This document shows, piece by piece, positions 1 through 38,139 of a DNA stretch of 38,139 bases (position 1 is its first letter; the number at the start of each line of letters is the position of its first letter). Source of the DNA: Rheinheimera sp. GTDB lineage: Bacteria > Pseudomonadota > Gammaproteobacteria > Enterobacterales > Alteromonadaceae. Both the position numbers and the translations under genes were made by a program. Below the pieces are notes generated by a model. It saw nothing but the letters and a program-made list of their open reading frames with translations. It had not been told where the DNA came from and made no database searches. The stretch is from positions 1 through 38,139 of the forward strand of contig NZ_JAVBXS010000077.1 of the NCBI RefSeq assembly GCF_030824435.1, written 5' to 3'.

Positions 1-6
1 GTCATT

Positions 7-399
7 TTGTATACAATCGGCCAATTAGCCAATGCAGCTGTCGTTAACGTTGAAACTATCCGTTACTACGAACGCCGTGGTCTTGTTGAACAGCCTGGTA
101 AACCGACACAGGGGTTTCGCCAGTATCCTGTCACTACCCTGAATCGGCTTCGATTTATCAAGCGGGCGCAGGAGTTAGGGTTCACACTGGAAGAAATCCA
201 TCATCTGCTCACACTGAATGATACCCCATGTCAGGGCGTCCAGGACGTGGCCACACTCAAGCTTGCCAATGTCCGCTCAAAGATCGCAGATCTGCAGAGT
301 CTGGAACTTGTTCTTCATCATTTGCTGAACCAATGCGCATCCAATCCGGATCAGACCCATTGCCCCATTATCGAATCCCTACAACCACATAACAACTAA
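7..399 (+). CDS. merR: MerR mercury-responsive transcriptional regulator (5' end possibly cut by the window edge)
   Basis: Represses the mer promoter without mercury and activates it by DNA distortion when one Hg(II) bridges the dimer. The N-terminal winged helix-turn-helix (about residues 3-70, with NVETIRYYERRGL) is followed by a dimerisation helix. The three mercury-binding cysteines are present as C75, C110 and C119, with gaps of 35 and 9 residues as in the Tn501/Tn21 MerR. The ORF is counted from a TTG at position 7. No ribosome binding site can be judged and the frame is open to base 1, so the true start may be a few codons upstream, outside the window. Unlike the classic Tn21 arrangement with divergent merR, this gene points the same way as merTPA and its stop is only 15 bp before the operon -35 element. 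Identity is secure; only the start is unsure. Confidence 0.93.
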   Translation: MYTIGQLANAAVVNVETIRYYERRGLVEQPGKPTQGFRQYPVTTLNRLRFIKRAQELGFTLEEIHHLLTLNDTPCQGVQDVATLKLANVRSKIADLQSLELVLHHLLNQCASNPDQTHCPIIESLQPHNN

Positions 400-414
400 A
401 CCCACCGATTGGGC

Positions 415-446
415 TTGACTCCGTACTATGGTACGGCATCTACACT
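415..446 (+). promoter_or_regulatory. merTPA promoter with MerR operator
   Basis: The -35 element TTGACT (415-420) and a -10 element TACACT (441-446) are separated by 20 bp. The spacer contains the perfect dyad CCGTAC-TATG-GTACGG (421-436), which is the core of the known MerR operator. An over-long 19-20 bp spacer is the hallmark of MerR-family promoters: RNA polymerase is held inactive until the activated regulator untwists the DNA. merT starts 33 bp downstream of the -10 element. Confidence 0.92.
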
Positions 447-478
447 GGCACCGATAACTCTAATCGCAGGAGTAAAAC

Positions 479-826
479 GTGTCCATAAAAGAGTCAAATC
501 TCCCCGTTATCGGTGGAATAGTTGCGGCCATTGGTGCAGGCGTTTGTTGTGCCGGTCCTTTCGTTTTGTTGCTACTTGGGGTGAGTGGTTCCTGGATTGG
601 TCATTTGACCATGTTAGAACCTTATCGCCCTATTTTTATTCTGCTGGTTTTAACCTCGTTTGGATTTGCTGGCTGGAAGGTCTATCGACCTATTGACATG
701 TGCGCTCCAGGAACAGTCTGTGCAGTTCCCCAAGTGCGAAAACGCAGGCAGGTGATCTTTTGGTTATCAGCACTCACAGCATTAATGTTAGTCACCAGCA
801 ATTATTGGATTGTCTGGTTCGCCTGA
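479..826 (+). CDS. merT: MerT mercuric ion transport protein, inner membrane
   Basis: Carries Hg(II) across the inner membrane, taking it from MerP and handing it to cytoplasmic MerA. At 115 aa it matches the usual MerT length of about 116. Transmembrane helix 1 carries the vicinal pair C23-C24 (GVCCAGPF), and the cytoplasmic loop carries the second pair C75 and C81 (DMCAPGTVC). Both pairs are used for mercury relay in this family. Two further hydrophobic helices follow (about 48-66 and 93-112). The GTG start at 479 is chosen because AGGAG lies at 468-472, six bases upstream. It is the first gene behind the MerR-controlled promoter, and merP follows after about 50 bp. Confidence 0.95.
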   Translation: MSIKESNLPVIGGIVAAIGAGVCCAGPFVLLLLGVSGSWIGHLTMLEPYRPIFILLVLTSFGFAGWKVYRPIDMCAPGTVCAVPQVRKRRQVIFWLSALTALMLVTSNYWIVWFA

Positions 827-878
827 ATACTTTTTACCCTCAATTTTATTAACGTTTTATACGTTATTGGAGAGAATG

Positions 879-1154
879 ATGAAGAAAATCACCTTGTTGT
901 TTTTGCTAACGTTGACCAGCCTGAGCGCTATAGCCGAAACGAAAACGGTTACGTTGGAAGTTCCAACCATGAACTGCGTCACTTGTCCGTTTACAGTCAA
1001 AAAAGCCTTACAAAATGTAGAGGGCGTCAGTAAAGCTGAAGTCACCTTTGACACCAAGTTAGCAGTAGTCACCTTCGATGACGAAAAAACCACGGTGAAA
1101 GCACTGACTGAAGCCACCACTAACGCTGGTTATCCGTCAACGGTCAAAAAGTAA
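879..1154 (+). CDS. merP: MerP periplasmic mercuric ion-binding protein
   Basis: Periplasmic mercury scavenger that passes Hg(II) to MerT. The protein is 91 aa, exactly the usual MerP length. It has a Sec signal peptide of about 19 residues (basic start MKK, hydrophobic core, cleavage after AIA) and a mature heavy-metal-associated (HMA) domain with the metal site MNCVTC, followed by PFTVKKAL as in other MerPs. Two adjacent ATGs occur (876 and 879). The second is chosen because it gives better spacing from GGAGAG (869-874) and the canonical length. An in-frame extension further upstream would overlap merT and remove the signal peptide, so it is rejected. Confidence 0.95.
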   Translation: MKKITLLFLLTLTSLSAIAETKTVTLEVPTMNCVTCPFTVKKALQNVEGVSKAEVTFDTKLAVVTFDDEKTTVKALTEATTNAGYPSTVKK

Positions 1155-1264
1155 AGCGCGGAAATACACATATGATTACGGCCCCGTTTCGGCAATAAGC
1201 TGAGCGCATTGGTTATGATAATTAACAATCACAGAAAATACTTCTTCGCTGTTGAGGAACGAAA

Positions 1265-2917
1265 ATGATCTTGTTATCGATAAAAGGGATGACCTGCCCA
1301 AGCTGTGTCGCCCATATCAAAGATGCGCTCGATGCGACCGAAGGCGTTAATTACGTTGAGATCTCCTATGCAAACGCCAGCGCAGCGATCACCACAAACG
1401 GGAAGGTAAGTGTCGCGGATCTCGTCAAGGCGGTTGAAACTCTGGGTTATGCCGCACAAGTCAATCCAGAACCTCAACCTTGTTTTGACAACACAAATAT
1501 CAGCAATACAGAAAATATCAGCCCACAACAAGTGGTAATCATTGGCAGTGGCTCTGGTGCGTTTGCCTGTGCGATTAAAGCTGCTGACGGAGGAGCTAAG
1601 GTTACGCTTATCGAAGGTGCGGATGTTATTGGCGGTTGCTGTGTCAATGTCGGCTGTGTCCCGTCTAAGATCCTGATCCGCGCCGCACAACTGGCGCAGC
1701 AACAACGAAACAACCCTTTTACCGGATTGGTAAATCATTCGCCACAGCTTAATCGCGCACTATTGACGGAGCAGCAAACAACGCTTGTCGAAGAATTGCG
1801 CGTGGCAAAATACCAAAATATTCTGGATATCAATCCGGCACTGAGTTTGATCAAAGGTTGGGCTACTTTCAAAAACGCGAACACTTTGATCGTCAGCCAA
1901 AGTGATGGCTCCCAGCAAGAAATACACGCCGACAAGGTGCTCATTGCTACCGGTTCGAGCCCGACCATCCCGCCTATTGAAGGTCTGAGCGAAACCCCGT
2001 ACTGGACTTCTACTGAGGCGCTGTTTGCGACAGAACGACCACAACATCTGGTCATCATTGGATCTTCTGTCGTTGCGCTGGAAATTGCTCAGGCTTATCG
2101 CCGTTTAGGCAGTGATGTTACCCTTTTGGCCAGACATACGCTTCTTTATCGCGATGAGCCGTTACTCGGCGAAAAATTAACAGATTGCTTTGAGAAAGAA
2201 GGGATCAGGGTTCTAAACCATACTGAGGCGTCAAATGTTTCCCATGACGGTCGACAGTTTACCTTGAAAACCAATGTAGGCAATTTACGTTGTGACAAGC
2301 TTTTAATATGCACCGGCCGTCATGCAAATACGGCCAGTCTTAACCTCGAAGTAGTTGGGATCCGGACAGACAAACACGGTGCGATCATCGTTAACGAGAT
2401 GATGGAAACAAGCGTTCCAGGAATTTATGCCGCAGGTGATTGCTCCACTATGCCGCAGTTTGTGTATGTCGCTGCGGCTGCTGGTAGCCGTGCAGGAATG
2501 AATATGACCGGTGACGAGAGTAAACTTGATCTATCTTCGATGCCTGCGGTCATTTTTACCGATCCGCAGGTTGCAACCGTCGGACTGACTGAAGCTGAGG
2601 CCAGACAGAAGGGGATTCACACAGACAGTCGGGTACTCGACATGAAAAATGTACCCAGAGCGCTGGCCAATTTCGAAACTGATGGTTTTATAAAACTGGT
2701 GATTGAAAAGACCACAGGAAGACTGATTGGTGCACAACTTTTGGCCCATGAAGGCGGAGAAATGATCCAAACTGCAGCTCTAGCTATCCGCAATCGGATG
2801 ACTATCAATGAGTTAGCTGACCAGTTGTTTCCATATTTGACCATGGTTGAAGGGATCAAGCTCTGCGCCCAAACCTTTCACAAAGATGTGAATGAGTTGT
2901 CCTGCTGTGCTGGATGA
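1265..2917 (+). CDS. merA: MerA mercuric reductase with N-terminal HMA domain
   Basis: Cytoplasmic NADPH-dependent flavoenzyme that reduces Hg(II) to volatile Hg(0). It has 550 aa. An N-terminal MerP-like domain (1-67) has GMTCPSC with C11 and C14. An FAD-binding Rossmann fold follows (GSGSGAFACA, about 95-104). The redox disulfide motif is at 123-131 with C126 and C131. A NAD(P)-binding fold comes next, then the pyridine-nucleotide-disulfide oxidoreductase dimerisation domain, ending in the C-terminal pair C547-C548 (SCCAG) that receives mercury from the partner subunit. The motif reads GGCCVNVGC rather than the usual GGTCVNVGC, adding a cysteine (C125) beside the redox pair. The ATG is set by GAGGAA (1254-1259). 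A gap of about 110 bp separates it from merP. No merB, merD or merE follows within the window. Confidence 0.96.
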   Translation: MILLSIKGMTCPSCVAHIKDALDATEGVNYVEISYANASAAITTNGKVSVADLVKAVETLGYAAQVNPEPQPCFDNTNISNTENISPQQVVIIGSGSGAFACAIKAADGGAKVTLIEGADVIGGCCVNVGCVPSKILIRAAQLAQQQRNNPFTGLVNHSPQLNRALLTEQQTTLVEELRVAKYQNILDINPALSLIKGWATFKNANTLIVSQSDGSQQEIHADKVLIATGSSPTIPPIEGLSETPYWTSTEALFATERPQHLVIIGSSVVALEIAQAYRRLGSDVTLLARHTLLYRDEPLLGEKLTDCFEKEGIRVLNHTEASNVSHDGRQFTLKTNVGNLRCDKLLICTGRHANTASLNLEVVGIRTDKHGAIIVNEMMETSVPGIYAAGDCSTMPQFVYVAAAAGSRAGMNMTGDESKLDLSSMPAVIFTDPQVATVGLTEAEARQKGIHTDSRVLDMKNVPRALANFETDGFIKLVIEKTTGRLIGAQLLAHEGGEMIQTAALAIRNRMTINELADQLFPYLTMVEGIKLCAQTFHKDVNELSCCAG

Positions 2918-3534
2918 AATTGACTCCGCTGTATAATGCACTTCACTTCTATAGCCACCAGGTTGTTTTGGCCCTATAAATAATACGTTCATTACCTTGT
3001 CATCAATCAGAACATTCTCAAGTGACAATGAACACTCGATCCCAATAGGTTTGCTTATGGCATTTTGTTTCACCTTTAGCGGCGATTAGAAGTGAGACTG
3101 AAGGTAACCAACTTGCAATAAACCTATGTAACATAATAAAAGTTTTGTTTTATTGCTGCGTTTTCGTTGCTCGGTGGCTTGAATGTGTACTCGCAAGGAG
3201 CAAGGGCGTTCAGTGCAAAAAGTTAACTGGCACAACTCACATGAGCGTAAAAATAGGCCACAATGAAGGGCAGTTCGATTTGGATATTTGAAACAAAAAA
3301 ATAACATATAGATTTTTTGTTTCAAACCAAGCAGTTAAAAAGAGTTCGTTGTACGGCTACAATCGATTTAGGCAATTTATAACGTAAAACCGTGTTAAAG
3401 CCCGATAGGTGATACTTTTTGTGGGCCGAGCCCTCAAAAGTGGCCGAAACCCAGTATTGACGGTGGTTCTAACGTTATTTTCTTCGGAAAGGTTTGTACT
3501 ACCGTTTTGACTTGCAAACTAAAGAACATTAGTT
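2918..3534. other. Gene-free AT-rich stretch downstream of merA
   Basis: No convincing coding region was found on either strand. The open frames present are short, overlap merA or lack a ribosome binding site, and resemble no family I know. The stretch holds one strong AT-rich inverted repeat (listed separately). No recognisable transposase, Tn21-type terminal repeat or integron recombination site was seen. It probably spans the junction between the acquired mer block and the older chromosome. Confidence 0.5.
3287..3326. repeat. Perfect 14-bp AT-rich inverted repeat
   Basis: TTTGAAACAAAAAA (3287-3300) is exactly complementary to TTTTTTGTTTCAAA (3313-3326) across a 12-base loop. The stem contains only two G-C pairs, so it is a weak RNA terminator. 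It could be a protein-binding palindrome or a relic of the mobile-element end. Confidence 0.6.
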
Positions 3535-3562
3535 AAAAAGCCCTGAAATTTCAGGGCTTTTT
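3535..3562. terminator. Bidirectional Rho-independent terminator
   Basis: Palindrome AGCCCTGAAATTTCAGGGCT flanked by five A on the left and five T on the right, so it can end transcription from both sides. On the - strand it lies just past the stop of the DUF2235 gene. On the + strand it closes the mer side. Confidence 0.88.
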
Positions 3563-3595
3563 CTTGAGGGCGTGCTGGGGTTGCTACTGTTGTAT

Positions 3596-4843
3596 TTAAC
3601 GTCTGAGGCCAAATCTGTTGTTGGCTGCCCAGACACATTGCAGTTTCAGTTGTTGTTGGCCAAGCAATAAATCCACAACACTGTTCAGCGGCAGTTGGAT
3701 ATTGGTGCGGATGGCAGCACCAACACCCGGGCTGTAATTTTCCACGGCACAGGGGTGGCTTTGCTGGTCAATATGAAGCACAGCCGGTGTGGCAAAGGTC
3801 TGGAAACGGTCAAACTGCCGGCGATTGCCATTCAGGTGCCGGGGTTGGAGTTTCAGGCTTTCGGGCTGGTAATTGCTGGCCTGCATACGTTCAAATACCG
3901 ATTCATGCACCCGCATCACATGGCCAGGTCCTGGTGTGGTTTCCACTTTACGAATGCGTGGACTGTCCATCACCCGGCCAAACAGCTGGTGCGCCATGCC
4001 GTAAGAGTCGTGTAATGGTGCCAGCGAACTTGGTGTAACAGAAGCCTGCCAGACCGGATCCTGGGTATCAAATTCCAGACCCAATTGGCTGGCCTTTTCT
4101 ACCATCCAGACCAGGCTGACATCTGACACCCTGTGATCTGCATATCCACCACCCACATCTGAATGTACCCCGGCAAACCAGCATTGTTCGACATGTTGCC
4201 CGGGGGCCAAATCGCCGGTCCAGATCGAAGGTGCAAAAGGACCGCGTTTTTCATCCAGCGCCAGTGCATGATAAGCATGCCGCACCAGTTTGCTGATGTC
4301 GGTGTCAAAAAAGCTCACCAGCGATTTTGATAGTTGCCTAAGGCCTGGGGTTGGCACTCCCAGTGCACCCACAGTGTCCCAGACGCCAATCATATTGATG
4401 GCGGGTCTGTGATTCCCCTGATACAGGCTGGTATTACGTTTTGCAGGTTCGGTGCGGTAATAATTGTAAGCTTGCGGCAGTTGTTCCCAATGATCTTTGC
4501 GCAACAAACCTATGGCATTGATCATGCCTGCAATAGCGCGCGCGGTATAAGCACCGCGGCTAAAACCAAAGAGGTAAATTTCGTCGTTGGGTTCGTAGTT
4601 ATGAATAATAAAACGGTAACCATCCAATACGTTTTTTTCGATCCCCTTACCGGTGGCGCCGCCAATAAATTTGTCAATGGAACCACCAGTGCCAACCCCC
4701 TGATCATAAAACACCACCTGATGCACACCATGTTTATCCACAGGTGCCAGATGATGGGCAATTTTAATCACATTGGTTGGATTCTGATCCGGTTCGTTCC
4801 AGGTGCCGTCACAACAGACCACTATCCTTTTCATCGTTTTCAT
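3596..4843 (-). CDS. DUF2235 (Tle1-like) alpha/beta-hydrolase domain protein
   Basis: A 415-aa single-domain protein of the DUF2235 family, the catalytic fold of Tle1-type phospholipase effectors. It opens with VVCCDGTWNEP, a family signature. The nucleophile motif G-F-S-R-G has its serine at residue 95 in FGFSRGAYTARA. Conserved acidic segments follow at VWDTVG (D156) and GVHSDVGGGY (H227, D229). There is no signal peptide and no VgrG, PAAR or immunity-like neighbour, so a secretion-system role is not supported here. Many DUF2235 proteins are stand-alone and uncharacterised. The start at 4843 is chosen over a longer frame because GGAGG lies seven bases upstream. A terminator (3535-3562) follows. 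The family call is firm; the substrate is unknown. Confidence 0.88.
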   Translation of the reverse strand: MKTMKRIVVCCDGTWNEPDQNPTNVIKIAHHLAPVDKHGVHQVVFYDQGVGTGGSIDKFIGGATGKGIEKNVLDGYRFIIHNYEPNDEIYLFGFSRGAYTARAIAGMINAIGLLRKDHWEQLPQAYNYYRTEPAKRNTSLYQGNHRPAINMIGVWDTVGALGVPTPGLRQLSKSLVSFFDTDISKLVRHAYHALALDEKRGPFAPSIWTGDLAPGQHVEQCWFAGVHSDVGGGYADHRVSDVSLVWMVEKASQLGLEFDTQDPVWQASVTPSSLAPLHDSYGMAHQLFGRVMDSPRIRKVETTPGPGHVMRVHESVFERMQASNYQPESLKLQPRHLNGNRRQFDRFQTFATPAVLHIDQQSHPCAVENYSPGVGAAIRTNIQLPLNSVVDLLLGQQQLKLQCVWAANNRFGLRR

Positions 4844-4992
4844 AATGATGCCTCCAGATGGCAAAAGATGAATTTTGCGTTGTATGCAGCACGGCATCCT
4901 CATCTGCATTTAAGCAGTATAGGTGAGCGCAACCGGGGGGATGGCAGCAAAGTGGCAGAGCGCACCGAATTTATCAAAAAGATCAGAATTTG

Positions 4993-5015
4993 TTGTCAGA
5001 GTCTGTTGCTGACAA
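4993..5015 (-). terminator. Possible weak terminator after fumC
   Basis: A 7-bp inverted repeat, TTGTCAG/CTGACAA, with a 9-base loop lies 18 bp past the fumC stop. The run of T that should follow on the - strand is displaced by about 12 bases, so this is only a weak candidate. Confidence 0.3.
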
Positions 5016-5032
5016 GAAAGTGGCTTTGCCTG

Positions 5033-6394
5033 TTACACCAACAAAGCCGGATCCAGTAGTTTTTGCAGTTCCTCTGCACTCAGACCGGACATTTCAATGG
5101 CAATATCCAGTACCGGCCTTTGTTGCAGATAAGCCTGTTTGGCAATAGCCGCCGCTTTTTCATAACCAATCAGCGGGTTGAGTGCAGTCACCAGCACAGG
5201 GTTCAGTGCCAGAGTTCTTGTTGTATTGTGCTGCAATACCACTAAACCGCCGATACACTGCTGCGCCAGCGCCTGACAACTGCCCGTCATCAGCTCAATA
5301 CTGCCAAGCAGATTATTGGCCACCAAAGGCAACATCACGTTCAGCTCAAAATTGCCGGATTGACCGGCCACTGTAATGGCGCTGTCGTGGCCTATCACCT
5401 GAGCACAGGCCATAGCAACAGCTTCCGGGATCACCGGGTTGACTTTGCCCGGCATCATAGAGGAGCCGGGTTGTAACGCTGGTAAAGTGATTTCGGCCAG
5501 TCCGGCCAGCGGGCCAGAGTTCATCCAACGTAAATCATTGGCAATTTTCATCAGCGCTACCGCCAGAGTTTTGACAGCGCCGGAGCAGGCCACGGCCACA
5601 TCCTGAGTGGCAATATTAAAAAAGAAATTATCAGCGGGGCGCAGGGAAAGGCCGCTGAGCTTACTGAGCTGTGCAGCAAACAATGCCGCAAACTGGGGGT
5701 GGGCATTGACGCCTGTACCCACCGCTGTGCCGCCTTGCGCCAATTGTTGCAATCTGGGTAATTGTTCAGTGAGTAAGGTCTGACCATGCTGCAACTGCGC
5801 CTGCCAGCCGGAAAATACCTGTGAAAAACGCACCGGCATGGCATCCATTAAATGGGTGCGGCCGGTTTTTAACACCTGACCATATTCGGCACTTTTGTCT
5901 GCAATCACCTGTTGCAGCCCAACCAAAGCCGGCAGCAGTTGTTGTTGCAGTGCCAGCGCTGCACTCAGATGAATGGCGGTTGGGATAGTGTCATTGCTGC
6001 TTTGCCCCAGATTCACCTGATCGTTGGGGTGAATTTTTTCGCCGGCAAGCTGGCTTGCCGCTGTGGCCAGTACTTCATTGACATTCATATTACTGCTGGT
6101 GCCGGAGCCGGTCTGATACACAGAAACCGGATATTGCCTGGCCTCTGTGTGCGCCAGTTGGGCCTGCGCTGCCTGCATAATAGCCTGGGCTATGGCCGGC
6201 TTTAATAACCCCAGCTCTGCATTGGCTGCTGCCGCCGCCTGTTTGATTTGCAATAAAGCACGGATAAAAGCCAGTGGCATAGTGCTGCGGTTCAGATGGA
6301 AATTGTCGACTGCACGTTGGGTTTGGGCCTGATATAACGCATAGGCCGGTACTTGCAGTGCGCCCATGCTGTCGTGTTCGGTGCGGCTGGTCAT
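5033..6394 (-). CDS. fumC: Class II (FumC-type) fumarate hydratase
   Basis: Interconverts fumarate and L-malate in the TCA cycle. It is an oxygen-stable, iron-free homotetramer of the aspartase/fumarase superfamily. At 453 aa it is slightly shorter than E. coli FumC (467). Superfamily regions are present in order: GSGTSSNMNVNEV, QSSNDTIPTA, GRTHLMDAMPV, and the signature GSSMMPGKVNP with the mobile catalytic loop. The C-terminal end (NPLIGYEKAAAIAK) is fumarase-like rather than aspartase-like. The frame extends about 66 codons upstream, but those residues resemble no fumarase. The ATG at 6394 is preceded by AGGA at a good distance. The interval to the next gene (6395-6589) holds only a weak hairpin at 6534-6550. 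Aspartase or another lyase is a less likely alternative. Confidence 0.85.
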   Translation of the reverse strand: MTSRTEHDSMGALQVPAYALYQAQTQRAVDNFHLNRSTMPLAFIRALLQIKQAAAAANAELGLLKPAIAQAIMQAAQAQLAHTEARQYPVSVYQTGSGTSSNMNVNEVLATAASQLAGEKIHPNDQVNLGQSSNDTIPTAIHLSAALALQQQLLPALVGLQQVIADKSAEYGQVLKTGRTHLMDAMPVRFSQVFSGWQAQLQHGQTLLTEQLPRLQQLAQGGTAVGTGVNAHPQFAALFAAQLSKLSGLSLRPADNFFFNIATQDVAVACSGAVKTLAVALMKIANDLRWMNSGPLAGLAEITLPALQPGSSMMPGKVNPVIPEAVAMACAQVIGHDSAITVAGQSGNFELNVMLPLVANNLLGSIELMTGSCQALAQQCIGGLVVLQHNTTRTLALNPVLVTALNPLIGYEKAAAIAKQAYLQQRPVLDIAIEMSGLSAEELQKLLDPALLV

Positions 6395-6589
6395 CAGAAG
6401 TTCCTGCAGAAGTTTTTTGTTACAAATGGCAGCATAGACCTCAGCGGCCATTTTGGCTGTGTGATCACAGGACAAAAGCCGAAGTGGCTTTTTTGATTGT
6501 AGTGGCCAGATAAAAACGGGGTTTAACAATTCACCAGGCCCGAACCCTGGTTGGCGGTGTTTGAGCTGTTTTTGCTTTGCAATAAACAA

Positions 6590-6614
6590 CAAGGGCGCTG
6601 TTGCAGCGCCCTTG
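6590..6614 (-). terminator. Rho-independent terminator of the 6623-7168 gene
   Basis: An 11-bp GC-rich stem, CAAGGGCGCTG pairing with CAGCGCCCTTG, around a 3-base loop. On the - strand it is followed by TTGTTTATT. It lies 9 bp beyond the stop of the membrane protein gene and separates it from fumC. Confidence 0.8.
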
Positions 6615-6622
6615 TTTTGCAG

Positions 6623-7168
6623 TTAACCGGTGGCCTTTTTACCGCCTGTCAGCAAGTCAAACAGATATAACAACACAGGGCGTACCACTTTATACATCAG
6701 CACTGCCATCAGCAGGATCAGGCAGCCAAAAGCTGTGGGTAACAACACACCGAAGGTGTAACTCATCGCCAGCACAAAACCTAATAAAAATTCAGCCCGG
6801 TATAACGGGAAAAACAGCGCCAGCAACGGCAGACTAAGCATCAGCTGCGACAAAACCTGTTCTCTGCCTTGCAGAAATAACACCGAAATCAGCACCCCAA
6901 ACAACACCGCACAGGCAAAGGCGCCTAGCACACCAGCCGGATAAGCTTGGTGTACCCGCCGGTAAATCCGGCCCAGTAAAAACCAGCTCAGCACCGGCAT
7001 TATTAAAGCGCCCCACCAGTTGGAAATAGCCGGTAAATCGGCTTGATTTAACAAGTGGTGGCTGACCACACCACCGTTAAAATGTTCAAAAGCCAGCAGG
7101 GCCCAAATGTAGATACTGCTGACTAAAGTGAGGATAAGTTGATGTGGTTGCAATTGTTGTTTAGTCAT
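6623..7168 (-). CDS. Small multispanning membrane protein, unknown function
   Basis: I do not recognise a family. The 181-aa protein has about five hydrophobic segments (roughly 11-29, 52-68, 79-99, 107-126 and 131-165) and a short basic C-terminus (GGKKATG), as expected for an inner-membrane protein. It has no metal-binding motif and no catalytic signature. The ATG at 7168 has GGAG about nine bases upstream. It lies about 100 bp downstream of the MbnH-like gene on the same strand and has its own terminator, so co-transcription with the metallo-mystery pair is possible but unproven. Confidence 0.7.
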   Translation of the reverse strand: MTKQQLQPHQLILTLVSSIYIWALLAFEHFNGGVVSHHLLNQADLPAISNWWGALIMPVLSWFLLGRIYRRVHQAYPAGVLGAFACAVLFGVLISVLFLQGREQVLSQLMLSLPLLALFFPLYRAEFLLGFVLAMSYTFGVLLPTAFGCLILLMAVLMYKVVRPVLLYLFDLLTGGKKATG

Positions 7169-7274
7169 TGTGCTGCTCCATAAAGAACAACCAGTGTAGT
7201 TTGCTGCTGCAACATGCCAAGCACCAGAGTGTAAGAAAAATTATCTGGCATCTGGTGGTTGTCGGCTGAAAGTG

Positions 7275-8420
7275 TCAGTGTCCTGTGGTTTTGGCCTGCC
7301 AGGGATCGGCCAGCGCCGGATCCGAGATAAATACCGGATCGGTCAGGCTTTGTAAAAACGCCAGCACAGCGGCTTTTTCCGCCGCAGTTAAGTCGATGTT
7401 TTTGATAAAAGGACTTTTATACGGATGTAGCCTGCCATCCCCAGCATCAGGCCCGCTGCTGATATGGCGCCCGCCTGCGAGATAAAACTCCAGCACCTGC
7501 GGCAAGGTGGCAATGCTGCCGTCGTGCATATAAGGTGCGGTCAGGCTGATATTACGTAAAGTTGGTGCACGAAAACGGCCATCGTCGGCCGCATTTTGGC
7601 TGATTTCGGCCAAACCTCTGTCTTTATCCGGATAACCCAAACCGCTGAATTGCTGACGTTTGGCAAAATATAAGCCGGTATTAAAAAATGGCCGCCTGTC
7701 CAGGGGTTGTTTTTCATGGCTGGTGGACTGGGTAAAGTTAAAACCACCATGGCAATGGTGACATTCCAGCCGTTCGGAAAAAAACAGCTCCATGCCCTGT
7801 AATTGTTCCGGGCTCAGCGCCTTGTCGTCATTCTGATAGGCGTAACGGTCAAAAGGCGATTGCAGTGAAATCAGCCGGCGCACAAAGCTGGCCAAGGCCT
7901 GATTGATATGCTGAAAGTTTGGCTCTGGTTCGCCAAAAGCGGCCTCAAATAAAGTCGGATAAGGGGCGTGGTTCAACCGTGCCAGAATCTCAGTTTCATG
8001 ACCTGCAATGCCAAGCTCCACCGGATTGTCACCAAACATCGGGATCAGCTGCTGCTGTTCTATTTCCGTCAGGCCATCATGGGCCCAGGTCAGGGTTTTG
8101 TTATACGCAATATTCACCAGCGCCAGTGCATTGCGGCGGTGTTGTTGCCCCGTGCTGCCAATCGACACTGGTCTGGGTTCGGCAAAAGCATATTGTTGTT
8201 GATGGCAACTACTGCAGCTTTGTTGTTGATTGGCAGAAAGCCGGTTGTCATAAAACAAAAAACGGCCAAGTTCCACTTTGGCAGCTGACATCGGGTTGTC
8301 GGCCGGCACTGCAGGCTTGGGAAAGTCTGCTGGCAAGGGCCACTGATAAGCAGTAGGTACGTCAGTGCAACTGGTGCAAAACAACAGCAGACTGACGGCT
8401 TTTAAGGTTTTAAATGCCAT
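7275..8420 (-). CDS. mbnH: MbnH-like di-heme cytochrome c peroxidase-family enzyme
   Basis: A 381-aa member of the bacterial cytochrome c peroxidase/MauG superfamily. It has two haem c sites, CSSCH (C69, C72, H73) and CHHCH (C220, C223, H224). The N-terminus is a signal sequence ending in a cysteine (LLLFCTSC, C18), suggesting an exported, perhaps lipid-anchored protein. Its partner gene encodes an MbnP-like protein and overlaps it by 19 bp. In the characterised methanotroph pair, MbnH oxidises a tryptophan of MbnP to kynurenine, creating a copper site; that role is inferred here from the pairing. The frame runs 74 codons further upstream inside the partner gene, but the ATG at 8420 gives the signal sequence and has AAGGA upstream, at a rather long distance. 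A classical peroxidase is the alternative. Confidence 0.85.
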   Translation of the reverse strand: MAFKTLKAVSLLLFCTSCTDVPTAYQWPLPADFPKPAVPADNPMSAAKVELGRFLFYDNRLSANQQQSCSSCHQQQYAFAEPRPVSIGSTGQQHRRNALALVNIAYNKTLTWAHDGLTEIEQQQLIPMFGDNPVELGIAGHETEILARLNHAPYPTLFEAAFGEPEPNFQHINQALASFVRRLISLQSPFDRYAYQNDDKALSPEQLQGMELFFSERLECHHCHGGFNFTQSTSHEKQPLDRRPFFNTGLYFAKRQQFSGLGYPDKDRGLAEISQNAADDGRFRAPTLRNISLTAPYMHDGSIATLPQVLEFYLAGGRHISSGPDAGDGRLHPYKSPFIKNIDLTAAEKAAVLAFLQSLTDPVFISDPALADPWQAKTTGH

Positions 8421-9154
8421 AAATCGCTGTTTTCCTTTAATAATCTGGGCAGCAACAACTGGCAGCTTTGTCGCAGAGTATCTGACATGCAGTTGTGTTG
8501 TGCTGTTGGGGTAAAATCTGCCAGTAACAAGGCTAAATCCAGTGCCAGCACCTTCTCGCCCTGATAAGGCAAACTGAATCTGGCTCTGTTGGGTTGGGCG
8601 CACGGGACGGCCGGCGGTCGCAACACACTGGCGGACTGGCAACCGGTGGAGCCCAGATGCAAAGCCCAGCCGTCAGCGGCGCTTTTGAGTTCCAGCCGGA
8701 AAAACTTATGGCCACCTTGCCAGCTCCAGAACATATCGGACTGGTTCAGCGGAGAGGCCGCTGTCAGCGGGTTCTGATGATTCAGGTCGTCAGGCACACC
8801 CAGCACAAATGTCAGTTCGCCTTTTGGCAATGGCCCGGCAAATTTCAGTTGCCACTGGCCATCACTCTGGCAATCGGTGCCAAGCAGCGCCAGTCGTTGT
8901 TGTTGCCAGGGCGTTTGTTCATCAGTATGCAACAGCGCAGGCTGACCATTCAGCTGAAAATCGGCCAGATAAAGTTGCAGTTGTGATAATTGCCATTGTT
9001 GGCCCGCCAGCAAAAAACTGCGCTGGCAATCCAGTGCCTGTTGTTGAAAATACAACTGTAGTTGCAGTTGTGCCGGCACTGCGGGCTGACAGGAAGCAAT
9101 GCCAAGGTTGATGAAAATAACAACGAATATTTTAAAAAAATGTTTACTTTTCAT
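8402..9154 (-). CDS. mbnP: MbnP-family (metallo-mystery pair, four-Cys) lipoprotein
   Basis: A 250-aa exported protein of the MbnP family, also named metallo-mystery pair four-Cys motif protein. The signal peptide ends in the lipobox IASC (C22), predicting a periplasm-facing lipoprotein. Six further cysteines occur (43, 95, 172, 185, 222, 231). Typical family segments are DMFWSWQGGHKFFRLEL (from residue 140) and LHLGSTGC (165-172). The tryptophans in FWSW are candidates for the residue that MbnH converts to kynurenine in the characterised pair. The downstream MbnH-like gene overlaps it by 19 bp, indicating translational coupling. No clear Shine-Dalgarno precedes the ATG. It is divergent from the large surface protein across about 100 bp. 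Family assignment is by recognised sequence segments plus pairing; metal content is unverified. Confidence 0.85.
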   Translation of the reverse strand: MKSKHFFKIFVVIFINLGIASCQPAVPAQLQLQLYFQQQALDCQRSFLLAGQQWQLSQLQLYLADFQLNGQPALLHTDEQTPWQQQRLALLGTDCQSDGQWQLKFAGPLPKGELTFVLGVPDDLNHQNPLTAASPLNQSDMFWSWQGGHKFFRLELKSAADGWALHLGSTGCQSASVLRPPAVPCAQPNRARFSLPYQGEKVLALDLALLLADFTPTAQHNCMSDTLRQSCQLLLPRLLKENSDLWHLKP

Positions 9155-9258
9155 CGGCGAGGGCGGTTAAATTGACACTAATTTATTCACAATACAAAAA
9201 TTACCGGCAAAAAGCGATGTTGTGTGATGACACAAGCGAGCCCGGCAAGGAAAGCAAG

Positions 9259-11997
9259 ATGACAAATGATGCCCGGGGTTATCGAAGGTTCTCGCTGTTA
9301 AATCAACTGATGCTGTTGTTGGCGCTGGGTTACAGCACCCAGTTGCTGGCTCATGCCGAGCATGACAAGGGACGTTTTGTCGCAAACAGCGGTCAGGATC
9401 AGGGGCGTTGTGATTCACCGCTGCGACCCTGCCGTACTATCAGTTATGCCATGGCACAAGCCAATAAAGGTGACAAAGTACTGGTGGCTGATGGCAGTTA
9501 TCACCTGACGGATGTCAAAGAGCTTTTTATGCTAACCAGCGACATAGTGCCGGTGTTGGGTGGATTTAATAAGTTTGACCACTTCCAGAGTCAGGCACCA
9601 CAACTCAACCGCACTGTGCTGAGTGGTGTGCCGGTGGAATATGCCGCTGAGTTGGAAAAACGTGGTTTTGTGGTGCTGGCAGACGGTAAATCAGTGGATG
9701 GCGCCGCCTTGCAACAGCTGGAGCAGTTGCAGGCCGAGTTACAACAAAGCCAAACAGAAACGCCTTGCGTGAATGGCAAAGCTGGTGTTTTTCCCTGTAA
9801 AAACATTGACCTGGTTAGTCATATGGCGCTTGCTGACTTTTCATTAAAACCAGATGCCGCCAATGATATCTGGGGTCATGTTGACTTGAATACAGGCACA
9901 GAATACGCCCTTATCGGACTGAAAAACGGTACTGCAGTGGTCAGCCTGGCCGATCCGGCACGGCCAGTTGAAATTGGTGCTATTGCCGGGAAAAGCAGTG
10001 TGTGGCGCGATATTAAAGTGTTGCAGTTTTATGATGGCACCCAACAACGCTGGCGTGCTTATGCTTATGTCAGTTCGGAAGCCACTGACAATATTCAGAT
10101 TATTGATTTAAGCCAGTTGCCGCATTCTATCCGGCTGGTGGCGGCAGATCCGGCAACCGAAACTGCGCATAATGTTTACATCAGTCATGTTGATTACAGC
10201 ACCAACACGGCGCTGGATGGGCTGGAGCCAGCTTTACATATAGTTGGGCAAGATGCTGTGGGTGGCGCCTTTCTCACTTACAGCCTGAAAAACCCGGAAA
10301 AATTGCAGTCTTTATTTGCCCACAGCAGTGCAACCCGGGATGAATATACCCATGATGCCGCTTCTATGGTGGTGCATGACAACAGGGCGCAACAAAGTTG
10401 CAATAACAGCCGTTGTACTGTGTTAATGGATTTTAATGAAAAGTCGGTAAAACTATGGAATATCAGCGAGTTAAGTACAGCAAAGGCGTTAGCAGATTTA
10501 ACCTACAACAATGCTGAATATGTACACTCCGGCTGGTGGAGTGAAGATAAACGTTTTGTATTTGTGCATGATGAGCTGGACGAATCACGCCGCGGCCTGA
10601 ATACCACAGTGCGGGTGCTCAATGTTGATCATCTGAATAACCCGGTGTTGGTGAAAGAGTGGAGCGGACCAAGCCGCGCTATTGATCACAATGGGTATAC
10701 CAGAGGCAACCGATATTACATTTCCAATTACCAGCGTGGCACCACAGTGCTGGATATCAGCAACCCGGCAGAGCCAACAGAAGCCGGTTATTTTGACTCT
10801 TACCCTGCCTCAGACGGCGCCGCTTTTAACGGTGTCTGGGGCACTTACCCTTATTTGCCCTCAGGTCTGATTATTTCATCGGATATCAACAGTGGTTTAT
10901 ATGTACTCAGAGACCAAACCAAAAACACCAGTGCCGGTCAGGTATTTTTTGCAGAGGCCAAAACTCAGATCAAGGCCGGAGCTCCAGTGACAGTGGTGGT
11001 GAAAAGACCTCAGGGCACTGGTGCAGTTTCAGTGGCTTATGAAACCCAGACCGGCCAGCAACAACCTGCGGTTTTGGCTTCAGGCCGGCTGAACTGGGCG
11101 GCCGATGAGCATCAGGATAAAACCATTAGTTTTACTGCACCTGAAGAAAGTGCGTTATCACAAAACCTGATGTATATCCGGTTATTTGACCCACAACAGG
11201 GCTTAAGTCTCGGCAGCCCGAGTTATCAGGTGCTGAGCTTTAAAAACAGCCAGCCGGCTTATGGTGCTGCGGGTTTTGTGACTGCAGTTGCTCTGGCTGA
11301 TGAAAACAGTGCAGCTGTACAGCTGAAACTGGGACGTTTTGGTGGCCATGTTGGGCCTGTGCAGCTGAAGTATCAGTTGCAGGACGGTACCGCTGTTGCC
11401 GGCAGAGACATGGCTGCTGTCAGTGGTGAAGTCAGTTGGGCTGATGGGGACAGCAGCGAAAAAAGCATTGAGATCCCGGTGATTGATAATCAGCTGCTGG
11501 ATGGTGATCGTCAGTTTAAAGTATTGCTCAGCGCCATCAGCGGCAACTTGCTGGCCGAGGGTGCAGAAGTGCAGGTCACTATTGTAGATAACGAGCGCAA
11601 TAGTGCGCCTGTGCTCAGCGGTGAAACCAGGCTGCAGGCCAATGCGGGGCAGACCGTGGTGCTCAAGGTGAATGCCACAGATGCCAATGGAGATGCGCTG
11701 AGTTATCAGTGGCAACAAGGTTCAGGTCCGGCTGTGGTGTTAAGTGGAGATCAAAGTGCTGAAGCCAGTTTTGTCGCGCCCAATCAGGCAGCAGAACTGG
11801 GTTTTAAGGTGATTGTCACAGACAGCCGTCAGGGTCGTTCTGAGCTGATTTTTGGGGTGTCGGTGCGGGCAGCTGTCGTGACACCGCCTGTGGATAACAA
11901 CACTTCTGACCAAGGTTCGTCCGGTGGTGCCGGTTTTTGGTGGTTGCTGTTGTTGCCGTTATGCCAGAGGTATGCCGCCATGCGGCGGGTTAAATAA
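9259..11997 (+). CDS. Large surface protein: choice-of-anchor B region, Calx-beta repeats, GlyGly-CTERM tail
   Basis: A 912-aa exported multidomain protein. A signal peptide (1-33, cleavage after AHA) is followed by a short beta-helix-like segment (CRTISYAMAQANKGDKVLVADGSY, about 55-80). A long LVIVD/choice-of-anchor B region then carries repeated phrases such as VVSLADPARPVEIG and VLDISNPAEPTEAGYF (about 180-590). Two Calx-beta-like domains follow (about 595-785; the second ends LLDGDRQF...VTIVDNE), then a PKD/cadherin-like domain (about 790-875). The C-terminus is SSGGAGFWWLLLLPLC followed by a basic tail, a GlyGly-CTERM signal normally cut by rhombosortase. The ATG at 9259 has AAGGA at proper spacing and begins the signal peptide; an in-frame ATG at 9172 has neither. 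It is divergent from mbnP with a shared 104-bp promoter region, suggesting joint function. The ligand is unknown. Confidence 0.83.
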   Translation: MTNDARGYRRFSLLNQLMLLLALGYSTQLLAHAEHDKGRFVANSGQDQGRCDSPLRPCRTISYAMAQANKGDKVLVADGSYHLTDVKELFMLTSDIVPVLGGFNKFDHFQSQAPQLNRTVLSGVPVEYAAELEKRGFVVLADGKSVDGAALQQLEQLQAELQQSQTETPCVNGKAGVFPCKNIDLVSHMALADFSLKPDAANDIWGHVDLNTGTEYALIGLKNGTAVVSLADPARPVEIGAIAGKSSVWRDIKVLQFYDGTQQRWRAYAYVSSEATDNIQIIDLSQLPHSIRLVAADPATETAHNVYISHVDYSTNTALDGLEPALHIVGQDAVGGAFLTYSLKNPEKLQSLFAHSSATRDEYTHDAASMVVHDNRAQQSCNNSRCTVLMDFNEKSVKLWNISELSTAKALADLTYNNAEYVHSGWWSEDKRFVFVHDELDESRRGLNTTVRVLNVDHLNNPVLVKEWSGPSRAIDHNGYTRGNRYYISNYQRGTTVLDISNPAEPTEAGYFDSYPASDGAAFNGVWGTYPYLPSGLIISSDINSGLYVLRDQTKNTSAGQVFFAEAKTQIKAGAPVTVVVKRPQGTGAVSVAYETQTGQQQPAVLASGRLNWAADEHQDKTISFTAPEESALSQNLMYIRLFDPQQGLSLGSPSYQVLSFKNSQPAYGAAGFVTAVALADENSAAVQLKLGRFGGHVGPVQLKYQLQDGTAVAGRDMAAVSGEVSWADGDSSEKSIEIPVIDNQLLDGDRQFKVLLSAISGNLLAEGAEVQVTIVDNERNSAPVLSGETRLQANAGQTVVLKVNATDANGDALSYQWQQGSGPAVVLSGDQSAEASFVAPNQAAELGFKVIVTDSRQGRSELIFGVSVRAAVVTPPVDNNTSDQGSSGGAGFWWLLLLPLCQRYAAMRRVK

Positions 11998-12073
11998 ACC
12001 TGAATTGATTTTGACCTTGTCAGCTGACGGCAGCAGGTAATCGCTTTTGTGCTGCAGTACTGTAATAGATTAG

Positions 12074-12117
12074 GCCGGAAGTCATTTTTTTTACGCTGAA
12101 ATATCATGACTTCCGGC
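12074..12117. repeat. Perfect 12-bp inverted repeat with a T-tract in the loop
   Basis: GCCGGAAGTCAT (12074-12085) pairs exactly with ATGACTTCCGGC (12106-12117) across a 20-base loop that begins with a run of T. The T-run lies after the left arm rather than after the hairpin, so this is not a standard terminator. It lies about 75 bp downstream of the surface-protein gene. Confidence 0.6.
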
Positions 12118-12135
12118 ACCTGTGACTAGCACGGC

Positions 12136-12154
12136 GGCTGCATACAATGCAGCC
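12136..12154. promoter_or_regulatory. 8-bp inverted repeat upstream of the DUF2141 gene
   Basis: GGCTGCAT and ATGCAGCC flank a 3-base loop, 41 bp before the start of the DUF2141 gene. It is not followed by T residues. It could be an operator or a leader hairpin; no regulator is suggested by sequence alone. Confidence 0.4.
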
Positions 12155-12195
12155 ATGGTGTTCATCCCGGATACCCCAGTTACAGGATACAAAAA

Positions 12196-12615
12196 ATGAA
12201 ACTTCACTCTTTATTATGCGGTTCAGCCTTGTTGTTGGGCAGTTTCAGCGCGTTGGCGGCTTATCAGCTGGATGTGAATATTCACCAAATTAAAACCACT
12301 GCAGGCACCTTGCATGTTGCGCTTTATAACAATGAAGCGCATTACGAAGCCGGTGAAAAGGCGTTGGCGGTGCAAAAAGTGGCGGTCAGCAGCAACAAAA
12401 TACAGTTGCAGTTTGCCGGTTTAGCCGCTGGCAACTATGCCATCAAAGTGATGCATGATGAAAACAACAATGGCGAACTTGACCGCAACCTGTTTGGCAT
12501 CCCCAGTGAAGGTTATGGTTTTAGCAACAATGGGGGCCAGTTTGGTCCGGCCAGTTTTAGCGAAGCGACTTTTGCGGTGCAGGCCGATCAACAAATAGCT
12601 ATTCAGCTGCATTAA
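12196..12615 (+). CDS. DUF2141 family exported protein
   Basis: A 139-aa secreted protein with a Sec signal peptide (cleavage after SALA-A, about residue 21). A DUF2141 domain follows, recognised by MHDENNNGELDRNLFGIPSEGYGFSNN and FGPASFSEATF near the C-terminus. Family members are small periplasmic or extracellular beta-sandwich proteins of unknown role. The DENNNGELD loop looks like a calcium-binding turn; that is an inference. AGGA lies about nine bases before the ATG. It is monocistronic by position. Confidence 0.88.
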   Translation: MKLHSLLCGSALLLGSFSALAAYQLDVNIHQIKTTAGTLHVALYNNEAHYEAGEKALAVQKVAVSSNKIQLQFAGLAAGNYAIKVMHDENNNGELDRNLFGIPSEGYGFSNNGGQFGPASFSEATFAVQADQQIAIQLH

Positions 12616-12744
12616 TCTGTTTGTGCTCTGTGAAGCCCGTCACTCTGTAAGCTTGCGACAGAGTACCGGCGCCTGCGTTGGAGTAGCGGCGGCCTGCACC
12701 GCCCTTATGTTAAACTGGCCGCTCTTCTGATTTGAGCACCTGAT

Positions 12745-13605
12745 ATGCACAGCACCGACAAACCTCTGCGCGGCATTCTGGCCATGTTGCTGGCTGTTTT
12801 TATGTTTTCCGGTATGGACGCCAGCATGAAAGCCCTGACCAGCCATTACAGCCCGATGCAAATTACCTGTTTACGTGCCGCCTGCGCCTGGCCTTTTATT
12901 GTCGCCTGGCTCTGGCATGGCAACAGACTGCAACATTTGCTGGATGCGCGCTGGTCTTTGCATATTTTCCGCGCTGTGCTAGGCGTGGTGATGTTGTCGG
13001 CTTTTATTTATGCCTTAAAAACCCTGTCGCTTGCCGACGCTTATGCCATCTTTTTTGCCGCGCCTTTTCTGATCACTATGTTGTCGGTGTTTTGGTTAAA
13101 AGATTATGTGGCGCCAAGACAATGGGTGGCGATCGCTGTTGGTATGGCGGCGGTACTTTATATGCTCAAACCAGAAGGCGACCAACTGCTGAGTTTAGGC
13201 GCGCTGGCGGCTTTGTTGTCGGCGCTTTGTTATGCCATTTCGGCTATTACGGTGCGAATTCTGGCAAAAACCGACCATAGCGGTAATATGGTGTTCTGGT
13301 TAATGACCATGATAGGTATTGGCGCTGGTGTATTGGCTATTCCCGACTGGCAGCCGTTACAGCTGCAACACTGGCCGTATTTTCTGGCTATTGGGGTCAC
13401 AGGTGCTATTGGTCAGGTGTTTATTACCGAAGCTTTCCGGTTAGCGCCACCTTCAGTGATAGCGCCTTTTGAATACACGGCTTTGGTCTGGGGTTTAGGT
13501 TTTGACATTATGTTGTGGCAAGTCTGGCCCGATGCCACTTTGTTAATAGGTTCAGCGGTGATTATGGCCAGCGGCCTTTATTTAATCTGGCAAGAGCGAC
13601 GTTAA
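12745..13605 (+). CDS. DMT superfamily (EamA-type) permease
   Basis: A 286-aa inner-membrane protein with ten hydrophobic helices in two EamA repeats. The first includes LLAVFMFSGMDASMKAL and YALKTLSLADAYAIFFAAPF; the second has LGALAALLSALCYAISAITVRIL and a matching ITEAFRLAPPSVIAPFEYTALVWG segment. Drug/metabolite transporters of this kind export amino acids, metabolites or nucleotide precursors. The substrate cannot be told from sequence. The Shine-Dalgarno before the ATG is weak (GAG about nine bases away). It converges on a GST gene at the 13676-13701 terminator. Confidence 0.88.
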   Translation: MHSTDKPLRGILAMLLAVFMFSGMDASMKALTSHYSPMQITCLRAACAWPFIVAWLWHGNRLQHLLDARWSLHIFRAVLGVVMLSAFIYALKTLSLADAYAIFFAAPFLITMLSVFWLKDYVAPRQWVAIAVGMAAVLYMLKPEGDQLLSLGALAALLSALCYAISAITVRILAKTDHSGNMVFWLMTMIGIGAGVLAIPDWQPLQLQHWPYFLAIGVTGAIGQVFITEAFRLAPPSVIAPFEYTALVWGLGFDIMLWQVWPDATLLIGSAVIMASGLYLIWQERR

Positions 13606-13675
13606 ATTGTTGTTTTTACACACACTCCAACAAAACAACAAGCAACACAACAGGGATCAAAAACCACAGATAAAA

Positions 13676-13701
13676 AACCGGCGTTATGAATAACGCCGGT
13701 T
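13676..13701. terminator. Terminator between DMT permease and GST gene
   Basis: A 12-bp stem, AACCGGCGTTAT pairing with ATAACGCCGGTT. On the - strand it is followed by six T, so it mainly ends the GST transcript. The + side has only TTT after it, so it is a weaker stop for the DMT gene. Confidence 0.82.
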
Positions 13702-13743
13702 TGTGAAAGTCCTGAGTGCTGGTGGCTTGTGGTCAGGCCGAGG

Positions 13744-14427
13744 TTATTGACCCAGCCGTAAATCTGCAACTACGTCACCGGCAGCCCGCATTTCTTCTTC
13801 GTGACCCATATCACGCCATGGCTCTGCCAGCGCTGCTTCATACCAGCTTTGCATGCCTGGCAAAGCCAACAGCGTTTTGGCATATGCCATAGCAGGGGCG
13901 CTGAGTTCTAAACCATAACTCTGAATACGAAAGGCAACAGGTGCAAAAAACGCATCCACAGCGCTGAAATTTTTACCGGCCAAAAATGGCCCGCCAAATT
14001 CACGCAAGCCTTGTTGCCATAAAGCGTCAATACGCTTAACGTCTTTTTCAAGGGCAGCCGGATATTGGTGCAATTTCACTCTGGCACCACAGTTCATGCC
14101 ACAGATATTACGCAACGCCGAAAACCCTGCATGCATTTCACTGGCGGCGCAGCGCGCATAATTACGGGCTTTGGCATCTTCGGGCCAGACACCCGGATGA
14201 CGTTCGGCCAGATATTCCACTATGGCCAGCGATTCCCACACCACCACATCACCGTCGTGCAAACAAGGCACTTTGGCTGTTGGGGAAAAACGGCTGAAAA
14301 CCGCAAAGTTATCGTTTTGAAACTGCTGCAGTTGTTCAGTAAAAGGGATCTTTAATTCAGTGAGTAATAACCAGGGACGTAACGACCAGGACGAATAGTT
14401 TTTGTTGGCGATATAAAGCTGATACAC
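13744..14427 (-). CDS. Glutathione S-transferase family protein
   Basis: A 227-aa cytosolic glutathione S-transferase. The thioredoxin-like N-terminal domain contains NKNYSSWSLRPWLLL (the SSWS serine region is the likely glutathione-activating site) and AKVPCLHDGDVVVWESLAIVEYLAE, the glutathione gamma-glutamyl contact segment. An all-helical C-terminal domain follows, with FLAGKNFSAVDAFFAPV. The start is a GTG at 14427: AAGGAGGT lies five bases upstream and the product begins as family members do. Using an upstream ATG would add 48 residues unrelated to GSTs. It probably detoxifies electrophiles; the substrate is unknown. Confidence 0.88.
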   Translation of the reverse strand: MYQLYIANKNYSSWSLRPWLLLTELKIPFTEQLQQFQNDNFAVFSRFSPTAKVPCLHDGDVVVWESLAIVEYLAERHPGVWPEDAKARNYARCAASEMHAGFSALRNICGMNCGARVKLHQYPAALEKDVKRIDALWQQGLREFGGPFLAGKNFSAVDAFFAPVAFRIQSYGLELSAPAMAYAKTLLALPGMQSWYEAALAEPWRDMGHEEEMRAAGDVVADLRLGQ

Positions 14428-14521
14428 AAACACCTCCTTGCTGAATAAGTGGTTACAGTACGCTGTAGCGGCCGCGCGCTCAAGAGCTGGTACCAGGCTA
14501 AAGTGTGAATATCTGTTGCTG

Positions 14522-14944
14522 TCAGAGCCGGTGCCAGTTTTGCCAGCTGCCCATGGCAAAACAACTGCCAAGCAGTAAACAGCTGGCCGAGCTCAGATAC
14601 CAGAAGGTCATACTGTTGCCCGGAAAAGCCGGCATTAACAGAGGAAATAACAGACCACGAGCTAATAACACCAGGCTTATCAGCACCAAAACCGTTTTTA
14701 AAAAAGGCAAAGGCCGGATCACTCCGGCGCCCGACAGCGCATAACAAGCCCAGACCAGCAGCACCAGGCTAATGGCTGAAGTCACCACTGTAGGGTAAGG
14801 ATGACCGGCCGCTGCCAGTTTGGCCATCTGCTCACCGGCACCCATTAGCCGGTACCAGCGCTCGCCCACCACAATACAAGCCAGATGTAATAAAGCCGCA
14901 AGTGCACTGCCGCAGGCGGCAATAATGAATAATTTATTTGTCAT
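14522..14944 (-). CDS. Small four-helix membrane protein, unknown function
   Basis: A 140-aa protein with four predicted transmembrane helices (about 6-26, 52-74, 83-104 and 112-130) and short loops. I do not recognise a characterised family. Its layout, with GERWYRLMGAGEQMAKLAAAGHPYP between helices 1 and 2, resembles conserved hypothetical inner-membrane proteins of proteobacteria. The ATG at 14944 is chosen because AAGGA lies eight bases upstream; a GTG six bases earlier in frame is less well placed. It lies about 95 bp upstream of the GST gene on the same strand and might share its transcript. Confidence 0.72.
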   Translation of the reverse strand: MTNKLFIIAACGSALAALLHLACIVVGERWYRLMGAGEQMAKLAAAGHPYPTVVTSAISLVLLVWACYALSGAGVIRPLPFLKTVLVLISLVLLARGLLFPLLMPAFPGNSMTFWYLSSASCLLLGSCFAMGSWQNWHRL

Positions 14945-15004
14945 TTTCACTTTCCTTGTTTGTTGTTCAATCTCGTTTGTTTATCAACGGCATTAGCCGG
15001 CTTT

Positions 15005-15913
15005 TTATTTTAATGCTGCTGCTTGCTGCAGTGTCTGCTGTAAAAAATCCACAAAAAGCCGTACTTTGGCCGGTCGGTGTGGGCCTGGTGGATAGACCGC
15101 AAAAATACCGCCTTTTTGTAGCTGCCACTCTGGCAATAAACGTTGTAATAAACCTTGTTCAATCAGCTCTTTAGCGCTGTAATCCGGTAGCACCGCCATA
15201 CCGGCACCACTTAATAACAACGACGTGACACTTTGGGTGGAGCTGGTTTTAATATTACTGTGAAGCCGCAGCTCCTGTTGTTCAGCGCCTTTGACAAAAC
15301 ACCACCATAACGGCGTTGGCAAAGGGCTAAAAGCAATAAAATTCAGCCTTGTTAAATCTGCCGGGTTGTTGGGCAACTGGTGTTGTTGCAAATAAGCCGG
15401 GCTGGCCAATAACCATTGCTGAAAATCGCCAAGCCTTTGTGCTTTGAAGCTGGAATCCTGTAACCAGCCAATGCGGATGGATAAATCTATACCCTGTTTA
15501 ATTAAATCCTGCACCTGATCACTGCTGCGAAGATCAATCTGTAATCTGGGGTGACGCTGCTGAAATTGCAGCAGCAGCGGGATCAGCACCCTGTTGCTGT
15601 AATCTTCAGGCGCACTCAGCACTAAAGTGCCGCTGAGTTCAGTGTCGGTGCGGCTGAGTTGTTGTAGTTCAGCCCTAAGCTCTGCCAACAACGGCAGGCA
15701 ACGCTCCACCAATTGTGCCCCTTCGGCCGTTAAGCTCACTTGCCTGGTGGTGCGGCGAAACAAAGCAGTACCCAGCTGTTGCTCCAGCGCTTTGATTTGC
15801 AGACTTATTTTTGTTTTGTTGCTGCCCAGTCTTTGGGCGGCCGCAGTAAAACTGCCACTTTGCGCCAAAGCTTCTACCAACAACAAAGTATTTAAATTCA
15901 GCTCAGTGTGCAT
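15005..15913 (-). CDS. LysR-family transcriptional regulator
   Basis: A 302-aa LysR-type regulator. The N-terminal winged helix-turn-helix (about 5-64) contains LNTLLLVEALAQSGSFTAAAQRLG and LEQQLGTALFRRTTRQVSLTAEG. The rest is the periplasmic-binding-protein-like effector domain, including the typical ELSGTLVLSAPEDY linker. It is divergent from the NAD(P)-binding protein gene at 16032 across 118 bp, the usual layout of a LysR regulator and its target. A matching T-N11-A site lies in that gap. The effector is unknown. No strong Shine-Dalgarno precedes the ATG. Confidence 0.93.
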   Translation of the reverse strand: MHTELNLNTLLLVEALAQSGSFTAAAQRLGSNKTKISLQIKALEQQLGTALFRRTTRQVSLTAEGAQLVERCLPLLAELRAELQQLSRTDTELSGTLVLSAPEDYSNRVLIPLLLQFQQRHPRLQIDLRSSDQVQDLIKQGIDLSIRIGWLQDSSFKAQRLGDFQQWLLASPAYLQQHQLPNNPADLTRLNFIAFSPLPTPLWWCFVKGAEQQELRLHSNIKTSSTQSVTSLLLSGAGMAVLPDYSAKELIEQGLLQRLLPEWQLQKGGIFAVYPPGPHRPAKVRLFVDFLQQTLQQAAALK

Positions 15914-15925
15914 TGGATTGTTTTA

Positions 15926-15944
15926 AATTTATAAACAGTGAATT
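15926..15944. promoter_or_regulatory. Candidate LysR-type binding site (T-N11-A)
   Basis: AATT-N11-AATT (15926-15929 and 15941-15944) fits the LysR-family ATT-N11-AAT pattern. It lies 13 bp upstream of the lysR start and about 90 bp before the divergent gene, the place expected for both autoregulation and target activation. Confidence 0.4.
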
Positions 15945-16031
15945 AAAGATTAGCGGATTTTTCTTGTGTAATCGACAACGGATAATAACGCCATCGCCCT
16001 TAGTGGCTTATGACCTCAACAGGAAAATGTT

Positions 16032-16706
16032 ATGACTACTTTAAATTTCACCACAACAACACCGCTCAACAACATCGCTATTATTGGCGCTTCAGGTTTT
16101 ATTGGTTCAGCTTTAACCAAAGAAGCTTTGGCCCGTGGTTTAAAGGTGCGGGCTTTGGTCAGCCGGCCTGAACGTTTAACGGCAAGTGCAGAGTTAGAAG
16201 TTGTTGGTGTTGATGTGATGGATAGCAAAGCTTTAACACAGGCGTTGCAGGGTGTTGATTTGGTGATCAGTGCTTTTAGCGGCCATGCGCAGCAGGATGT
16301 GGCAGGTTATTATCAACAAGGTTTTGAATTGATATTGACCGCAGTCAAAGCGGCAGCTGTACCACGTTTATTGGTGGTGGGCGGTGCTGCTTCATTAAAA
16401 TTAGCCGATGGTTCTATGTTGTTGGATAAACCGGATTTTCCGGCCGCTTATTTAGGCTCTGCTAAAGGCGCTTATGCGGCGCTGCAACTGCTGCGGGCGG
16501 AAAAGTCGTTAGCCTGGAGTTATTTATCTCCTGCAGCAGAAATTTTCCCTGGTGATAAAACAGGTAATTTCCGCTTAGGTGCTGATGATTTACTGACTGA
16601 TGCCCAAGGCAAAAGCCGTATTTCTACCGGTGATTATGCTGTTGCCATGCTGGATGAAGCGCAGCAACCACAACAGTTGAATCGGCGTTTTAGTGTGGCT
16701 TATTAA
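16032..16706 (+). CDS. NAD(P)H-binding Rossmann protein (NmrA/NADH-flavin reductase-like)
   Basis: A 224-aa single-domain atypical short-chain dehydrogenase-like protein. The dinucleotide-binding loop is IIGASGFIGSALTKEALARG (about 15-34), followed by VRALVSRPERL, ISAFSGHAQQD and a LLVVGGAASL strand. It lacks a canonical YxxxK pair in the usual place, as do many NAD(P)H-binding proteins annotated as NADH-flavin reductase-like or NmrA-like. These may be oxidoreductases or redox sensors. AGGA lies seven bases from the ATG. It is divergently arranged with a LysR regulator, its probable controller. It is closed by a strong terminator (16750-16778). Confidence 0.83.
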   Translation: MTTLNFTTTTPLNNIAIIGASGFIGSALTKEALARGLKVRALVSRPERLTASAELEVVGVDVMDSKALTQALQGVDLVISAFSGHAQQDVAGYYQQGFELILTAVKAAAVPRLLVVGGAASLKLADGSMLLDKPDFPAAYLGSAKGAYAALQLLRAEKSLAWSYLSPAAEIFPGDKTGNFRLGADDLLTDAQGKSRISTGDYAVAMLDEAQQPQQLNRRFSVAY

Positions 16707-16749
16707 GCTGAAATAACAGTAGTTTTTGCGTGTTTAAACATGCCGGAGA

Positions 16750-16778
16750 TAAAAACGCGGTTGAACACCGCGTTTTTA
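16750..16778. terminator. Rho-independent terminator after the NAD(P)-binding protein gene
   Basis: A 12-bp perfect stem, TAAAAACGCGGT with ACCGCGTTTTTA, around a 5-base loop. The right arm ends in five T, and the A-run on the left arm would also serve the opposite strand. Confidence 0.88.
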
Positions 16779-16879
16779 TTGGGCAATAGACAGCCCCTGC
16801 CACAGCAGCGCTATTGCAATCTTGCCGGCGCAGCTTGCAGAATAAAGTAGCCACATTTAGCCACTAGCCGGAAACCAAA

Positions 16880-17254
16880 ATGGACTTTACCGCCTGCCGT
16901 GATCATTGCCTGATGCAATTACAAAGTGAAGAAGACTTCCCTTTTGGCCCCGATGTTTATGTCTATAAAGTGGTTGGCAAAATATTCGCTATTTTAAGTG
17001 AAAATCTGGTGCCCGGCAGTCCGGCTAAAATGGCCAGCCTGAATTTAAAATGTGACCCGGCGGAAGCACTGATGCTGCGGCAAATTTTCCCTGCCATAAC
17101 ACCGGGTTACCATATGAATAAACAACACTGGAATACGCTGTTGCTGGATAAGTCAGTGCCGGACAACGAAATTAAACGCCAGATTGAACAATCTTACGCC
17201 TTAGTGGTAAAGAGCCTGCCCAAAGTCAAAAGGCCGTTTTTAAGTCAGGGTTGA
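16880..17254 (+). CDS. MmcQ/YjbR family protein
   Basis: A 124-aa protein of the MmcQ/YjbR family. Members share a CyaY-like fold and are often annotated as DNA-binding, though their function is not settled. Family features seen are CRDHCLMQLQSEEDFPFGPDVYVYKVVGKIFAIL near the N-terminus and the segment PGYHMNKQHWNTLLLD (about 75-90). The last 10 bp overlap tail-to-tail with the 3' end of the ABM-domain gene on the other strand. No terminator is visible between the two. Confidence 0.85.
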   Translation: MDFTACRDHCLMQLQSEEDFPFGPDVYVYKVVGKIFAILSENLVPGSPAKMASLNLKCDPAEALMLRQIFPAITPGYHMNKQHWNTLLLDKSVPDNEIKRQIEQSYALVVKSLPKVKRPFLSQG

Positions 17255-17637
17255 ATGGCAGGCACCTCAGCCGCTGTTGAGGGGCAATCTGTTGGCTGGT
17301 GAAACAGCTGACTGTCGGCAGGCGCCTCTGCCCTCTGTTGTAAACCATAATCACGCTCAACAGTGGCAATGCGCAGCCGGTAATCTTTAAATATCACACT
17401 ACGGCCTAGTTGCTGGGCCAGCCGGTGTGCTTCCAGTTGCCGCCACTGCAAAATGGCAGCTTCGTCCCGCCAGAAGCTCAAAGACAAGAGTTTGTCTGGT
17501 TGTGTCAGGCTTTGAAAACGTTCAATACTGATAAAACCGTCGATGTCATTTAATAAAGGTTTCAGGCTGGCTGCTATGTCCAGATACTGCGCTTTGTGTT
17601 CAGCATGCACTTCAACTTCAAAAATAACGGCAATCAT
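17245..17637 (-). CDS. Antibiotic biosynthesis monooxygenase (ABM)-domain protein
   Basis: A 130-aa protein with an ABM dimeric alpha/beta-barrel (residues 1-100: MIAVIFEVEVHAEHKAQYL, DGFISIERF, LSLSFWRDEAAILQWRQLEAHRLAQQLG). Cofactor-free monooxygenases and haem-degrading enzymes share this fold. The C-terminal 30 residues are low-complexity and polar. The ATG at 17637 overlaps the P450 stop as ATGA and has GGGAG eight bases upstream, so the two genes are translationally coupled. The pairing suggests that the two act on one substrate. Its 3' end overlaps the YjbR gene on the opposite strand. Confidence 0.85.
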   Translation of the reverse strand: MIAVIFEVEVHAEHKAQYLDIAASLKPLLNDIDGFISIERFQSLTQPDKLLSLSFWRDEAAILQWRQLEAHRLAQQLGRSVIFKDYRLRIATVERDYGLQQRAEAPADSQLFHQPTDCPSTAAEVPAIQP

Positions 17638-18824
17638 TCTGTTACTCCCTGGCTGGCCTGAAGTGGCTGATCTGAGTGAAAAAACAGCGGTAATCGACCA
17701 TTGGTTAAATTCTGATACTGCCACTGCAGAGGCGGCAGCTTTTGCCTGAGCAGGAACTCCATGGCAACAGCAGCAATCTGGCAGGCTATCCAGTCGCCTG
17801 GGCAACGATGAGCTCCACTGCTAAAGGTCAGGTTTTCCGTTGGGGTTCTGTCCAGTCTGAATTGCTCTGCGTTTTGATACTGCTGCTCATCCCGCCCGGC
17901 AGCTGCCAATAACAGCAACACAGTACTGCCCTGAGGCAGCAGCACACCTGCTATTTCACAGTCGGCACTGATAAAACGCCTGGTATTTTGCACCGGCGGG
18001 TCAAAACGGGCCACTTCATGCACCAGCAAAAGGCAAAACTCTGGGTTGGTTTGTGCCATTGGCAATAGCTGCTGCCTGAAAAGTGCAATCAGGCTGTTGC
18101 CAATCAGGCCAGAAGTTGCTTCATAACTTTGCATTAATAAACCAAGTAAATTAGCCAGTTGCCAATCGGCTCCCGTTGTTGTTTGCCGCAATTGCGCCAG
18201 CAAAGTGGCACAAGCCTGTTCTCCGGCGCTGATGGTTCTCGCATCAGCGTCCGGTAATAAACAAGCAATAAAATCAGCGATGGCAACAGCGGCAATGGCG
18301 GCCTGACAAGGTGAAAAATTCAGCAGCAGTGCCACCACAGTCACAGGCAAAAGCCGGATAAATTCATTCAGCACTGTGGCCTGGGCTGGCTCAGCGCCAG
18401 ACTTGCTGCCGGGCGAAAACAAATGGTCGGCAGCAAGCTGATATTTATCGGCCAGCGTGCTTTGTAACTGCTGAACAGATTGCCAGCTGAGTTGCTGTAC
18501 CTCTGTGGTGGTCAGCCGGCTGAGCCGCTGTTGCAGCCAGGCTTTATGTTGTTGTTGAGTGCCGCCATCTGTCATCCGGATCAACATGGCAAATACCTCA
18601 GAGACTGAAGTTGCAACAAGGTGGGGTGGCACTGGCGCTGTTGCCGGGCGCACTTTGGCGGCCGGGTGTGTCAGCAGTTGCCGGATCACCTCAGCTCTGG
18701 ATGCCAGCCACAGTTTTAATGCCGGGTCATATTGCAGGGCAGCGCCCTGTCTGAGCATGGCGTAATAGGGATAGGGATCTGCATGTTGTGCAGCGGCAAT
18801 GGCATGGAGCGGGACATTGTTCAT
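17634..18824 (-). CDS. Cytochrome P450
   Basis: A 396-aa soluble bacterial P450. The haem-binding motif FSSGAHRCPG gives the axial thiolate as C341. The K-helix ExxR is E270-V-A-R273, 71 residues before the haem cysteine, followed by FDPPVQNTRR. The I-helix acid/threonine pair appears in SYEATSGL. The chain is of normal class I bacterial length. No ferredoxin or reductase gene is adjacent, so electron partners must be elsewhere. The start at 18824 (TTGGA upstream, eight bases) removes 58 unrelated residues from the longer frame. It overlaps the downstream ABM monooxygenase by four bases and is divergent from an ArsR-type regulator gene. The substrate is unknown. Confidence 0.92.
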   Translation of the reverse strand: MNNVPLHAIAAAQHADPYPYYAMLRQGAALQYDPALKLWLASRAEVIRQLLTHPAAKVRPATAPVPPHLVATSVSEVFAMLIRMTDGGTQQQHKAWLQQRLSRLTTTEVQQLSWQSVQQLQSTLADKYQLAADHLFSPGSKSGAEPAQATVLNEFIRLLPVTVVALLLNFSPCQAAIAAVAIADFIACLLPDADARTISAGEQACATLLAQLRQTTTGADWQLANLLGLLMQSYEATSGLIGNSLIALFRQQLLPMAQTNPEFCLLLVHEVARFDPPVQNTRRFISADCEIAGVLLPQGSTVLLLLAAAGRDEQQYQNAEQFRLDRTPTENLTFSSGAHRCPGDWIACQIAAVAMEFLLRQKLPPLQWQYQNLTNGRLPLFFHSDQPLQASQGVTE

Positions 18825-18891
18825 TTTTATTCCAAAAAGGTAAAACCCGGTTGAATTTGCCTGCTTGTGCGCTGGCGTTATGCAAGGCATG

Positions 18892-19644
18892 ATGCCGGAA
18901 ATTTCCCCACAATACTTCGCCCAGCACCGAATGATGGATGTAGAACAACAGGTTGCCCAAATTGCCGCGGCAATAGCAGAACCGGCACGCGCCCGCATCT
19001 TATGTGCGCTGATGGACGGCCGCGCTTATACCGCCACCGAACTGGCGGCTATTGCCGACACCGCAAGTTCAACGGCCAGCGCGCATTTAAGCCGCTTAAC
19101 TGAACTGGGTTTATTGCATAAAGTCAGTCAGGGCAGGCACCGTTATTTTCAGTTGGCAGATGCTGCTGTGGCTCAGGTGCTGGAATCGATGATGCAGCTG
19201 GCTGGCAGGGAGCCTTTGCGTATTGCTGTAACCACACCTCAGTCTTTGCGTTTTGCCCGCAGTTGTTATGATCATCTGGCCGGTGTGGTGGCGGTAAAAC
19301 TCTTGCAACAACTTATCCAATTGGGCTGGTTATTGCCCGTTCCCGGCACCACAAGCGGGCAACAACCGGATTATCAGCTAACAGCTGTGGGGCAAGCCGG
19401 TTTTGCCAGGATGGCAATCAATGTCGAGACCAAACCACATAGCAGAAGGCGTTATGCCTGCGGTTGTCTGGACTGGAGCGAACGCACCACGCATCTGGCA
19501 GGCCAGCTTGGCGCAGCACTGCTGGATTTTATGTTAGAAAAACAGTGGTTTGAACCCAGACTCGACAGCCGCGAATTACAGTTGACCGAACTTGGCCGTC
19601 GCCAGCTGCATCTGCAATTTGCATTGAGTTTGCCGCCGGCATAA
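18892..19644 (+). CDS. ArsR-type winged-helix transcriptional regulator with C-terminal extension
   Basis: A 250-aa regulator. The ArsR-like winged helix-turn-helix (about 15-90) includes AEPARARILCALMDGRAYTATELA and TASSTASAHLSRLTELGLLHKVSQGRHRYF. A further 150 residues contain YACGCLDWSERTTHLAGQLGAALLDFM, an extension seen in one ArsR subfamily. The N-terminal metal motif of ArsR (ELCVCDL) is absent; CGC near residue 180 is the only cysteine cluster. It is divergent from the P450 gene, so it probably regulates that operon. The start is uncertain. ATG 18892 has AAGG four bases upstream, but the conserved domain begins nearer the ATG pair at 18931 and 18934. Confidence 0.83.
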   Translation: MPEISPQYFAQHRMMDVEQQVAQIAAAIAEPARARILCALMDGRAYTATELAAIADTASSTASAHLSRLTELGLLHKVSQGRHRYFQLADAAVAQVLESMMQLAGREPLRIAVTTPQSLRFARSCYDHLAGVVAVKLLQQLIQLGWLLPVPGTTSGQQPDYQLTAVGQAGFARMAINVETKPHSRRRYACGCLDWSERTTHLAGQLGAALLDFMLEKQWFEPRLDSRELQLTELGRRQLHLQFALSLPPA

Positions 19645-19774
19645 GGTTATTTTCCTGTTTGCCCTACAGGCGAAAATTGCCAACAATCTGAAAAAAAATG
19701 ACTGTTTTCACGCTGGTTGCAGTTTTTAAATCAGGCTAAGGTAAGTCTTTCTGCCATAACCCAAGGAAACGATC

Positions 19775-20401
19775 ATGGCCAGCTGCCCACAACTCAGGTT
19801 TTTCCACAATCCACAAAGCCGCTCTGCCGGTGTCCGTATGCTGTTAGAAGAGCTTGGATTACCTTTTACTCTTGAATTTGTTGATTTTAAAAACAAACCT
19901 GCTGCCTTATTGGCGGCAAACCCATTGGGCAAAGTACCTACTTTGTTGGCCGATGATGCTGTTGTCACTGAACAAGTGGCTATTTTTCAGTTTCTGGCAG
20001 AATTGGCGCCGGAGAAAAATTTAAGCCCAGCGGTGGGCGACCCGCTGCGTGGCCCTTATTTACGGGCTTTTGCGTTTTACGGCAGCAGTTTTGAACCTGC
20101 GATGATTGATAAATCACAAAAACGCGACAACACCTCACCAGGTATGAGCCCTTATGGCACTATTGAAGGGGTGGAAGCGCTGGTGCGGGCGCAACTGGCC
20201 AAAGGCCCATGGTGGCTGGGCGAGCGTTTTACCGCCGCCGATGTACTCTGGGCTTCGTCATTAAGCTGGATCACCCAATTTGGTTTATTGGAAAAAACAC
20301 CTGAAGTGGCCGCTTATATAGAACGTTTTAATCAGCGCCCTGCGGTGATAGCGGCGCGCTCTAAAGATGCGGCACTGATGGCCGAAATCAGTCCGGCTTA
20401 A
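19775..20401 (+). CDS. Glutathione S-transferase family protein
   Basis: A 208-aa GST, distinct from the one at 13744-14427. The N-terminal domain reads LRFFHNPQSRSAGVRMLLEELGLPFTLEFVDF, with a serine near residue 15 as the probable glutathione-activating residue. It is followed by NPLGKVPTLLADDAVVTEQVAIFQFL. The C-terminal helical domain has WWLGERFTAADVLWASSL. AAGGA lies eight bases before the ATG. It is monocistronic, followed by the hairpin at 20453-20485. Confidence 0.9.
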   Translation: MASCPQLRFFHNPQSRSAGVRMLLEELGLPFTLEFVDFKNKPAALLAANPLGKVPTLLADDAVVTEQVAIFQFLAELAPEKNLSPAVGDPLRGPYLRAFAFYGSSFEPAMIDKSQKRDNTSPGMSPYGTIEGVEALVRAQLAKGPWWLGERFTAADVLWASSLSWITQFGLLEKTPEVAAYIERFNQRPAVIAARSKDAALMAEISPA

Positions 20402-20452
20402 CACAGCTACTGCGCGAGCAGCCTGCATTTTTAATGATTTTGAGTATATGAT

Positions 20453-20485
20453 AAGCCCTGCTTTTATTTCAGGGCTTTGTTTTTT
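20453..20485 (+). terminator. Terminator hairpin running into the sbcD start codon
   Basis: AAGCCCTG (20453-20460) pairs with CAGGGCTT (20470-20477), followed by TGTTTTTT up to 20485. The sbcD ATG begins at the next base, 20486. The right arm contains the only purine-rich AGGG near the start codon. The element may both end the GST transcript and hide the sbcD ribosome site. Confidence 0.75.
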
Positions 20486-21754
20486 ATGCGGATCCTGCAT
20501 AGTTCCGACTGGCATCTTGGCCAGTTTTTTATTGGCAAAAGCCGTCTGGCCGAACATCAGGCCTTTTTCCGCTGGTTAAAACAACAAATTGTGCAGCTGG
20601 ACGTGGATGTATTGCTGGTGGCCGGTGATATTTTTGACAGCGCCACGCCGCCCAGTTATGCCCGCGAGCTTTACCATCAGCTGATTGTCGATTTACAGCC
20701 AACAGGCGTACAGCTGGTGCTGTTGGGCGGGAATCACGATTCAGTGGCGGTGTTGCAGGAAAGCGCCACTTTACTGAAATGCCTGCACACCTTTGTGATA
20801 CCTGGTTATCAGACCGATATTCAACAACATCTTATTCCGCTGAAACGCAAAAATGGCGACATTGGCGCCGTGCTTGCTGCAGTGCCTTTTTTACGGCCAC
20901 GTGATTTATCACAAAGAGAGGATGGCAAAAGCCAGTCCGGCCAAAGTGCGGCTGATAAAAGCAGCCAGCTGCAACAACAAATTGGCAGTTTTTATCAGGA
21001 GTTGTATCAGGCGGCAGCTGAACTTGCCGTCGCGCTTGGCAATAAAGAGTTGCCGCTGCTTGCCACCGGCCATCTGACAACAGTTGGCGCCAGCAGCACT
21101 GAGTCGGTTCGGGAAATTTATATCGGCACGCTGGAGGCTTTACCAGCCAGCGCTTTGCCACCTTTTGCTTATATTGCTTTAGGTCATATTCATCAGGCAC
21201 AAAAAGTCGCGGGTTCAGACTTTATCCGTTATTGCGGCTCGCCAATCCCATTAAGTTTTGATGAAGCCAGCCAGCAAAAACAACTGCTGCTGGTGGAATT
21301 TCATCAAGGCCAAAACGAGCCTCTTGTTAGCAGCATCGCAGCGCCTTGTTTTCAGCCGCTGCTCAGTCTGAAATCTGACTTCGCTTCGTTAAGCAGCAAA
21401 CTCAGTCCGGCTTTGGCGCAGTTAGCCGCAGGACAAAAATTATGGCTGGAGCTGGTGCTGACAGGGGAAGACGCTTTGTTGTCGGATATTCAGCTGCAAT
21501 TACAACAACAGCTGGCCGATTTGCCGGTAGAGCTTCTGAAACTGCGCCGGGAAAAACGCAGCAGCAATAATGTGCTGTTACAGGCCGAACCTTCGTTGCT
21601 GGAACTGACGCCCGCTGATGTATTTAGTGCCCGTTTGACTGCTGAAACGCTCAGCGACGAGCTGACTGCGCGGTTAAGCCAGCTGCATCAGCTTGCGTTG
21701 GAGCAATTACAACAGCCGGCAGAAACCGCCACAAACACCACAGAGGCGCCTTAA
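20486..21754 (+). CDS. sbcD: SbcD exonuclease subunit (Mre11 homologue)
   Basis: A 422-aa nuclease subunit of the SbcCD complex, which cuts hairpins and protein-blocked DNA ends. The calcineurin-like phosphoesterase metal sites are in order: HSSDWHLGQ (D8, H10), VAGDIFDSA, GGNHDSV, and the later GHLTTVGA and ALGHIHQA histidines. The C-terminal capping domain follows. ATG 20486 is the only ATG before the conserved core. A TTG at 20477 is possible in frame, and a stop lies at 20441. No usual Shine-Dalgarno precedes it. Its stop overlaps the sbcC start as TAATG, so the subunits are made together. Confidence 0.95.
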   Translation: MRILHSSDWHLGQFFIGKSRLAEHQAFFRWLKQQIVQLDVDVLLVAGDIFDSATPPSYARELYHQLIVDLQPTGVQLVLLGGNHDSVAVLQESATLLKCLHTFVIPGYQTDIQQHLIPLKRKNGDIGAVLAAVPFLRPRDLSQREDGKSQSGQSAADKSSQLQQQIGSFYQELYQAAAELAVALGNKELPLLATGHLTTVGASSTESVREIYIGTLEALPASALPPFAYIALGHIHQAQKVAGSDFIRYCGSPIPLSFDEASQQKQLLLVEFHQGQNEPLVSSIAAPCFQPLLSLKSDFASLSSKLSPALAQLAAGQKLWLELVLTGEDALLSDIQLQLQQQLADLPVELLKLRREKRSSNNVLLQAEPSLLELTPADVFSARLTAETLSDELTARLSQLHQLALEQLQQPAETATNTTEAP

Positions 21755-24700
21755 TGAAAATTCTGTCGCTGCGGCTACTCAACCTCAATTCACTGCGTGG
21801 TGAATGGAAAATTGATTTTCGCGATCCGGCTTTTGCCAGCTCGAATTTATTTGCCATTACCGGGCCAACAGGGGCAGGTAAAAGCACGTTGCTGGACGCT
21901 ATTTGTCTGGCGCTTTATCACCAGACGCCCAGGCTGAAGTCGCTGAGCCCAAACAGCAATGAGCTGATGAGCCGCCACAGTGCCGAATGTCTGGCTGAAG
22001 TGGAGTTTTCGGTGCGTGGCCAGAGTTACCGCGCCTTCTGGAGCCAACGTCGCTCCCGTGGTGCTGTGGATGGCAATTTACAGGCCGCCAAAGTAGAACT
22101 GGCCACGCTGGATGGCCAGATTTTAACCGACAAAAGTTCGGAAAAACTCAAACTGACAGAACAGCTGACCGGGCTGGATTTTGATCGTTTTACCCGTTCT
22201 ATGTTGTTGTCTCAAGGCAACTTTGCCGCTTTTTTAAATGCCAGCGCCAATGAGAGGGCTGAGCTGTTGGAAGAGCTGACCGGCACCGAAATTTATGGCC
22301 AGTTGTCGATGCAGGTGTTTCAGAGTTGCCGTGAGCTGGAAACCGAACAAAAGTTAACTCAGGCCCAATTACAAGGTATGCAGCTGCTGAGCGCTGACGA
22401 GTTGTTGGCACTGCAAGCTGCAGAGCAACAACTAAACCAGACTCAGGCAGACTTGCAACAACAGCAACAGGCGTTGTTGCCAAAATTAAACTGGTGGCAA
22501 CAGCAACAAAGCGCATTGGCGCAGCAGCAACAGGCCAGCCAAAAACTACAACAAGCTCAGACTGAGATGGATCAAGCCAAAGTTGGGTTGGCCAAACTGG
22601 AAACTTACCCCGAACTTGCCAGGTTACAGCCGCTATATCAGGCGCTGCTGAATGCAAGAAATCAACAACAGCAGGCTGAAGTGGCGCTGACGCAGTGGCA
22701 GCAACAATATCAGCCGCTGGCTGACGGCCAACAACAAAACACAAAGCTGATTGGCCAATACAGCAAAGCGCGCTTGCTGGTGCTTTCGCAAAGTCAGCAA
22801 CAAACAGAACAACATATACAGCAACTGCAACAACAGCTGGGTGGCAGAGCAACAGCTGCCTTTTTGGCTGAATTGCTGGCGGCTTTTAAACCGGCCTGGT
22901 TGCAGGCAGAGCAGCGCCAGCAACAGCTGGTGCTGTTGCAGCAGCAAGCGCTGAAGTTAAACCAGGATTTACAGCAGTTGTCGTTGGCTGGTCAGCAGAA
23001 AAAGCAGCAGGAACAGACCTTTGCCACAGCGCTCAGCAGCGCAGAGCAGAAGCTGCAACAACTGCAGTCGGCGCAGCAACAGCTGGATATTGGTGTTTTA
23101 CAACAACAGCAACAACAGCTGCAGAGCCAACAATTTATGCTGGCAGAATGCATGCAGCAGCTGGCTCAGCTCGGTCAGTTACAAACAAAACAGCAGCAGT
23201 TACAACAACAAGGCCAGCAACAAAGTTTACTGGAGCAACAGCTGGCACAGCAGGTGTTACAACTGCGTCAGGCTTATAAACAACAAGAAGCTGTGGTGAA
23301 AGACAAAGAGCTCATTTTTCAGCAACAACTGAAAATTACCGAATTGTCGGCGCTTCGTAGTCAGTTGCAGCCAGGTGAAGCTTGCCCGCTTTGTGGCAGT
23401 GCCGAGCATCCAGCTATTGTGGCTTATCAGCAGTTAACACCGGGCGCGGCCGAGCAAGCCTTGCTCGCTGCCAAACAGTTATTGGAGCAATATTTACAAC
23501 AAGGCACAGCGGCGCAGCAGCAACATACCAAATTACAAACCGAGCTGGCGGGTGCTTTGCAGCAACAACAAGAGCTAGAGCAACAACAGGACAAAATTCA
23601 GCAACAATTACAGGCTGCATTATTGCCGTCTGAGCTAAAAGCACTACTGCTGCAAACGGCGGCCAGCCAAAACCCGGCTGAACTGGAAGCGCGGCAACAG
23701 CAGCTTGGCAATGAGTTACAACAAATTCAGCGGCAGCTGTTGGCTTATCAGCATAACCAGCAGCAGTTATTGCAGGCGCAACAGCAGCTGCAACAAGCCG
23801 CCCATGATGTGCAGCAGCTGGCTCAGCAGCTGGCGCTGGACCGGCAGCTGTATCAACAACTGCAAAAAGAACTTAAACATAACGACGAAACGCAGCAGCA
23901 ACTGCAACAGCAGCTGCAGGCGCAGTTATTGGCACTTGGCAACGAATTGCAGCAGTTGGGTGATGCGGTCATCACTGCAGATAACAGCGTTTTGTGGCTG
24001 GCACAATTGCAGGAAAGGCAGTTGTATTGGCAACAGCAGCTGCAACTGTGGCAACAGCAAGAGCAGCACTTACAGCAACTACAACAACAATTGTTGCAGT
24101 TAAGCCCTTTGTTAACTCAGGCGCAGGCTGATTTTAGCCACTGGCAAAATGTTATTGCCGCCAGTCTCAGCCTAAGCAATTTGATTGACACTGGCGACAC
24201 CCAACAGCCGCGGCTGTTTTCAGGTCAGCAGCCAGAACCCGAGGCTGTGCCTTTTAGTGATAAAACGGCAGACGAACTGCAGCTGTTACTGCAACAACAC
24301 AGCAGCTTGTGGCAACAGCAACAACAACAGCTGGCACAGCTGGAAGGTCAGCAACAGAGTTTGTTGATGCAACAACAGCAACAGACAGCACAGCTTGCTG
24401 CTTTGCAACAACAATGGCAACAAGCGCTGGCGGCCAGCCCTTTTGCCACTGAAATTGCTTTTATTACTGCACAGCTGAGCGATGCGCAGCTGTTGTTGTT
24501 ACAACAACAAAAACAACAATTACAAGACGCACAAACCTCAGCCCAGGCCTTGTTGCAGCAGGCCACTGAGTTGCTGGCACAGTTAGCTGCCGCTAAACCT
24601 GAAGTGTTGCCAGAGCTCGCTGAGCTGGAATTGCAACAACAACAGTTGCAGCAACAGCAGCAACAACTGAGTGAGCAGTTGGGTGAAATCCGCCAACAAC

Positions 24701-25281
24701 AAAAACAACAACAACAGCTGGAGCAACAGCAGCAGGCTTTATATCAGCAGCTGCAACAACAACAAGCCATTTATCAGGACTGGCAAAAACTGAACAGCCT
24801 GATTGGCTCGGCGGACGGCGCCAAATACCGCCGTTTTGCTCAAGGCCTGACATTGCAGCAGCTGATTGTATTGGCCAATCGCCAGCTGGATAAATTACAC
24901 AGCCGTTATCAGCTGTGCCGCAAAGCCGACAGCGAGCTGGAATTGCAGGTGCAGGACAGCTGGCAAGCCGATGTGGTGCGTGACACTAAAACTTTGTCCG
25001 GTGGTGAAAGTTTTCTGGTGAGTCTGGCCTTGGCTTTGGCTTTGTCAGATTTGGTCAGCCATAAAACCCGTATTGAATCGTTATTTCTGGATGAAGGTTT
25101 TGGCACTTTAGACCCAGACACACTGGAAACTGCGTTGGCGGCGCTGGATAGCCTGCAAAGCAGCGGCAAAATGATAGGTGTGATCAGCCATGTTGAAGCG
25201 TTAAAAGAACGTATTCCGGTGCAGATTAAAGTGCAAAAACAAGCAGGTTCCGGCTGGAGCACCCTGGTATTGCCGGTTTAA
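21754..25281 (+). CDS. sbcC: SbcC ATPase subunit (Rad50 homologue), glutamine-rich coiled coil
   Basis: The ATP-driven clamp of the SbcCD nuclease, 1175 aa against about 1050 in E. coli. The head is complete: Walker A GPTGAGKST (37-45), ABC signature LSGGESF (from 1081) and Walker B LFLDEG (D1113, E1114) with a following D-loop. The zinc hook CPLCG (C544, C547) sits near mid-chain, as expected at the coiled-coil apex. The two coiled-coil arms are extraordinarily rich in glutamine, with many runs of three to six Q encoded by mixed CAA/CAG. This DNA is a near-continuous imperfect CAR repeat from about 22430 to 24780. The ATG overlaps the sbcD stop. It converges on the GGDEF/EAL gene. Confidence 0.96.
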   Translation: MKILSLRLLNLNSLRGEWKIDFRDPAFASSNLFAITGPTGAGKSTLLDAICLALYHQTPRLKSLSPNSNELMSRHSAECLAEVEFSVRGQSYRAFWSQRRSRGAVDGNLQAAKVELATLDGQILTDKSSEKLKLTEQLTGLDFDRFTRSMLLSQGNFAAFLNASANERAELLEELTGTEIYGQLSMQVFQSCRELETEQKLTQAQLQGMQLLSADELLALQAAEQQLNQTQADLQQQQQALLPKLNWWQQQQSALAQQQQASQKLQQAQTEMDQAKVGLAKLETYPELARLQPLYQALLNARNQQQQAEVALTQWQQQYQPLADGQQQNTKLIGQYSKARLLVLSQSQQQTEQHIQQLQQQLGGRATAAFLAELLAAFKPAWLQAEQRQQQLVLLQQQALKLNQDLQQLSLAGQQKKQQEQTFATALSSAEQKLQQLQSAQQQLDIGVLQQQQQQLQSQQFMLAECMQQLAQLGQLQTKQQQLQQQGQQQSLLEQQLAQQVLQLRQAYKQQEAVVKDKELIFQQQLKITELSALRSQLQPGEACPLCGSAEHPAIVAYQQLTPGAAEQALLAAKQLLEQYLQQGTAAQQQHTKLQTELAGALQQQQELEQQQDKIQQQLQAALLPSELKALLLQTAASQNPAELEARQQQLGNELQQIQRQLLAYQHNQQQLLQAQQQLQQAAHDVQQLAQQLALDRQLYQQLQKELKHNDETQQQLQQQLQAQLLALGNELQQLGDAVITADNSVLWLAQLQERQLYWQQQLQLWQQQEQHLQQLQQQLLQLSPLLTQAQADFSHWQNVIAASLSLSNLIDTGDTQQPRLFSGQQPEPEAVPFSDKTADELQLLLQQHSSLWQQQQQQLAQLEGQQQSLLMQQQQQTAQLAALQQQWQQALAASPFATEIAFITAQLSDAQLLLLQQQKQQLQDAQTSAQALLQQATELLAQLAAAKPEVLPELAELELQQQQLQQQQQQLSEQLGEIRQQQKQQQQLEQQQQALYQQLQQQQAIYQDWQKLNSLIGSADGAKYRRFAQGLTLQQLIVLANRQLDKLHSRYQLCRKADSELELQVQDSWQADVVRDTKTLSGGESFLVSLALALALSDLVSHKTRIESLFLDEGFGTLDPDTLETALAALDSLQSSGKMIGVISHVEALKERIPVQIKVQKQAGSGWSTLVLPV

Positions 25282-25337
25282 CAGACCGGCCTTAACAGGC
25301 TGAGGTTTAATGGGGTTATTGGTATGTTGCCGGCAGT

Positions 25338-28300
25338 TTAGCTGCTGACGTAGTTGTTGCTGTTGTTGCTCTGGGGCATTTGTTGGCGCAGCAGCAATTC
25401 AAATTTTTCTGCACTGATCGGCGGGCTGCACAGGTAACCCTGATAATGGTCACAGTGCTGCTGGCGTAAAAATTCCAACTGAGTTGTGGTTTCCACACCT
25501 TCGGCCAGTACTTTAAAACCCAGAGTATGGGCAATACCAATAATGGCGGTTGCTATAGCCATATCGTCTTTGCTGGCCGGAATATCATCAATAAACTTCT
25601 TGTCGATTTTTAATACATCCAGCGGAAAACGTTTTAAATAAGCCAATGACGAATAGCCGGTACCAAAATCGTCAATGGCCAGCCGGATCCCCAGGCCACG
25701 CAGCTGATTGAGTGTATCTATCACTGCTTCTTCGTTTTCCATCAAAGCACTTTCGGTGAGTTCCAGCTCCAGCGCGTCGGCCGGAAAACCCGTGCTGTTC
25801 AGGGTTTCTCGCACCAGCGCTTTCATATCAAAACGTTTAAACTGACTGGGTGACACATTCACTGCCAGCGTCAGATTGTTCAGCCCTTGTTGGCGCCAAC
25901 TTTGGCCCTGAGCGCAACTTTGTTTTAACACAAAACTGCCAATTTCGTTGATTAAACCACAACTTTCTGCCACCGGAATAAAACGGGATGGTGGGATCAT
26001 GCCTTGTTGCGGGTCAAACCAACGTACCAAAGCTTCAGCACCAATAATGTGCCCGGTGCGGATGTCCAGCTGCGGCTGGTAATACACCTGCAGATGGCCA
26101 AGCCGGATGGCTTTGCGTAGATTTGCTTCCATCGTTAGTCTGTCCCGTGCCGCCTGGGTAAATTCATCGGCATAAAAAGTAAAGGTGCTGCGCCCTGCTG
26201 CTTTGGCTTTATACAAAGCTGAGTCGGCGCCTTGTATCAGGGCAGCTGTATTGTCTGCATGTGCCGGAAACAAACAAATGCCAATGCTGGTGCCCAGTGT
26301 CACTTCAAACTGACCATCCAGCAGCCAGGGCTGATTCATCGTTTGAATAATTTGTTCTGCCATCCAGGCTGCCTCTTCCGGCGCTGTCAGTTGTGGCAAT
26401 AACAGGGCAAATTCATCGCCACCAAGCCGGGCCAATAAATCGGCGGGCCGGCAATGTTGTTTTAACCTGCGGGCCACCTGTAGCAGCAATTCGTCGCCAA
26501 GACGGTGGCCATAACTGTCGTTGACGTGTTTAAAGTGGTCCAAATCCAGAACCAACACGGCGCAACTTTGTTGTTCAGCTCTGGCTGTTTTTATATGTTG
26601 TTCCAGCAGTTGCAGGAATAAATGCCGGTTGGGTAAATGAGTGAGTTCATCGTGATCGGCTAAAAAGGCCATTTCCGCTTCAGTGGCACGGATTTGTGAC
26701 AGATCGGTGAATATGGCGGCATAATGGCTGATCTGCTGCTGCTCATCAAAGACTGCGCTGATACTGAGCTGCAACTGCAATAACTCACCATCTTTGCGTT
26801 TGTTCAGAATTTCCCCTTGCCAATAATTCTGCTGCTGCAGCATTTGCCACATTTGTTGATAAAACTCAGCCGGATGACGGCCGGAGCGGAAAATGTTGGG
26901 GGTCTGGCCTATCAGCTCTGCTTCGTTATAACCAAACAACAGCTGCAGCGCCGGATTGACCGAAATAATACGTTTGTGCGTGTCGGTGATCAAAATGCCT
27001 TCACGACTGCTGTTAAAAACAGCCGCTGACAACCTTAGTTTTTCATCTTGTTGTTTACGTTCAGTTAAATCTAAATCCATACAAAAAATCTGGGCGGCCT
27101 GGTCCCGCAATTTCACCACTGCATGGCCGGAATAAACCGGCACCAGACTGCCATTTTTGTGTTGTAACAACAATTCAGACGAAGGAATAGGTTCGCCCGT
27201 TGCTGCCATCTGTTGCATCGCCTGCCGCACATCATGGTGCATTGCAGGTGGAATAATTAACTGCAGCAGGTTTTGGCCAATGGCTTCATCTTTGTTGTAA
27301 CCATAAATACGTTCGCTGGCTTTATTCCAATAAAAAGTAGTGCCATCCGCTTCATAACCCTGTACGGCAATTTCCGGCGTATTGTCCAATAAAGTACGAA
27401 ACCGCAGTTCACTGTCCTGCCAATGTTGTTCTGCTTGTTTCTGCCGGCTGATATCTTCAATTTCCAGCAGAATGTGGCTTAACTTTGCTGTGCTATCGAG
27501 AATTCTGCGTAATGAATAAGCTTGCCAGTAGCTGCTGCCATCTGGTCTTTGCAATTGACACTGACCACGCACCAGCTGTTGCCCTGCTTTAATTTCGGCC
27601 ATAGCTTCACGAATTTCATCTTGCAATTCAAGCGGGTACATTGTTGGTAATGCAGCGCCCAGCATTTTTGCATCAGGTACACCAGTTAAAGGTTCAAACT
27701 TCTGATTCAGGTAACTGACAATACCATCCGGGTCACAAATCACCACTGCAACAGGGCTTTGCTCCACTGCTTTTGATAACAGGTCCAGCATGGCTTTGGC
27801 ATCACTGCGCTCAATTAAAAAGGCGGCCAGACTGACGGTAAACTGGATCAAATCCTGTTCTTCCGGGTTAGGTGCTCTTTGTTCGGCAACATAAATGGCA
27901 AAGGTGCCCAACAGCGTTTTCTGGCTGTTAAAAAAGGGTGTGGACCAACAGCCGCCTAACCAGTCATAAGGGGCTGTCAGTTCGCGGAATTGTTGCCACA
28001 ACAGATCGTTTGCAACATCAGTGACTATCACTGGTTGCCCCGTGGCTGCTGCGGTACCACAACTGCCGTTGCCATAACGGATAGGCAGTCCATCGACCCT
28101 GGCATTATATTCAGCGGGCAGACTGGGTCCGGCTGCGACCCTTAAACATTGGTGTTGTAAGTCTGCCAGCAAAATGGAGCAGCGCAGGCCGGGCTGTTGT
28201 TGTTCTACAAAATTCACCAGTTCGGTCAGCAGTTGGGAAACCGGAACATTTTCCAGTAAACGATGTAATAAATGGCTTTGTGCATGTTGTTTCGACAGCT

Positions 28301-29294
28301 GCTTACGTTTTTCACGGATATTCTGAAAACACAACACCAGTACAGTACCATCGCCTGACGCCGGCACCGGAATGGCGCGGTAAGCACAAGGGATCACCTC
28401 ACCGCTGGTACTGAGCAATAAATCCGCTTCGCCACTTTGGTTTTGTGGTTTTTCCAGCAAAGTGGTGATATCACGCCATACCGTCAAAGCAGCTTTGTGT
28501 TTGGCAATCACCGTCAACATTGGCATGCCAAGTAATGGTTCAGTGTGCTGATAACCCAGCTGTAACAGTGCCGCCTGATTCACAAAAGTAATGTCGGCGC
28601 TGCGGTTGATACCAATAATGGCATCGCCTGTGGCATCAAGCAGCAGCTGCACCTGCGCCATACTGGACTGTAATGCCAGCATCGCCTGTTTTTTGGCGTC
28701 TATGTCTTCAATGACAGCAACATAATAACTCTGTTCAGCTTTGGCAGCTCTGTGCATAGACACCGACAGGTTGGCCCAGAAATACACCCCATCAGAACGA
28801 CGGTAACGTTTTTCCAGCTCGTAGTGTTCAATAGCGCCGCGGTTTAATGCCGACAGTTGGGTCAGGTCGTCCGCCAGATCATCCGGGTGGGTAATATCAT
28901 GAAAACTACAACCGGCCAGTTCTTCAGGTTGGTACTGCAGCATGTCGGCAAATCGTTGATTAAGCAGTATAAAGTGGCCAGTTAATGACACATGAGCCAT
29001 ACCAACGGCCGACTGTGAAAAGGTAGTGTGAAAATGTTGACTGGCTAAATCGGCACGTTGGGCATGATAAAGGCGTTGCCACAACAGCCAGCCCAACAAT
29101 GAGATACAGAGCAGGAATAACAACCAGCCGTTGACCAGATGCAGTTGTTGTGCCTGTTCAACAGCCATGGTACCGGACAATAACCATAGATCCAGATCCA
29201 ACAGCCAGCCCAAAGCCAGCAGTATAAAAGCTGCTATTGCCAGTTGAGGATATAAATCGTGTTGTTGAGTCGGATCTGCGCTGTTATGCCACAT
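25338..29294 (-). CDS. Membrane PAS/GAF sensor with GGDEF and EAL domains
   Basis: A 1318-aa c-di-GMP signalling protein. Two N-terminal hydrophobic helices (about 16-38 and 54-74) anchor it in the inner membrane. They are followed by two PAS domains, a GAF domain (about 335-490), then three more PAS domains. The GGDEF motif is intact at 958-962, with an RPAD inhibitory site five residues upstream. The EAL domain starts at 1087 and keeps the catalytic and metal residues in EALVRW, NVSPSQF, ELTESALMEN, DDFGTGYSSLAYL, LKIDKKF and AEGVET. Both synthesis and breakdown of c-di-GMP thus look possible. The ATG at 29294 is taken as start. A GTG at 29330 is equally plausible; both have short spacing to purine-rich sites. 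It is probably monocistronic. Confidence 0.92.
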   Translation of the reverse strand: MWHNSADPTQQHDLYPQLAIAAFILLALGWLLDLDLWLLSGTMAVEQAQQLHLVNGWLLFLLCISLLGWLLWQRLYHAQRADLASQHFHTTFSQSAVGMAHVSLTGHFILLNQRFADMLQYQPEELAGCSFHDITHPDDLADDLTQLSALNRGAIEHYELEKRYRRSDGVYFWANLSVSMHRAAKAEQSYYVAVIEDIDAKKQAMLALQSSMAQVQLLLDATGDAIIGINRSADITFVNQAALLQLGYQHTEPLLGMPMLTVIAKHKAALTVWRDITTLLEKPQNQSGEADLLLSTSGEVIPCAYRAIPVPASGDGTVLVLCFQNIREKRKQLSKQHAQSHLLHRLLENVPVSQLLTELVNFVEQQQPGLRCSILLADLQHQCLRVAAGPSLPAEYNARVDGLPIRYGNGSCGTAAATGQPVIVTDVANDLLWQQFRELTAPYDWLGGCWSTPFFNSQKTLLGTFAIYVAEQRAPNPEEQDLIQFTVSLAAFLIERSDAKAMLDLLSKAVEQSPVAVVICDPDGIVSYLNQKFEPLTGVPDAKMLGAALPTMYPLELQDEIREAMAEIKAGQQLVRGQCQLQRPDGSSYWQAYSLRRILDSTAKLSHILLEIEDISRQKQAEQHWQDSELRFRTLLDNTPEIAVQGYEADGTTFYWNKASERIYGYNKDEAIGQNLLQLIIPPAMHHDVRQAMQQMAATGEPIPSSELLLQHKNGSLVPVYSGHAVVKLRDQAAQIFCMDLDLTERKQQDEKLRLSAAVFNSSREGILITDTHKRIISVNPALQLLFGYNEAELIGQTPNIFRSGRHPAEFYQQMWQMLQQQNYWQGEILNKRKDGELLQLQLSISAVFDEQQQISHYAAIFTDLSQIRATEAEMAFLADHDELTHLPNRHLFLQLLEQHIKTARAEQQSCAVLVLDLDHFKHVNDSYGHRLGDELLLQVARRLKQHCRPADLLARLGGDEFALLLPQLTAPEEAAWMAEQIIQTMNQPWLLDGQFEVTLGTSIGICLFPAHADNTAALIQGADSALYKAKAAGRSTFTFYADEFTQAARDRLTMEANLRKAIRLGHLQVYYQPQLDIRTGHIIGAEALVRWFDPQQGMIPPSRFIPVAESCGLINEIGSFVLKQSCAQGQSWRQQGLNNLTLAVNVSPSQFKRFDMKALVRETLNSTGFPADALELELTESALMENEEAVIDTLNQLRGLGIRLAIDDFGTGYSSLAYLKRFPLDVLKIDKKFIDDIPASKDDMAIATAIIGIAHTLGFKVLAEGVETTTQLEFLRQQHCDHYQGYLCSPPISAEKFELLLRQQMPQSNNSNNYVSS

Positions 29295-29453
29295 CTTCCT
29301 GATGCCTGATTTCACAGCTACTGCTTTCACCGGCCTTTTGTTTTTTTTGTGAAAAAGGCGTGGTTGGCAACAGCAAGTGTTGAAACAAAATGGGTGTAAT
29401 TTTGTTGTTAAGCGTAGTTCACAGCCTTGGAATGACCAATAAAATCAGCAAAT

Positions 29454-29477
29454 CAGGAATGGCCTTAGCCATTCCTG
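29454..29477 (-). terminator. Terminator of the mscS-DUF481 pair
   Basis: A perfect 10-bp stem, CAGGAATGGC with GCCATTCCTG, around a 4-base loop, 8 bp past the DUF481 stop. On the - strand it is followed by a T-rich but interrupted stretch. Confidence 0.7.
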
Positions 29478-29485
29478 TATCAGAA

Positions 29486-30229
29486 TTAAAAAGCATAAAC
29501 AAAAGTCAGAGAGGTCTGGGTATCGGTTTTTTTCTTACCCAGAGGCACATCACTGTCGTTTTGTACTAAAAATGCGGCTTTCATCTGCATTTTGCCAATC
29601 AGACTGGCGCTGATCGACGATTCTGCTGCTGTTCTGGTGTTCTCTTCACCATGTTCAACACTCAGGGTTTGTTTAAATGCAGCCGTGCCGGAAAAAGCCC
29701 AGTTAAAACTGGCGGCGGTACGTACCATCAAGCCATTTTCAGTACGTTCATCTGCGGTGCGGCCGGAAAAATAGCCCGGACCAATTTCAGCATCCAGCGT
29801 TTTGTTGTCGTCCTGATACAGGCGGTCACCATAACCTACGGACACCAGACTGTATTTTTGATAAGCACCAAAGCTGTCATCTGTGTAAGAGCCCAGAACG
29901 TACAACTTGGCAAAATCATCATCCAGTTTGTAGCCGCCTTTGGCTGACACAAAAAAACGTTCAGCCGATTTTTCAGTTTGTTTATTGCCATCGGCATCTG
30001 TTATTTCGTCTTCTTTAAAATAACCGCCCAGACTGTATTCATTGCTCCACTGGGTCAGTTCTTGTTTGCTGTCAATTTTGCCGGTGACTGAAGTACCTTT
30101 AGTATTGCCCGACGTCATAATGGCGCCTAGCTCGGCCTGGGTGGTCCAGACTTTTGCTGTTTCTTCAGCCCAGCTGATAGTGCTTGTCAGCAGCAAAGCT
30201 GCAACTGAGATTTTTGCTGTTATTGTCAT
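29486..30229 (-). CDS. DUF481 outer-membrane beta-barrel protein
   Basis: A 247-aa exported protein. It has a signal peptide (cleavage after SWA-E, about residue 21). The DUF481 barrel follows, with ELGAIMTSGNTKGTSVTGKIDS near the start, alternating polar/aromatic strands and a terminal phenylalanine (FVYAF), the usual outer-membrane assembly signal. Similar proteins include E. coli YdiY, whose role is unclear. The ATG overlaps the mscS stop as ATGA, with GAGG seven bases upstream, so translation is coupled to the channel gene. A shared role in osmotic or acid stress is an inference. Confidence 0.88.
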   Translation of the reverse strand: MTITAKISVAALLLTSTISWAEETAKVWTTQAELGAIMTSGNTKGTSVTGKIDSKQELTQWSNEYSLGGYFKEDEITDADGNKQTEKSAERFFVSAKGGYKLDDDFAKLYVLGSYTDDSFGAYQKYSLVSVGYGDRLYQDDNKTLDAEIGPGYFSGRTADERTENGLMVRTAASFNWAFSGTAAFKQTLSVEHGEENTRTAAESSISASLIGKMQMKAAFLVQNDSDVPLGKKKTDTQTSLTFVYAF

Positions 30230-31053
30230 TCCTTAACCTCTTTTTTCATTTGTAAACTCATATGCGGAAAGGGGATCTCAATACCTTGTTCATCAAAGGT
30301 CAGTTTGATTTTTTCTAACGCATCCCAGTACACAGGCCAATAATTTTCGGCCTGCACCCAGGGGCGTACCACCAGCTGCACTGCGGAATCAGCCAGCGCA
30401 TTAACAGCCACCACAGGCGCCGGATCCTGCAGGATACGTTTGTCCGCGGCCAGAATATCAGTAAGAATTTGTTTGGCCAGACGCAGATCCGAGTCGTAAC
30501 TGATACCAATCACCAAATCAATACGACGACGCGCTTCGGCCGAATAATTAATAATGGCGCCACCGGTAATTTGGGAGTTGGGCACAATAATTTTTTTGTT
30601 ATCACCGGTTTTAAAAATGGTCTGGAAAATATCTATACGCTCTACCACTCCGCTGATCCCAGCCACATCCACCATATCACCGGCTTTAAAAGGCCGGAAT
30701 ATAATAATCAGCACACCCGAAGCAAAGTTTGACAAAGACCCCTGTAAAGCCAGCGCAACTGCTAAACCTGCGGCGCCTAAAATGGCAATAAATGAGGTGG
30801 TTTGAATACCCAGATGGGATAAGGCAATTAACGCCACGGCAATTAAAGCGCCGGCATACACAATACTGGATAAAAACGAAACTACGGCCCTGTCTACTTT
30901 ACGCAGCAACAAAGCTTTACTGACCAATCGCGCTGCACCCAAAGCCAGCCAGCGGCCAATATAAAAAATTACAATTGCAATCAACAAATTAAAAGCAGAG
31001 GTCAGCAGAAACTCCTGGTTCTTGCTGAGGTAAGTGAGAATTTGGTCTAACAA
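30226..31053 (-). CDS. mscS: MscS-family small-conductance mechanosensitive channel
   Basis: A 275-aa inner-membrane channel that opens under membrane tension in hypo-osmotic shock (E. coli MscS has 286 aa). Three transmembrane helices are visible. The third is the pore helix, with the glycine/alanine pattern AILGAAGLAVALALQGSLSNFASGVLIIIFRPFKAGD, followed by the beta domain (VPNSQITGGAIINYS) and the C-terminal cage. The start is a TTG at 31053 preceded by AAGGAG at seven bases; an upstream GTG in frame has no ribosome site. The downstream DUF481 gene overlaps by four bases. Confidence 0.93.
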   Translation of the reverse strand: MLDQILTYLSKNQEFLLTSAFNLLIAIVIFYIGRWLALGAARLVSKALLLRKVDRAVVSFLSSIVYAGALIAVALIALSHLGIQTTSFIAILGAAGLAVALALQGSLSNFASGVLIIIFRPFKAGDMVDVAGISGVVERIDIFQTIFKTGDNKKIIVPNSQITGGAIINYSAEARRRIDLVIGISYDSDLRLAKQILTDILAADKRILQDPAPVVAVNALADSAVQLVVRPWVQAENYWPVYWDALEKIKLTFDEQGIEIPFPHMSLQMKKEVKE

Positions 31054-31213
31054 ATAAAAACTCCTTCTGGATAAAGCGAAAAGACAGAACACTGACAGCT
31101 ATGCCATTGATCTAAACTCAAATATCATAACGTGAAATTGTATTTTTGCGTCTGCAGCAGTCTAAAGTTACCGCATGAACATCAGGTGAAGCAGTTAAAT
31201 TAAGGAGTGTTGA

Positions 31214-31762
31214 GTGGACTTGGCCAGATTGCAACAACAGCTGAAAGCCGGCCGCCAGGCGCCGCTGGAACAATGGCATCCGCCCTTTTGTGGTGATATT
31301 CCTATTGAGATAACACGGGACGGCCAATGGATGTATCAACATAGCCCGATAGGCCGTACCGAACTGGTCCGGTTGTTTGCTTCGGTATTACAACGTAAAA
31401 ACGGCGATTACCTGCTGACAACACCTGTAGAAGAAGTGCGGATCCAGGTGGTGGACGCCCCTTTTGTGATAGTCGACTGGTGCTGGCAGCAGGCTGATGG
31501 CCAGCAGCAGCTGCAACTGACTGACAATCTGGGTTATCAATATCTGGTGAGTACAGAATATCCGGTGTTGTTGCAGCCTGAACCCGGCTCCAGCTTGTTA
31601 TTGCCTTATCTGCAATTACCCAGAGGGCTAAGTGCTAAGTTAGGCCGAGCGCCGTTTTACCAGCTGGCCGAACAGGCGCAGCCGGCAAAAATAGCGGGTC
31701 AAAACCATCTGGTGCTGCACAGCGGCAGTTATCAGTTCAGTCTGGGGCTGGCTGAGCTGTAA
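31214..31762 (+). CDS. DUF1285 family protein
   Basis: A 182-aa cytoplasmic protein of the DUF1285 family, common in gammaproteobacteria and of unknown function. Family segments are EQWHPPFCGDIPIEITRDGQWMYQHSPIGRTELVRLFASVL near the start and DGDYLLTTPVEE-like text (here NGDYLLTTPVEEVRIQVVDAPFV). The GTG start at 31214 is supported by AAGGAG (31202-31207), six bases upstream. It is convergent with hemN, with stop codons only 5 bp apart and no separate terminator visible. Confidence 0.88.
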   Translation: MDLARLQQQLKAGRQAPLEQWHPPFCGDIPIEITRDGQWMYQHSPIGRTELVRLFASVLQRKNGDYLLTTPVEEVRIQVVDAPFVIVDWCWQQADGQQQLQLTDNLGYQYLVSTEYPVLLQPEPGSSLLLPYLQLPRGLSAKLGRAPFYQLAEQAQPAKIAGQNHLVLHSGSYQFSLGLAEL

Positions 31763-31767
31763 AGAGG

Positions 31768-33126
31768 TTAAATCACTTTTGAATAACGTTCAGTGCCAGA
31801 CAGCAGATAAGCATCAAAACAGGCCGCTATCACCCGTACCCAGGGTCTGCCGCTATCGCTCACCTCCAGCACATCGCCTTGCCAGCGCACCAGTTGGTCT
31901 TTTTCACATTCAGCCAGTTGTTGCAGGCTATGCTGAAAATAAACCGGAAAATCCAGCTGCCATTTAGCAGCAAAAGCCATGGTGTCGAGGCGGAAATTGC
32001 ACATCAGGCTGGCTATCAGGTCGGCGCGGATTAAGTCGTCCTCACTCAGACTCATGCCTTTATCAATGCTGTTGCCCTTGTCATCAAGGTCGCGGTAATA
32101 CTGATTTAAATCTTTTTGTTGTTGCCAGATTTCGCGGCCAACCTGGCTGATGGCTGACACACCCAAACCAAGCAAAGCGTCGGCGTTGTCTGTGGTGTAT
32201 CCCTGAAAATTACGTTGTAACACCCCTTGTTGCTGCGCTATGGCCAGACTGTCATCAGCCTTGGCAAAATGGTCCATACCTATGGCCAGATAACCGGCCT
32301 GTTGTAGTTTTTCGACTGACAGCGCCAGCAACGCCAGTTTTTCGCGGCCATCCGGCAAAGCTTCGGACGGAATTTTACGTTGTGATGCAAAACGGTCAGG
32401 TAAATGGGCGTAACTAAACAGCGAAATACGCTCCGGATTGAGGGTCACTACCTGTGCAAGGGTGCTGGCAAAAGTTTCAGCTTGCTGAAATGGCAGGCCG
32501 TACACTAAATCCAGATTAATAGAGTTGTAACCGAGAATTTTGGCCCCCAATACCAGCTCCTGTACCAGTGCAAAACTCTGTTCACGGTTGATCGCCTGTT
32601 GCACTTTGGCATCAAAATCCTGCACGCCAAAACTGACTCTGCTAAAACCAAGTTCACGTAAAAGTGCCAGTTTTTTTAAATCACAGCTGCGCGGGTCAAT
32701 TTCAATACTAAGCACAGCGTCGGTGCTGAAGTGAAAATGCTGACGCAAGCTCTGCATCATCAGGCGCAGTTGCGCTTCATTAAGAAAAGTGGGGGTGCCG
32801 CCGCCAAGATGCAGTTGTGTGACCTGCTGGTGGGCAGTGGCTTGTTGATAAAACGCCATTTCTTGTTGTAAATAACGCAGATAACGGTCGGCTTTGCTTT
32901 GATCACGGCTGATCACCTTATTACAACCACAGTAATAACAAAGTTGCCGGCAAAAAGGCAGATGCAGATACAGACTTAAATTGGGGCCGCTATGACGCAG
33001 CGCCTGCAGCGCTTTTGTGCTGCTATAACCACTTCGCAGCAACAGTGCTGTTGGGTAAGAGGTGTACCTTGGCCCTTTCACATTATATTTTTGTACCAGA
33101 GCTTCATCCCAAATCATCGTGTTCAT
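31768..33126 (-). CDS. hemN: Oxygen-independent coproporphyrinogen III oxidase
   Basis: A radical-SAM enzyme that decarboxylates coproporphyrinogen III to protoporphyrinogen IX in haem synthesis without oxygen. It has 452 aa (E. coli HemN has 457). The cluster motif is CRQLCYYCGC (C59, C63, C66, C68), preceded by the typical N-terminus YNVKGPRYTSYPTA. Later family segments are LHLGGGTPTFL and SFGVQDFD. No strong Shine-Dalgarno precedes the ATG at 33126. The neighbourhood (hemN near yihI) is conserved in E. coli. The divergent gap to the amidohydrolase gene shows only a half-matching FNR-like sequence. Confidence 0.95.
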   Translation of the reverse strand: MNTMIWDEALVQKYNVKGPRYTSYPTALLLRSGYSSTKALQALRHSGPNLSLYLHLPFCRQLCYYCGCNKVISRDQSKADRYLRYLQQEMAFYQQATAHQQVTQLHLGGGTPTFLNEAQLRLMMQSLRQHFHFSTDAVLSIEIDPRSCDLKKLALLRELGFSRVSFGVQDFDAKVQQAINREQSFALVQELVLGAKILGYNSINLDLVYGLPFQQAETFASTLAQVVTLNPERISLFSYAHLPDRFASQRKIPSEALPDGREKLALLALSVEKLQQAGYLAIGMDHFAKADDSLAIAQQQGVLQRNFQGYTTDNADALLGLGVSAISQVGREIWQQQKDLNQYYRDLDDKGNSIDKGMSLSEDDLIRADLIASLMCNFRLDTMAFAAKWQLDFPVYFQHSLQQLAECEKDQLVRWQGDVLEVSDSGRPWVRVIAACFDAYLLSGTERYSKVI

Positions 33127-33260
33127 ATCGCATTCGCTTCTGTGGTGCTGGCGACATCATAGCTGCTGTGATTTAGTAGGCTTTGATCCAACACAACATA
33201 AACACAGATTGCTAAAACAATAAGTCAGCACAGGATGCTGATCACTATCCGGGAACATTG

Positions 33261-34541
33261 ATGAAAACAACATACAGTCTTATTTGCAGTGTTTTGTTGA
33301 TGCCAGCTATGGCATCAGCTGCCACTTTAATTCATGCAGGTGCCGTTATTACAGCCGAAGGTTCAGAAGTTTTAAAAAACCAAACGCTGGTGGTGGAGGG
33401 TGACAAAATCAGTGGTATTGAAGCGGGTTTTCGCACTCCGGCCTCTGGTGATGTATTGATTGATCTGAAAAATCACTTTGTGATGCCTGGCCTGATGGAT
33501 ATGCATACCCACTTTTCTTATCAGAGCAGTCCGACAGCCTACAGCGAAGGCTTTACCATGAATGAAGCTGATGTTGCGCTGCGCGGAGCAACTTATGCGG
33601 AAAAAACCTTGTTGGCCGGTTTTACCACAGTGCGGGAGCTGGGCGACAGCCACCATATCAGTACTGCGCTGCGTAAAGCCATTGATGCAGGCTTTACTCA
33701 AGGCCCACGTATTTTTACTGCCGGTAAATCTATTGCCACTACAGGCGGTCATGCTGACCCAACCAATGGTGTGTCATATCAGCGTATGGGCGACCCAACG
33801 CCGGCTGATGGGGTCATTAATGGTGTGGATGATGCCCGTAAGGCAGTGCGGCAGCGTTATAAAGAAGGCGCTGATTTAATTAAAATTACCGCAACTGGTG
33901 GTGTGCTCAGTGTGGCCAAAAGTGGCATGAATGCACAGTTTAAAGATGATGAGCTCAAAGCTATTGTCGATACCGCCAAAGATTACGGTTTTACTGTGGC
34001 TGTGCACGCGCATGGCAAAGAAGGGATGGAACGCGCCATCAAAGCCGGTGTGACTTCTATTGAACACGGTACCTTTATGGACGACAACACCATGAAGTTG
34101 ATGAAACAACATGGTACTTATTTTGTGCCAACCATCAGCGCCGGTAAATATGTGGCGGAAAAAGCCAAAGTGCCGGGGTTTTTTCCGGAGATGGTGCGTT
34201 TAAAAGCTGCCGCTATAGGACCGCTGATCCAACAGACATTTGCCCGGGCTTATAAAGCCGGCGTCAAAATTGCCTTTGGCACTGATGCTGGTGTTGGCAT
34301 GCATGGTGATAACTGGCAGGAATTTGTCTTTATGACTGAAGCCGGTATGCCTGCTATGGCTGCTATTCAAAGTGCCACTATTGAAGGCGCCCGTTTATTG
34401 GGGGTGGAGCAGACTTTGGGCAGTCTTAAAGTGGGCAAAATTGCCGATATTATTGCCGTGCCGGGTGACCCGCTGACGGATATCAAGCTGATGGGCAAAG
34501 TGAATTTTGTGATGAAAGCAGGTGTAGTGTACAAACAATAG
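33261..34541 (+). CDS. Secreted metal-dependent amidohydrolase (imidazolonepropionase/Xaa-Pro dipeptidase-like)
   Basis: A 426-aa exported hydrolase. It has a signal peptide of about 20 residues (cleavage after ASA-A) and a TIM-barrel amidohydrolase domain. Metal ligands appear in the standard order: DMHTHF (H-x-H), a lysine in [10 protein letters not shown] that is probably carbamylated, AVHAHG, SIEHGTF and the final aspartate in FGTDAGVG. This set matches the binuclear subgroup that hydrolyses peptides or cyclic amides, often annotated imidazolonepropionase-like. The chosen ATG has GGGA six bases upstream; a TTG one codon earlier is less likely. It sits between hemN and DUF2489, perhaps an insertion into an older gene cluster. 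The substrate is unknown. Confidence 0.9.
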
Positions 34542-34605
34542 AGGTTGCTGAGGCAGATACCGGCTGCTTGGTTGTTGAGCAGCGGGTTCACCTAAAGAGC
34601 ACTGA

Positions 34606-34644
34606 CAAATAATAAAGCCGGCATTCAGCCGGCTTTATTATTTG
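34606..34644. terminator. Bidirectional terminator between amidohydrolase and DUF2489 genes
   Basis: A perfect 17-bp stem, CAAATAATAAAGCCGGC and its complement, around a 5-base loop (ATTCA). The AT-rich outer arms supply interrupted U-runs on both strands. It lies between convergent genes. Confidence 0.85.
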
Positions 34645-34715
34645 TGTTGGTTGACCGGTTTGATGTCTGCGATCACGCCATTAGTGGCGACAGTTGGCAA
34701 AAATGAACCTGCCTG

Positions 34716-35180
34716 TTAATGCCGCTGCTGGAGCATTTCCAGCAAGCCTTTGATATCTTTTTCTATGGCCACTTTGAGCTCAATTTCTTTTTGCTGACGC
34801 AGATGATCCTGCCGGCGTAATTCCTTTTTTTCCAGTGCCTTGCGGGCATCATGGGTCGGCATATCTTTAATCAGATCATACATTTCAAACAAAGCCGGCC
34901 ACCTGCAGGCTTGTGCCAGTTCGGGTTGCATGTTTTCCAGCAACACCCAGATGCGCAGAGCTGCTTCTGATGGCTCACATTGTTGTTCCAATGTGGCTTT
35001 GCCAATCAACACAATACTGTCGAGCAAATATTGTTGCCGTTCCGCCTGCTTTTGCTGATGAGCTTCCAGCGCTTGTTGTTGTTTTTGTTGTTGTGCTTTT
35101 AACTGAAACAGCAGTTTGCCCAGATAAAAGGCCAGACCAGCGATAATCAACAAACCGACAACTAACAACGTCATCCACAT
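34716..35180 (-). CDS. DUF2489 family membrane-anchored protein
   Basis: A 154-aa protein with one N-terminal transmembrane helix (about 2-22) followed by a glutamine-rich coiled coil (KAQQQKQQQALEAHQQKQAE). The DUF2489 domain follows (LIGKATLEQQCEPSEAALRIWVLLE, FEMYDLIKDMPTHDARKALEKKELRRQD). The function is unknown. The ATG at 35180 has AGGTGA five bases upstream; a GTG three codons earlier in frame is the alternative. It lies 15 bp after yihI on the same strand, so the two form an operon, as in related gammaproteobacteria. Confidence 0.87.
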   Translation of the reverse strand: MWMTLLVVGLLIIAGLAFYLGKLLFQLKAQQQKQQQALEAHQQKQAERQQYLLDSIVLIGKATLEQQCEPSEAALRIWVLLENMQPELAQACRWPALFEMYDLIKDMPTHDARKALEKKELRRQDHLRQQKEIELKVAIEKDIKGLLEMLQQRH

Positions 35181-35195
35181 CACATTCACCTGTTG

Positions 35196-35750
35196 TTATT
35201 CTCCGAGCAGGTCTTTACGCCAGTCGGTCTGTTCCAGTTTACTCAGTGGATCTAAATCGTCTTCTTCTACTTCTTCTTCGTCCAGATCTAAACCTAACAA
35301 AGTTAACAACTCGGCATGACGGGCTGTTTTGGCATTAAAGTACTTGGCGTCTTTCCCTGTCAGGATCTCACCTTGTTCAGTGCGCTCCAGCAAGGTAGCC
35401 AGATGCTCGTCCTGTTCAATCTGCGTCAGTTCAACTTCAGGAGCGATTTCGACCGGTTTAGCTTTCGCCAGTGTGGCTTTTGGCTGAGTGGCAGGCGCAA
35501 CCAGTTTTTGCTCGGCTACAGTCACAACCAATGGAATTGGTTTTTTACTGCCAATACGTGGGTCTTTGTTTTTGTTACCGCTCGATTCAGTTTTATCTGC
35601 CTGCACTGCGGCATTACGGCTGCCGGATTTTAAACCTGCACCTTTTTTCTTGGTTTCTACAGGACGGTCACGTTCCTGGCGGGCTTCAGCAGCCGGTTTA
35701 TGCCTAAGACCAATCTGGCCTGAAGTCCGTGATTTTTTTTTGCGAGTCAT
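35196..35750 (-). CDS. yihI: YihI, activator of the ribosome-assembly GTPase Der
   Basis: A 184-aa homologue of E. coli YihI, which stimulates GTP hydrolysis by Der (EngA) and so tempers 50S ribosome assembly. The basic N-terminus (MTRKKKSRTSGQIGLRHKPA) and an acidic C-terminal region (LDLDEEEVEEDDLDPLSKLEQTDWR) frame a conserved core, NAKTARHAELLTLLGL. AGG lies eight bases before the ATG. It is followed by DUF2489 at 15 bp. The upstream 730-bp gap resembles the E. coli interval that carries csrC. Confidence 0.92.
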   Translation of the reverse strand: MTRKKKSRTSGQIGLRHKPAAEARQERDRPVETKKKGAGLKSGSRNAAVQADKTESSGNKNKDPRIGSKKPIPLVVTVAEQKLVAPATQPKATLAKAKPVEIAPEVELTQIEQDEHLATLLERTEQGEILTGKDAKYFNAKTARHAELLTLLGLDLDEEEVEEDDLDPLSKLEQTDWRKDLLGE

Positions 35751-35917
35751 AATGTCTACCTGTAGAAAAGGGCGCGTATTTTAACCAGTTTTTGCAGCAG
35801 CTGCCTAAGTATTTTACTGTGGTGTTGGTTTAAATGGTGATTTGGGTGATGCGGCAACTGTTTCTCGCCGATGAAAGCAGCGCAATTAACAAGTGCAGCT
35901 TATTAGTTTAACAAGAC

Positions 35918-35955
35918 AAAAAAACAAAACGGCAGTAAGGATTGCCTACTGCCGT
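35918..35955 (-). terminator. Strong - strand terminator upstream of yihI
   Basis: A 9-bp stem, ACGGCAGTA with TACTGCCGT, around a 9-base loop, followed on the - strand by TTTGTTTTTTT. There is no - strand coding gene between it and the cytochrome c4 terminator. It therefore points to a non-coding transcript ending here. Confidence 0.82.
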
Positions 35956-36123
35956 TCAAGCGTTGCACTCAAAGGTGCTGAATTTTTTCATATCGTCCTG
36001 ACTTACGTGAGACACCCTGTCTGGACAGTTTCCCTATATTGTTAGGTCATTTCCCTATTTAAATAATTATTCGCGATCGTCCTAATACTTTTTTAATCTT
36101 CCATGGATCGCGTTAAAAACGCT

Positions 36124-36145
36124 GCATCAGTAATGATGCTTTTTT
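36124..36145 (+). terminator. Terminator-like hairpin on the + strand within the yihI-cytochrome c4 gap
   Basis: A 6-bp stem, GCATCA with TGATGC, around GTAA, followed by six T. It is oriented for a + strand transcript, but no + strand gene precedes it. It could be an internal stem of the proposed - strand sRNA or end an antisense transcript. Confidence 0.4.
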
Positions 36146-36302
36146 AATGTAGCTAGCACTATTGCTGTCCGTGCACATTGTCCGTTTTGTTGAGTTGTTA
36201 CAATCTGTAACGGGGTTTAATTTACTCTGATTCAGCGGAATGGCAATACTGTGATCAAAAAAAAATCATAAAAAAAGTGAACTAATTTCAACAGTCAAAT
36301 TA

Positions 36303-36315
36303 AATCAGATAGTTA
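36303..36315 (+). promoter_or_regulatory. IHF-like site
   Basis: AATCAGATAGTTA matches the IHF consensus WATCARNNNNTTR exactly and lies between the UvrY/GacA-type palindrome and the proposed sRNA promoter, in AT-rich DNA. The consensus is short, so chance is possible. Confidence 0.35.
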
Positions 36316-36379
36316 GCATAATTAATCAGACGAGTTTGCGATATTCGGAAGTTATTTTAAGCTTTTATCGCACGAGCTG

Positions 36380-36397
36380 TGTGAGATATATCTCACA
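36380..36397. promoter_or_regulatory. Perfect 18-bp palindrome of the UvrY/GacA box type
   Basis: TGTGAGATATATCTCACA is perfectly symmetrical. It fits TGTRAG-N6-CTYACA, the pattern of the GacA/UvrY/SirA upstream activating sequence found far upstream of csr/rsm sRNA genes. The half-site spacing (TGTGA-N8-TCACA) is two bases too long for CRP. Confidence 0.6.
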
Positions 36398-36440
36398 TTA
36401 GCGTTAGGTAAATCATGAACTGGCGACCTATCAGACAATA

Positions 36441-36470
36441 AAAAAGCCGGTGACTGACACCGGCTTTTTT
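36441..36470 (-). terminator. Terminator of the cytochrome c4 gene
   Basis: A 12-bp stem, AAAAAGCCGGTG with CACCGGCTTTTT, around a 5-base loop. It is T-rich on both sides and lies 15 bp past the cytochrome c4 stop. Confidence 0.88.
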
Positions 36471-36484
36471 AGACTAGCTGCAAA

Positions 36485-37126
36485 TTAATGCAAACCACCG
36501 AGGTATTTAGACATGATTTCGATGTCTTCATCAGTTAATTTTTTCGCAACGTCACGCATCATACCATTCATATCGTTGGCTCGGGTGCCGGCACGGAAGG
36601 CTTCAAGCTGTGTTTTAATATAAGCTGCGTGCTGGAATGAAATTTTCGGGAAATTTGCCAGGCTGTGACCAACACCACGTGGACCATGACAAGCTATACA
36701 AGCTGCGATACCTCGGTTCATGTCACCGGCACGGAATAATTTCTGACCTGCTTCCACCACATCTTCCGGAGTTGTGCCTGATTTCATCGTTTGGCTGGCG
36801 TAAAATGCTGCCAGATCCAACATATCTTGATCAGACAAGGCTGCAACCATACCACCCATGACAGCATTGCTACGGCCTTCTTTACCACCGCTGGTCATGC
36901 CAAGCTTAAATTCTTTTAATTGTTTATAAATATAACCGGCATGTTGACCCGCAATTTTTGGATACATGTCGGTAGGGCTGTTACCATCGGGACCATGGCA
37001 AGCTGCACAGGTAGCAGCTTTAGCTTTACCTGCTTCTGCATTACCTACTGGTGTAGTTGTTTCAGCGGCAACAGCCTGACCGGCCAACCCTAAAAAAAGC
37101 ATGACTGGAAGTGCGAATTTTTTCAT
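36485..37126 (-). CDS. Di-haem cytochrome c4
   Basis: A 213-aa periplasmic electron carrier that commonly feeds terminal oxidases (cbb3 type in relatives). The signal peptide is cleaved after AVA-A (about residue 20). It has two cytochrome c domains with haem sites CAACH (C40, C43, H44) and CIACH (C143, C146, H147). Each is followed by conserved text (GPDGNSPTDMYPKIAGQHAGYI and GPRGVGHSLANFPKISFQHAAYI) showing the internal duplication typical of c4. Methionine axial ligands are expected in the MGGMV and MNGMM segments. It is divergent from engB, the order known in Pseudomonas and other gammaproteobacteria. Confidence 0.94.
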   Translation of the reverse strand: MKKFALPVMLFLGLAGQAVAAETTTPVGNAEAGKAKAATCAACHGPDGNSPTDMYPKIAGQHAGYIYKQLKEFKLGMTSGGKEGRSNAVMGGMVAALSDQDMLDLAAFYASQTMKSGTTPEDVVEAGQKLFRAGDMNRGIAACIACHGPRGVGHSLANFPKISFQHAAYIKTQLEAFRAGTRANDMNGMMRDVAKKLTDEDIEIMSKYLGGLH

Positions 37127-37307
37127 GTTTATCCGTCTCTGTTCAGCGTGAACCTGCTTAAAAAGCAGGAAGAAAAAATAATAACCCTAATAATTATGTC
37201 TATTTTACACGAATCTAAGCCAGATAAAATCCCATTCATGCGGCTAATGCTTCTTCAGATCAATCAGATCCGCTACACTATAGCCAAATTTGATGTCGGA
37301 GTAAGTT

Positions 37308-37940
37308 GTGTACAAAGCAAAATTTAATTATCAGCAGACCAGTTTTTTAACCAGCGCCCCGGATATTACTGCCCTGCCGCCAGATACCGGCATTGAAGTT
37401 GCCTTTGCTGGCCGGTCAAATGCAGGTAAGTCCAGTGCTTTGAATACACTGACCAGACAAAATGGGTTAGCCCGTACCAGTAAAACACCGGGTCGTACTC
37501 AGTTGATCAACACTTTCCGTCTGGCTGATGAAAAACGGCTGATCGATTTACCTGGTTATGGTTTTGCCAAAGTGCCGTTAGCGGTCAAAGAAAAATGGCA
37601 AAAGTCGCTTGGTGAATATTTAATGAAACGCCAGAGCCTGAAAGGTCTGGTGGTATTGATGGATATCCGCCATCCGTTAAAAGATTTGGATCAACAGTTG
37701 ATTCATTGGGCGGTAGAAAGTCAGTTATCAGTGTTATTACTGCTGACAAAAGCTGACAAATTAAGCCCTGGTCCCCGTAAAAAAACTTTATTGGAAGTCC
37801 GTGAAGCTTCATTAGCTTTTATGGGCGATATCACAGTGCATACCTTCAGTTCGCTGAGTAAACAAGGTTTAACTGAGTTAGAGCAGGTGCTGGATGAGTG
37901 GTACAGTCGTGACAGCGATGCGTTACAAGGTGCTGAATAA
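37308..37940 (+). CDS. engB: YihA/YsxC (EngB) ribosome biogenesis GTPase
   Basis: A 210-aa essential GTPase needed for late 50S subunit assembly. The G motifs are complete: G1 GRSNAGKS (35-42), G2 region TPGRTQ, G3 DLPGYG (80-85), G4 TKADK and a terminal SSLSKQG (G5 region). The GTG start at 37308 has CGGAG (37297-37301) six bases upstream. A TACACT -10-like element at 37273-37278 precedes it. It is divergent from cytochrome c4 across about 180 bp. What follows to the window end is non-coding. Confidence 0.95.
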
Positions 37941-38058
37941 TTTGAGTAACAGATTTGGCGATGGCCTTGGTGTTATCGCCGCTCTGCACTACAAGACTTA
38001 AAACTCTGTCACTTTGTTGTATTTTCAGATTTCATTTTTTCTTCCCTAAAAAAGAAAA

Positions 38059-38083
38059 ACCGGCGTCTCAGAGAGAGGCCGGT
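38059..38083 (-). terminator. Terminator for a - strand gene beyond the right edge
   Basis: A 6-bp GC-rich stem, ACCGGC with GCCGGT. On the - strand it is followed by TTTTTCTTTTTT. It would end a - strand gene lying to the right; polA is the usual neighbour of engB, but none of it is seen here. Confidence 0.55.
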
Positions 38084-38139
38084 ATAGCAAACGGGGAGAA
38101 GCTATCAATAATAATTTCAAATCAACAGGGTGTCTTCAC

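Follow-up and report, generated by a model that had tools for sequence, protein, structure and literature searches.

The question raised by this locus is what the minus strand encodes between yihI and a di-haem cytochrome c gene (interval 35751-36484) in the window, that is, the whole stretch of 38,139 nucleotides of Rheinheimera sp. DNA that was analyzed. An earlier reading, made from the letters of the DNA alone (hereafter the sequence-only reading), had proposed a CsrC-like small RNA (sRNA) at this place. CsrA is a global regulator, and the sponge RNAs that bind it are hard to find and have little sequence in common. Among the literature matches listed, no paper was devoted by its title to a Csr RNA in Rheinheimera.

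We estimate a probability of about 93% that an sRNA gene of the csr/rsm family occupies the minus strand at 35918-36397, and that its product would act as a CsrA sponge under the UvrY/IHF mechanism described below. The anatomy of the gene, its conservation in relatives, and the covarying stems of the RNA support this reading, according to which the gene would be transcribed in dependence on UvrY and IHF and its RNA would bind CsrA. Several of the features seen in the single sequence are at chance level; the reading as a real gene is decided by comparison across genomes.

Gene organization of the interval

The features of the locus are compiled in Table 1. On the minus strand, the terminator-like palindrome with which the cytochrome c gene ends is followed by the UvrY/GacA box, the IHF-like site, the promoter, the RNA, and its terminator. 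The sequence-only reading had spoken of a yihI-engB interval: both yihI and an EngB-like gene, a GTPase gene named EngB from its position, are indeed present, but the cytochrome c gene also stands between them. The claim that no protein gene explains the interval was upheld, since the interval contains no minus-strand open reading frame (ORF) of at least 40 aa and the 50-aa plus-strand ORF was dropped for want of a Pfam match. The longest ATG-started minus-strand peptide inside the RNA is 21 aa.

Table 1. Positions of the sRNA gene, its putative control elements, and its neighbors in the window
Feature	Position	Strand	Description
yihI	35196..35750	-	Pfam YihI, 113.4 bits; context
sRNA of csr type	35920..36212	-	about 293 nt; ends estimated from promoter and terminator positions; 47-sequence alignment
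Intrinsic terminator of sRNA	35927..35957	-	13 pairs
GGA 7	35996..35998	-	identity 0.91 in 46 relatives
GGA 6	36031..36033	-	identity 0.89 in 46 relatives
GGA 5	36052..36054	-	identity 0.83 in 46 relatives
GGA 4	36080..36082	-	identity 1.00 in 46 relatives
GGA 3	36100..36102	-	identity 1.00 in 46 relatives
GGA 2	36168..36170	-	identity 1.00 in 46 relatives
GGA 1	36181..36183	-	identity 0.98 in 46 relatives
5' hairpin GTTAC-N5-GTAAC	36197..36211	-	three of five pairs changed on both sides
Sigma-70-like promoter TTGCCA-16-TAAATT	36219..36246	-	predicted; conserved block in alignment
IHF-like site AATCAGATAGTTA	36303..36315	+	one mismatch to WATCAANNNNTTR
Possible degenerate second UvrY half-site	36368..36374	-	about 22 bp downstream of box start; degenerate in window, judged by eye
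UvrY/GacA binding box (predicted) TGTGAGATATATCTCACA	36380..36397	none	perfect 18-bp palindrome
Terminator-like palindrome	36439..36471	none	3' end of cytochrome c gene, before UvrY box; opposite-strand self-match of the sequence
Di-haem cytochrome c gene	36485..37126	-	Pfam Cytochrom_C, two stretches; context
EngB/YihA-like GTPase gene	37308..37940	+	Pfam MMR_HSR1; beyond cytochrome c gene; context

Many relatives have a further ORF, some 215 aa long, between the sRNA and yihI; the window is without it. An assignment of this ORF to dsbA was wrong: the one ORF tested (locus L043, 3300-3947) is a methyltransferase according to Pfam. In R. riviphila (locus L037, 1530-2915), the long upstream ORF is that of a sigma-54 activator, which replaces the cytochrome c gene, and the sRNA is kept.

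Conservation of the GGA motifs and RNA structure

We compared 80 yihI loci, the best 80 of 133 found, in which close relatives with names were Rheinheimera. The Rheinheimera clade set (49 loci and the window) consisted of Rheinheimera, Alishewanella, Arsukibacterium, Alkalimonas, and some MAGs, and 47 of its 50 members were usable; three loci (L037, L039, and L040), for which the script found no cytochrome ORF, were left out. In the alignment across relatives that the sequence-only reading had called for, the GGA positions, the palindrome, the promoter block, and the terminator were found to be conserved, the opposite of the outcome that was to count against that reading.

The seven minus-strand GGA motifs are present as that reading had stated; their number taken alone is at chance level (7 versus 4.9 expected by mononucleotide shuffling, p 0.19), but their positions are strongly conserved. 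Counting of GGA was rejected as a test, p being below 0.05 in only 5 of the 47 clade sequences, with the window not among them. At the GGA positions, mean identity was 0.94 in the 46 relatives compared with 0.27 for the remaining trinucleotides ahead of the terminator, a value that none of 20000 random sets reached; the 46 relatives are not independent of each other, which holds equally for every alignment column. The conserved letters are the GGA cores, with no longer seed. In Rheinheimera faecalis (locus L049, about 3128-3170), a tandem unit of ~21 nt, ATAGGGAATTTGCGTAAAAAT, adds one GGA, as if GGA modules were duplicable.

Structure prediction gave a mean unpaired value of 0.63 for the GGA motifs versus 0.37 for comparable trinucleotides of equal G+C, and the value was higher for GGA in 47/47 sequences. 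The scan for GGA in loops that the sequence-only reading had proposed gave a mixed picture: the motifs are predicted to be more single-stranded in every sequence, but in minimum-energy folds only 107 of 375 belonged to a hairpin loop or touched one. For GGA 7 of the window, the prediction is a paired state, with an unpaired probability of 0.01. The consensus fold consists of four stems with 98.4% of cells paired, and 54 cells were changed on both sides versus 13.0 in shuffles; further pair types in the stems were not above shuffles (433 of 500 reached the observed value). The strong terminator of the sequence-only reading was found and is conserved, its helix having 99.7% of cells paired and four pairs with changes on both sides; terminator-like sites in the region numbered 4 versus 1.9 expected.

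A profile hidden Markov model (HMM) was built from 70 sequences, of which 69 came from the 80 loci and one from the window. Its nhmmer match in the window, which is itself among those 70 sequences, spans 36215-35921. The profile matched 80/80 yihI loci, always on the yihI strand, with scores of 39.5-170.5 bits for the 11 held-out loci, the seven Pseudoalteromonas loci among these scoring 65.6-143.4 bits. For a wider survey, yihI was found in 112 further genomes among 148 of the order, and 59 upstream regions, two of them cut short (L146 and L186), were picked by hand so that different genera were represented. With a threshold of 8 bits, the profile matched 20 of these 59 regions, all on the yihI strand, compared with none of 1180 shuffled regions; without the terminator, 15 of the 59 still matched, again all on the yihI strand. 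By family label, the matches were distributed as f1 8/8, f6 4/4, f15 2/2, f21 3/3, f16 1/3, f20 1/4, and f18 1/5 (terminator end only), with 0/30 in ten other families. The profile did not match the csrB of the same genome, E. coli csrC (L114), or the CsrC-bearing region L145.

The Rfam check proposed by the sequence-only reading lent it no support: no Csr model, CsrB (RF00018) and CsrC (RF00084) included, matched the window interval at the gathering score or up to E 5, a result that fits a diverged member. Sixteen weak Rfam hits of other families (E up to 5) were all below their gathering scores and were set aside as chance.

The putative UvrY box, IHF-like site, and promoter

The perfect 18-bp palindrome noticed in the sequence-only reading is present and is the sole match to TGTNAGNNATNNCTNACA in the window, with no match in any of 100 shuffles; its center precedes the RNA start, as estimated, by about 176 nt. 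The pattern TGTRAGN6CTYACA was found within two mismatches in 47/47 usable Rheinheimera-clade intervals (window included), 36 of them without mismatch. The box of L077 (two mismatches) has a different spacing and is doubtful. Among the loci left out, the box is perfect in L037 and absent from L039; the contig of L040 is cut short. In 30 Pseudoalteromonas intervals, no box was perfect and 26 were within two mismatches, one of which (L088) is far from the usual place. Among the matches listed, a strict box match stands beside the interval in 12 of 13 genomes of the window's genus (G001-G013 of 22 searched), G007 being the one without. The median distance from the box center to the aligned RNA start was 173 nt in both sets, with a range of 110-175 in the Rheinheimera clade and 126-173 in Pseudoalteromonas. 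The box of E. coli csrB is described as centered at -183/-182 (PMC4682653).

A half-site, TGTRRG, at 19-26 nt from the box start was exact in 33 of the 47 aligned sequences; for E. coli csrB, a second, partial copy of the box, 5 bp further downstream, has been reported (PMC4682653). The UvrY box is not a wide marker of such genes, since only 2 of the 59 further regions of the order (L145 and L164) had a box within two mismatches followed by a terminator upstream of yihI.

The possible promoter that had been pointed out, TTGCCA-16-TAAATT, lies in a conserved block, but it is one of 3 hits in a scan of the region where 3.0 were expected, so that the single-sequence match is at chance level. Similarly, the match to the IHF consensus, WATCAANNNNTTR, is imperfect; no perfect core was found in the window's interval, and the single-sequence match in the window is no better than chance. 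In the aligned block, a perfect core was present in 17 of 47 sequences at one aligned position, compared with 1.4 of 47 expected anywhere in the segment under mononucleotide shuffling, and 28 of 47 were within one mismatch.

The Csr system of the same genome

Two matches to TGTNAGN6CTNACA, both of which are the identical palindrome, were found in the whole genome, and a reversed control pattern gave one match. The second copy stands upstream of an evident csrB (L003 3325-3713 and upstream; L002 1501-2246 on G000:C85; L003 2968-3713). This csrB has 37 GGAs in a stretch of 566 nt (start estimated) and scored 50.6 bits with Rfam RF00018, below the gathering score of 71. Also present in the genome are CsrA (one match), a UvrY that is 65% identical to its E. 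coli counterpart, and, in a 933-aa frame, a BarA-like kinase (PF09984); the ORF adjoining the kinase is presumably RlmD/RumA.

The sequence-only reading had called its candidate the unannotated CsrA-sponge sRNA of this genus. A Csr-type sRNA is supported, but it is one of at least two, the much larger csrB being at another locus. The two genes share the identical UvrY box and have GGA motifs in common; csrB differs in carrying 37 GGAs rather than seven, in its location, and in being unmatched by the yihI-linked profile. The RNA described here may be regarded as the small Csr RNA that the genus has beside yihI, and it would work alongside the larger csrB.

The Pseudoalteromonas element and Pf3

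The element of Pseudoalteromonas at the cytochrome-yihI locus aligned with the window RNA, and five GGA columns were common to both in an alignment of 10 Rheinheimera-clade and 16 Pseudoalteromonas sequences. Four further GGA columns were present in the Pseudoalteromonas copies and absent from the 10 aligned Rheinheimera-clade sequences. We used 23 of 31 Pseudoalteromonas loci (L082 and L084-L113), eight having been dropped because of a poor box or because the pattern missed the RNA start. Nine GGAs were counted in 13 of these 23 copies and ten in the other 10. The 3' half of the RNA contains AAT/TAA repeats in 23/23 Pseudoalteromonas copies, and AAT repeats were seen in 4/47 Rheinheimera-clade sequences.

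The published account of the sRNA Pf3 of Pseudoalteromonas fuliginea, the gene of which is flanked by D172_RS16045 and D172_RS16040, describes nine GGAs and an active promoter, binding to CsrA in vitro, enrichment in CsrA RIP-seq, and an increase in glycogen in E. coli (PMC11882849). Database matches to Pf3 reported there include TAA/AAT repeats in zebrafish, and outside the genus it mentions one bacterial match (a Thalassotalea), the rest being eukaryotic (PMC11882849). The number of GGAs, which is nine in Pf3 and in 13 of the 23 element copies, together with the AAT/TAA repeats of the element and those in the zebrafish matches of Pf3, suggests that the Pseudoalteromonas element at the yihI locus is probably Pf3. 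The AAT/TAA repeats would also offer a plain low-complexity reason for the zebrafish matches of Pf3.

In Pseudoalteromonas sp. M30B23 (L119, 1661-2006), a GGA-rich candidate for a CsrB-type RNA, with 19 GGAs in 346 nt, is located downstream of a box, CGTAAGATATATCTTACA, and is perhaps Pf1- or Pf2-like; Pf1 is an sRNA described elsewhere (PMC9927453). In one Pseudoalteromonas genome (L200), a third box precedes, as judged by eye, a protein-like reading frame and no GGA-rich RNA; Pf1, Pf2, and Pf3 were therefore not all found in that genome.

Relation to E. coli csrC and alternative explanations

In E. coli K-12, the order is yihA (minus), csrC (plus), and yihI (plus). The statement of the sequence-only reading that E. 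coli csrC lies between yihA (engB) and yihI on the yihI strand was thus correct, and the window RNA, which occupies the equal position, is csrC by position. Common descent with E. coli csrC is plausible. We would give even odds to the wider proposal that a single ancestral csrC beside yihI gave rise to the copies still carried by enteric bacteria, Alteromonadaceae, Pseudoalteromonas, and several further families; the RNA would have kept only the GGA spacing and the terminator, the promoter would have been rewired (to UvrY acting with IHF in the Rheinheimera clade, and in E. coli to a weak UvrY box that works without IHF), and Pf3 would be csrC.

Alternatively, the RNA may be a CsrA sponge and yet no ortholog of E. 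coli csrC, if Csr RNAs arose or moved independently and the side of yihI was reused as a safe harbor; this we hold to be a substantial possibility, somewhat short of an even chance. It would account for the failure of the 70-sequence profile to find E. coli csrC and the CsrC-bearing L145, both of which were detected by the Rfam CsrC model in the tool that gave no match for the window RNA (278.7 bits for E. coli L114; enteric-like L145 also found, in a search of L114 and 19 of the 59 regions). It also agrees with the difference in regulatory set-up, since E. coli csrC is reported to have a weak box and to need no IHF (PMC4682653), compared with the perfect box and IHF-like block of the window, and with the reported duplication and relocation of csrB copies in V. 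tasmaniensis (PMC6262261). No UvrY box within two mismatches was found in the E. coli csrC stretch, and no tie of Vibrio cholerae csrC to the yihI locus was found in the literature text. Independent origin is, however, at odds with the matching placement and orientation of the RNA with respect to yihI and the engB-like gene, and with the profile matches upstream of yihI in several further families, 20/20 of them on the yihI strand. In L164, moreover, the Rfam CsrC model gave a hit of 26.5 bits, below its cut-off of 61, that overlaps a weak profile hit (14.3 bits, lost without the terminator) on the same strand.

A base-pairing sRNA of the Hfq type, with GGAs that resemble Shine-Dalgarno elements and are not CsrA sites, is very improbable. 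The intrinsic terminator with its U tail would suit such an RNA, but conservation falls on GGA cores and not on a longer seed, the upstream box is shared in this genome only with csrB, and CsrA binding has been reported for Pf3, the probable homolog (PMC11882849). Equally improbable is that there is no separate gene and that the RNA is the 5' leader of the yihI mRNA or a 3' piece of the cytochrome transcript. The genes on its two sides do run in the same direction, but the RNA has a strong terminator and a conserved promoter block of its own, a terminator-like palindrome closes the cytochrome c gene, the ~215-aa ORF (a methyltransferase in the case tested, L043) separates the RNA from yihI in many relatives, and the RNA remains where a sigma-54 activator stands upstream instead of the cytochrome (L037).

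Proposed mechanism and significance

As a csr/rsm-family gene, the locus may be expected to operate as follows. BarA would phosphorylate UvrY, which in its phosphorylated form would bind the far-upstream palindrome, and IHF would bend the DNA between palindrome and promoter such that UvrY can activate RNA polymerase. The RNA of ~293 nt would then accumulate and present up to seven conserved GGAs, mostly single-stranded, to CsrA dimers; binding of the dimers would withdraw CsrA from its mRNA targets, which would be released. Control by UvrY is proposed with caution, because some published Csr-type genes escape such control: V. tasmaniensis csrB1 is reported to have a box and yet to be VarS/VarA-independent (PMC6262261), and the predicted csrC of S. 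oneidensis, near mutM, to be UvrY-independent (PMC3171408).

The gene, which is well conserved and was missed by Rfam, adds an unlisted member to a known class of regulators. Its position upstream of yihI and the family alignment provide a handle for finding such RNAs, and the probable link to Pf3 would connect a published sRNA to a wide family. With this comparison, it also becomes testable whether csrC is ancestral and has altered its promoter control from one lineage to another.

Comparison with known Csr RNAs

CsrB1 and CsrB2 of Shewanella oneidensis resemble the window RNA in that they are described as predicted CsrA-binding RNAs with UvrY boxes, their UvrY-dependent expression having been reported for them; they differ in being at another locus and in their larger size of about 420 nt (PMC3171408). 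E. coli CsrC (RF00084) is alike in its setting, with the divergent engB/yihA as one neighbor and yihI following on the strand of the RNA, and has a similar length (246 nt annotated). The window locus is unlike that of E. coli in that a cytochrome gene stands between the engB-like gene and the RNA, and the window RNA has seven GGAs, compared with a reported 14 in E. coli CsrC (PMC11882849).
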